This document shows positions 1-64,000 of a stretch of DNA of 64,000 bases, piece after piece. Made by a program: the position numbers and the translations under genes. Numbering within the stretch: position 1 is the stretch's first letter; every line of letters begins with the position of its first letter. The notes below the pieces were generated by a model. That model searched no databases. It had not been told where the DNA came from and worked only from the letters and a program-made list of their open reading frames with translations. This stretch comes from Antedon mediterranea (taxonomy: Eukaryota; Echinodermata; Crinoidea; Comatulida; Antedonidae): NCBI RefSeq assembly GCF_964355755.1, contig NC_092671.1:1431001-1495000 (forward strand), given 5' to 3'.

Positions 1-549
1 TATTGTCAGAGGACGGCATTCTCTTGCCGACCGAAATTAGGCTAGATCCCTCCTCCTTTCAAGCCTCCTAGCAACAACATGGTACATTAGGGATCGTATC
101 ATTGAGACTTTAACAGGCATATTCACCATCATGTGGTGTTTAGGTAAAAAACCATGGAATTAAGATGATACCTGAATTCACTCAACCATTGCATCTTGCA
201 CTTGCGTCCATGTGAGCTGCATGCTTTCTCTATCAAGCAGCTGGCTGGGCACGTCACACACGCACGCGGAGATCTGTGTAGGGGAATACCCTGTTATGTC
301 AACCAAACAACAACTATGCTCTGTGTACAGCTCGCTAGCTCCAGAACCACGATGTTCAGCAGTTATAAAATAGAACTTATCTTGTAAATTTTAGTGTTAG
401 GTTTTTATATTTTAGTTAAAATATATATATATATATATATTAATTAAATTTATTAAGGCTTGACTAGGCCTGTAGTGAACAATCGTCGTGTTGTGTTAGT
501 ATGCCCAGCAAAAAAAAAGTGGGAGGCCAAGCGGAACTCGCTGTTCAGC

Positions 550-571
550 GGGGGGATCGTACGATCCCCCC
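550..571. repeat. Perfect 22-bp GC-rich palindrome
   Basis: Six G, ATCGTACGAT, six C: self-complementary with no loop, followed by a further gatcccc. Confidence 0.9.
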
Positions 572-635
572 GATCCCCCTGAGTAAAGTATCTTGTTGAT
601 ATAAAGTTTGCGGTACACCACATGTATTAGTTCTG

Positions 636-700
636 AAAAGAACTGTTGAGTTTCTCGACGTTTCGATCAATATACTTTGATCGTCCTCAGGAATGAGAAT
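636..700 (-). ncRNA. Hammerhead-ribozyme motif of Penelope/retrozyme type
   Basis: The minus strand reads TTCCTGAGGA, then a 7-bp helix (CGATCAA with TTGATCG) around AGTATA, then GAAAC and GTC. This is the order CUGANGA, stem II, GAAA, short palindromic ACGU stem III, cleavage site GUC. Stem I is weak (first three pairs G-C, A-U, G-U). Such loop-free stem III hammerheads are known in Penelope-like elements and act as dimers. Activity is not shown. Confidence 0.6.
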
Positions 701-756
701 GCAGAAAGTCCAGGAAACTTGGCAAGTATCTTGCCTAAGAATAGAGTCAATATGAT

Positions 757-911
757 GATATGAACAGATTTTAACCCACCTCTCACTTCATATTTCAACC
801 CCTTGACTATTACGTCATATCACTCTATTAACCTGATATGTACAGATTTTAACCCACCTCTCACTTCATAGTTCAACCCCTTGACTATTACGTCATATCA
901 CTCTATTAACC
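757..911 (+). repeat. Two-copy 78-bp tandem duplication
   Basis: Two adjacent copies from gatatg(a/t)acagatttt to cactctattaacc differ at only a few positions. Confidence 0.9.
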
Positions 912-2594
912 ATAGATATAGCAAGCCACTAACCTGTTTGATGTCCAAGAAGATGCTTCAATTATGCAGAGTAAAATCCTTCAAATTCAACCAATTCACA
1001 AATTGTAACACTACACACACATTAATCCATGCAAAGGGAAAGGGATGGTACTGTATACTAAACCTAATATGAAGGAAATACAAAAAGTAAAATGGTAAAT
1101 TAGACTGAATTAAAATATCTTATTTTACCACACAAGTTTTATTGCCAGATTGGTTCCGATATGATGAATCACACAATAAATTTTCAAAAACAAAAGGAGA
1201 AAACGTTTCTAAGAAAAGGCGAGTAGCCATTACAACTATCATGTCATCAGGATGTTTATAAATCAACAGATTATTACAAAGAGTCTTTCTTTACAAAAAA
1301 ACAAACCTCATCTGATCTACACTATCAGGTTGCTAGTGTTCATGTCGTGGAAACTTTATATTATATCCAAAGGCATTTTCTGCTTACTCGTAAATTTCCA
1401 AACACATGCTTATTTCCCTACACAAACTCATTGTTTATATACAAGAAAGGACACCAAAAAAAACAAATCAAATTAAAATCTTCTAGTCAAAACATTTCTT
1501 AATTTTAGATTTAAATAAGGAAAATGGTTAATCAAAAAAGATTTTAAGATGAATTAATTTTTTTTTGTATCTTGTATTATATAAATTAAAAAGTTTCTTG
1601 AAATGTTGTTACAATATTTTATCCAAATAACATTCTACCTGTACACCATATAAAGGAAACAGTTTTATCCCAGAAATGACAATGTTACCCCATATTATAG
1701 GGTTCAACGGCCGAGAATTTCCTACTTAAACGTCACTAACATCATCCGTTGTTAACTCAACCGCATAATGTATGAGGCGATAGGCAATATATCTGACTTA
1801 CTACTAAAAATGCATGTAAATTGGATACAAATGTGCTCATTTTATGCTTCAAATTTATGCTGTTATACAGTATTTGGTTTTTATAATGGACCATGTCAAA
1901 ATTATTATACTGAAGTTACTGCAGTAAATATAGTTTGTTGACCCTGATTATGCAAGTATATAATATATAATAGTAAGCTTTCTTTGCATTGCATTAATTA
2001 TCCTTCTATTTCTTTCATATTTTTATTGCAATTTTAAAATTGAAAAACGGGTCTTTTAACTTTAGTAATGATACTGTATCTTACTATGTTTTATTTGTAT
2101 ATTAATAGGAAATTATTAACTGTCAAATTAATGTTCCTATTATTTATAATAATAACATCATTAACATACACAATGAACTTTTAATATTATTCATAGAGTG
2201 TAATATTGCTATAATTGACATCCTAGATGTCTAATTTTATGCTCTATCTTTACACAGAATGTTTTGACAGCCATCATTAATATGTCATCAACCAACGAAC
2301 AAATTGATAATTGTTTTTACAGATGGTAGCAACTTAAGTTGTGGCATTTAATAACTATTTAGAATCTGATGGTAAAATTTGAAGGTCATAACTTAAGGAA
2401 CAGAATAGCATTGTTGAGATAAATATCCAATTTGAAAAGTTTTAATACTGCTTTAATAACGCTAAATTAAGTCTACCAGTAGATCTGCCAAAAGTTGACA
2501 AAGCAATTTAAACTAATTAAAAATGATAATGAATGAAGGTGATGCGGAGGAAAGATTTAATGAATGAACCACATTTTGGTATCTATTGATTAAC

Positions 2595-2730
2595 GCTCAG
2601 TGATGTAGCCACGAGAAATAAAGTGGTGCTTGAACAATCTCTGTTCAAGCTACTGGGTTGTCAACCTCTGTAAAAAAGTGGTCACCTTACCAACCATACT
2701 GGTGGCTATGGCCCTGGCGCTCCCCGTTAA
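2595..2730. repeat. Dispersed repeat fragment
   Basis: The stretch with cctctgtaaaaaagtggtca and accaaccatactggtggct has an inverted relative at about 49305-49380. Class unknown. Confidence 0.6.
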
Positions 2731-5700
2731 AAAAATCCTGAATCTTCCCCAACATTCTCCAGAATTTTGACACCCCCAAATGAGAGCTTGGTGAAACAAA
2801 ACTTGCATAATGAAAAGGGTGATTAACTTTATCTTTATCTATCCTCCATGTCTGATTGAAATTTAATCAAAATATTTTGTTTTGACCATAGCTTTAAAAT
2901 ACTCAATAGTTCATCATATATTCATCGGCACACCCCAAGATCTAAGCCTTTGGGATGCCTCTCAATGCTTTCTAAAGAGATGGAATAATTCCTACATACA
3001 GTAGCTGTTGTAAATGGTTTGATCTTCTTTTAATCTTTGTTATCCTTGAAAGTTTACTTGCACCCAACTTGCATCTAGCATGTAAAGAGTTTATATGGTA
3101 AACTCAGAAAGTGAATAACCTACAGTACTACGGTTTTACTTTACTGTCAGTGGCACATGGCTATGAGAGCTCATTGGATTAACCCAGGGGCTCCAGAGCT
3201 CAGATGCCCAGAGCTAAGAGAGGCCGAGAGCTAAGAGAGGCCGAGAGTTAAGAGGGGCCCAGAGCATGAACAGCCCCAATGCAATTAACAAGCATTGGAG
3301 GGCCCTTTAAGAAACAAGGGGCCTTTTGCACCTCACTACGTAACTGTGTACTGTATTCATATTGTGTAAAGGGCATATCATTTTGTATAGCAGCTGTAAC
3401 GTTAAATTTGATTGGGTTATTAAACTAAAATCTTAATAAAAATGTTCTTATAAACTCAAAAACTATATACAAATTATTATTTTACCTTGATCTCCAATAA
3501 TAGCTATAATATTTCAATTTTTTTTTTAGTAATTAAGGTAAATGAACTCGAAGTTTGCACTAAAATTTAGTATCCACTTGACCCTACTACACAAAAACTG
3601 ACCTTGTGGTACACAAGTTAACATGTCTGACACGCTCTCACTCTCCAAGATCAACAGACTGGGCATGTATTTTGCGGTATAACGACTTTTAAAAACAGAT
3701 AAACAATTGACTTGTAAACATTGCATTTGAACTCAATTAGATATTGTAAATAATTGAGCCAAACTTAAGCCTGTCATTCAATTAACTTAACTTTCATAAT
3801 TTTACTGCATACACTTGCTTTAAGCAAATGAGTCATCACGGATTGAAGATGTAAAAAACATTCTTAAAATCCTCAAATTACATAAGTACAGTATATGAAT
3901 CATGCTTTATTTTAAGTACCATACTTTAATTTAAGCTTCATTCACATTTTACTTTTTTGGTCAAACTACCAAGCGGTTCAGTCCGGTCAAGTCCTACGGT
4001 CATTCACACATTGATTGTCTTGTTTTAAAGAGTCAAACAATCTGAGAGTCGTGAAATCTACTAGCGAGAGCGCTTAATCGCGAAATGTTTCCATGAAACA
4101 TGCAACATGAAGTGACTAGCTGCGTGTTAACTGTTCAGACTTTCCATCTCAACTAAACGAATTTTACTTTTCAATGTTAAATAAAAGTATAAGAATTACA
4201 AGGACTACACCTAATTTTAAAATTATGTAAAGCAGAATTTGCATATTTTGTAAGGTGTTACTTCATAAATAAAAACATTATAGTGACAAAAACCAATACT
4301 AAAAGGAAAAAAAGATTTACCCATGAAATAAAATCAGAAACTAACTTTTAATATCTCAGCGTTATCAAATAGTTTATAGATCCACCTTGCCAAACCTAAA
4401 ATAAATCTAAATTGCACATGTTTCGCATTAACTATGATGCCGTATGATTCATTATTGATCCAAGATGAAGAGGTGGGAACAGTTGACTAACTTTCTCACA
4501 CTACCAAAACCAATACAAACATCATCATTCATAATATCTTCTTTAATTCTGCCTCCCACTTATGTATATGAATCATCATTGCTAATCTTTCACATGTTGG
4601 TGTCAAGGGCGCGGGTATTAGATTAAGTTCCCAAATTATGAATAATTAGATAAATAATGTACTTAAAAGTTTATATTGGTATCCCTGTCCTTGTAGTTTG
4701 TATGGACTTGATCATGGCTCTATGTAATGGCTACCAGTCTTGAATACTGTACTTCAACTTAACTGACCAATTCTCAGTCCCACCATAGTACAATACAGGG
4801 TCAGAACCAGATTATTGAAAACTGAAAATGAATGAGCTAGCACCCTTTTGTTTTTTAAGATTAAAAATTGTAAAAAGGTCAAAAATTCTACAAAAATTAC
4901 TGAATTTCAAAAATTCTGCATAGGTAAAATATCAAATTTATTAATTTACTGTACACAATTTGAACACAAAATTTATTTTTTAAGTGTGGTGCTTGTGAAA
5001 GTAGGTCACTATATTTCAGGTGGTGCAAACCACAGTCCAGTCTGGTTGAGTTTTATAATAAAATATCACTCAAGGCCAAAAGGAAGTAAATAAATAAAAT
5101 ATCAAATCTGGATTTTTAATGACATTTAAAAAAAAACATACAATGACCATTATTATAACAGTAATCTGTGAAAATTTTACTAATACTTTATACGGTATAT
5201 TACACAGAATTATTAACTAATCTTTAAAAAAAAAAGTGAATGACAAAAACAATTGCCGGATACAATAGTTTTTTACAACTTAGATAATACAATACATTAC
5301 TGTTATTAAGTTTAGCAGGTATTGCTGGAGACGGACGTCTTTGCACGTCGGCCGTCGCTCCCAGAGTTATCAATCTCTCACTCTCTCTGGCTGATACCAA
5401 ACTGGCATATTCCCAATATTGTTGGATATATAAAAATTGTCACAACTTACATAAAACAATGCAATACCGTTATTAGTTAGGTAAAATACAACATTCATTT
5501 AGTTACCAAGATTTATAAAAAGGAGTGGTACACTACACCTACCTTACTCAAGCGTAATCAACCAGAAAGTAAGGCAGAAAGTACAGAAACACTCCTATAT
5601 CATGTAATACAAGTCCCCAATCCTGTTCACCATATGTAAACACTTGTAATGTGGTTTAACAAGTTCAAGCAAGTATCTGATACAAAATGTGATTGTATTT

Positions 5701-5910
5701 CACATGTTAAACACTCATCCTTGATTGAAAAAGTATTTAAAAAAAGATCATATATCAAAATGTACCTGTATATAAACAGCTGTAGGACAGAGAGTAGAAA
5801 ATTTACCTTTATGTAAACACACCTGAAGGACAGATAGGATAGGCTACAAAAGTCAATATACCATTTAAGCTGTAACAAAAAGTGAAATAATATCCATCTT
5901 CATCAACAAG

Positions 5911-6008
5911 TTATTTTATCATCCAAGAAGATCTTTCCACTTGAGAGGAGACTGAAGACCACTTTTGAAATAAATCAGCTATTTTTCCCACTTTTAAAAC
6001 CTCTTCAC
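5911..6008 (-). CDS. Candidate terminal exon, unrecognised
   Basis: After ggcaaatag the minus strand reads GT then 31 codons to TAA, including EEVLKVGKIADLFQKWSS and VERSSWMIK. It is a plausible charged helix with balanced composition, unlike the A/T-driven peptides around it. The acceptor is poor in pyrimidines. No known family. Confidence 0.22.
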
Positions 6009-6184
6009 CTATTTGCCAATTCATAGTAAATTATTGCTCTCTTGATAGACAAACACCATATTTGGATAAAGGTATCACATGACTTGTTTTCTGACCAATA
6101 GGAATCACTATCACTGTACATTCAAGAAAACTTTGGAAGAGACCATTATATATAGAGGTAACAACTCTACTACATTTTTTATAA

Positions 6185-6288
6185 TTATTCAATATTGAAT
6201 GCTGATCCAACATTTTTAATTAGTTGTGCAATAGATGGAGGAATAATAGATAGGTGTGTGTTAACTTGAGGATTGAGGCCACGGCACT
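6185..6288 (-). CDS. Candidate exon, unrecognised
   Basis: After a good acceptor (ttatttttatcag) one minus-strand frame stays open for 33 codons (CRGLNPQVNTHLSIIPPS and AQLIKNVGSAF) to TAA. A second frame after it (6031-6213) is also open. The two cannot be joined with the candidate at 5911-6008 by any donor I can see, so they may be remnants or chance. Confidence 0.2.
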
Positions 6289-9200
6289 CTGATAAAAATA
6301 AAAGTACATATAAAGTTAATTTTAGTAAACAGCATAAAATAGAGATTATGCATATTTCTTCAAGGTAAAAAGATATTTACTCATTTGCACCTACTGGCTA
6401 AAATATTTTCATGTCCATTTTTAAAATGTCATAAGTCAAGATTTGGGTCATCTCATATTATCTCCTATGGATTCACCTACAGAAAGTATAGAAATGACAA
6501 TTATAGAGGGCAGCATTTACAAAATTAAACTTCAGAGAAGAAAATGCAAATGTTACAATTTGTGTTGGTTATATCAGGAATAATTCTAAACAGTTGTAAG
6601 TTTTCTTAAGAATCATCAAGGTACTTGATAGTTGTTAAGTTAGAAAGAATTAAAGTCAGATTCAAGTTGAGCTCTTTAAGCGTACCGTTCCACTTTTGTA
6701 GAAATTTGGCTTAATGATTTTCTATTACTTAAGCTTTGTACATTTCTTTTATGCTTTTAAGTTTTCTTATCAGTCTTAAGTATACTCCAAACTGGTCAAG
6801 TGATATATAGATTCATTGGCTTTACTTGGTCTTGGTGATGTTGCTTAACTTAAGTTACATCATACAGTTTTAAGTATAGAACGATGGTAATCTTGGTGCT
6901 AAAAACATCTTTACAGCTTTAGATCAGTAATATCTTATAAACATCAAATTAATAATGAACTTAAATTATGCCCTACATTTTATAAATTGTACAATTTTCT
7001 TTTTACTCATAACGGATTTAGTAGGCCTACATTTTGTAATTGAATGTCATGTTTTAACTTTGTCTAAACTATTTATTATGGTTTATATAGTATATGTTTG
7101 TATACAAGAATATATAGAATATATAGTATATGTATGTATAAGAATTAGTATAAAATTGGCATTAAAATTGCAAAGAACGAAGTAACAGAATACTGAATAT
7201 TTTATAGGAATATATATTTAGTTTTATACTCCAACTATCAGTATATAAGATTAAACAGACTTGTATTTTGAAATTTTAACAATGATTAATCATCAAAAAA
7301 TGACGAGATTCTTAAATTAATTTATTTGATATTCTGCCAAATTAAAATCTATCTATCAATATTATCATATTATAACAGAAAATGTGTTTATAGTAAGAAA
7401 ATTAGCCATGTCTATGTTAAATTTAACTACAGTAGATTCTAAATTCCGTCTATATTCTGGAAGAAAGTACATATGATAAAGGAAATAGACTTACTGTATC
7501 TATCATCATTGTACATCTAGGCTTATCAGTAAGTTATCTACAAACAATTTCTTCCAAAATCAAGGTTAAATTTTGACCCCTAAATTATAATGAAATCACA
7601 CAGTACGTAATTTTCTAAGTGCTTATTAAGGTCTAAACCCATTCTAATGCATTTACTTGCACACAATGTCATTATATCCATTCATGTATAATCACCTTCA
7701 TTATTATTTCATTAACTGTCTTCTTAACTTAAGCAACAAATCTTAATTTTGTGACTTCACTTCTACTAAACAGTGAGAAATTATCCCCAAGGGACAAAAC
7801 ACTGCTGTGACATCAGCAATTAACATTATAAATGGAAATAATAACTTAACTCATTCCTATAGTGCACTAAATTAGTTGAGCCTTCGTCCAATAATATGCA
7901 GTATACAGAATAGCAAGATGTCCTATTAAACTACGTTATATAATTTAAGATGCAATTGAAAGCGGACAGTAAACGAGAATGGCATTAAGATGTACAGAAA
8001 GAGGAATGCATGGCAGATGTTTATGTAAAATGTGCCTACAATATTTTACATCGCAACAATGATATAGTAATTGTGAATCTCAATAGAGTAGTAGTATATT
8101 TCTTTAGTAGTGTTTAAGACTTTTAAAGAGATTCCGATTTTAAAAAATAATGTTGAAAAAAATAAACTAATACTAATAGGTGAAAATTCTTTTATTTTCT
8201 TTGCATGATACAGTATTTGCACAATACAGTATGTTGATACTGTAAAGATAGGATACATTTTTTAATGGAGAAAAGGAGATATTGTGAAGCTTATGCTTAA
8301 AAGTGTAATAATTTCTTGGTTAAAATCCAGTCTACACATACAATTACAGTATAATACAAAAATTGTGATTTTAAACTGCTTTATATCAATGATTGAGAAA
8401 AAAGAAACAGTTCAGTGACAATTCTTAAGTAGAGCTCAAAAAGGACTTAGATACAGGTCATTTATTAAGTTTCTCCAATTAATTTTTAAAGCTATTAAAA
8501 TCTTCTAGAATATATACAATGGTTGTGATGAAGTCGTTCAACTTGTTTAAAAAAGATGCTAAATTAGATAATATCTTTTTGACTTACCTGTCAGAAACAC
8601 CGGAAAAAACTACAATCCAACTTGAAAATTCAATTATAAATATTAAAGCACTGTAATTATAATAATAACAAGCAATTCTATATAGTTTACGATTATTGGT
8701 TTTAATTGAAGAAAACCACAAGATGAAAGCTGGACAATGATGTTACTCAAGTTTATGATCACTAACTTAAATCAAAGAACGTACACTCGCTGCTTAACAA
8801 TGACATTATAGTAAACTTATAACGCGTTTAATACCTACTTATCACAAAATTATTTGATGATTGAAAGAAAGGCTTTGATTTCAAGACATTTTAAAAGGAT
8901 TTGCTGGTAATTGGGTGGAAAATGGATCTAGCTTGAATAGAGAAAGAGGTGTTAAGACGCCCTTTAAACCCCTCCCTCTATACACTAAGCATTTGCTAAA
9001 TTGTATAGACAGACTACATGTCTATGCGTGTTACGCTTATTACAGTATTCAAAAGCATATCATAATTTAAGTTCTATTCAGTAATATTTTACTAAATCTA
9101 TTTAAGCACAGTAAAGGCAACAATACAAACATGTATGTGTTTATTTAAATAATAGTTGGTAAACAAGGATTTACAAAGACTTTAAAGTCAAGGGTATTGC

Positions 9201-10287
9201 ATGGGTACAGTAGACAATATGACGGGTTACTGTCATTGTAAAGTTGTTAATTCAAATAGGCTTATACATACGTGAATAAACACTAGCATAACATGTGTGT
9301 AAAACATACAAAAACCGTGTTGGTGGGTTGATGCTGGACATGGGGCAAGTCTTCCTTGATGTTATTGATTTCAGATTAGAAAATAGTGATGGGCGAAATT
9401 ATTGAAACACAGTTTAGAAGAGCAGGCCTTGTATGAAGTAAAAGTCAAAGTAAAACATCCCTCATGGTTGCTGTTGAAAACTAGGTGCTCGCAATTTTCA
9501 ATACACACACAAATATATCCATGACTAAAGGTTTGCTTGAAAAAGGAATAGGGATTAGGTTTAATGAAATATCCCTGCAGCCTACTGCAAGATTACATTG
9601 CTAAAATGACCCATGTTGAACAGCCTACTCATGGATTTAGGGCTATACTATTCTGATGACCTAGTTTAGCATTATAAATATTTCAAACATTAATGTGAAG
9701 CATCTATGTGAATTATTTAGTTTATATTGATTTCTTTTTTATTCCATGGCATTGCAGTTTCAAGAACATCATTGCTGAAATATTTCCGCTGTAATGTTGC
9801 TCTTAAGATTGTTTAAAAGCTCCGAGTCTAAACTAACAGTAAATGGGAAACATTGCTGATTATCATATTTTCTAGTTTTTAACCCAGAAACTTTTGCAAT
9901 TTTGTATATTTTATTATAAATCTTCATTATAAACATTTTGATTAAAATAAAAATATATCGGACTATTTTACTATATCATTTTCTAGAAATCTAGGGTTGA
10001 TAAAATGTTTGTCCACCTAATTAAGTTCAATGAACGTCTACATCAACCGCAACATATCATTAATTTTCCAATTACTATAATAAACCCAGAATAAACCTAT
10101 CTATTTCTATTCCAAAGGAAGTTCACCATGAAAAAACTTGTTCTTGTGGCTACATTATAGTTAAGGCTATTCTATAAAAGGTCACATTTAAAAAAATTCA
10201 TTGTTACTGAAAATGGTTGGACGGTTTGGTTATGATAAGGTTCAAACTTAATCTAACGTATGGTATGGTCCTCCTATGACGGTAATC
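6289..10287. other. Non-coding stretch
   Basis: AT-rich. Two very short minus-strand open pieces behind acceptor-like sites (8587-8650, donor acttac at its end; about 7720-7815) were seen but are too short to call. Nothing else recognised. Confidence 0.55.
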
Positions 10288-10290
10288 TAA

Positions 10291-11312
10291 GACCCCATTT
10301 ACACTTCAGCTTTTAGCGAGCCCGAGGCCGGCTCCGAGCCAAAAGTGCACAAGTGTAAACACTCTGGGACCAAACGAGCCGGCCTCGAGCCGGCTCAATT
10401 TTTAGCCTAGTCTAGAGTAGGCTTCAGGCCGGCAATTGCGGGCTTCGGGCCGGCACTTCGTATAGTGTAAACACTCGCGGTCATAAAATGAACGTTCTGG
10501 GTCAACTATAGTTTAAAGTTTACAAAACTTATTGCTGATGAACGGGAATTCTTCATTGAAATTAAATTGGTGAAGATGTATACGCCTTTTTCACGAAACG
10601 GAAGGCATCTTCGATCGATGACAAACAATGCCGTGCAACGAAGCGTAACCAACAGAAATAACATAGCGTTTTCAGGGGATTTCAGGACACCATGCGGCGC
10701 CTATGCTTATACACTGTGGTGTTTTGTTTTTTTCGATGGCCTTTAAGAAGTGAAAACAAATTTTCTAATTTTTTTCAATCACACAATTATGTAGGCTAAT
10801 CTTTAAAGAACATTTTACAGAAAAAATGTTGTCCATACGACTGTCCGTTGAGGAGTTACGAATTAATGGAGTAACTTGTCCTCCGAAAATAGGCTGAAAA
10901 CGCTATGTTATTTCTGTTGGTTACCCTTCGTTGCACGGCATTGTTTGACATCGATCGAAAATGTCTTCAGTTTCGCGAAAAAGGCGTATTGATCAACTAC
11001 TATATTCTTCAGAAAACGAGACGCAAACATTAGTAGTAAAGCAACAATACAATTGTTTTGATCCATATTAAATACCGTTTAATAATATTAACTTTTTAAG
11101 ACGGTTAGTGGGCGCACATGAGCGGATATGACGTGAATGTAGCAAAATCGTATCATCGAGCACTCTTCCGTGAGAGCAAGTGTAAACACAATAGTAGGGG
11201 CCCGAGGCCGGCTTTTTGGGTAAGTGTAAACACATTGCGGGCTAAAAAGAAAGCCGGTGTCGGGCCGACTTCGGGCCGGCTAAGAAATCGTCGATGAAGT
11301 ATAAATGGGGTC
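10291..11312. mobile_element. PIF/Harbinger-like foldback element with nested inverted repeats
   Basis: GACCCCATTTACACTTC at the left and an inverted copy ending TAAATGGGGTC at the right are flanked by TAA (10288-10290 and 11313-11315). Subterminal zones carry many GAGCCGGC/GGGCCGGC and gtgtaaacac words. Inside, a second inverted pair of roughly 95 bp lies at about 10577-10675 and 10896-10990 (aacatagcgttttc against gaaaacgctatgtt). No transposase frame. Confidence 0.85.
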
Positions 11313-12059
11313 TAAGTATCTGGTCTACGGTACTCCAACTTTCTCTTTGATTTATCTCAGAGTATTAAATTTGCAAAGTAACTTTTACTTTAGAAAAAGT
11401 GAAGTCTGAACACCTCTCTCTTGAAATGTTTTCCGTCATTCCGACATTACGCTTTCCACGATTTCTTTCCATGTTTTTCTGTTTTGGGCAGGATGGGTTG
11501 TCATTGTGCTAAAGTCTCTATTTTTTCCTTTTAAATATGTTTTTATTTGGTTTATCCAGTTATCTTTTAGTGGTGGTCTTTTATTGTCTTGTTAGTTTTC
11601 TTCATTGTTTAATTGATGGAACACAGCTCTTGCAAACATTACAGCATGAAAACATCTAAATTTCATAAAATTTGCTAGTAAGACAAAGCAAGCAGGTACT
11701 TAGACACGTGATGATTTATCTTAGCATTATTAATGACATTGTTTAATGTGAAAAAAGTAGAATGTAACAGACCATTAACTAAAGTCAAAACAGGTCACTG
11801 TGTTCATAAACATTAATAATTTACAGAGTGAGTGAGCCTGCAACAAGGTAGAGATAGTACAAAAAACCCACATATAAACATACATAGTCAGTTTATGCTA
11901 GGCCACCAAGAAACAAGGCTTGTGTCAGACAATTGACACAGAACAGATTTACTCCCTATAAAAAACAAGTCCCCCTGATTTCCAAGCTTCTTCAGTCATA
12001 GTAGAAAAACAATGAATATACTGAAGTAAATTAGATTTCAACCAAAAACTACTTTTATA

Positions 12060-12110
12060 GTTACATTACTCCAAGAGATGGTTGTACCATAACAACCGAA
12101 ACGTCAAGAG
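12060..12110 (+). ncRNA. Degenerate hammerhead-like motif
   Basis: Stem II (ggttgt and acaacc) and GAAACGTC are kept, but the CUGANGA box reads CCAAGAGA. Likely inactive relic of a Penelope-type element. Confidence 0.4.
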
Positions 12111-12244
12111 ATTATCAACTTTAGGCTACTCATTTACTTGTTGAAAAGATACAATACAATACAGTACAGTGTTCCACACATCTTACTTTACAATGTTTAT
12201 TCATCATGCAAAACTACAATCAACACAGATCACATTCAATCCTG

Positions 12245-12420
12245 CACTGACTTTGGGGGTTGGGACACCCGAGGAAACCTTAGTTCACAAAAAAACTCAT
12301 CTGAACTGGTTAGAGAGAAACCAAAATTCAATATTGGGACTATACCCGGGAATATGACTGTTTGTAAAAATCATAAAGTAGAGGATGGGATTAAAAGTGG
12401 GATTGTACATGAGAATATAC
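12245..12420. repeat. Fragment related to the CCGTAGTTCC MITE
   Basis: It shares words such as gggacacccgagg, gggactatacccggg and gggattgtac with the element at 13242-14017, but complete ends are absent. Confidence 0.55.
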
Positions 12421-12686
12421 GTTAGTATAAAATGAAAAGTCTCTCAATCAAATATGCTAATTGATGTATAAAAGGAATATTGAACAAACAATATAAGTGA
12501 GTAGAATAAACAACAGGAATCAGTCAGATGGAGGACAAACATCTACACAACTGTTGCAAAATGAAAATTGATGTGATTCTACAAAATTGAATTTTCTGCC
12601 TTATTTCATATTAAACCACAGGCATAACAAACACATTAGTAAAGTACGGTTGCAGCGTGTGCTTATAAAAAGAAATATAGTTAAGT

Positions 12687-12742
12687 TGAGAATGTCTCGA
12701 CGACGACGTTCCGGTTGTTATACTACCACCATCTTCAGGAGC
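12687..12742 (-). ncRNA. Second degenerate hammerhead-like motif
   Basis: The minus strand has CTGAAGA, a stem II-like ggtggtagtataacaacc and GGAACGTC in place of GAAACGTC. It faces the motif at 12060-12110. Confidence 0.4.
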
Positions 12743-13241
12743 AAACAGATTTTATTAGGCCTAAACACACAGTTGTTCTACTTCATATTCATTACTAAGC
12801 TAAAATCAACTTGATATATATTTGAGCTGTAAATCTTTTAAACATCAACATAAAGAAGATTTATAGATATTGTGAAGTCTAAATGACTTCATAGGTTGCT
12901 GCAGTAACCTGCTTCTTTCTAAGGATTTTTAATACTATACTTTTTTTTCTTAAAGATTATTTACAATTTGTGATTGGTTAAACATTTTCAAATTGCCAAA
13001 TGCGGGTGAAATACAAGGTAATACAAGATAATCTAAAATAATTAAATGCAACAACTATTTACAACATGCAAAAATTGGGCAAAAATTAAAGCACTTGTGA
13101 TGACCAACAACCAAACTACATCATGTTAGTTCATTGTGTGTATGTAGGAAAATTGGGATACCGTGTCCTCACTTCTCACCTAGACACAGATTTGATGGTT
13201 TCTAGTCCAGGCAACGAGTTACAGAAGTAAGGTTTACTATA

Positions 13242-14017
13242 CCGTAGTTCCACGGGTATAATCCCACCCCCCTTGTACGTGAAATTTGCCCGAATTTGGG
13301 AGGTGGGACTATACCCGGGGATTTCCCGCTGCATGAACTGAAAATTACGATATTCTTCTAGCTTTAGGCTATCTAAAAGCTATATTCCGATGTAGGCCTA
13401 GCAATTAGACAACCAGGCCAACTAGGCCTAGGCGGCCTAATTGGTCTTACCTGTGCTATGCCTACCGTATAGATTTTCCCCGAGATTTCTATATAAAAAA
13501 TACCCTAAAATGTGATCTAGGCTAGGCCTAGCTTCCTAAATCGACATGAACTCGATCATACCAGTTCTCCATGTTCACCCACACGCTCGAGCTCTCTGTG
13601 TAAATCGCATGTTGTTGCATGTGACACAAATTCTACTGCACAAGCCGGTCGGTATAGAGGGCGGTGTTTTTTTTACGGTAATCAAGCATGCACAGTAGTG
13701 TAAACAACAAGAAAGAATGTACACGACGGCGAAAGGATGTACAGAACGTGACGATCGGGGCATGCTAGCCTTAAGCTTGTATTCAACTTAACAATGTTTG
13801 ATGAGTTTTAAGTCAGCCAAATTCAGAGAAATTACTCAATTTTTTGGGTGAGAAATTGACGTCGGCCTAGCTAGCTACAGTAAGCCTAGGCCCACCTCTG
13901 GCCTAATGTTAAATTATACACTGGGACTTTGCCCGGGGATATGCTTGCGTGCGAAGGTAATCGTAAAGTCGGGGGTGGGATTATACCCGAGGTGGGATTA
14001 TACCCGAGGAACTACGG
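13242..14017. mobile_element. TA-flanked MITE with CCGTAGTTCC ends
   Basis: The left (ccgtagttccacgggtataa) and right (ttatacccgaggaactacgg) ends are inverted copies with TA at each border. The right end has the gggattatacccgagg unit twice. Related fragments lie at about 12245-12420 and 15739-15900. The frame on the minus strand at 13575-13763 shows nothing recognisable. Confidence 0.8.
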
Positions 14018-14639
14018 TAATAGTAATAAAAAATCATTTGTTTTGATTAATTCAGGTTAAAATTTACCTTAAGCCAATAATTTTACTTATTTTTCTTAAA
14101 AAACTTATCCTATACTGTACTACGTCCATTTCATACAAAAAAAATAACTGGTTTGATAAATAAAGCCTAGTTTTTCAATTCAATTTTCATTACATTCAAA
14201 AATGTAAAATTCTTTTTTTAGATCAAATGAGGTAATTTTCTTTTTCTTTGATTCATTTTTAAAAAAATAGAAAGAAAATGTAGAAATTGAGAATATTAAT
14301 CAGAAATGACAATTTACAACAGAATATGTCGGCAGATCTTAAACACAGTGAATGCGGTATCTTTACAGCAATACAACATTCTTTGCATTTAATACACTTC
14401 ATTACCTTTTTGCATTCAATTCAATTTCCAAGTTCACTTTAACTGTCATTAGTGTCTTCACTAACAAGCAACATCAAACAACTTAAAAACTAAAACACTA
14501 TATAACAATTACAGAATAATGTTTGTTGATTACTTGGCAAAATGCTTGCAAATCATTTGCTAAGAATATTACGTGCTTTGAATGTTCTGTATCACGTTCA
14601 ATTTCCACAATTTTTAAGTTGTGAATTTTGTTTACAGTT

Positions 14640-14900
14640 ATATTATTATTATTTATAGTCAATATTTATATAGCGCTTTTCTGAAAGACCAAGGCGCTAT
14701 AAAAAAATATAAATCTTATATACAATCATTTACAAATCAAATACAGACAAAATTACAAAAGTCTTAAGTCGCTTCTTAAAAGATTGCACATTAGAAACCT
14801 CACAAACCCAATCAGGTAAACAATTTTACAATTGAGACCCCAGAACCAAAAATGACTTATCACCAAAAGACCGCTTAGTATTAGTTATTCCAATGCATCA
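14640..14900. repeat. Likely interspersed repeat
   Basis: Opens with a TATTATTATT run and tatatagcgcttttctgaaa, continues with agaccaaggcgctataaaa. The GCGCT words recall SINE tails, but the remainder matches nothing else in the window. Confidence 0.4.
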
Positions 14901-15569
14901 TGTTTATTAATTTTAAGAAAAATTGATAGATATACATTGGTGATGTCACCAAAAAAAATATAAAAATATTCAAATCTTCAAAATAAGTCCTCAGCATTTC
15001 TCTCGGTTTTCTGAGTGCCTAACTAATTAACTCAGAAGAGTAAGTAAATAATTGTCTGTATGTCCAATTGTAGGAAACAAACATGACATTGTTTCCAAGC
15101 AATTTAATAAATCGAAAGCTTGAGAACAACTGCACAAACTGTTACATAGATTATGTTACTCAGTTGATGTAAATCACACGTTTCAAACCGTAATCCAGTC
15201 AAAAGTGTCACAACTATTTCAGTAGTAATGTTCAACGAAAAGCTTCCGAACAGAATGCCTGTTATATCAGGGCTACAACATCAAGGTTAAATGTATTAAA
15301 CTACGTACCTATGGATTTTATTAATAACCGATACTTTTTGTTAGTATAGTATAATATTTATAAGAAAAGCATAGTTTAGATCAATAGAAAATCTATGATA
15401 TGAAATATAATTACAATTATGGTAACATTTGTTCCTTAAAAGGAATGTTCCCTATAGATTATTATTTTAATTGAGAAAGACAATCTAGTCCCTGTGGGCT
15501 TCCTTCTGGATACACAAGGTGTCTCCTTTACGACAATTGTCATATTTTTCTAAATATTCCCTTTAACCA

Positions 15570-15738
15570 AGACAGATGTATTACCAAATATCTATTACCA
15601 TACAGTGTATGACAAAGTATAAGACAAGACAGATGTATTACCAAATATCTATTATCAGACAGTATATGACAAAGTATAAGACAAGACAGATGTATTACCA
15701 AATATCTATTATCAGACAGTATATGACAAAGTATAAGC
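15570..15738 (+). repeat. Three-copy 57-bp tandem repeat
   Basis: The unit gacagatgtattaccaaata and the following words recur at 57-bp spacing. Being a multiple of three it leaves an open frame, but nothing suggests a gene. Confidence 0.9.
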
Positions 15739-15900
15739 GCATGCTTGGGAATAATCCCACCCCATAATTCAGGCTAAATATGGATTTGCTCAATCCCATT
15801 TTTAATGCAATCTGGGTATCATCCCATCCCCTAATTTTTCGTCAAATTTCATATAATATTATTCTCTCTGGGAATATATTCGGGTTCATACAGTAAATTT
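15739..15900. repeat. Second fragment related to the CCGTAGTTCC MITE
   Basis: It holds gggaataatcccacccc and several tatcatcccatcccc-like words in the style of the same family. Borders are unclear. Confidence 0.4.
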
Positions 15901-16447
15901 TAAAAATGTATTGAATTGCAATTGAATCAAATTGAATCAAAGAGGTCAGTGTACGACCTACGACATACATGATATCCAATGTCCATAGCGTAATAGTTTT
16001 ACCGCTTTCTAATTACAGATGCAATGGATTTGTTTGACAAGATCTAATCTTTTTTTCAATAATTAACAGCCTCAGAGACCTCTATGCTTTGCATCTGTAT
16101 TTAATTGCTAACATTTAAAATGAGTCAACGGTAAAATGTCATGAAATCGTGACTCATATTATAATGTCCAAAATAATTTATATGATGGTCAATATTAAAA
16201 CGGTTACTAGAAAATATTACAAGAAATTAGGAATGATAGGTATAAAATATAATTATAAATATATATATATAACATAAATCTTTATTTATGATACTGTACA
16301 AATTAGACCATTTACAAAACATGGAAGAATTATTTAGAGTATCCTTTCAATTGATCTCTTCATTTTGTGTCATTTTCAGTTTTCAATCGCCAATTACAAT
16401 TAGATATTTGGTTCAATAAGGAACAACTATTTGGTTCATAGTGTTAA

Positions 16448-16545
16448 GCCCTGTCTACACTATCAAACTTTATATTTAGGTATATCACTACCATATTTGG
16501 GCACATAAAACTTTTTGGACTAGTTTGATAATGTAGAAAGAACCT
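16448..16545. mobile_element. Short Harbinger-like MITE
   Basis: The ends gccctgtctacactatcaaa and tttgataatgtagaaagaac are inverted copies, with TAA at both borders (16445-16447 and 16546-16548). The core tatatcactaccatatttgg is shared with the copy at 30283-30404. Confidence 0.75.
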
Positions 16546-16985
16546 TAAAGACACATAGGATCTGAACTATATCAATTGTCACAATATTTGCAATGTTCCA
16601 TGTCTCACAGAAGTTATTGCTGATCCTTTTAAATACTAAACTTTATTCACATTCATCACCTATGATTTACTTTTTTAATTTATATAATTTTCAGTTTTCA
16701 ATCTCCAATTATAAATGGTTCAAAAAGGGCCAACTATTTGGTTCACAGTGCTAAACATGATACCCTTGATTTTCCTCTGGTATTAAACTTAAGAACTACT
16801 CAACACTGTTGTTAATTACTACATCTTGGCCCTAACCATCACTTGCTACACACTTTCAATTAACATACCATGAATCTATCTCTTCCCTTTTCTTTCCACA
16901 CCTTCATTATAGAGATAATAACACACAAACCAAACAGCTAATATACAAACAGAAAATACACGACGGACAATCATCATCTGCTTAC

Positions 16986-17062
16986 CTTTTTTTGATCCGA
17001 AGCAGAACATCGACGAATGTTATTTTTAATTACCGGAGGTGCTCTCTTTGCTGCCATCTTCA
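16986..17062 (-). CDS. Candidate first coding exon of an unrecognised minus-strand gene
   Basis: After an acceptor (ttatattatcag) comes TGAAG, then ATG at 17057 in a good context, then 24 codons starting MAAKRAPPVIKNNIRR, closed by a strong donor (AAAAAG/gtaagc). The peptide is basic with no recognised domain. Continuing exons must lie below 16.98 kb; none there is convincing. A presumed leader exon with donor CAG/gtaagt ends at 19140. Alternatively the exon at 18324-18427 joins it in frame, in which case this ATG would not be the start. Confidence 0.4.
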
Positions 17063-18323
17063 CTGATAATATAATCTATAATAGAAGTGTAAAGTAGGCT
17101 GTGAATTCTGATTTAACAGAACCATTCTGAGAATGTCTTTTGCTAGTTTGTTGAATAGCAAGTAGGTTAAATTTGTAATTTTACGATAAAAATAAACGTA
17201 GATTCTGGTATCAATAGACAAATGGTGGATATACCGCAGTGATAATTGCAAAAAGGAGGGAACACTTTCAAAACACTGTTCTAAATTCTCCAAGCAGAAG
17301 TAAACCAGGCCTTTGAGAGCTAAGCTGATATTATAGGGTTAAAACAACTTTGCCTCAGGGTGCGATCTTTGTACCTGATGACAAGCTTGTTACAACACAT
17401 ACAATTCATCCTTATAAATGAGGGTTTTGACTCGATAAGTCAACTAAAAAAAGAAAAGAATGAATCGGAAGCAGGTGCAAAACCAGATATTTTTATCTCT
17501 TTACCTAATTTTAATTTTTTTTAAATACAATTACGGTAAAAATCAATCTGGTATGTCCGCTAAATATTCAAAAATAAAATAAGTTTTTTTAGAAAATATA
17601 AGAATAACCCTTATTAAATAATTTATTAAGCTTGTTCTGTTTTATTTATTAGATTTTTTATGATCATTTTGTAAAAAAAATATTCTATAACAAATTTAAA
17701 ATGAAACTTGATAGACCTCCTAGTCGAAATAATGATGCAACTTATCCATAAATAATCCATATATGACGTAAATGAAATAAGTTCATAAATTTATGCATAA
17801 ATGTACGCTTTTAGTGTCATAAATCATAGGATAGGATTACATACATAGAAACAGTACATTATGGTTTAGAACATAATGCATGCAGGATATTATAGACCTC
17901 ATAAAGTAGCATTAAAAAAACGAGGAAATCTATAATAAAATCACAATATTCATCATTACTATTATCCTTATTATTATCACTTTTATCATTACGATGATTA
18001 TGATTTGAGAAAATGATAATTTATTCCAAATCTTAGTACTGTATGTTTTTTACAATAATACAAAAGCTAAAAAAAAGAATGAAATGATACGGAAGTTATA
18101 ATTGACAGATGAAATCATAATAATGCATGTCCTAATTATCATCTAATCATTAATAAATCATGATTTGATAATGATCAACCTCATCATCATACTCATCATT
18201 ATCAACATTTTGTCTTTATTCTGATGGTGATAATCTGGCATCATCAAAATAATTGTATACAGTTACAAATACAGTAAATAACAAAATGCAGTGGAAAATA
18301 ATAAAATTCAGACAGAAACTTAC

Positions 18324-18427
18324 CAATCACTCCTAATAAGGATTGGAACACAGCATGTTCAACAAGAGTAACATCCAAAATAAAACACGGCTTCAGAGAT
18401 ATACACTCAATACCATAATAGAGGGGG
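18324..18427 (-). CDS. Candidate internal exon, unrecognised
   Basis: 104 nt between gtttgtctag and GATTG/gtaagt stay open in one frame and encode a mixed peptide containing YYGIECISLKPCFILDV and VEHAVFQSLLGVI. Its exit phase (1) fits the next candidate exon at 17062, which could be chance (one in three). The acceptor is only moderate. I recognise no family. Confidence 0.25.
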
Positions 18428-19139
18428 CTAGACAAACTTTTCTACAAACCACAAAATAAACAGTTTGCTTCTTACTAAATTTGGTTCTCACACAACGCAC
18501 ATGCAATGCAAGTGAGTTGACCAATCACAAGCGACAGTTTGGATGAGGATCCATATCCATGTTGTGATTGGCTGATTGATTGCCTTTATACATCCTTGCG
18601 TTGAAACCTAGTTTGGAAGAACCAAGCTTATGGAACAAATCTCAATATATTAATTATTTTATAAAATATAAATCAAATTGCTCATAACAAGAGCAGGAGG
18701 TTGAGCAAAAAAAGGATGAGCCTTGCGCAACATGCGGGTGACCTGGAACATGTATGCCGATGGTCTAATTAATTCTAGTTTTTTTCAATGTTTTTCCCCA
18801 ATCATTAAAAAAATCATGCTTTTGTTTTTAGAATGGAAAAAAGAAGCTCTGACTGATCCTACACAATGGGTACACAATTTGTGTTCTAGACACGGACATA
18901 TAGATAGATAGACGGACGAACGGACAGACAGGATACTGACTGTTAGAAGGTCATACCTCCAGACTTTTCTCACCACCTTGCCATGCCATGCAAGACCCAA
19001 CCGGTCAGGATGCTGCTGTCCCCTCAACTTAAGCCCAAACTAAACAATGTTCATAAGAATGGTAACCTCGTCCTCGGGGGTAGCCTCTGCTTTAAATATT
19101 AGAATATCTGACAATAACTTACTTCAGTATTAAACTTAC

Positions 19140-19310
19140 CTGCTTTACTAGTACTATTTAAAGGCATAATGCATATAAATATAGCCTCTAATCATGGCAT
19201 ATGATACAATAAGGCTTCTCTTTCTTTTCCTTCTTCTTCTTGCTGCAGGTCTTCTTGCATGTTGTGTTGTCTGATTTGTTACGTCATAAAAGTCACGTGG
19301 GTTAACGCAA
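19140..19310 (-). promoter_or_regulatory. Candidate promoter and leader exon for the minus-strand gene near 17 kb
   Basis: On the minus strand a CACGTG E-box (19294-19299) and a CRE-like TGACGTAA (19279-19286) lie upstream of a stretch ending in AAAGCAG/gtaagt at 19140. The stretch has stops in the frames that would enter the next exons, so it would be untranslated. Based on motifs alone. Confidence 0.25.
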
Positions 19311-20262
19311 AAAATCAAATAAGATTGTACTTTTTTTATAGCCAATCATTCGTTTTAAATATTAATTATTTATGTTTATTGTAAACATTTTAATCATTAT
19401 TCACCCTTTCTTTTCTTCTGGTCTTTCATAATTCATAATTATAAATTAATTCAAGAAAAACATTCAGTACACTCTCGATATATGACTAAAATACGTTTAT
19501 AAGGAATTGTTAAAAATAGGTGGCGTTATTTTAATTCTGAATTTCTGTTAAATCTTTTGTTTCACTGCATATTTTAAATCAACTGTCGAAATTCCATAAA
19601 ACCTTGAAAAGGGGCTGATTTTAGGTCTTTTGTGTGACGTCGTTCGTTTCGAGATGGGATTCTTTTTGAAATTACTTTTGCAAACTAAAGAGTGATTGGC
19701 TTCTTTTCGAAATAAATGCTGTAAATTTGTTACCATAACAATTAATTGGTTATCATACTAAGATTCAGACTAGAGAGCCATGCCAATTTTACATTTTGCC
19801 AACAAAATGCAGATAAGAAGACGATACAATCAAAGTACCATTTGGAAAATAATTATCTTTTTAAATAGAATGTATACGGTTTGATTATTAATATATTCAT
19901 CAAGTTGTCATAATTATAAACCATGCATGTTTATAATTGTTTATATTCCTTTGACATGGGGCAACACAATGCTGACATTTACACAGTCTATCTCGAAAAG
20001 AAGCTCATCGTGGGTTTGATTTTGATATGGGTTTCTTTTCAAGATTAATTTTTCCGCACCAAGTTTATTTTCGAAGTTTTACGTAGCTTCCTCAAGGAAG
20101 AGCGTCAGAGATCTGGAGGTCTCTGATCCACAAAATAAACTTTATTAGTAAAAAATGTAATGTCTTCCTTGAAAATAATATGGATATTATAATGCATGTA
20201 AAATACTTATATAAGAAAGAATGATACGATAAAATACAAATCGCAACATTTAAAATACCGAA

Positions 20263-20553
20263 TTAAAAATCTTCTCTTGAATTTTGAATTCGAAGTGTGT
20301 AGCCTATTGCGTTTGGAACAACAACAGATAAAACATGAATAATGTTTGATTCGCCCGATTCGTTTATAAAATTCTCTCTTTTCCATAATTGTATTAACTT
20401 TCTTAGAGTTTGTTTTTCAATCACCGATTTCGAAAAAATATCACCAATATAATTATTTTCCAATGCATTTACTTTTGTTTCAGATAATGTTTCTCTATCA
20501 TTGTGACTGCCGAAGTAGGGCGTCGGATTGAATTCTGGAGGTCCCTGGTTCAA
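20263..20553 (-). CDS. Candidate terminal exon of an unrecognised gene or decaying element
   Basis: An open minus-strand frame of up to 96 codons ends in TAA with AATAAA about 120 nt beyond. The central part (ETKVNALENNYIGDIFSKSV and LRKLIQLWKREN) is charged and helical in character. A 70-nt core of this frame has two degenerate relatives upstream, near 20595-20650 and 20900-20965, where the frame is broken. This suggests a duplicated exon or a repeat-protein remnant. No family is recognised. Confidence 0.3.
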   Translation of the reverse strand: MNQGPPEFNPTPYFGSHNDRETLSETKVNALENNYIGDIFSKSVIEKQTLRKLIQLWKRENFINESGESNIIHVLSVVVPNAIGYTLRIQNSREDF

Positions 20554-20997
20554 CCATGGAGCCTAATACCTCCATGGTTCAACACGCTCGGCATCTATCA
20601 CCGATGTATTTTTAATGCATTTACGTTTGTCTCCGTGTAATATACAAATAATTAATATTTATGAGTGGATTGATACAAATAATTTCATGGGGAGGTGAAA
20701 GATTAAATTTCTAATTGGAATTTCACACTGAATGAAATTATTTGTATCATTCCACGAACATATAATTTGACCAACACTCCAATCAAATGACAGGAATATT
20801 TAGGTGTTATACAATATATTTTGTTCAATGTATACTGCATCTGTCATTCATTAGGAGAGCGTCAGATCAGAGTTGTATGTCTGACGGTCTCTTCCGATCG
20901 GCATCGATTTTTAATATTTCATTGATTTTTTGTTTCAGTGTAATATTTTTTTCAATGTATAGGCCTACTGTTAGCTTGCGAAATATGGGAGAGCGTC

Positions 20998-21080
20998 AGA
21001 CTTATCTGGAAGAGAAGATCTCGGCATCATCAATGTCCACACCCATATCTGTTTGTAATTCATTTAAAATTATATTATCC
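20998..21080 (-). pseudogene. Coding-like segment with a damaged donor
   Basis: A minus-strand peptide (NELQTDMGVDIDDAEIFSS) looks protein-like and runs up to CCAG/ataagt, one base from the donor consensus gtaagt. The word tctgacgctctcc follows; this word recurs near 20855 and, slightly altered, near 20108. It may be a lost exon of the same locus as 20263-20553. Confidence 0.2.
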
Positions 21081-21308
21081 GCCAAAGTGAGCAATTACTG
21101 CCACATAACATAAGGCCAGCACATGGCACAATTCAATTTCAATTCAATTCATTTATTTTCCAGCAGAAGACATATAAAACATTATAGGCCTAATACAATA
21201 AAAAATACAAACACAAGAAAACTAACACCAGTCTGGCGTATTGTAGAAAAGTGACAAGTCACTATGCGAGTAGGCTACTCTCATTCTGGTGGTGCAGACA
21301 AAAACAAG

Positions 21309-21512
21309 TTAACAGCAAAATACATTAAATAAGGCAGGGAAAAACTTAGAGGAACCAAAAAGGCACAAATCAGTCACTTCAATAGGGAGGGTATCCCACA
21401 ACATCGGAAAGGAAATAAAAACAGAGTGGTAAAATGCATTGGTGGTACAAGTCGAACCCATATGCCTAAAAACTAATTTATAATTTCTACGAGAAACTGG
21501 TGTGGGAAACAA
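21309..21512 (-). mobile_element. Probable 3' coding tail of a non-LTR retrotransposon
   Basis: The minus-strand frame ends in a peptide with RHMGST, FYHSVFISF, LWDTLP and FFPALFNVF. This resembles the C-terminal end of many LINE reverse transcriptases, where an aromatic-rich line is followed by LWNxLP and a final F-x-L helix. Downstream on the same strand (to about 21130) comes an AATTG-rich tail. No catalytic RT motif is present, so this is a 5'-truncated remnant. Assignment rests on the peptide pattern only. Confidence 0.5.
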
Positions 21513-21627
21513 TGCACAACATATTTAACTCGTGGCACAACGAGGGAATTATATTGTTTCTATTATATCATTATAGGCAGAAACTGCCGAATAATAACCC
21601 AGGGTTACAATTAGAAGATTTATATTC

Positions 21628-21652
21628 CTCCCGCCCCCCCCCCCCCCCCCCT
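21628..21652. repeat. Poly-C tract
   Basis: A run of about 20 C with one interruption (ccgcccc onward). Length polymorphism or assembly error is likely here. Confidence 0.9.
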
Positions 21653-22261
21653 GGCGGACAGCCGCAAGAAGGCAGACCATAGTCCGCATGCAAAGGGACA
21701 GTCTGCAGTAGTGTAGCATCAGAAGATCCACTACCGAAGTGTGGTGGCGCTTAGCAGCTTAGTGAACCGAAACGGAGCCATTATTATTATCTTGTTGAAC
21801 TGGTGGTAAGCTAGCCTAGATTAATCCTACACAATTTTGGATTTTACGGCAGTTTCGGTGATTGAATACATCTTTACCATTGACTAGATTATTATTTACT
21901 CCTGGTATGTTACTGAGATCCACAGTTTCTTGAATATTATAGTATATTTAAGCGATATATCAAAGCCAAAAACCATTCCCCATAATCCATATTCAACGAA
22001 GCGAACAGTGAGTACGGTAGCCTAAGTTAGAGCAGTAAGAGACTAGCTTGATGGGGCGTGTTTCCCATATATTGGTGGCCTAGCATTTGAACCTTTATAT
22101 ACAAATGTACTGTCAGTAGGATAAGGCTTATATGGATATGTGTCGTATTAGTTGTAGTAGGCATAGGCCTAATGTAATAGAGTCTCTATTTTAAAAATAA
22201 ATATTCAGTAATTAATTTAAATAATTCAGTGGATAGGCAGGAGCTAGGCCTAGAGGCCTAT

Positions 22262-22292
22262 CCAGGGAGTTGTTATAATAACAACTCCCTGG
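22262..22292. repeat. Perfect 15-bp-arm inverted repeat upstream of the LRR gene
   Basis: Arms CCAGGGAGTTGTTAT and ATAACAACTCCCTGG are separated by one base. The hairpin lies about 120 nt before the LRR exon, in the presumed 5' intron. A close relative with the same CAGGGAGTTGT word and a shorter arm lies near 45266-45290, suggesting a small dispersed hairpin repeat. Confidence 0.85.
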
Positions 22293-22413
22293 CCTATCTT
22301 TCAAGTTAGATGCCAAAGTACAATAGCTCTACTTAACTTACTGTAGTAATATCATTGGTGTTGTTACCCTAACATAGAGCAATTGTTTTTTGTTGAGTTA
22401 CAGATTAATCAAG

Positions 22414-23124
22414 ATGGGAGATTACAAAGTAACAAAGATTCTTGATGACAAGGGCGATATGCGGGATTGTGTCGAATTGATTCGTAAAAAAGCTGACGAA
22501 GTACCCGAAAAGATGAGATCTAAAACAAATATCATTGGTCTCCGACTCCAAGGAAATGACATCACTGATCTACCTGATTGGTTGGAAAAGTTCACAAAAG
22601 TTCAAGAACTCAATTTATCAGAAAATAAGTTTGAAAAGTTCCCGGCTGTTATTGGTGATATGGAAGCGATAAAAGTCTTAAAGATGTCGCATAACAAACT
22701 CACATCACTTCCAAAGGATATTACTTACCTTCATAGATTAGAAGAGCTTTATCTCGATTATAACGACTTCGAAGAAATCCCAGAAGTCATTTTTGAAACC
22801 AATATAAAGGAGTTGTACATCCGTAATAATAAAATCCGTTGTATCCCTGCTGGAATAGCGAAAATGAAATGCCTTGAAGTGTTAGTTGTGGATAATAATC
22901 AACTGGAAGAATTTCCAGAAGCGTTAGCTGAGATGCCAAACCTACGTGAAGTGTTTATCAAGAAGAATCAGATCGAGAGGTTACCGAGGGGGTTACTCGC
23001 GAAAATGTGTAAGCTAGAGGTCCTCGAGTTGGATGAAAACCCGCTGGATTCACCCCCTCACGAGGTGGTGATGAATGGAATCAAAGCAATGGTTAAATAC
23101 GAACAAGAGCATGAGAACGATTAA
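22414..23124 (+). CDS. Short leucine-rich-repeat protein, coding region in one exon
   Basis: 236 aa from ATG 22414 to TAA. An in-frame upstream ATG at 22390 lies before a good acceptor (gagttacag at 22403), so the exon probably begins at 22404 and the protein at MGDYKV. After about 39 residues with charged helix character come about eight LRRs of 22-24 residues (40-215) of the form LxxLxLxxNxLxxLP, for example ELNLSENKFEKFP, VLKMSHNKLTSLP and ELYIRNNKIRCIP. The C-terminal cap has DENPLDSPPHEVV and ends in acidic residues. There is no signal peptide or membrane segment, so it is likely a cytoplasmic scaffold related to the SHOC2/LRRC40-like group. I do not recognise a specific orthologue. A poly(A) signal lies at 23321. 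Codon use and repeat integrity indicate a functional gene. Confidence 0.92.
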   Translation: MGDYKVTKILDDKGDMRDCVELIRKKADEVPEKMRSKTNIIGLRLQGNDITDLPDWLEKFTKVQELNLSENKFEKFPAVIGDMEAIKVLKMSHNKLTSLPKDITYLHRLEELYLDYNDFEEIPEVIFETNIKELYIRNNKIRCIPAGIAKMKCLEVLVVDNNQLEEFPEALAEMPNLREVFIKKNQIERLPRGLLAKMCKLEVLELDENPLDSPPHEVVMNGIKAMVKYEQEHEND

Positions 23125-23320
23125 ACACATTTCAAATGTCAATAGGTTTTTATCAAAATTATAGAATGCGTTAAGAAATTTGTGGTAAATAATTATATAT
23201 TGGTAAAGCTGGTTGGAATGTGTATGGCTTTAAAGTATGTGAATGCAGTCATGCAAAATCAACAATGTTTAATATACTGTTGCACTATTTGAATGCTCTG
23301 ACTGTATTAAGCATTACCAT

Positions 23321-23326
23321 AATAAA
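23321..23326 (+). promoter_or_regulatory. Candidate poly(A) signal of the LRR gene
   Basis: AATAAA about 200 nt downstream of the LRR stop codon, in AT-rich 3' sequence. Confidence 0.5.
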
Positions 23327-26300
23327 TTTGCATGTCAAATTATGATCATAAAATTATACAAATATTATATTACTATCCAGTTGGCTAACAGTATGTTTTT
23401 CTTTATAATCTTACTGTACCTTGATATATTAAGTTTTTATGATCAAAAGATGTACTTTTTTTCTGTGTGTACCTTAATGTCTTGATGTACGTGTGATGAT
23501 TGGAACAATTGTACAGTAGTAGAAGCAATTCAGAGCTTTTTTACGGGTACATACAGTACATGTTAACAAATGTATTTGATGATTAAACAATTTAGTTGAA
23601 GCGTACTATATGTCGTTTTAATATTTAGATAGCGGGCTTATTGTAGCCTTTGGTTGTAAACACCTTGCATAATTGTGGCCTTAAAATACTTTTCCAAAAA
23701 ATAATATTGTTTAACCTTAAAACTGGAATGCCTTTTTAAGGTTATAAAATTGATAAATTAATACAAAATGATAAATAATATGTATTTTTCTTTTTTGAAC
23801 ATTTATATAGTTTTATCAACTTCAAAAACATAGTTTGAGTTTTAAAAAAATGCAAACAGACCAAATATTTAATCTTTTCATTGCCTTTGTAGGTGTGTCG
23901 TAACAGGTATTGTTTAGCATCTAAAGGATATGGTTGATTGACTCCGATGTATAGTGAGCGAGTAGGCATGCATTCACCATTCACAGTGGTTTTACTTGCA
24001 GATCTATTTTTCTACTTCTTGTTAATATAAAATAATCAATGTTAAGAATTTGGGTATTCCCCACCAACCATTGTAATTTATGTAATGTAATACAGTTTTA
24101 ATATTATATTTACACAGCATTTAAGAAATTTTAAACATAGAGAATAGTATATATCTCTAGGATAGAGTCTGACTTTTGTATGTTACGCTTATTACATAGA
24201 GATGTTATATTTAATGCTCATAGAGGCTTCAATGTTTTATGTAATTGAATTGGCTTGTTGACAGATTGGACATTAAAATTGTTTGTTTTACCAATTTTAT
24301 GTTTTTAAAATTAATCAAATGTATTTTTTTGTTCACAGTCACTACTGTATATTATCTGTTTTAATTATTAGTACTATAAAGAAATGTTTATGTATATTTT
24401 GCTGAATTTATATTTAAGTTAATTGTTAAGTTTTAGTTGTATCTTTATTACCAATATTATACTTTTTATTAACTCTCCCAGTACTAGTGGCCTAGCCCGA
24501 AAATCTGGTTTTAAATTGTATACTTTCTAAATACAGTAATCTGTACACACATTTGTTGTTGGACGAAATGAACAGATTTGACCAGTAGTAATAATTGGGT
24601 TTCCTATAAAGTTTACATTTTGAAAATGTAGTAATTTTACTAATAATTAGAAAAATGTTGTTTACTGTTACTACCTATTATTCAAGGAGTCTTTGCTACA
24701 GTTTAATAAAAGGAATAAGTAAGTCTTTAGGAAAATAAACAAAAAGCCTTTACATACCCTATTTTAAATGTATATACAGTACAACAGATGTACAGAAGTA
24801 CAATCAAGTTAACTGTAAAAAGATGTAAAGTTATAACACGCTGAATAAATTAAAATCGTATTAACACTAATTATTATCATCGATGTTTTCTCATTGAAAA
24901 CCAGACGAAGAGAGAGAAACTTACAAACAAGAAGAGTGTGTAAAACTCCGCGCGATTGTCCCTACAAGTCTGTAATTTCCTAATTGGACCAAAGAACCTT
25001 CATTCTAATTGGTCTAACCTTTTAAGCTACTGTACTTACTTACTATAAAAACCTTGAATTTGTGGACATTTTTATTCTGTATGATGACATTAAAAAAAAA
25101 AATTAATCCTGATACCTTGGCATACTAATACTACTAGATAAGTGTTTATTTTATGTATAATTTTCTTTATAATACACCATTTTTTATATTGTTTGGAGCT
25201 AATTTACTGGGAAAACCTTTGGGAGAACTCCATAATATTAATAAGAAAGAATGTCCATAATAAAATAAATTATTATAATTAAGATTCAAATACAGTATGT
25301 TTTAATTAGTTTGAATGTTAATTAAGTACTTCAGGCTGTACTGATACAAATAGCACAGCAGCCTGTGTTAATGTAGTATGTTATCTATGTATTGTAATGC
25401 ATTAACGAAAATATAATATAAACTGCCATAATAATTATATTCAAAAAATCAGAATATTTAGGAAAATAAGTTAATTTTTAATTATGCTTGTTAATCATGT
25501 TTTTGTTACCTTGGAGTTACATTTAAATATGTTACTTTTTTCTTTACATATTGTTTTGTTGCATATTATTAGGGACCATGTCAAATTATTCTACTGCAGT
25601 TTTACAGTAACTGCATATTGTTTACTATTTAACCTGTTTATGCAATTATTTATTTACTTTTTTTAGTAGAACCCTGATTATTGAACTGACATCCTCATAA
25701 TCTTCTACATTCAAATCAACTAAAATGTTAATGCAGTAACAAATGTAGTTACTGCAGTAGAGTAATTTTTATTTTGTATCGTGATATTCAACGTAGTCCC
25801 TTATTTTGTATTGTAATCTAAAACATAGAATATTAGCTTGTGTGCACTCATGCATGCATTCTGTTTATACAATAATCAATGTAATTAACATTATTATTTT
25901 ATAGTGACATTTTAAAGGTTTCTGTTGGTTGATATACACTGTTTAGAGAAAGAATGTGTAAATTAGCTATGGCTTGTTAGGCTTATTGAGTGATTTTAAA
26001 CCTGGTTGTAATAAGTACAGTCAAATTATTGGTTCAATAATAAACAAAATAATATGGGAAAATATTTTGTTGGTTTTTTTTATAGTTTTTTTTAACTAAT
26101 GTAAAAACGGAATTAAGTAGACATAGATTTACTTTGAACACATAAAGACTTTACACATAGGCCTACTTTAATTAACCAAAATTATCATACAATAATACTA
26201 TTGAAAAAAAACGTATTAAACTATTCTAGTTTGTAGACAGCGATTTACTCAATATTGGTGAAATATTTTGGCACACATGGTGTTTCATATGTATAACACT

Positions 26301-27224
26301 GGAATCTAGTTTTATATTAAAGACAAAAATCTAAATTCTGAATAGTGAACTAACAACATAAGAAAAACAATGACTAGAAGCTTGGGTAAGTGTAAATACT
26401 GCTTAAGCATATGTAACCAAATTGAAACAAAGAACGTGACATTTACTGGTATGATTTCATTGCTTTTAGTCTTCTGAATAAATACAATAATCATGGTTGT
26501 AATCAAACAATAAATAAATATCAGCATAACCCTGGACAATATGTTGTAATTTATGAATAATAAATTGACATATTAGGTCAAGTATATGTTTTCATTTTGT
26601 GTGTACATTAATACAGTAAACTCTCCCATTACTGGACTTTTTGTGAAGTACAAAAGGTCCAAAATTCATTTCAGTTTTAGATTTAATTTTATTTGCCAAT
26701 TTAAAATGGAAATAGTATGAGTACATTTTCAACATTAAATTCTAAAATGTATATTAATAAAATTATAACTATATACAAAATATTTAAACATACTATATAT
26801 TATTTTAAAACAATCAATATTTAAAAACAGACATAAAATACCACAGTGTAACGCATTCGGAAATACCAGACATATTAGCAAAGCCCAAAGGTGTCCGGTA
26901 TTGGGTTGGGAGAGTTGACTGTATTAACAATAATGTATACATTTTGATGGATTAATGTACATCAGCAGGAAACATACGGTGCCAGCTTTTTAAGAATAAT
27001 ATAATTTTATGACTTGCTCTTTGTATATATTATGCTGAACTTTGCTTGTAATAAAACAATCATAGAGTAATCATGTAAATATATTATACAAATGATATGA
27101 TAGACCATAGAGATAACTAAACAGCCTGTATTCATGGAAAGGAACTTTAGTCTCCTCGGCCTTATCATCCAATTACTGTAGTAATAAGCAAACAATGAAA
27201 ATTTGAAAATTATATAATTAATTA

Positions 27225-27585
27225 TTCAGTATGTTGAAAGATTACCAAATTGACTACACAGTAGGGCACAATAATAATTCTGATATTTTATATTGTAATT
27301 CATCATTGACACAATGGTAAAAATGCATTTATAATAATACAGTAATAGTTCATTCTTATATAGCGCATATAAGCAACCTCTCAATACATTATTACCTCAG
27401 TCATTTTTTAGATCAAACATATATGGAAACATACTCCCATAATAATGCAGCTAGTAATCAGTGCAAATAATTAATTATTCAATGTGTCGAAAGATTATCT
27501 AAAACTGGACTACACAGTAGGGCACAATGATAATTCTGATATTTTATATTGTAATTCATCATTGACACAATGATAAAAATGCATC
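27225..27585 (+). repeat. Pair of about 110-bp direct repeats flanking a SINE fragment
   Basis: Copies at about 27225-27335 and 27472-27585 share gactacacagtagggcacaa and ttctgatattttatattgta. The family B SINE tail lies between them. Confidence 0.8.
27350..27470 (-). mobile_element. SINE family B tail fragment
   Basis: On the minus strand the body word cagcta/gtttccatatatg and the tail tatgcgctatataagaatg match family B. The head is missing. Confidence 0.55.
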
Positions 27586-28715
27586 CCCATGTATACTGTA
27601 GTAGTAAACACTTTCAAAACATTTCCAAATTTCAAGTTTGTTGAATTAGCCAACACTGTTATGTACTCTCCTTTTCAAACCTTTTATGAGAACAAGTTGA
27701 GCTGATTTGGGCTGGTGACAGATCCAGCAATTAGTGATGCTAGCTTTAACAATAATCTGGTGTTAATAAACCTCATAATCTGGATTACCTCTACACTATT
27801 ATTATCATGGAGTACTCACTGATTTACTGATTACATTATCTATTGTTTAAAATACTATATTCTTTTCATTCATTCATTAATTCATTCATTGTATCTACTG
27901 TATGAAATCAGTACAATTTGAGTTATTGATTGAGACTTTAAAAGGGATGTACGGATATGGGAGGTGAAAATAATTGTGACATTCTAGTCAGGTGACCGCT
28001 TCATTTGCCTCTTAGCCCAGGTACACAAAGAAGTAATTCATCCACACAGTTGTTGCATGAAAAAAAGAAATTTATTTTTAAAGTATACAAGCATATCATA
28101 TAATCTTACTATAATCATACAAGTGGTTTTATGCAAATTAATTGACTGTAGCTCAATAAAATCTAAATTCTTATTATTTAGTATTCCATTATACTTGTGA
28201 TATAAAACTACATATAAATGTACTTAACAGTCAAAAGACGGAATTGGAAGGATGTAATCACGAAGTATCACATTTATACTTTCCAATTTGAAGAAATACC
28301 TCCTGATTCATTCTATTAAATGCAATTATTTATAATGAATATAAAAAAACGATACCAAAGCTTGGTTCCCTCAAGAATGCAACGTAAAAACGTAAACGCA
28401 CCACAGGTTATTGGACTAATCGAAGTGTGGATCATCAATTCACTTGCGCCTACGTTGGTTTGTTCCGTTCAAGTAGGAACCAAGCCCAAAGGAACCAGCT
28501 CATAGGGAAGATGAAAAAAGAAACCATTTCCAAATTCCTATACAATTTAATCATTGTTATGGGCTAACTATATAATTGTATTACCTCATCTACATATCCC
28601 TCACTTATTTATGTTACACTGGAAGAATTTTATTTTCAAAATGTTTTATGTATTTTTAAGTAATTTACTATGTATTAGTGTTACACATGCATTTTCAGAG
28701 GTAGTCTCTTGATAT

Positions 28716-29128
28716 TAATTCACAGAATATCACTAATCTTTTATAATTAATCCAGAGAATATCATTAATCTATTACAATAAATCCAGAGAATATTACTAA
28801 TCTCTTTATATTAATCTACAGAATATTGTTAATCTCTTCATATTATTATTAATCTAGAGAATATCACTAATCTAGTAATCCAGAGAATATCGCTAATCTA
28901 TTAATCCAGAAAATGTTACTAATCTTGTATTATTAAAGACATGATTTAATGACGGAGGATGTTTTAAATCTAGAGAATATTGTTAATCTCTTCATATTAA
29001 TCTAGAGAATATCACTAATCTATTAATCCAGAGAATATCACTAATCTAGTAATCCAGAGAATATCACTAATCTAGTAATCAAGAGAATATCACTAATCTA
29101 TTAATCCAGAAAATGTTACTAATCTTGT
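28716..29128 (+). repeat. Degenerate tandem array of about 25-bp units
   Basis: Some 15 units of the form aatccagagaatatcactaa with tct recur; a longer block ending in catgatttaatgac occurs twice (about 28940 and 29135), so part of the array was duplicated as a block. Confidence 0.85.
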
Positions 29129-30282
29129 AGTATCATGATTTAATGACAGAGGATGTTTTAAAAGACAATTAGGCTTGTTAACGGCATATGATACTATACA
29201 TTAATAAGCTGTTAACAATGGCAACTTGTAATAACTATACACACACAATCATACATACTTTGATATGAACAAGGTGGGCATATATTTTGTATCTACAATA
29301 ATTAAAAAAAAGAATTTTTAAATGTTATAAACAATCAGTTATTTTTACAATTTTGTTTATTTGTTCGTATTATTACCAATGATGGAAGTAAAAAATCAAA
29401 ATCAAAATATTCTTAAAATTATAAAATTAGTCTTTAAATTAATCAAGTACTCTATAAAAATGTATTGTACAGTAGTTTTTAAATTGTTGTTTTTTTCAGT
29501 TTGTACTTTACTCATATCATTTTTACACACCATTGATTTTCTTCCTTATAATGTTTACATTTTGATATTTAATGGTTGTCATTTGTCATATTTAAAAAAA
29601 GAGAATGGTCCTCCCTAAGTAGACTAATGGGCCTTATCTGAATAAAGTTACTTTAACCACGAGAGAAAGAACAGACTCCAGACCAGACTAAAAGGTCTCA
29701 TATTAAGCACCCATACATCCTGTTGGTTTTATATTTACAGACAAAATCATCTAAGTTAATGTTCTTGAAAAGACACATTTATCAACTATGTGATGTTAAA
29801 GGTAAGACCATGTTATGATAACATTTGATACATCAACATCCAACTAAAACACTTTACTGGCACATAGAACTGATCATTTCAAGTACATGCATAAAATACA
29901 TTAAAGTATGCATGTACTACACATATTGTTTGTAAAAACACATGAACATGTTTAATATGCTTGATGTTTAATAATGTGACTTATATGTAAAGTAATTCAA
30001 ATATCACATTCACAACATCAATAAAATAAGCACTTATTATATGTACAGTAGCATGTAGCATTGGAAGGGTTGCCATTACATGGGTAGCAATTAGCAAAAT
30101 TCTTTTTTCTATACAACATGCATAACACATGTACATAGCTTTTCTATATAACATGTGTAACACATGCATTGTCTATGAAATCTATGTATGCCGGGGTAAG
30201 CATGAAAGAGTAAACAAAATTACAGTAATAACACTTTCAATAACTGATATCATGACATAAACTTTCACACACTATCACATAA

Positions 30283-30404
30283 GTTCTGTCTACACTATCA
30301 AACTTTATGTGAAAAATTTGATGTGCCCATATAATATGGACTTGATGATGTTATATCACTACCATATTTGGGCACATCATAGTTTGATAGTGTAGACAGA
30401 GCTT
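30283..30404. mobile_element. Short Harbinger-like MITE downstream of the receptor gene
   Basis: The ends gttctgtctacactatcaaa and tttgatagtgtagacagagc are inverted, with TAA at both borders. Same family as 16448-16545. It sits about 100 nt past the receptor stop codon. Confidence 0.8.
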
Positions 30405-30459
30405 TAATCTATAATTTGGAAACATTCTTACATGGCTCTCTGTTTTAGTGAAGTCAGTC

Positions 30460-30465
30460 TTTATT
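30460..30465 (-). promoter_or_regulatory. Candidate poly(A) signal of the receptor gene
   Basis: AATAAA on the minus strand, 36 nt past the stop codon. It would give a very short 3' UTR. A MITE lies just beyond it, at 30283-30404, so a longer UTR would include that element. Confidence 0.4.
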
Positions 30466-30500
30466 TTTATATATATTGTTCAATATTGGCTTTGGTAGCC

Positions 30501-33500
30501 TTAAACTTTAACATCTTCGCCAGCAGCGAGGGAATCCAATGTCTTCTTAATTCGCAGTGTGGTTAGCCTAGCAGCTCCGTTATGATACCAACATTCTTTC
30601 ATCAGTTTTGCCATGATACGCATAGCCTGCAAAAAGTTACAATTATTATATAAAAACAAATATTGCATACTCAATAGCAATTGAGGGTCACACTATGAAT
30701 TGGCTACCATTTCAGTTCAACATCTACACATAGGTCACCCTATTAACTGGCTACCAACCACTCATCATGGGTCACAATATTAATTGCCTAATTGTTTAAA
30801 TAAATGATAGGTTGAATGAATATACATGTTTTGGATTACTTAATCCATTTTCATGATTGTACATACCTCAATAGAACTCCACCAGTTGGGGATAGAGGGC
30901 CTGTATTGATCAACACAAACAACTTTTCTCATTAAATCAATGTTGGGGTCTAACGGCACATACTCAAAGTAAGGCAAACAACTATCTTCAACGAAACCTG
31001 GAAAAATAAAAAAAAACAAACATTATTATCATAATATTATATCTCTCAAAGAACAATTATTAGGACTTTCTTTCTGGATGGTTTAGCTTATTGTTTAGTT
31101 TATTAGTATCTCCATTGAGATACTCATACTCATGTCAAGAGAGCGAATGCCAAAATGACACGGAACAATGCTTAAATGTGCCAGTCACCTAGTGCATGCG
31201 CATATCATAAAAATGACTTTATAGGGTAGCAGTCGACATAGTAGACGTGAAAATCTGAAAGTCCCTATTGTATTGGTAACAGCAACATGACAAGGAAGCA
31301 AGTAAAAAGGTCAGGCCGGGTAAATGTAAATAAAATGTCACTATTTGAGATTTATACGGAATCTTCGAATTTTGAAAAAAAAAAAAAAATGTGATTGTTT
31401 ACCTCCAATGGTACATCTTCTGGCAATCTCCCAGAAAACTAAGCCCAAGGCATAGACATCAGCTCGCTTAAAACAATCAAAGTGATGAATATTAATGGAC
31501 TCATCCAAGACCTCTGGCGACATGTAACGTTTAGTTCCGACTCGGTGGTTTGGAGCAATATCTACTTCATCCGTTGCCGAGTTATGACGCACAGCCAAAC
31601 CAAGATCGGCAATGGAGCACTGGCCGCTACGCATCACTAAGATGTTTGTGCTCTTTAAATCCCTATGTGCAATTGCTGGCTTGCCTATAGTAAAAGATAA
31701 TTAGATGCAGGTTATTTAACATCAAAATTAGAATATACTAGTATAGTGAAATCTATTGGTTAAACTAATTAAATTCATTCATTAATTTTTGTTATTTCAG
31801 ATACAGTAGTACATCCATGGACATAAACATACAATACAAAGAAAATAAAATTAAAAAAATAAATCATCATCGTAAACGCTAATCGTCTTTAGACATTGCG
31901 CATCTCACTTGTGTTCGTTTTTGAGCAAGCATATGAAAAGTTCTGTTTCTTTTTTGATGTTTGCCATCCATGTTTTTTCAATTTGTGAATACGTTTTTGA
32001 ATCTCAAAATGAAAAAGATACAACTGAAATTTTATGCCCAATTAGTGTCCTCTTTGCTTGAGTGTGCTTGTTAATTGATTTACTTTATCCTACCTTGCAT
32101 TCCAATGATTTCCATATGCAAATGAGTTAGACCATTAGCAATTGACCAGGCCATTTTAATCATTCCGTTTACAGTGATTGTTGTACGATTTAAGTAATCG
32201 TAGAGTGAGCCATACTCGTGATAGTCTGTGATCAGTAAAAGCTGCGTAGATATTCCACTATCTGAAAGACAAAAGACGCCAGACATGTTAACATACAAAA
32301 TTCTAAAATAATGAAAATACTGTGACGCTTGGAGTGCGAGTTCAGTGGTGGGTCCAGGATTTTTATTTAGTGGGGCCTAAAAATGGTAAAATGAAATGCC
32401 TAACAGAACCTATTATCCTATCATTGGCATTGCAAATTTGGAAATGGCTAGCCTCACTTAAGTTGTTTTCACGCTGCTGCTCTAGCCCGCTACGTCCCAT
32501 TAGGACTACTCAATCAGAAGCTAAAGCAAGCAGCAGTTATAGTTCTAAGGACAGACAGTTTTGTGAAAATGGAAACTCCACTATGATTTATTGATTCCAG
32601 CTGCTACAGTAGACCCAAAAAACGGCTGGGAAAGAGTCTATTAGGACATGTCATGCTAAAATTACAAATCCCTATATTCACTGTCAGTGTCAGATATTCA
32701 TTGAATTATTATTGAAACAGTCCATTAAAGTTTGTGTTTGTAATAGGATACTTCACAATTGAAATATCTAGGGTGATGAAGTGACCCCCAGATTTGACCT
32801 TAGCAATAAAATTAACTAAAGTGACAGAAATTGAGTATTCACTTCTGTAACAAAAAAGTAATATTTATTCACATATAAAAAATGAAAAGAAACCCAAAAA
32901 CCATTGTCTGACAGACAATTTAAGTATTTGTTGCTTTAAATTACATTTTTTCAGGTAAAATAACTATCTATTATGTGACAATAAAATGACACATTCAAAA
33001 ACATTTGAAATAAAAAATATTTTTCAATAAGCGAGCAGCGTTTTTTGTAAGAAATATTTCTTGTTTAATTAATGATGAAATGTCCAAGTTACCATTAACA
33101 ATTATGTTGTTTTATTTTAATATGTTTATAAATTTGTATTTATTGAATTCATTTTTAATGATACAGTACATGTCTCACCACAGTATCCAGCCAAGCATGC
33201 AGTTTTAATTTTTCTTTTTTTTCCTATGAAAAAGGACGTCAACTACTACAATGTCATAATGATTGTCTAGACATGAGCTTATATAAAAGGATAAAGCAAT
33301 GGCATTGTAAACACACCCCAGTCAAGTACATTCAATAAATTAAAAGCCATTACAACAGGTACATGCCAACTAATTATTGTACTAACATTACAGTGCTACA
33401 ATAAATCATCAATATACTGTATATTACTGTATATAAGAATTTAAGCGTTTTGTCAGTCAAGGTAACTAACAAGACTATTTTGCATTCAGTTGTAGTTGAA

Positions 33501-36500
33501 CAATTTAGTGATGGTGACCCTAAACAGCATATGCTGACAATCAATGGGCCCTCATATAAACATTTACTGTATAACAAAAAAGAATGGAGTTGCTTTTTAA
33601 AAAACAGGTAGATTAGATTAACATTTTGTCATCGCATTGTGATCATTTTTTATACAGTAGTTACTGTATAGAGATATTAATATCTCAATAGTTACTGTAA
33701 CAAAATATTACCTTGGATACTTTTCAGCTAACCTAACCTGGCCTACTTTTAATGTTTGATGTATGTTGAGAACAGGAACGCTAGTAGAACAAACACAAGA
33801 TAGAGAAATAACCTCATGACTTTTTACTTGACATGGTTATTATATGATCTACATTGTATGAGGGTCTGCACTAGAACAACATTCATTCTTCTTTTGTGCA
33901 AGCTTCAGGGAAAAAAACATAATAAAGTTAAAGTGTACATAAAAACTTGACAACAATACCTTTATTGTCAGCTGCAATGAATCCAAGGATATTTTTGTGC
34001 CGAAGCATAACAGTTTGGTAAATTTCTGCCTCTCGGAACCATGATTTTTCCTCACGGGTAGAGAAGACCTTGACAGCGACTGGTTCGTTCCGCCAACTCC
34101 CACGATACACCTCCCCATAACGCCCTTTTCCGATACATTCTTGTATGGTAATCTGGCGAGCAATTGTACGCTGCACAAGTAGAGGAAGCCCTGTAGATGT
34201 TAGAAAGAGATAATGGGTTAGAAATCGGACTGCTAAAGTCTCTGTTGTTGGTATTAACTGGCAATATGTATGTGTGTATTGTACATGTCTATCATGTCAT
34301 ACCAATTAAATTTAGTGGGTCAAATAATACATTTTTTCTTTTATATTTATTATCATATTTCAACCAATTTACAATATTTTTCAACATTTTTATTATTTTT
34401 CTAAAATAAGAAATGTTTTCCAAAAACTTGGCATGCCTCATGTCTGTTTTTTACTGTACTGTTTAAATTAGCTTTTTGATCATTCTATATTTAACACTGG
34501 TCAATGTACCAACAGGGCTGTTAGTTATTTGCATTTTGATTACAAATTATTATTTCTATTCAGAATTTAGAAATAAACATTTAAAAATATTGATAATTAA
34601 ATTGGTTTCTACAAAAAAAAAAGAATCCAACAATATTTAATACTATGAAAAAAAAAAATTATTATTATCGTTTCTAGTTATACATTTTTAAATAAATATC
34701 TGAATCACAACTGAAATCAAAAATTAATGAATAGTATAAGTTGAAAAATTCAAGATAAAAGCACATTTTGTTTAGTGAACAAATGACTGAGCGTATTTGG
34801 AAAAGTAGTACTGTACATTTTTGTTGTATTTATATATTTAGGAAAATTGCCTAAGGCTAATCATAAGCCAAGGATAACCATAAGCGAATTCATTCACTAT
34901 CCGTCTTAAAGGTGGCAATCTCATTCACAAGAGAAATATACACAAGATGCTCTACTGTAAAGTCTTTGAGAGTGGAGTAATGAACTGTCATTAGAAAAAA
35001 TCCTGACACTGACAGGACTTGAACCCAGGACACTTGGATAGATAGCCAAGCCAAGCCAAGCATCATAACCACCAAGCCTCAACTCAACAAAATCAGAAAT
35101 TGACTAATCAACTGTAAAATAATGTGTAAGACAAGACAGAGAGTATTTCATACTTCGTTACTTGTATATTATTCTTGAAATCACATGGGCATCCCAAATT
35201 ATCTAACGTAATTGCCTAGCTACAGGATATAAAAGGTTTCCCACACGAATGTCTAGACAGGGGAATGACGCAGTAGCACAGAGAGAGAAACAGAAATAGT
35301 AAAGACTAATAATATTAAGTCATTAGTACTCTTAAACTAGCATAGTGAAATATTACATATTTTAAGTACAGTAGTACGAATGTATTTTTTGGTTACTGTT
35401 TTATAATTTTACCTAATATTTATTGATACAAAAAAAGTGATGAGAATCTCCATAGCATTTCTATTTTTCCCCCCTAATTAATGTTATTTTACAATATACA
35501 GTACAGTATACAGTATGAAAACAAAATATAAAGCATAAAATGACTGATGTGTATTTCTGTGAAACAGAACTTAGATCCAGACGAAGATTAACATGCATAT
35601 TTGCAATTTTTCAACAAAAAACATGTAGTATTTTTTTAGCACAAAAAAGAATGTAATTGGAACTTGTAACAAAATAATCTTACTACTGTATGTCCGGCAG
35701 GGTCCAATGACATTAGATAAACAATGCTATTGTCTACAGCACCCTCGGTAGATATGTTAATACTCTGAACATTAGCATACATTATTCAAAATGTCAATGC
35801 CATAGTATGAAAGTACAAACAAAAGAAATTAAATAAATTCTACACAATATTCTTCTAAATTGAAATTTGTTTCGAACAATTTACCAAACTGTGAAATATA
35901 CTGTATGTATGTAAATGTAAGCATACAGTAGATATCTATTATCAAAAATGTTAAATTTATTATATTTTATCAATCTAAAGCCTCTTTCTCACAGATGTGT
36001 CTGCAATATACCGGTACAGTGCTGGCGTCGTGCCGGTATCGTGACCGGCATATACCCATTCTCATCGGACTATCGTGCCGGAAATATAACCGGTATATAC
36101 CGGCTTTCTGTGAGAAAGGAGTCGGGCATATTCGGCCAATAAAAAGTCTCTGACAAAATAATTATTGAGGGCGTCCTTTATTGTTATTATTTTTGTCTAG
36201 GGATATATGGCGGCGAATGTTAGGTTACAGATTATTATCTTCCTTTATAGCATATTTATGCAATATATGCTATGTACAGTATATTCTGCATATATTATAC
36301 AGGTACAGCAATTAATTAGCCGTCATCGGCAATCTGTAAAACACCTTAGAAGGCTGTACAATTTACAAGGCGACGAAGGGTCAGGCTAGTTAGGCACCAA
36401 CAAAGAGCTAGAGCCTAGGCCTATATGGCCTAGGCCCCTAGGCCTGCTATAGATTATGCTACAAATTTCTTCTTGTCCCCTTATTTTAAGCAGCTCTCTT

Positions 36501-39500
36501 ATCTCATTATCCCTCCAGTTCGACATTATTATTGTTAATTGAATTGAATCGGCGCCAAAGTGATACACTTGACCGCGCAAGGTGTCTGAAGCCTCGACAG
36601 GGAACCCCGGAATATAACGGCGTTACGTTCTCACAGAATGCCCGTCTGGCATTGCGGGGAATATCCCTAGAATATTACTAGGTCTAAAGCAGGTCATGTC
36701 AATGCCGGCATGGTGCCGGCATGATGCCAAGACGACCCGTTCTCACAGAAAACCATACCGGCATGGTAATGGTATATTCCCGCAATATTCCTGGCACTCA
36801 GCTCTGTGAGAAAGGGGCTTAATTGATATAGCTGCCAATTGCTATTGTGTAATGTATTTAATATCTAGGCCTAGCCTGCCATATCTACTGTTATCTTATG
36901 ATATCTTCTTACACTATTTTAATACCAGTTGGAGCCAATTAATTCTGGTGAATCTTGCTGGTAAAAAACTGGCTTTGTGAGAAAACTATTGCAATAATAC
37001 TAGGAATAATACTAATATTAGTTATCATAAAGAATCCTAATGGTAGCTATTTCCCTGAATATGTTTGCGGCTATCTGTATAGAAATACATTTGCCAAGTC
37101 ATGCGTGATAGCCGCTTTTTTTTAGTGATAGTACTGTACATACATTACATTATTACAAATTATACTATACATTATTTTGCCCATTTTAAAGAAAACAATA
37201 ATAATCCGTTCTACATGTTAATAATTAATTTGAGCACAAGTTAGCCTAGGCCTATGTATTTTTTAGCACAAGTTAGCCTATGTATTTTTTAGCACAAATT
37301 AGCCTAGGCCTCTGTATTTTTGAGCACAAGTTAGCCTAGGCCTATGTATTTTTTTAGCACAAGTTAGCCTAGGCCTATGTATTTTTTAGCACAAGTTAGC
37401 CTAGGCCTATGTATTTTTTAGCACAAGTTAGCCTAGGCCTATGTATTTTTGAGCACAAGTTAGCCTAGGCCTATGTATTTTTGTGTTCAATCGAGTAGCA
37501 CTGCAATGCCTATCTATTCGGTAGACAACTAAACATAGGGTGATTTATTTCATGATAAGGCATACATACATTTCTCATTCATTGGCCATTTAAAAAAGTT
37601 GGGAGATCTATAGAAATGAGGAAAACTAAACATAGAGTGTACTTTATTTCGTGATTATTACATAGAGGACACTGTATATTTTCAATTTATTTTTTTCCCT
37701 CATGGGCCACTGAATAAGTTGGGAGGTATATAAATGATGAACTTACCTGATCCTGAACCAGGTAGAGTTGGATCAATGATATCAATAAGGCTAGGGCCTC
37801 CATCCAAGAACTGAGTAGTATCTGGGTCAGTGATCAACATGTTAGGCATATTCTGTTGACAATGCCGAGCTATCAAGATAATCATTATGAGGATACAGAT
37901 AAAACATATAGGCACAGCAATGAGAGCAGCAAGTTCCAGTGTATCAAACTTGTTCTTGTTACTGTCCTTTAGATCTGTTAGGAAAAGAATGAGTATTAGA
38001 ATAATCAAAAGATGCTGTTGGCTGTTAAGTTGTGAGATTAATAAACAACTTAGGTAAGTAACTAGAAAGAGCTCAAACCACCACCAATGCTACTGTACAT
38101 ATCAATAAAACCGTATAATAAGGCTTTACAATGAAAATCTCTATGGTGAAACTGTCCATTGCTGTGGCAAACTTGATATTTGACCAAGGCATATGGAAAT
38201 TAAATTACATGTTCCCATTCAGCTATGAATCCATCCTTTAAAATCTTATGAAAATTGGGAAATAACTTTTGAGTAATCCTGCTAACAAAATGGCAGAGGA
38301 AAATATGCAATTATTATTGCTTCCCAGATTCCATTTTTAAAAAATAAATAAAATTAATCTGAAAATCTTTGCCACACATAACATTGTAAATTACTAAATG
38401 TTTGATTCAATACCTTTACAGGTCTCTTCACATAACTCTAATGTTGTAAAGCTATTCTCATTCCCTCCACATCCAGAGTACTCAAACTGTACACAACGGT
38501 TAGCTTGTGCCATGTAAGCATACCTCACGAATTCTAATCCTTCGCAAGTACCAGTGTGTAGTGGCTGGTTACATATTACTACAAGAAAAACAAATACATT
38601 CCTCCATACAAAAGATACAATCCACATTTTTATGTATTAGGGCTAGAGATTTTGTTTACAACTAACAAACCATTAGGGACCATGCCAAAATTATTCTACT
38701 GCAGTTTACTGATACTATTTGGTTTACAGTACAATATTTAACCTGTTTATGGAATTATTTACAAAACTTTGTCAGAGTTTCCTTAAATCTAACTAGCGAC
38801 CAAACCATGTTTATTTATATATATATATATCACCGGTATATTTTATTCAATTATACACATAAAAATCAGCAGGGAAAAAAGTAACATTTTTCAGCTGAAT
38901 TGCACTTTATGATAACAGAAAAGGAATACAATTAAAAAAAAAACACATTTTATATTAGATGCACAAATGTCAAATGTGGCAATAGACAACAATAATTGCT
39001 GGTAGACCATGCCGATAGTAAGTAGACCATGCCGATAGTAAGTAGACCATGCCGATAGTAAGTAGACCATGCCGATAGTAAGTCCCATTATTGATACTAA
39101 CCACTTGGTATAGGTGTGTATGGCAACATTATAATGTCCAAGTTGTCATTACAGTAGTCAGCATCGTTACAACACTTCTTCCCATAAAAGTTTGATGGAG
39201 CAGACTCCATACAACTGATATGCTTTGCAGAATCGTTTTTCCCTATTGTCATGAGATCTTCTTCAAGAATACAACCTAATGAGGTTTTCAATATTCTGCC
39301 TATTCTCTGTATAGCCTTTGCACATTGTCCATTCTTTCCAGCATCGCAATAATTGGATTTACATACTCTCATATTTGGATCATCACAAGAACACAAAATA
39401 CCTGAAAAATGGTGATTAAAAACAAAAAACATTTTTAAAACCAGCAGGTCAAATGAATCATTATTTAACTTTGTATATACAAATAATTATAGGCCTACGT

Positions 39501-40004
39501 AATTGTGTGTAAAAGCAATAATCAGAAATCAGTGGGTAGGCTAGTAGGTCTAGGCCTAGACGTCTTAAATTCCAACGCTTGTTCTTTAGTCTAGTAGGCC
39601 TAGTTAGGCCTACTTCCATTAAATTAAAAATATCATTATTATATTATTTATTAATATTATTAGGGCCTCTCTAGGCTAGGCCTAGCCTAGTCTAAATAAA
39701 GGATAGGGCTAGACTCTACCAAGTTATAGAATAGGCCTTAGTCTACCTTATTATTATGTCCACTATACTAGGAATGTAGCCTAGGCCTCTATGTAGAGCA
39801 AAGCTAGGCTAAAGACTTTATAATAGGCAAGGCTAGATCCATCCAACAGGCTAGGTCGGCTGGCGATATTTAATACGTTGTACGAAATCCTTTTCCACTT
39901 TCCTAACCACTTTCTTTTTGTTGAAACTTACCAGTGACACAATGTGGAACAAAACACACTACAAAAACAGTAAAAGCTAAATATCTACAACTTATTAGTT
40001 CCAT
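30501..40004 (-). CDS. alk4/5/7: TGF-beta/activin type I receptor serine/threonine kinase (ALK4/5/7 class) with an extra Kunitz domain
   Basis: Nine exons, each with GT-AG borders and consistent phase: 39932-40004, 39102-39401, 38414-38578, 37747-37974, 33960-34190, 32094-32261, 31403-31684, 30867-30997, 30501-30626. They sum to 1704 nt (567 aa). Residues 1-24 are a signal peptide. Residues 26-115 are a Cys-rich activin-receptor domain ending in [10 protein letters not shown] (101-110). Residues 127-178 are a Kunitz domain, 194-215 the membrane segment, 249-256 the GS box, and about 269-560 the kinase. The kinase has Gly loop GKGRYGEV, Lys296 in [12 protein letters not shown] (395-402), DLG (415-417) and SPE (444-446). 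The L45 loop starts ADNKD and the activation segment has [14 protein letters not shown], both as in ALK4/5/7, which signal through SMAD2/3; BMP-type receptors differ here. Type II receptors normally phosphorylate the GS box of this family. Odd features are the Kunitz exon, a GS box with fewer acceptor residues, and IPNWW where IPNRW is usual. The final exon ends in a normal TAA. Confidence 0.93.
34950..35075 (-). repeat. tRNA-like SINE head in a receptor intron
   Basis: On the minus strand ggcttggtggttatgatgc resembles an A-box region and GGGTTCAAGTCC matches the B box. Confidence 0.5.
35979..36819. mobile_element. PIF/Harbinger-like non-autonomous element in a receptor intron
   Basis: The ends AGCCTCTTTCTCACAG and CTGTGAGAAAGGGGCT are inverted, with TAA at both borders (35976-35978 and 36820-36822), as for PIF/Harbinger insertions. 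Subterminal zones repeat ttctcacag and CCGGCAT/ACCGG words, possible transposase sites. No transposase frame is present. Confidence 0.8.
37231..37485 (+). repeat. Tandem array of about 34-bp AGGCCT-containing units in a receptor intron
   Basis: About eight units of agcacaagttagcctaggcc followed by tatgtattttt recur, with small length changes in the T run and one unit lacking the aggcc word. Confidence 0.9.
38414..38578 (-). CDS. Kunitz/BPTI-domain exon inside the type I receptor
   Basis: 165 nt encode residues 125-179. The six cysteines are at 127, 136, 153, 161, 174 and 178, with spacings 8-16-7-12-3. BPTI has 8-15-7-12-3, so only the second loop is longer, by one residue. The pattern F-x3-G-C-x6-F-x5-C (FEYSGC to LELC) fits the Kunitz family signature, and CGGNENSF is the usual family form. 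The residue after the second cysteine, the P1 position in inhibitors, is Glu, so trypsin inhibition is unlikely. Both flanking introns are phase 1, typical of shuffled extracellular modules. The acceptor follows a pyrimidine-rich run ending cttgtag; the donor is AAAG/gtattg. Skipping the exon would keep the frame and restore a conventional receptor. Domain identity is clear; inclusion in mature mRNA is inferred. Confidence 0.9.
39003..39083 (+). repeat. Four-copy 20-bp tandem repeat beside the receptor exon 2 donor
   Basis: The unit gtagaccatgccgatagtaa repeats four times without change and ends about 20 bp from the exon 2 border, inside the intron. Confidence 0.95.
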
Positions 40005-40389
40005 GTTTAATCAATTGTTAACATTATAAAAACATCCACACTTCACGAAAAACATTTCAAGCATGAAACAACAATCATTCAACAACGAGAGCAGTCACCA
40101 TTTTTTCCCGATTTATTCGTCAACTTTATTTGTAACCTTTCACCTCAGTTTGACCTCTTCTTCCTTTTTGTAATTTGAAATTAATCCGCTACATGTATTT
40201 TTCCAATGTTTTTATACTATTTTGCAAGGTAATTTAATTGTGTTTGATATTTATTGATATATATTTTATTATCGTTATTTAAGAACACTTTTATATTACT
40301 CATATTATTAATTGATGTTATATTTGTAAGATATAAGAGCATAATTATAACATTGCCTAAAAAAGAGTACGAATGTTTTTACGCCGTTG

Positions 40390-40819
40390 CTAAAGATACG
40401 GTACCGTATCCATGCTTTTAAAAACTAAAGATACGGTAATTATAGAGGGCGCTTCCGTTTGCTAAAAGTACGGTAAAATTGCATTCCTAAAACTCGTACC
40501 TAAATATAAAAATCGTTCCTAAATATAAAACTCCTTCCTAAATATTAAACTCCTTCCTAAATATTAAAAACCTAACCCTCTAAATAATCTCTCTTAAATT
40601 AAAAACTAAAAAAAAAAAAATAAAAAAAAGACGTCAAGAAGAGTATCGAACCTACAACCCCTTAAGCCAAAGCCTCACCACATGCCCACTAGGCTACACA
40701 GCTAGCTTGCAGAAAACCAATGCAATAACCTATTTGATTAACATCCACATTACATAGCGCCCTCTATAATTACCGTACCTTTAGTTTTTAAAAGTATGGA
40801 TACGGTACCGTATCTTTAG
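40390..40819. mobile_element. MITE with about 63-bp terminal inverted repeats between the two divergent genes
   Basis: The left end (ctaaagatacggtaccgt) and right end (acggtaccgtatctttag) are inverted copies running about 63 bp inward, to gagggcgc and gcgccctc. TA lies at both borders and may be the target duplication, as in Tc1/mariner types. The inside includes a tRNA-like promoter on the minus strand. Confidence 0.85.
40636..40711 (-). repeat. tRNA-derived sequence inside the MITE
   Basis: On the minus strand TAGCCTAGTGGG matches a pol III A box and GGTTCGATACT matches nine of eleven B-box positions, at tRNA-like spacing. An A-rich run (T-rich on the minus strand) follows. A full tRNA cloverleaf is not evident, so this is a SINE-like remnant. 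Confidence 0.5.
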
Positions 40820-40834
40820 ACATAACGATGTTCG

Positions 40835-41006
40835 CCTAACGATGTTTTTAATTATTCATATGATCATGTCAGCAGAGAGGTCATCGACCGCGTCGACGAC
40901 GACGATATCGATGATATCCGGCAGCTCAATTTACAAACAAACAATACAAGTTCTTTTTTTGGTCCCCAGTCTTCTCTGTCATCAAGAGGCTTCCTTTTTG
41001 CGCTTG
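40835..41006 (+). other. Candidate first (leader) exon of ASB8
   Basis: The ASB8 start codon lies just behind a splice acceptor, so an upstream exon is needed. This stretch is locally rich in CpG (runs of gacgacga and tcgacg) in an AT-rich setting and ends in gcgcttg/gttagt, a donor form also used by receptor exon 2. It has an open frame from an ATG at 40842 that could be chance. It stands about 0.8 kb from the divergent receptor start codon. A first exon of another gene is possible. Confidence 0.35.
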
Positions 41007-41039
41007 GTTAGTATATTAATTATTATTCATCCCTAACTA

Positions 41040-41350
41040 GGCCTAGCTATAAATAAGGTCTAGCTAGGCATAACTAGCTAAGCTAGTACTAGGCCTAGGC
41101 CTAGCCTAGGCTAGGCCTAGGCCTAGCCCTAGTAGAGGCCCTACTACTAGGCCTAGGCCTAGATAGTAGGCTACAGTATCTTCTATTCTAATTCTAGCTA
41201 AAAATAAAGCTACTGCAATGAATGCAAGCACCTACTAGCTAGCTAGCTAGGCCTAGGCCTACAGTAAACTTTTATTAAAAAGAGGCATATAGGCCTAGGC
41301 TACTAGGCCTAGGCCTATTAAAATAGACTACTATTATTAGTAGGCCTAGA
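41040..41350. repeat. AGGCCT/CTAGG simple-sequence tract
   Basis: Dense runs of taggcctaggcctag and ctagctag words just inside the presumed first intron of ASB8. Similar shorter runs lie at 13390-13530, 36410-36440 and 39540-39850. Confidence 0.85.
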
Positions 41351-41759
41351 ACTAGATAGAGGGCGACTCCCTTCTTTGTAGCTAGCTGAGAGGCCTACAA
41401 GTTAAGGAGTTGTACCCCACAACAAGCTGAGAATATCTTGTTTGGAATTCCTCATCCATCTAAAAAAAATTAAATTAATTAAAGCACACGCCCCCTTTCG
41501 GCTTCGCCCCCCCTCTACAAAATATACTGGATTCGCCACACAAAGCCATCAGTATTACTTGCTTGATACTTGCTTGATGTTATGGGTCGGTTAGAAAGCT
41601 AAATATGGCTTATATGACCCTTCCTGTCTTCTTATGACCAAAATATAGGTGCTTAGGGCTCCGGGTGTATACATAATGTTCCAAAGTGTTTATAAATGTG
41701 AAAAAGGAGTTGCGCAAAAAGATATAACAAATGTTGCCACCTGCACAGGTTGATATGTA

Positions 41760-42139
41760 TAGAGTATCACGGTGTGACGTCACAACGATAGAGGGCGCTG
41801 CATGGTTGCTAGACAACCAAAAAATGCGTTCAGCGCTACTATGTTGATAACAGTAAAGATCTGTATTTCTATCAAATTATGTATCTTAGCTTGATTTTTT
41901 TTAACTTAAACTGTAGTTGAAGAATTAAATAAATTATTAAAAACAAATATTTAGTGATCTTTTAAAATTTTAGTTTGTTTTTATTGAAAATTATTAAGTT
42001 TTAAAATGACTACTTCAATAAGCCTATTCCAAACCATTGGTGATCTTGAAGTCACTCAGGCAGGCTGAACGCATTTTTGGTTGCGCTAGCAACCACGCAG
42101 CGCGACCTACCGTTGTGACGTCAGCACCGTGAAACTCTA
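41760..42139. mobile_element. TA-flanked MITE with about 75-bp inverted ends in the ASB8 5' region
   Basis: The left end (tagagtatcacggtgtgacg) and right end (cgtcagcaccgtgaaactct) are imperfect inverted copies extending to gcgttcagc and gctgaacgc. TA borders fit Tc1/mariner-type insertion. No transposase is encoded. Confidence 0.8.
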
Positions 42140-42717
42140 TAATAATTTTTTTTTTTTTCATTTCTATTTTTAGGTTCAATGGAATTATAATTGATGAAAA
42201 AGTATCAAGGAATTTAATTAGAAATTGGTAAATGTCTTATACTCTATAGGCCTACTGTAGTAGAAATATGAAAACAAATAGCAATTATTCTTTCATAGAT
42301 GCCCCTGAAAAAATAATTTAAACATTATTTTGTTACATAGGCAATTTATGTCACATTCATTTAATTGACCAAAAACATTTACATAAAACTGTAACTTAAA
42401 TAGTTAAATTAATATATAAATTCATTATTTTTGTATCAATCTATGTAAAAGTGAATAACTATTAAAACTACAAAATGGCCTATTCAAAAGTTTTTGTATT
42501 AATCGTCTACACCTGCTACTGCATACGAATAATAGTAATAATGTTATATTATAATATTGCCTTAGGCCCTAGTATATTTCATTGTGTAAATTGTGTAAAA
42601 AAATATATATACCACCATGTCTTTAACATGCTACAAATGGGAGAACAATAAGCCCCTCCATCCTCGCATAATAAGTAATAATGTACGCACATATATTACA
42701 CATACACATATATTTCA

Positions 42718-43540
42718 GGTGTGAATGTATGCTTCAGTAGTGTAATGGCGACTGCATGGTACATACTGTACACATAATCACATATATTTTCATATTTCTG
42801 CAGAGTGTGAATGTACGCTTCAGTAGTGTAATGGCGACTGCATGGTACAGTACTGTACACATAATCACATATATTTTCATATTTCTGCAGAGTGAGAATG
42901 TACGCTTCAGTAGTGTAATGGCGACTGCATGGTACAGTACTGTACACATAATCACATATATGTTCATATTTCTGCAGAGTGTGAATGTACGCTTCAGTAG
43001 TATAATGGCGACTGCATGGTACATACTGTACACATAATCACATATATTTTCATATTTCTGCAGAGTGAGAATGTACGCTTCAGTAGTGTAATGGCGACTG
43101 CATGGTACATACTTTACACATAATCACATATATTTTCATATTTCTGCAGAGTGTGAATGTACGCTTCAGTAGTGTAATGGCGACTGCATGGTACATACTG
43201 TACACATAATCACATATATTTTTATATTTCTGCAGAGTGTGAATGTACGCTTCAGTAGTGTAATGGCGACTGCATGGTACATACTGTACACATAATCACA
43301 TATATTTTCATATTTCTGCAGAGTGTGAATGTACGCTTCAGTAGTGTAATGGCGACTGCATGGTACATACTGTACACATAATCACATATATTTTCATATT
43401 TCTGCAGAGTGTGAATGTATGCTTCAGTAGTATAATGGCAACTGCATGGTACATACTGTACACATAATCACATATATGTTCATATTTCTGCAGAGTGTGA
43501 ATGTACGCTTCAGTAGTATAATGGCAACTGCATGGTACAT
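42718..43540 (+). repeat. Ten-copy 86-87 bp tandem repeat of the ASB8 acceptor and start codon
   Basis: Start-codon copies fall at 42745, 42831, 42918, 43005, 43091, 43177, 43263, 43349, 43435 and 43521. Each unit holds a pyrimidine run with an acceptor AG (tttctgcag in copies 2-10; tttcag in copy 1), the leader with gcttcagtag, and ATGGCGACTGCATGGTAC or a near variant, encoding MATAWY. Only the last copy continues into the gene; the others run into intron-like sequence (ctgtacacataatcac). Two intervals are 87 bp and seven are 86 bp. Copies are nearly identical, implying recent expansion or homogenisation. Confidence 0.95.
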
Positions 43541-46500
43541 CATGGAGACAGCACAGCAACATTATCAGTTGTCTGAACGTTTGATACGAGCTGTAAGTGA
43601 CTGTCGTCTGAATGCACATGACACAGTTCTAGAACTCATCAACAAAGGAGCTGATGTAAACCAAGCCCATGGAACCCTGTTACCTCTTCATTGTGCATGC
43701 ATGGTCAGTGATAATGAGATGGTCCAACTGCTGCTACGTAAAGGGGCCAAGGTAAGTACATGCTTAGTGTAAGGCTCGTTCAAATATGAATCCCCAAACC
43801 TTGTCTCTTGAAAATTGGGCGTGTGGCGCAGGGTGGACTACTGATTGTGAGACCGAGGTTCGAATCCAACTCTCGCCGCATTGCTTGTATCTTTAGGAAA
43901 GATACTTTACTTACGTTTGCCAGTGTCGATTTTTGGTAATTTACACCCTAGATGGCTGGAAATGGTACTCTTGCACATAACATTTATGTTGAATGACACC
44001 TCTAGTTTGGCCAGAAATAACACTTTTTATAGCGCGCTAGCAAACAGCAAAACGATCATAGCCTACTTTTCCGCCGCGCCGGTAAACATACGCGAAGAAA
44101 CATTTTTTTGCGTTCATTACGAACGTCAGGGGGAAGTCCTCAATGAAAAAAAATAGGCCTAAGCCTACTCATCAGTAGGACTAACTCTAGTTGGCCGGAA
44201 ACGAAACTTTATAGCGCACTAGCAAACAGTCAAACCATCGTAGCATACTTTTTCCGCCAGTAAACATACACGATAAAAAATGTTTTTGCGTTCAATACGA
44301 ACGTCAAGGGGAATTCCCCGATGAAATAAAACTAGGCCTACTCATCAGTAGGACTAACTCTAGTTGGCCGGAAACGAAACTTTATAGCGCACTAGCAAAC
44401 AGTAAAACCATCGTAGCATATTTTTTCCGCCAGTAAACATACGCGATAAAAAAATGTTTTCGCGTTCAATACGAACGTCAAGGGGAATTCCCCGATGAAA
44501 TAAAACTAGGCCTACTCATCAGTAGGACTAACTCTAGTTGGCCGGAAACGAAACTTTATAGCGCACTAGCAAACAGTAAAACCATCGTAGCATACTTTTT
44601 CCGTCAGTAAACATACGCGATAAAAAAATGTTTTTGCGTTCAATACGAACGTCAAGGGGAATTCCCCAATGAAATAAAACTAGGCCTACTCATCAGTAGG
44701 ACAACTCTGTAGTTGGCCGGAAAGGACACTTCATAGTGTGCTAGCAAACATCACGATCGTAGCCTACTTTTTCCGCCGGTAAACATACGCGATAAGAAAA
44801 ATTTTCTGCATTCATTACAAACGTCAAGGGGAATTCCCCGATGATATAAAAAATGCCTACTCATCAGTAGGACAACTCTGTAGTTGGCCGGAAAGGACAC
44901 TTCATAGCGCGCTAGCAAACAACCCGATCAGAGCCTACTTTTCCGCATGTAAACATACGCGATAAATGAAAAAATATGCCTACCGTACTCATCAGTAGGC
45001 AACTATAGTTGGCCGGAAACGACACTTCATAGCGCGTCAGCAAACATTAAAACGATCGTAGCCTACTTTTTTTTTCCGCCGGCGGGTAAACATATGCGAT
45101 AAAAAACATTTTTTTTGCGTTCAATTACAAACATTGGGGGCAAGAAGTCCCGATAAAATATAACTAGGCCTACTCATTAGTAAGACACCTCTAGTTGCCC
45201 GGAAATAAGACTTCATAGCGCACTATCATATAGGAAAACGATCGTAGCCTTCTTGAATGTATTATACCAGGGAGTTGTAAACTCCCTGATTATACGATCA
45301 AAGCAGCTAGCATTGAATTGCGCCTAGAAAATTAATCACGCCTTTGTCATTTCATGATGTGCGTATGTTACCGACGAAAGAGTAAATCCCACCGATAGAG
45401 TCGATTAATTCAGTGTGATATTGAAAATAATAATATCATTGATATTTATTTTTAATACACATAACATTTTTACAAGAAAAACAATACAATCAATCATTTG
45501 CTTTATTTACAATACAAGTTACCACATTTTAGACAACAGCCAATACTAGAGATCGAAAGAGAGACATGGCAGTAACAAAACACGTGTTTACATCTCTCAG
45601 CGGCGGCCGGTGAAAGCGAGTCTCGGTTGTTTAACCCTTTGTTACGCAGTCTTTTGTTTCTTTGGCTTGTATCGTCTAGTGGTCATGTCACGTGTCTCGT
45701 ATGCATTAGGCTCTTTATGCATGCCGCGCCTCAGCTCTAGAGAAAGTACCTGCCTGTTAATCTATTCTTAGATTGGTTGTGGTTGATATTTTTAAGCGTC
45801 ACGGATAAGGTTTTAAGCGTCACGGCCGACCGTAAAGCGTCACGGTAGAGAACCCAAGCGTCACAGTACCATGACGCTTCAAAGGCCTGGGGAGAACACT
45901 GCGTTAGCCTCTCTCCACCCAGGTGTATAAATGGGTACCCGGTTAGATCAAGACACAACTTTGCGCTGATTACTAGCTGCATTATGGGAGTATGTTTCCA
46001 TACGTGTTTGATCCAAAAAATGATTGGGGTAATAATGTTCAGCGCTTAGAGAAGCTTGCTTGTAGAGCGCTATATAAGAGTGAACTATTATTATTATTAT
46101 TCCCACTTTTCTTGGTCTGCAAAAGTAATCTCGAAAAGAAGCCCGTCTCAAAAGCAAGCCCACTGTGTTCCTTATAAGATAGTATGGCCTTTTTTTCGAG
46201 AAAGACTATTTGAATATCAAAGGAACAAGGTGATTTAATGCCAGATAACTTGTGATGCATATATAATTTATGATAGAGTTTATATCGTACATTCATTTTA
46301 CAGTTTAAAAATGTTATTTTGATCACTAATATGTAAACTTGGCAGGTAAGGTAATTACACAAATTTTACAGCATTCATTTCGAAATGAAGCCCCCTCTTT
46401 AGTTTGCAAAAGTAATCTTGAAAAGAAGCCCACAAAGAGTACTAAACAAATGGGCTTCCTTTCAAGGTTTTATTTTATGCCACAAAGAAGTCCATTCCCT

Positions 46501-47221
46501 ATGCCTAAAATAATTATGGTTTATCCATCCTTTAAATGACTGTTGGATGTGAAAGAAATAATAAAATAATTCAATGTTTGTGTTTAACTAGGTTGATAGT
46601 GTAGATGGCTACCATAGAACTGCCCTTCACTATGCAGCAGAAAAGGATCCAGAATGCCTGGAGTTGTTACTGCTTCACAAGGCCAATCCAGACTCATTAG
46701 ATGCCAATAAGAACACACCACTCCATTGGGCCAGCTTCAAGAACAAATCTGAATGTGTAAGATTACTTCTAAGGTATGGAGCTTATGTTGATGCTCTTGA
46801 TTATAATGATGATACACCACTACTCTGGGCTGCGCACAAATGTAATTACGAGAGCATTAGTATTTTGTTAGAATACGGTGCTGACGTACATACCATAAAC
46901 GCTGGCTTGCAAACGTCAATATCCCGTGCTGCTTGTTTGCTGGCAAGCGGGTTGGAACCTCGGGACGAGCTCAGTCTTAACTTACTTATACAAGCTGCAG
47001 GTCAGTTTGACCTTCGGATGGACGGTCAGTTACCAAGTCTAGTGGAACGTGATCGAGAAATGTGCAATCGTATGTTGGCATATTGTCGAAACTGTCGTAG
47101 TTTACAGCAGCTGTGTCGATATAGTATACGTAAATGTTTACAAGGTAAACATCTACCTAAAGTCATTGCTAAACTTCCTATTCCAGTCATAATGCAACGG
47201 TTTCTGTTACTGCAAACATAA
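43521..47221 (+). CDS. ASB8: Ankyrin repeat and SOCS box protein 8 (ASB8) orthologue
   Basis: Two coding exons, 43521-43751 and 46592-47221, join at phase 0 (GCCAAG/gtaagt and ttaactag/GTTGAT) to give 286 aa; from memory, human ASB8 has about 288. The start MATAWYIM aligns with the human MSSSMWYIM start, and SERLIR, GADVN, HGTL, PLHCACMVSD and RTALHYAAEKD are nearly identical. Ankyrin repeats cover about 33-181 (TPLHWASFKN and TPLLWAAHKC are typical cores). A SOCS box covers about 246-286, with an elongin-binding part (SLQQLCRYSIRKCL) and LPIP as Cullin-5 box. Family members are substrate adaptors of Cullin5-ElonginB/C ubiquitin ligases; the substrate here is unknown. The first coding exon begins in the last of ten tandem copies of its own 5' end. 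The intron (43752-46591) holds a SINE head, a long tandem array and another SINE. The non-coding first exon is probably at about 40840-41006. Confidence 0.95.
43813..43920 (+). mobile_element. SINE family B head in the ASB8 intron
   Basis: The A-box-like gtgtggcgcagggtgg and a perfect B box GGTTCGAATCC are followed by aactctcgccgcattgc. The tail is absent. It begins about 60 nt after the exon donor. Confidence 0.7.
43950..45260 (+). repeat. Tandem array of about 174-bp units in the ASB8 intron
   Basis: About eight units share the words catcagtaggac, agttggccggaaa, tagcgcactagcaaac, ccgccagtaaacatacgcga and ggggaattcccc. The catcagtagg word recurs near 44170, 44342, 44518, 44692, 44862 and 44991, with a diverged form near 45175, so spacing is mostly 170-176 bp with one shortened unit of about 129 bp. 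The inner units are close to identical and the outer ones diverged. No coding sense is seen; chance open frames across it are ignored. Confidence 0.9.
45877..46102 (+). mobile_element. SINE family B, 5'-truncated copy in the ASB8 intron
   Basis: Body words (tctctccacccaggtgtata and cgcgctgattactagct-like sequence) and the tail gcgctatataagagtgaac with TATTATTATTATT match the copy at 60425-60718. The tRNA-like head is missing. Confidence 0.7.
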
Positions 47222-47833
47222 ATGCATCATTTAGTTAAAATAGGAAACAATTTTTAATAAGAATTTAAATTATACCTTAGGAGGAGGTTGAAAGACACAG
47301 ATGAAAAACACAGAATCAGACATGCTAGATCAATATTACACACAGTTACACAATTACACACAGTTGTCACTCTATTATTTTTTGTGCGACACAGCAAAAC
47401 GTCCCACGAAACACTAAACTTACTTTGACTCTTTACTAGTGAATACTATTCTGAATATCTACACCTTCAGTGCCACACATACAGATAATCGTTAAAAAAA
47501 AAAAAAAACTCTGCTCACAGTTTCATTGGAGAAATTTTCATTGTGTATAGTAGGGGCCTGTTATCTACAACCACTCAAAACAACAAAGCGATTTAAACCA
47601 TGTTATAATAATTTTTCAAAATTTTATGAATTATGAAGCAGCAAAATGATAGTAACACAGTCGAATAAGTTATCCGTTTTATCACCTTTAAGAAAGTTCA
47701 GTAATAATTAGAAATATATTTTGGTATGGGTATACCTGGATATTTGTAATTTCCTTACTGACAATAATCAAAATAATAACAAATATCGCAATTATTTTGA
47801 TCGATTACATTTTTTTATCTACTTTTTCTGCAC

Positions 47834-47839
47834 AATAAA
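47834..47839 (+). promoter_or_regulatory. Candidate poly(A) signal of ASB8
   Basis: AATAAA about 610 nt beyond the ASB8 stop; another is at 48161. Which one is used cannot be told from sequence. Confidence 0.35.
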
Positions 47840-48494
47840 GTTGTCTAACCCCATTTCTATAGCAATATGTTTTTATAATACGATTCATTCATTAATATTT
47901 TAATATATAAATTTTCTTGGTATTAATAGGGTTTGCTGTGCAATGTACGAAATGTAGAATGCTTTTTATTCTGATAAAGAATATTAAAGTTTGATATTTA
48001 TAAACTTTCACAAACATATTTAAATACAAGGTACTGTATTAAATAATTAATATTATAAATAGGTAAATCTATCTTTTGCTATAAAGTGTACTTTATATTC
48101 AAAATGAAATACTATAATTATGTGCCAACATGTATATTATAATATTAGTTACAAAAGAGAAATAAATGTAGTTTTTATAGGCATTAGTAGAGTAATGTTT
48201 TAAATTTTAATTGCAGTGTAAATATTAATAAGAGGAGTTAATAAATATACTTTTAATTTCAATTTGGTATTGCAATCTTTTTTAAATATATTATTATTAA
48301 TTAATATTTATTCAGGCAAAAGATACAGGAAAGCACAAAGCAGCCTAAGCCACAAACATTTTATTTAAATAATAAATGTAACCACGAGTTTCTGTTCATA
48401 TTTTTTTTCCCTTTAATGATTTTTCTATTGCCAACCCATATTAGCCTCACCACACCCATCCCCACCAACGAACATTGCTGCACGTTAGTGAGGG

Positions 48495-48640
48495 TGTGTG
48501 GAGCAGTGTGTTGGACGTTGGACTACTGATCGTGAGATTGTGGTTCGAATCCAACTCTCGCCGCATTTTTTTAACTTTAGGCAAGATACTTTACTTACAT
48601 TAGGCGCTATATAAATCCAGGATATTATTATTGTTTAAAA
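48495..48640 (+). mobile_element. SINE family B, internally deleted copy
   Basis: The head with gtgtggagcagtgtg and GGTTCGAATCC joins directly to the tail (taggcgctatataaatccag then TATTATTATT). The roughly 110-bp body of the full copy is missing. Confidence 0.75.
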
Positions 48641-49304
48641 CGCCACTTTTCATGTGTTCTGTGTGGGAACCGTCAATTGTTTCATCATTATTCACGCCAG
48701 TCTTTTGTTTTTTTTTTAATATTAAATTTTACCATCGCATATTATGCTTTCTAGTCTTTGTTATTTCTGTAGATATAGTCATATATACTTTATTGTCCAT
48801 TTAAAAAACAGAAATGTGATTTTACAGGTAAGAAGTATGAAAATCATAATAGCTCCCTCTATAGTTTAGAGTATTGCTTTCACAATACCAGTACTTTAGT
48901 GTACACAATATCCAGGTACCTCAAGCGCCTTATTGTTTGTATTTGTACACAATGATACTATTGTTTGTCGACATGGTTAGAAATGTACAAACTATTGGTA
49001 ATAATTATTGATATAACTGTAGTGTTATTTTACTCCTGTCTCTCTGTGTTGGGGTGAAGGATACTGACACAGAGGATTATGTTGAGAACACAAGTAATTG
49101 ATTGTTGTAAGAGGAAAAATAAACAAAAATGTTGTAATTAAAGTAGCTATGTAATATTAGTTACGTATTTATATTCTGTGGAATAATCGTTGTTTCAAAT
49201 TAAGACTTGTTTTGATTATAATATATTTTTATTAATATAAAATGGCATTAGAAAACTATTTCATAAATCCTTGTATGATTATTAACAATTCAATAGTATC
49301 ACAG

Positions 49305-49380
49305 AGTTGTAGCCACCCATACGGTTGGTAAGATTTCAACTTGACCACTTTTTCACAGAGGCCTTTGACAACCTGCACAG
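49305..49380. repeat. Dispersed repeat fragment, inverted relative of 2595-2730
   Basis: Shares tagccaccc, acggttggtaag and gaccactttttcacagagg with the other copy in reverse orientation. Class unknown. Confidence 0.6.
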
Positions 49381-52300
49381 GAAATTTTTCCAACAACAAC
49401 TGCACTACCATCGTATTACTACATCACTGTATCAGAAAGGACATATTTTGACACAATTTGATTTCACTTATTAATAACAACATCTAACAAAGTAAATTTA
49501 ACAATAGCTGTAGTAAGAATACAGTACCTAGTTGATAACCAAAATTAAAGTTTATTATTTCAAACCGATAGAAAGGTTTCTTATTGCAAGAAATGTGTGA
49601 TGTTCATTTGCCTTCATGATATAGAAAGATATTCACATAAAGCACATTAATATTATAAAGTATAATGTGTGAAGATTTCCATCTTGAGTACATTCATATT
49701 GTAAACGATTTAATACAAACACATTAATGTTTCACATTTAAAAAAATGTGATAAATTTCTTACAATAGGTATTGTAAAGAACATTTATAGTTGTTAAAAA
49801 TTGATAAAAATAATAAATATTGTAATTTTGCAATTAACATTCAAGTTCAGAAAAATATCCAAGATCTATATCCATTAATGTAAATCCAAGAATGCTAAGG
49901 TTTTCATTTTGGTTGCATTAATGTTATTAAGAAAATCGTGTACAAGATTTTTCATTTCAAATACATTAATGTTGTACGGGAAATCGTGCAAAGATTTCCA
50001 TTCAAGTACTATTAATGATGTAATAAAAGTCGTGTAACTATTTTCATTCGACGTAAGTAATGCGTGTTCGTAAGAGCAATTAAGATTATTGTCCTTGGGC
50101 ATGTAAAGCATTATGATAGCTATCTTCATCTGTATTAATGTCAAGAAAATAATATCCGTATCTCCTTGACTTCTCAATATAGCGTGAATAGTTTTCTACA
50201 AACATTTTTAGAGAGGCGCGATCTTGAATTGAATATAAAGGGTTTGAATCCTACTTGGTTTGTGTTGTCAAAATACAAATTGATTCCTTTTTGTACAAAA
50301 ACTATTTATTTTGGTACATTTTCAAGGATTTTTCACTCTCCCGATATTTCAGGTGACAATCCATTCACAGGATGCTAGCAAGATAATCTACATAAACAAA
50401 GTCTTCTAACAAGTCTTTTAGAATAAAGATGTTTTGTCTTGGGAAAAAATCACAAAAAAAACGTTTTTTTGGAAAGTCCCATATTCTTGTATGTATTTGA
50501 AAAGTTTTTTGGGCAACCAGACATTTTGTGGCTAGCCCAGAAGTGTTGGTTGTTTCAGAATTAACTGTAGTACTGGTTATCAATGATTATCTTGGTTGTC
50601 AGGTTGTTGAATTAAGTTCTGCTGCTCTCTCAGAATGCAACCTACTTCCGTCGATGTAACACGTGTTGTATCATACTTTCATTTTAAGGAACTTTGTTGC
50701 TGTAATCAGCTGACACTGACTGGCTATGTAATAATAACAATACATCGTTTGTAATTAGTATAATTTATAGACAAAACAACTCTAGAAGTATTTATAATTA
50801 GTTTTGTGTTTTATTGTTTTCCATTAAGGTTCATTAAGTATATGGTATTCAGAGCACGTTTGCGGGTGACTGACTAACATGTATGGTGTGTGCGTATATT
50901 TGTGTACAATTGTTATGTTTGGCTCCTCTGCCTTGTAACTAAATGGGTGAGTCACTAGAATGGAATTCCTGAGAACAATAGTTAAAATATCAATGATTAA
51001 TCAACTATGAAATACCATAGAAGATGATGTTATTTTGTAGAATATTATTAACCAAAAATTGTGTTGTTTTTGCGCTTATTGATATAATGCTTTGAACTTT
51101 CTGTCTAGTTATTGCAGATCAGCTGTAAAGTTAGAGACTAAAAGATTGGTTTACCGTTACCTCCTCCTTTAACATTCTTTGAGAGAAGTTTGATTTTCTG
51201 TATACATTACTAGTTACAACTCCTTATCCTACGCCATATCATAGCACTATGTCAGTGTATTATCTTCAATTTCTTCTAAAGAGTAGGGGATCGTCGTGAT
51301 CGTGATGTGGTAGGTGCTGCAATACTGGCTGCCCAATCTGAATTTTCTCAGTTTCCAGTTAAGCTTGAGGACAAATATAAATACCTTTACATTTTATTTT
51401 AAAGCCCACTTTTATACCATTCTTTGAGTAGAGTCCTACATTTGTATACAGTACTGCTAGTGCATTATCAATTTCGTCTTTAATTTCATTATAGGTCTTA
51501 CTTTCCGTTATCTTCATCAACTACTGTATTTTCCTTGCCTAAGTTTCCCTTTGAACTACTTTCCGGATACAAGCAAATATTAAGCTACGGTTTTGTAGCA
51601 ATCTTCAATAAGTCAGGCTGTTAATGTTTGATAGGTCTTTTTAATGATGATGATGATGGCAGTGTTTAAAGAGAGATAGTTGTATTGGAATACTAAACAT
51701 CAATTGATATCTAGAAATAATTAAGTATTTTAATAATACAAATCCAATCATACGCCAATAAACTGGAAACAGATTTTTAGTTATTATACCATCAATTTAT
51801 CATCATTTAAAAAATTAAAATAATATTTAATCTTTATTAATCGTTGAGTAATAATAAAAAGATCCAATAATGACAGAATCCAATTAACAGATTGTTGTGC
51901 TGCTTTTTTTGTTTTGTGCGTATACATCCATTTAGTTTGAGAAGCTCAGCTTGTGGTTGAAGCCAACCCTGAGCTATAAAACCCATCCCAATTGTGGATT
52001 AATTTTATATCAATTTGTATAGATCAAACCTATTGTGATCCACAACCTAATTTTAAAAGATGATGGACATTATATATAATAATATAAATAAATAATATTG
52101 TAATTGTTAAAATGTTTAGCTCATTATCGTTCCAAATTATCGTTAATAATGGCTAGTATATAAACATTGAGAATTCCATAATTATTACATAATTAGACCG
52201 TTAGTTCCGGAGTCTGTCTCTAGACGGATTCTCCCTGAGGGGGAGCGAGAGCTGGCTCCATAATCATCAAAGCAAAACCATAATACAAATTACACATGAC

Positions 52301-53898
52301 TCTCAAATAAACATCTGATTGTGAATGCCTAGTGTAATGCTTAAAAAAAAGTTTCTTTGCTTTTAAGTTTTTGATGGACAGATTTGAACAGAAGACATAT
52401 AAGTTGATTCAAACGCGGGTTTCACTTAACTTAACTCTTTTTAGACCCTTGCCCCAACTCTCTCTCCATATTTAAAAATCCTGGTTCCGCCACTAAAATA
52501 ATGATTATTATCCAATTGTCTCATAACAATCGAGTAACATGGCTCCTCCCCAGTCAGGTAACCAGGTACTACTAGAGGTGACCGTTGTTGAAGACAGCTA
52601 TTTAATTAACTCGGCATTTAAAGATTTCAAGGTTTTGATGGTACTATTTGTGAGCATTAAAGGTTGTCTACTATATACTGTTAAATGTACAACATACCTT
52701 AACAGAGGATTAAACAGATTTAAACCTCCCAAACTTATTTAAGCCTACTTCATTATTATACAGTAATCTCTAACTTTTAAGCTACTGTAGTCTTCCATTT
52801 ATGGATTATCTATCGAACCCTGATTTTAAATCATAATGACCATGTGAAGTACAATACCTGTATTAGAGCACTAGGACCAATGTATCTACCAACTTATCAA
52901 TTCAATAAAACTGGGAAAAAAAATCAATCAATGATCAACAAGAAAAATCAATATTGGGTAAAAATTTTCCTTTTTCTATGTGGGTTGGTTATGGATATTA
53001 ATTTCATTTCTACATGGTTTGGTGTTAGTTACTCTTTACAGGAAAATTTGCCATTAAAGAATAAAGAAAGTAATAAAGAAAGTAAAACTTATCTGTTTTC
53101 ATAGAAAACCGTATGGAAACAGAAGTGTATTTAAATAAATATAGAATAAATGAGATATTTTATATTTCAGGTTTTGCAGATTTGAAAATAAAACAGAATT
53201 TATAAAGCAGTAAGATTTATGCTTAGGTTCTTGCTGTACATCATACTGACATATTCTTTTTATATGGAATGGGTTTTTTTTACCTCCTCATGCATTTTAA
53301 ATCAACAACTTGGATTTAGTCTCCATTGTGAAACAAATTGCCTCGTTCTACCATTTTTCATCTCGATAACCTTGACATCAAAAAGAACCTTTTAATTAAT
53401 GTTTTTGTAATTTACCTAAATGACTGTAATCTATTAATAGTCTGGCCAATCAATACTCAGATCTTTAAAGGAGCTTGATAGAAAGAAGAAAACACAATTG
53501 ACAAAATTTAACTGTCTATGGCTATGATGGAGAATACCATAAATAAAATTCAAATAATGGTAATTTTGATTCATTTAAAAAAAAATGAATTTAATTCATA
53601 AATGTTTGTAATCTATAGATTGTCTAACCAATCAATACAGTGATCCTTAAACGAGTAAAAAACATAATTTAAAAGTGCAAATGTAGTGGTTGTTTTAATT
53701 TCATGTTTCAGCTCATTAATAAAAAGTATCTCTTTGTTTGTATAGGATTTGTCCTCCTACTTCTTATACAGTACAATAAATCCTGTACATTGAAACTGTT
53801 CTATTATGTTCTGTATATTATTATTAATATAATAATATAAATCCAAAGGCAAATAACTGGAAAATGACAATGTTGTGGGTATCAGCGGTTGGATCTTA

Positions 53899-54225
53899 GT
53901 GAGTGAGTGGCCGAGCGGTTAAGACAGTGGAACCGTAATTACGTAGCCATAACATCGGCAGGGGTTCGAGGCTCACTCACTCCATGGTTCTGGTGGTAGA
54001 ACGAGTCTTCTCGGATAAGGACTATAAACCGTAGGTCCAGTGTACACATCTAGCTCGTGTGCACTTTAAAGAACCTAGTACATCTTTCGAGACGAGTAGG
54101 GGGTTACACCGGTGTATTAGTACATCACAGCCACTGATCACCAACTGGGCCCTCTGGGAGACCAGTCTTTGACTGAAGAGGTTACCCAGTAAAATATATA
54201 TTTCAATTCAATTCAATTCAATCTC
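53899..54225 (+). mobile_element. tRNA-Ser/Leu-like SINE, family A, near full length
   Basis: The head GTGGCCGAGCGGTTAAGAC is the type II (Leu/Ser) A-box region and GGGTTCGAGGCTC the B box. A body of about 200 bp follows (ccgtaggtccagtgtacaca) and the tail is a TTCAA repeat. Not a working tRNA gene: the acceptor stem does not close. Confidence 0.8.
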
Positions 54226-56274
54226 AATGGAGATACAAATAAAATAAGCACTGAAAAAATGATACTGTTAGTATGGAGATACAAATAAAATAAGCAAAAA
54301 TCTAAATCAAAAGGATAAAGTAAAATAGCCAGAAAATTAGCAAAGCTCTTATAATATTCTGTTTATATTATAATACCCTTTTTAACAGATAAAGCGGCCA
54401 ACATATATTTTTTACCTGACAACCCTGAAATGCCTCCAATATTGAGATCATGTATGATTTCTAGTTTCGATATCAATCATCTTGCCATGCAGGGTTTCAG
54501 TATCTTTAATACTTCTTTTTCTCAATAGATCTCTTACAAAGAGGGATATCAGATATTGTAAGCATTTCAGTCTTAGTATCAGTTTACATACTAAATTCAT
54601 TTGTATTTCTAGTTCCTTTTCTATTGCTTCCTTTCAACCAGTGTTGTGAATAGAATGTGTAGATTGGTTGGCAACTGAAAAGAGAGGGTATCAAAAGGTA
54701 CAGTGTTGAGTATAAGTAGTATCACCACCAACCCCATATAGGTGGGTCTCCCCTAAATATGGAAAATTCCAAATGGAAAATGTCATTAGGTTGAGTTTAG
54801 AACTTCATGTTACCATTTTTATGCCCTGGTACCCCTTCCCCCAACCTCTCTTATTTCAAAATCCTGGATCAGCTGCCGTCCCACCTCCCCATTTTCTGCT
54901 TTTTTTTTTTAACAAGGGTGGGTTTCAGTCAACACCTTCAACATACAGTTATGGATTTACTTTAATACTTTTTTTTGTACTTAACATGCTCATAATGAAA
55001 AAAATATTTTTCTACATTTACTGTATGATGGACCAGATACCAGCATATCGCTTGATTGGTTATATGAAATGTGTCTATCATTGCAATGGGTTTTTCTTTT
55101 CACAAATCAGGGTTTTTTATCTGGCACTAGAAAAGACTTACAAATAGTTGAATTTCTCAGTCACTTTTTGAATAATTGTTTCTGAAAGTAACCCCATACT
55201 AAAGCTCTTTAATCAATATATCCCAAGTATAACTAAATGCCTTTGAGTTTAAAAGGATGCCATTCAACAGGTAGACCGTAAAATTCTATCTTATGAAATG
55301 CCTACAATGTGAACAATGCATGCTAGCAAAATCAAGGCAGTCATTAATAATACTCAAGCAGGATTTTAATCCCTTTACAATAGTTGTGATTGAATTGGTT
55401 TCAGAATATCCGCTTTTTGACTTTAATGGAGTCAGTAAGCCATCCGACGTAAGCCTGTCTAAATAGCTTTCATCTCCATTCACAAAGTTTGACTTTATAT
55501 TTTACAATTGTGATTCAGAAAATGGTTTAAAGTGGAGTTGCTGTTGATTTATCTTTTGAAAGTTTTAATTAAATCCAGGGACCTGTTCATTTAATCCAGG
55601 TACCTGGATCAGTTTGGTGGACCAAAAATATGATGTTTGATTTATAAATCACACTATTCATTCATTCAATCTTTTATTTCGGAATCTCTGGTCCATAAAA
55701 AGTGAAAATACATATAATTGAAATAAAATAAACAAGACTAATTACTACTACTCATCTCAGGATGGCATTCCACCTGGAGAGCATCTTTGACTTAACTATT
55801 AGAAGTTGCTCACTATCTATATTATATTTAGCACACTACAGCTTACTGTATGTAGCATAACGAATTACTGTTACTGCTCGTCTGTGTAAATTAACCTTTA
55901 GTATAGATACACCATGCATCTTTACTCTACTATACTTCAGCATGATAATCTTGATTATGATTTATTGACTTGATTGATTCATTTGTATACTGCTTTTAAT
56001 TTCAAATTCTCATAAAGTCATATATAAGGTTTTTGTTTTTGTTTTTATTCATTGCTTTTTTATTATCAATATTTATTATTTTTTTCAAGGGTGACTATCA
56101 GTATCAATATCATTATTATGAAAACAATATAATTTTACCAAATTACTTAATTATTTACACATCTCAAATTAATTACCAGCACCATCATAATTTTTGTTAA
56201 AATTTCATATGCATCCAACAGCAAGAAAGTCAACAATCTTAGTTAGGGAGCGAAATTGAAACAGTTGTAAGTTT

Positions 56275-56360
56275 CTACAACCCTTGAACTAGGTCTGGAT
56301 TGAACCTGGGATCTTGGGATTGGAAAGCAAGCATCACCAAGCTACTGCTCCACTAAATGT
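56275..56360 (-). repeat. tRNA-like SINE head fragment
   Basis: The minus strand has tagtggagcagtagcttgg, as in family B, and a B-box-like GGTTCAATCC. Nothing resembling the tail follows. Confidence 0.5.
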
Positions 56361-56620
56361 TACCATCATCTTCACCATCATCGTTATTTATCATCTTTTA
56401 CACTTGCGTCAACTTCATTAGAATAGCAACAGAATCAAAATGAGATCATCTGTAAGATTAAAATCGGAAGCCCATATTAAACAGCTTTACAACCTGAAAG
56501 ATAGTAAATGTGTGACTTCCACCTGTCTGTAACCCACACACCTCACCTGGGAACATTCCTATCTTTATTATACCTCAGTAATCATTCATACAAATTCTTT
56601 TATGTTCTTTCTTCTTTCAG

Positions 56621-56731
56621 GTGTACGATTTAAAAGATCCACACAAGTTGATGTTGCATTGTTTGTTTACTGCCCTGCCTCATTTAACTCAGTATAATAT
56701 GCATGTAGTGACGAAGATGAAACGTAAATAG
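56621..56731 (+). CDS. Candidate terminal coding exon, unrecognised
   Basis: Directly after a strong acceptor (ttctttcttctttcag) an open frame of 36 codons reads VYDLKDPHKLMLHCLF and then LPHLTQYNMHVVTKMKRK before TAG, followed by two more stops. Composition is protein-like and unlike neighbouring AT-rich frames. No upstream partner exon was found on the plus strand between 47.3 and 56.6 kb, and no family is recognised. Confidence 0.3.
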   Translation: MYDLKDPHKLMLHCLFTALPHLTQYNMHVVTKMKRK

Positions 56732-59700
56732 TGATAGTGCCTCAATTAAAGTTTCATTCATATCTGGACAACAAATAATATTTTGCTTACATTCTCAAAG
56801 TAAAATAATATAGAAGGTAGGATTTGTCACAGATTTTGTATTTTGTGATGTTTTGTATTTGTCCATGTGTGTATGAACAATGTGTAGCTAAATATAGTTT
56901 AAAAGATTACTCCACTGTGGCACTTACTGTAGCGTGCCATATATAATAATTTTATATTGTTTGAAAGATTTGTCCACTATTCCATAGCATCCCATTTATA
57001 ATTTAATATAGTTCATTATAGTATAGATTATTCCATATCATTAATTTGTTTTTAAATAATATCCCATTTATAAATAATAAATTTAATATTTTTTTCAAAC
57101 ATAATATTCCACTATTTCATATAGCACCTCAATTACAATAATTTAATATAATTCCATATTTTCATTAACATTTCATTTATAATAATTTTCATTTATAATA
57201 ATTTTAACATTTATTTAAAGATTATTATTTAAAAAATAATATTTTAGTAGTATTATAATATAAAAATTAAAAAACTTATGCACAAGCAGAATATTAAATA
57301 TAATAATTATAATTTGATTGACATTACAATGTTTGAAATCTTTTTAATATTATCACAAAAAAATATATTATATTCATATTATTCTTTTAGTGTCTGTGTT
57401 AAAAAAACATTATTTTTTAGGTGAAATAATGGATTTATATATTTATTTAGTACCCATCTTATAAGGCGATTTATATAAGCCATACTCAAATGCCAAGTAT
57501 CCAACAAAGATACGCAAACGTATTAGTTTTTATTTTTGGAATGAAAACTAAAACTCCTACGTATGAAACTGAGAGTAGTGAATAATAAGTTGATCTATGA
57601 GAAGCTATCAGGGTGTTTTCAGCCTTGTCATGCAATCTTAACGTAGTAGATCGTTGTTGAAGGAATCGATAGTAGAGTTATAAAAGGTCAAAGGTGAACT
57701 AATGTTTTTACCTTGAATCTCTGAATTAATGTATTATGAAATACAGGTGAATGAGATTATTAGTTTATCATTCAATAGTATACAAATAATGGTGAAAGAT
57801 AAATTCTATTTTCATGATGCGCAGCCTGAGTGAAAATAAACACGATCGTTAAATAGTATGTACTATTGCATGCCATGTGACTTACAATCGTCCAATCAAA
57901 TGACAGGAATTTATTCAGGTGTGCCGAATAATCAGTTAAGTGTACAATATTCATTTCTAATAATTAGCCATGGCAAGTAGTTGCAGTTTTCTGTAAAAGA
58001 TGTAGCTACCTTTTATACAAAAATAATCTATTATCAATGACAATTTTCAGCGAGCCTACAAAACCTAAAGAATCTTAAAAGAGCCGCTTATAGCGTTTGA
58101 CAACATCAATTGCAATAATAGTACATTTTAATCCCAGTAATAATGATAATCACACGTACGCAACATTAGTAATGTTGTAATAATGAACAATGTGATGATG
58201 AAAATGCACTTATACATTTCAATTATCCTACCAATTTTCATAAAAGCTTTCTTCTTTCACCGAAAGCCTTTCTTGCCAATCTTGTTTATTATGGAAAACA
58301 CGTCTTTCAGCTTTTAACATATTAATTTTTACTTCTTATTTATTCTAATTTTCTGATACTGTAGAAAAGTGATTTACCTTATAACTTCTACTCATATTTT
58401 GTGTACCATTCAGGATTTACGGGAAAGGGCTATCATATAATTAAATAAGGAGTAATTTTATTTTAACTATCAAAGGGGAGCGTTAGTCCGAAGCCCACTA
58501 CTGACCTGAATTCTGTCCTGCCAGTGTAATATTCTTTACAGAAAACGTCAGTTTCAAATTTTTTTTCCTTTGTTTTCTTTACTGTACATTATGTTATTAC
58601 TTTTTATGGCGCTTCTCACGTTTCTTTTATTTTCTTCCTTACTATTAATATTAATAATAATAATAAATAATATTAAAAAGAACCGATGGGTGTAGAGAAC
58701 CAAACATTTGAAATGATATGTTTTGAGCCATAATTTCTTTTATTTGTTTCTATTGAAGAAGTAGAAATTAAACTGGTGTTGGTACCTTTCTTTTTTGTAA
58801 GGAATTTTTTGCAAGAAAAACCAAACAAATTTAGTTATAAAACCAAATTTCTTGAGCAAAGAAATGTGTTCATAAGTTTAAAATGGCTAAAAATATAATT
58901 TTATATTGACTTAAGTTTGGTTACTTGGTGATGGAAATTGTCATTGAAATTTAGTCCTTACACAGAGTGGTATATGCTTTCACTCGTTGTATTGCATATT
59001 ATTCATATGCTTTTATACTTTGTAAACCGGAAAAATAGTGATGAATAGAAAATAACTGCCTTTATGGAATTTTCCCTCAAGTGTTTTTGATAAAAGTTGT
59101 ATAAAATCAGCTGAGTGAAAATATTCAACAATAATAAATAGCTATTTGTATCTAGTTTATTATTATAACTTTGTTGCCATTTGCTGGTTGTTGTTTGGAA
59201 TTTCATTTTCACATTTGTAATAGCCATTTTCACTTTTAAAAATTGTCAATGTACTGTAGGCCTATACTTAAATATAACAATGATAACTAATTTATCAATA
59301 GGCCTGTAAGTAATGAAAAAAAATGTATTATTTATATTTTTACGTGCCCTTATTATTATCCCTGGAAGTTATCCATTGAATTTGAATTCATTTTGGCTGG
59401 GTTTGATTGTTCTTTTTTATCGGACTGTTTCAAATAAATGTGAATGGAATCATGAAATCAAATCATTAGTTTTTTGCTAATTTACTCTTATTATATTGAA
59501 TCTAGTTACTATTAGCTAAAAAAAGAAATATGTTCAGTTCGTGTTTGCATTACTGATGATCAACATTAATGTTATTCATTCTTTAAAATATCATTAATAA
59601 TTGCTTAATATTAGAATTATGATTGACAAATGTGTTTGCTGAACTAGAATTTGGTATTAACATTAATATGCAGTCTTTAGAATTTTGCTTTTAACATTAA

Positions 59701-60424
59701 TATTACATGAACAGCCTGGCATTCTGCCAAGTATTGATCGTACCATTTTTAGATTTACAACATTATACAACATTGAAAAGTAAGTCATGCTCAACTGAAA
59801 AACTGTACGTAGACATCTGTATTTTAGATTTGAGATTTGTAGAATTTAATAGTCCATACTAAACACAAGGAGTCATGTTACTTCACTCTTGATATGCATA
59901 GTTGCTTCTGTTGATTTTATCAAATTTATTTTTTAGTCTATTACAAACAAACAGATAAATATGTCTACTTAACCAGTACTGCAGAACATAAACCAGCCCT
60001 TTGCAACATTTTGTCAAGTTTAAGCAGGTGTGCTTATACTACCAGGGACCAAAATGTAGAACAGGGTTAACACCAAATATAGGGATCACTTGAGCTGCAA
60101 ACAAAAATTGTTAGACAACGTCCCCTTATTCGTCAATTGCTACTAAGTATTGACTCATTGGGGAGCAAAAAAAAAGGGGGATGGGGGTGAGAAAGACTAA
60201 AAGAAAAGAATATTTATTTAGAAGCTATTTGTCGCTGCTTTGATGTTATTTGAATCCTATGGGTTATGGTTTAAATGTGATATCAACATCATATAGCATG
60301 TATTTCTCTATTGCTCTTAATATTATCTGTTTTTTAAATTTTTGCTTTAAGCTCTGTCTACACTGGCTATGTGACACAATTGTGATTTACCCATATGGAC
60401 ATGGTGTTAATAATAATAGTATCC

Positions 60425-60718
60425 TGGATTAATATAGCACCTAATGTTGTGAAACCTCTAAGCGCTGAACATTATTGCCACAGTCAAACATGTATGGAAA
60501 CATACACCGATAATGTAGCTAGTAATCAGCGCAAAGTTGTCTCCTGATCTAACCGGGTTCCCATTCATACACCTAGGTGGAGAGAGGCAAACGTAAGTAA
60601 ATTATTGCCTGAGGATCCAAGCAATACAGCGAGAGTTGGATTCAAACCTCTTCTCTTCATCTATTTTAAGGAGCAAACTTCATAGTTGAAGGCTACTGCT
60701 CCACTAAGGGTCCCATTG
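60425..60718 (-). mobile_element. tRNA-derived SINE, family B, near full length
   Basis: The minus-strand head has an A-box-like tagtggagcagtagcc and a B-box-like GGTTTGAATCC, then a body with ccacctaggtgtatgaatgg and ttcagcgcttagag, and a tail ggtgctatattaatccagga with TATTATTATTA. Inserted into the MITE at 60351-61050. Confidence 0.75.
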
Positions 60719-60721
60719 TGA

Positions 60722-60996
60722 CATCGGCAGCCAACTACGGCGCCAATACGTCTGTCCACGACAGTGTGTGTATATGAATGAACTAGTAACCTCCTACTCG
60801 TTTCGAAAGATGTACTAGGTTCTTTAAAGTTCACATGAGCCAGATGTACACTGGACCTACGGTTTATAGTCCTTATCCGAGAAGACTTGTTCTACCACTA
60901 AAACCATGGAGCGAGTGAGCCTCGAACCCTTGCCAACGGTATGGCTATGGATTTCGGTTCCACTGTCTTAACTGCTCGGCCTCAATCTCACCATCA
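60722..60996 (-). mobile_element. tRNA-Ser/Leu-like SINE, family A
   Basis: The minus-strand head has gaggccgagcagttaagac and GGGTTCGAGGCTC, followed by the shared body (tcggataaggactataaacc and ggttctttaaag in reverse sense). It is a diverged copy of 53899-54225 and lies beside the family B SINE. Confidence 0.75.
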
Positions 60997-61059
60997 ACAC
61001 ACTACTATTTGGGCACATCACACTTTTCAAATTCGTTTAATAATATAGCTTTATGATTT

Positions 61060-64000
61060 AAATGTGGCATCAATATAGCATATGTTTCTTTTGCTTTAAG
61101 GCTACATTTGACATGGGCTTTAAACCACATATGAATAATGATAACTTGTTTATGATATTAATATGTAAATTGTATAGGTGACTTGTACTTTTTCAGGATG
61201 TAAAGATTATACTTATTACTACATGTACTTTATATTACAATTTTTTTCTCTTTTTTATTTTATAATATGATAAAGAATACAATAGTAGGAATAAAACGTA
61301 GTTTAGTCGATGTAAAATGTTTCATTATAAGAATGAATTTTATAGGCATATTAAAAAAAATGAACAATGCTATAGCAATGTTAAGAATTTATAGAATAGA
61401 GGTCTATTGTTGGTTGTATCCTGTATTGTCTGTTATTTGTTTAATATATCAGGTTAAGAAATTGCTGGCTAAGCAAGTTAGAAAGGAAAAATTAAAAGAA
61501 TTTCTCTCCATAGATACTTATTAATTTGAAACGATAAAGATCTGTAAAGAATTTATTATAAATATTTAAAGATGTATTGTCCCCTTGAAAAAATTATTAT
61601 TTAAATTTTTGTTGTTGAATAAGCCATTTAATGTCATATAATAGTTATCCACTTCGACCAAAAATTAAATGGAAAAAAAAAATTTTTAACTGAAAAATAC
61701 TATAATTTAAAGCAAAAAACAGTAAAATTGGCTGCCAGAATTTTTGGTTGAATTTAACCATTTATTTTGTCATTTTAAAATGGAAAACATAATTGTTTTC
61801 GGTTTTTTTCTACAGAAGTGATTAACTTTATTAAAACTACAAAATAACCTATTCAAAATCTGATTTTTTCACAATACATCTTTAAAAGTTTGCTTACTTA
61901 CACAAAGAATTTGGAAGAAGAGATCGAGGTGAGTATTTATTTATTCCCATGCTATTCAATTACAAATATGTAATTCAAGTTTAACTAGTGCTACAATTTA
62001 CTGTATATCTAAGTCGGATGAAGGTACAGTAACAAGCTCATCAGCGCACCCTCTCCACCAAAAATTTATTAATTTGCGGTTTATAAATCTTGTGTTCAAA
62101 ATTGTTTTTATGTAACCACATAAATCTCAGATTTCCTGCTCTTATGTAGCAGATACACAGTTAATCCAACATTGTATTAAGAGGATTAAGATTTACTTGT
62201 TACATTCTGATCGACATGTATATACTAATCCCTTATTGTGGTATTTGCTTGATCATACCTTCTTGTGAAACCAGATTATGTAAGGTGTACAAAAAAACAA
62301 ATATTATAATATGCACATTGTCATATTTTACAATTCCAGCAATTTATTAACCCATATCAAATGTAGCTCTGTAAACGAATCAGAGTTTTATAAGAGTTAA
62401 CCAATTACTTGTGTCAGATATAAATCTGATTAGGATTAGCTTTGTTATCCATGTTTAACACTAGTGCGTATGAACACAGCTATGGTCTTTATAACTATAG
62501 TTGTTTTATAACATTTGTTTAGACAGGTATGGAGTTTTTTTGGACAAAAATATGTTTTTACAGGAAACTGCTCTACATCAACTTCCCAAATTATACACCA
62601 TGAAATAAAACTGAAAGTTAATTACTATGTTGTGTACATATTGTAGACACTCCTTGTTTTTTTATTATTACATCAAAATAAAACATAAATACCATAGAAG
62701 ATGCAACATCTTTAATAATAATAAATAAATAATAAAAAGCGGGTTACACTTGGGATACACACTCTCCCATTTTGTCAGCTAAAATGAAATTTTGAACTAC
62801 CTGTACTTTTTTTGATATCTATATTTTGATAGACTATTAATATTTTAGTAAATGATAGCTTAGCATATGCATTTACAAACTCTTTTTTTTTTTTTTTTTT
62901 TCATAGAAAAATCATATTGTGTTTAACTGATACAGTTTAACATTGCATCTTAAAACAATAACTAAAACATAGTCTGCTGCCCTCAGTGTCTGCTGTCTGG
63001 TCTGTAATGGTATGCAGATGTGAGGTGACAGGTCTATAGTAACAATTAGTCCTCAGACTAGCTAACATCAATCATTTCTACTTTAAATATTTGTTATTAG
63101 CTTTCTTAAAAATCATTACTGTACTTCTTATATTTTATGATAATATAAAGTGATTCTCGTCGTCCTAAAGTCAGGATACGTTTTGGAAATGAGCTACCGA
63201 ATAGAAATGAATTTCCGGTTTTAACCCCTGAGAGGAAATCCTGTAGATAGAATCTGCATGTCATTGACCTCTCTGACCCTTTCAGATGTCAGGAAACTGT
63301 AGGTTTGTGTACTATGCTATGATTTATTGAAAAATATATTATGATGTTTATTAGTTTTGATATTTTTTAGAATGTGGTAGTTGATACAACTAAAGCTATG
63401 TTAAGCTCGTCTCTCTATCATATATTGCGATATATTGAAGTTACATTGTGGTTCAGCTTCTTTTACGTTCGAATGCAAAAAAAATACCTTTGCTAATGTT
63501 AAAATCGCAAACCTATTGGTTTTAAAAACTCTTTTTCTTCTCTTTTGTCTGATTATCCCACATTTATTCATTCTAAATTTCTTTTCATTTTATTCAAGAC
63601 ATACCAATTATTAATTAAGAACCCAACATTGAAAAGTAGTAAAATAAAATGCATATGACGCATAGTATACAGTGCACTGCAATGGTCCAGTACACATGAC
63701 TAACTATTTTTTATATTAAAAATTACAACATACATTACAAAATATGATGTGAACAATAATATACAGTTAAAAACATTCATGTTGGAGTAAATTGGAGACT
63801 ATGTAAGATATGGTTAGCCATAGAGGTGTGATAATGTGAAGAATGAGTCAATTTGCAAGAGTGCCACTGGATTGGTTCATTTCAGTTTTTTTTATGTGAA
63901 TAAAAAATCAAGACGTTTTACTTGTTTTTCTTCAATCTATTTATAGTTTTGACATTTTAGATGAAAACTCCATCCAGCTGCTATGAATAATTCCTTCCCT
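61060..64000. other. Mostly non-coding stretch at the window end
   Basis: AT-rich with a 22-base T run at about 62880-62905. A possible tiny exon ending GATCGAG/gtgagt at 61930 and the candidate at 63149 are the only coding hints. Confidence 0.5.
63149..63250 (+). CDS. Candidate exon near the window end, unrecognised
   Basis: One frame stays open for 33 codons (SDSRRPKVRIRFGNELP and then NEFPVLTPERKSCR) in a patch with more GC and CpG than its surroundings. The acceptor (atataaag) is weak and no good donor is seen before the TAG. Confidence 0.18.
   Translation, partial: SDSRRPKVRIRFGNELPNRNEFPVLTPERKSCR

Follow-up and report, generated by a model that had tools for sequence, protein, structure and literature searches.

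Does the Kunitz-type exon that lies inside a TGF-beta family receptor gene of the crinoid Antedon mediterranea belong to that gene, and what might it do there? The window analysed is a stretch of 64,000 nucleotides (contig NC_092671.1, positions 1,431,001 to 1,495,000), and positions given without a genome locus refer to it.

Receptor gene and receptor class

The receptor gene runs from 40004 to 30501 on the minus strand and consists of nine exons, which join in frame into one type I receptor (Table 1). Exon ends were placed manually, guided by open frames and AG/GT sites, and the phases are consistent. Gene anatomy, open frame, domain identity and kinase class can be read from the DNA itself. 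Pfam recognised in the spliced protein a Kunitz domain (E 2.9e-15), a TGF_beta_GS box (E 8.7e-11) and a Pkinase domain (E 2.9e-35); a GS box followed by a kinase is the arrangement that identifies type I receptors of the TGF-beta family. The predicted receptor is 568 residues long with exon 3 and 513 residues long without it, and both frames are open. The first-pass annotation had placed the Kunitz exon in frame between the ligand-binding and membrane exons with phase 1 introns on both sides, and this arrangement is borne out by the open frame across exons 2, 3 and 4 and by their AG/GT ends.

Table 1. Exons of the receptor gene and other features of the Kunitz exon region (window positions)
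Feature	Position	Strand	Content
Exon 1	39932..40004	-	Start codon and signal peptide (by eye); donor gtaagt, phase out 1
Exon 2	39102..39401	-	Putative ligand-binding domain, 300 nt, phase 1-1; 10 cysteines, ends CCNDADYCN
Exon 3	38414..38578	-	Kunitz/BPTI domain, 165 nt, phase 1-1; PF00014 match, splice sites
Exon 4	37747..37974	-	Juxtamembrane stretch, transmembrane helix, first half of GS box; 228 nt, phase 1-1
Exon 5	33960..34190	-	Second half of GS box, kinase start
Exon 6	32094..32261	-	Kinase, including L45 loop region
Exon 7	31403..31684	-	Kinase catalytic segment
Exon 8	30867..30997	-	Kinase C-lobe
Exon 9	30501..30626	-	Kinase end and stop codon
Unspliced open frame around the Kunitz domain	38394..38627	-	77 aa: hydrophobic leader, Kunitz domain, stop
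Interspersed repeat fragment, intron 3	38068..38289	-	About 125 nt beyond the Kunitz exon

Among PDB sequences, the kinase is closest to TGF-beta receptor type-1 (E about 1e-159), which is ahead of activin receptor type-1 (1e-132) by about 26 orders of magnitude in E-value; BMPR1B follows at 1e-131. Because TGF-beta receptor type-1 is the best match, the receptor is assigned to the ALK4/5/7 class, an assignment made from PDB sequence matches and not from a tree. A genome search revealed three GS-box loci, and a kinase search agrees. The L45 loops of the two type I paralogues are SDMTSRNSCTQL and ADIKGTGSWAQF, and the loop of the receptor differs from both; we take the paralogue loops to be of the ALK1/2 and ALK3/6 types, and that of the receptor to be of the ALK4/5/7 type. 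Thus, a single ALK4/5/7-class gene was found among the three GS-box loci, in a genome search that may have missed matches. The paralogues were inspected over their membrane-exon frames and one ligand-binding exon each. None of the 27 Kunitz matches of one genome search, and none of the 23 of another, falls in these two genes (C2:2.25-2.27 Mb and C6).

The first-pass annotation had described the receptor as otherwise normal for its class, a description that needs qualifying for exon 2 and the GS box. Compared with the Activin_recp family (PF01064), exon 2 scores 14.1 bits (E 0.098), below the cut-off of 20.9; other Pfam scans and the genome family search returned no Activin_recp match for it at E 0.1, and no PDB sequence matched it up to E 10. 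A BLASTP comparison with the BAMBI ectodomain of the same genome gave nothing useful. The ten cysteines and the terminal CCN box of exon 2 follow the pattern of human type I ectodomains. The GS box, encoded by exons 4 and 5, reads TLPGSGSG, and the two type I paralogues have TSGSGSG and SSGSGSG. Since the human ALK4/5 box is TTSGSGSG, two residues that are usually phosphorylatable are missing from the crinoid receptor.

Other loci were noted along the way. The BAMBI-like ectodomain exon lies in G000:C1:30883500-30887500, at about 1659-2132 (PF06211, E 4.3e-14); BAMBI is the pseudoreceptor of the same pathway. A type-II-like receptor gene on the minus strand of G000:C2:6646700-6652000 has two tandem cysteine-rich exons (2728-3132 and 1577-1984) upstream of its membrane/kinase exon. 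These exons, of 405 and 408 nt, are both open and share 92.9% DNA identity over 860 bp, and neither is recognised by Pfam. They look like a duplication of the ligand-binding domain and may be an assembly duplicate. In the window, an 86-bp unit is repeated 9.5 times (42719-43540, 97% matches) and runs into an open frame that, by eye, resembles the first coding exon of an ankyrin-repeat gene. The consensus unit contains CTGCAG, which resembles an acceptor, as well as ATGGCGACTGCATGG; it therefore seems that the region of the start codon has been multiplied. Near the ankyrin-like frame, at 43814-43900, lies a tRNA-like SINE head, with putative box A and box B motifs identified by eye.

Identity of the Kunitz exon

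Exon 3 is preceded by ttgtag and followed by gtattg, in phase 1 on each side. The PF00014 profile aligns over its whole length (positions 1-53 of 53) to the 80-residue open frame that contains the exon, with an E-value of 5.3e-17 and 62.2 bits against a cut-off of 21. The window contains one occurrence of the Kunitz signature and one of the six-cysteine pattern, the latter having been fitted to the exon by allowing 15-16 residues between Cys2 and Cys3. When the window was simulated 100 times with a first-order Markov model, the mean count was 0.02 for the signature and 0 for the pattern. A chance Kunitz match is ruled out by these simulations, which together with the full-length profile match confirm the earlier description of a 165-nt exon with all six Kunitz cysteines and the family signature. 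The PDB sequences matched by exon 3 are Kunitz proteins.

The binding loop departs from the usual form. Kunitz domains have the standard spacing C-x8-C-x15-C-x7-C-x12-C-x3-C. All six cysteines are present in exon 3, and one spacing, between Cys2 and Cys3, is of 16 residues instead of 15. Of the nine other Kunitz exons scored in the genome, eight have 15 residues in this segment and one has 13. The P1 residue is Glu in the receptor exon and Lys or Arg in six of the nine. In the combination of P1 Glu with a 16-residue segment, exon 3 differs from all nine exons and from the two PDB matches that were aligned. Because both features alter the binding loop, a canonical Kunitz serine protease inhibitor is unlikely. 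The first-pass annotation had argued from P1 Glu against trypsin-like inhibition, and the Cys2-Cys3 spacing strengthens that argument. The ectodomain modelling that it had recommended gave no structural support: the mean pLDDT of AlphaFold models made without an alignment was 33.7 (exon 2) and 51.0 (Kunitz exon), which is too low for similar folds to be sought.

Origin and probable use of the exon

To place the exon among the Kunitz exons of the genome, 20 of 27 genome matches were fetched, and a complete domain could be scored in nine of them; one further locus (L015) matched the pattern partially, and ten did not fit. In all nine scored exons, as in the receptor exon, an acceptor AG lies 5 nt before Cys1 at the identical position and in phase 1. 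Eight of the nine also have a phase-1 GT no more than 20 nt past Cys6, and in one of these (L009) it stands at +4, as in the receptor. According to the rule for class 1-1 modules outlined in PMC3927616, such modules have phase 1 introns on both sides and are placed into phase 1 introns. Exon 3 conforms on both counts, as it is flanked by phase 1 introns and its host intron is in phase 1. Exon shuffling into an ALK4/5/7-class receptor, as proposed in the first-pass annotation, is well supported by gene anatomy: the kinase class, the nine-exon frame, and the acceptor position and phase common to the scored Kunitz exons.

The insertion is not recent. The closest other Kunitz match in the genome is 43% identical (22 other matches; all 24 candidates scored), which rules out a recent copy of another Kunitz gene, and the receptor exon differs from the nine compared exons at 44-54% of nucleotides, the nearest at 44%. 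A DNA search returned no other match to exon 3 among the matches listed (40 of 224 candidates scored). An assembly duplicate was rejected, as the 1.1-kb stretch occurs complete once among the matches listed in that search (again 40 of 224 candidates scored). Thirteen pattern matches in viral contigs included no relative. The query made of intron 2, exon 3 and intron 3 had 41 DNA matches listed (40 of 224 candidates scored), of which 40 fell on the repeat fragment of intron 3. This repeat has at least 40 further matches in the genome, 12 of them inside C1:8.10-8.48 Mb.

The lack of a close copy and the 44% nucleotide difference indicate that the exon is old yet intact. In simulated drift at a chosen 0.3 substitutions per site, the open frame and six cysteines survived in 0.24% of 20,000 simulations; at 0.1 per site, 10% survived. 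Exon 3 has therefore probably been under constraint. This argument fits a receptor exon and a nested Kunitz gene equally.

The second of these readings, in which the Kunitz frame is a separate small gene for a secreted peptide, nested in the receptor intron and outside the receptor, has the unspliced open frame of Table 1 in its favour: a hydrophobic leader is followed by the whole Kunitz domain and by a stop seven residues past Cys6 (after KGIESNI). Ten upstream read-throughs of Kunitz exons were examined, one of them too short for the hydrophobicity measure. The 8-residue maximum of the leader, 3.84, is the highest of the nine measured, the next being 3.01 and 2.91, and an in-frame Met occurs in one other of the ten (L008), which has a weak maximum of 1.31. 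TATA-like runs are present in intron 2, where they say little in AT-rich DNA. The leader, however, coincides with the polypyrimidine tract of an acceptor positioned as in all nine other scored Kunitz exons. Signal peptidase cleavage sites usually have small residues at -1 and -3, and these are absent ahead of Cys1; neither AATAAA nor ATTAAA occurs between the stop of the frame and exon 4. On the strength of the shared acceptor position and of these two absences, we take the hydrophobic leader as a by-product of the polypyrimidine tract. A nested gene would also have needed a phase-1 donor by chance, 4 nt past Cys6, to mimic an exon. In 38400-39100 a promoter scan found 3 sites that look like promoters against 3.6 expected, a result of no use here because the model is bacterial. 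We regard the nested gene as improbable and keep it in view partly because errors in gene prediction are known to generate spurious new domain architectures, as summarised in PMC4967905. Even less probable is that exon 3 is skipped, being an insertion that is decaying or was never used, and that the shorter form is the functional receptor. The weak donor of exon 3 and the repeat fragment in intron 3 speak for it, and against it stand the frame, six cysteines, signature and splice sites, all intact despite great divergence from the compared Kunitz exons.

A different question is whether the exon is always included. Its length of 165 nt and its 1-1 phase leave either form open, its donor is weak (AAG|gtattg, scored at 0.12 against a donor consensus), and PMC13187141 describes, for chicken and horse, splice variants with and without ligand-binding domains. 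The donor 9-mer of exon 5 in this gene is identical, so that a cassette cannot be argued from splice strength alone. A regulated cassette that yields both receptors, in the manner of APP, is a real possibility to which we give somewhat less than even chances; it is compatible with the exon being part of the receptor and does not exclude it. The Kunitz domain could also inhibit proteases while anchored to the receptor, and would then shield the ligand or the receptor from a pericellular protease. Its scaffold is complete, membrane-bound Kunitz inhibitors exist (HAI-1 and HAI-2, as outlined in PMC12940448), and the second Kunitz domain of GASP1 has been proposed to block myostatin proteolysis (summary in PMC3427181). 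The P1 Glu and the longer Cys2-Cys3 segment, found in neither the genome exons nor the aligned PDB matches, nevertheless make a tethered inhibitor quite improbable.

On balance, the Kunitz exon is likely to be part of the receptor. We infer that it is included in the mRNA and that its domain folds within the receptor: a class 1-1 Kunitz exon would have entered, by shuffling, the phase-1 intron that separates the ligand-binding exon from the membrane exon, and splicing would add it to the receptor as a juxtamembrane module that stands, by eye, some 15 residues away from the helix. As P1 Glu and the Cys2-Cys3 spacing disfavour a canonical inhibitor, a binding or spacer module is favoured, a role that we propose tentatively. 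With its altered loop, the module may serve for binding or as a spacer without inhibiting proteases: it would raise the ligand-binding domain off the membrane and bind a ligand, a co-receptor or a matrix partner, and could thereby alter the formation of the type I/type II complex ahead of Smad2/3-type signalling. A stronger form of this proposal, which we consider doubtful, is that the sole type I receptor of the activin/Nodal/TGF-beta class is an obligate Kunitz chimera, and that Smad2/3-type signalling would need either a novel partner outside the cell (protease, ligand or co-receptor) or the raised ligand-binding domain.

Should transcripts really include the exon, it would suggest a built-in control part of an unusual sort. 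A core pathway would then have accommodated an addition to the ectodomain with no paralogue in reserve, the gene being apparently the only one of its class, and the influence of ectodomain height, or of an additional binding surface, on Smad2/3-type signalling could be tested directly in this receptor.

Comparison with known systems

No Kunitz-bearing TGF-beta family receptor was found in the titles and abstract openings of the open-access papers listed, and no open-access paper was found that treats a Kunitz domain and TGF-beta receptor type-1 jointly. The available portion of a paper on a sea cucumber TGF-beta receptor (PMC12295056) makes no mention of Kunitz, and that of PMC4224354 contains nothing relevant. 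The architecture may already be present, unnoticed, in automatic annotations.

The crinoid receptor shares with the ALK4/5/7 receptors (TGFBR1/ALK5, ACVR1B/ALK4 and ACVR1C/ALK7) the signal peptide, the single, here putative, ligand-binding exon, the transmembrane segment, the GS box and the kinase. It differs from them in the extra Kunitz exon between the ligand-binding and transmembrane exons, in its GS box sequence and in its weak Activin_recp score. APP, which has an alternatively spliced Kunitz exon, is similar in that a single Kunitz exon contributes to the ectodomain of a single-pass membrane protein; in contrast to the crinoid protein, APP is not a kinase receptor. The Kunitz domains of HAI-1 and HAI-2 are high-affinity inhibitors, and neither protein is known to have a signalling kinase. 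What these proteins have in common with the receptor are membrane-tethered Kunitz domains (outlined in PMC12940448).

Kunitz modules also occur within the TGF-beta pathway in the WFIKKN/GASP proteins, for which exon shuffling has been invoked (summaries in PMC3427181 and PMC3906830). These proteins, however, are secreted antagonists, and PMC3906830 names their follistatin and NTR domains as the parts that bind myostatin and its propeptide. The architecture of TGF-beta family receptors is presented in PMC13187141 as highly conserved across animals. The same source reports that the ligand-binding domain has been multiplied in vertebrate ACVR1, BMPR2 and TGFBR2, and cites sponge and oyster cases. 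There, as here, the ectodomain is altered by added modules encoded by exons. Those receptors gained further copies of a domain that they already had, whereas in the crinoid gene a foreign Kunitz domain appears to have entered a receptor of the ALK4/5/7 class, which sets it apart from the published multiplication of ligand-binding domains.
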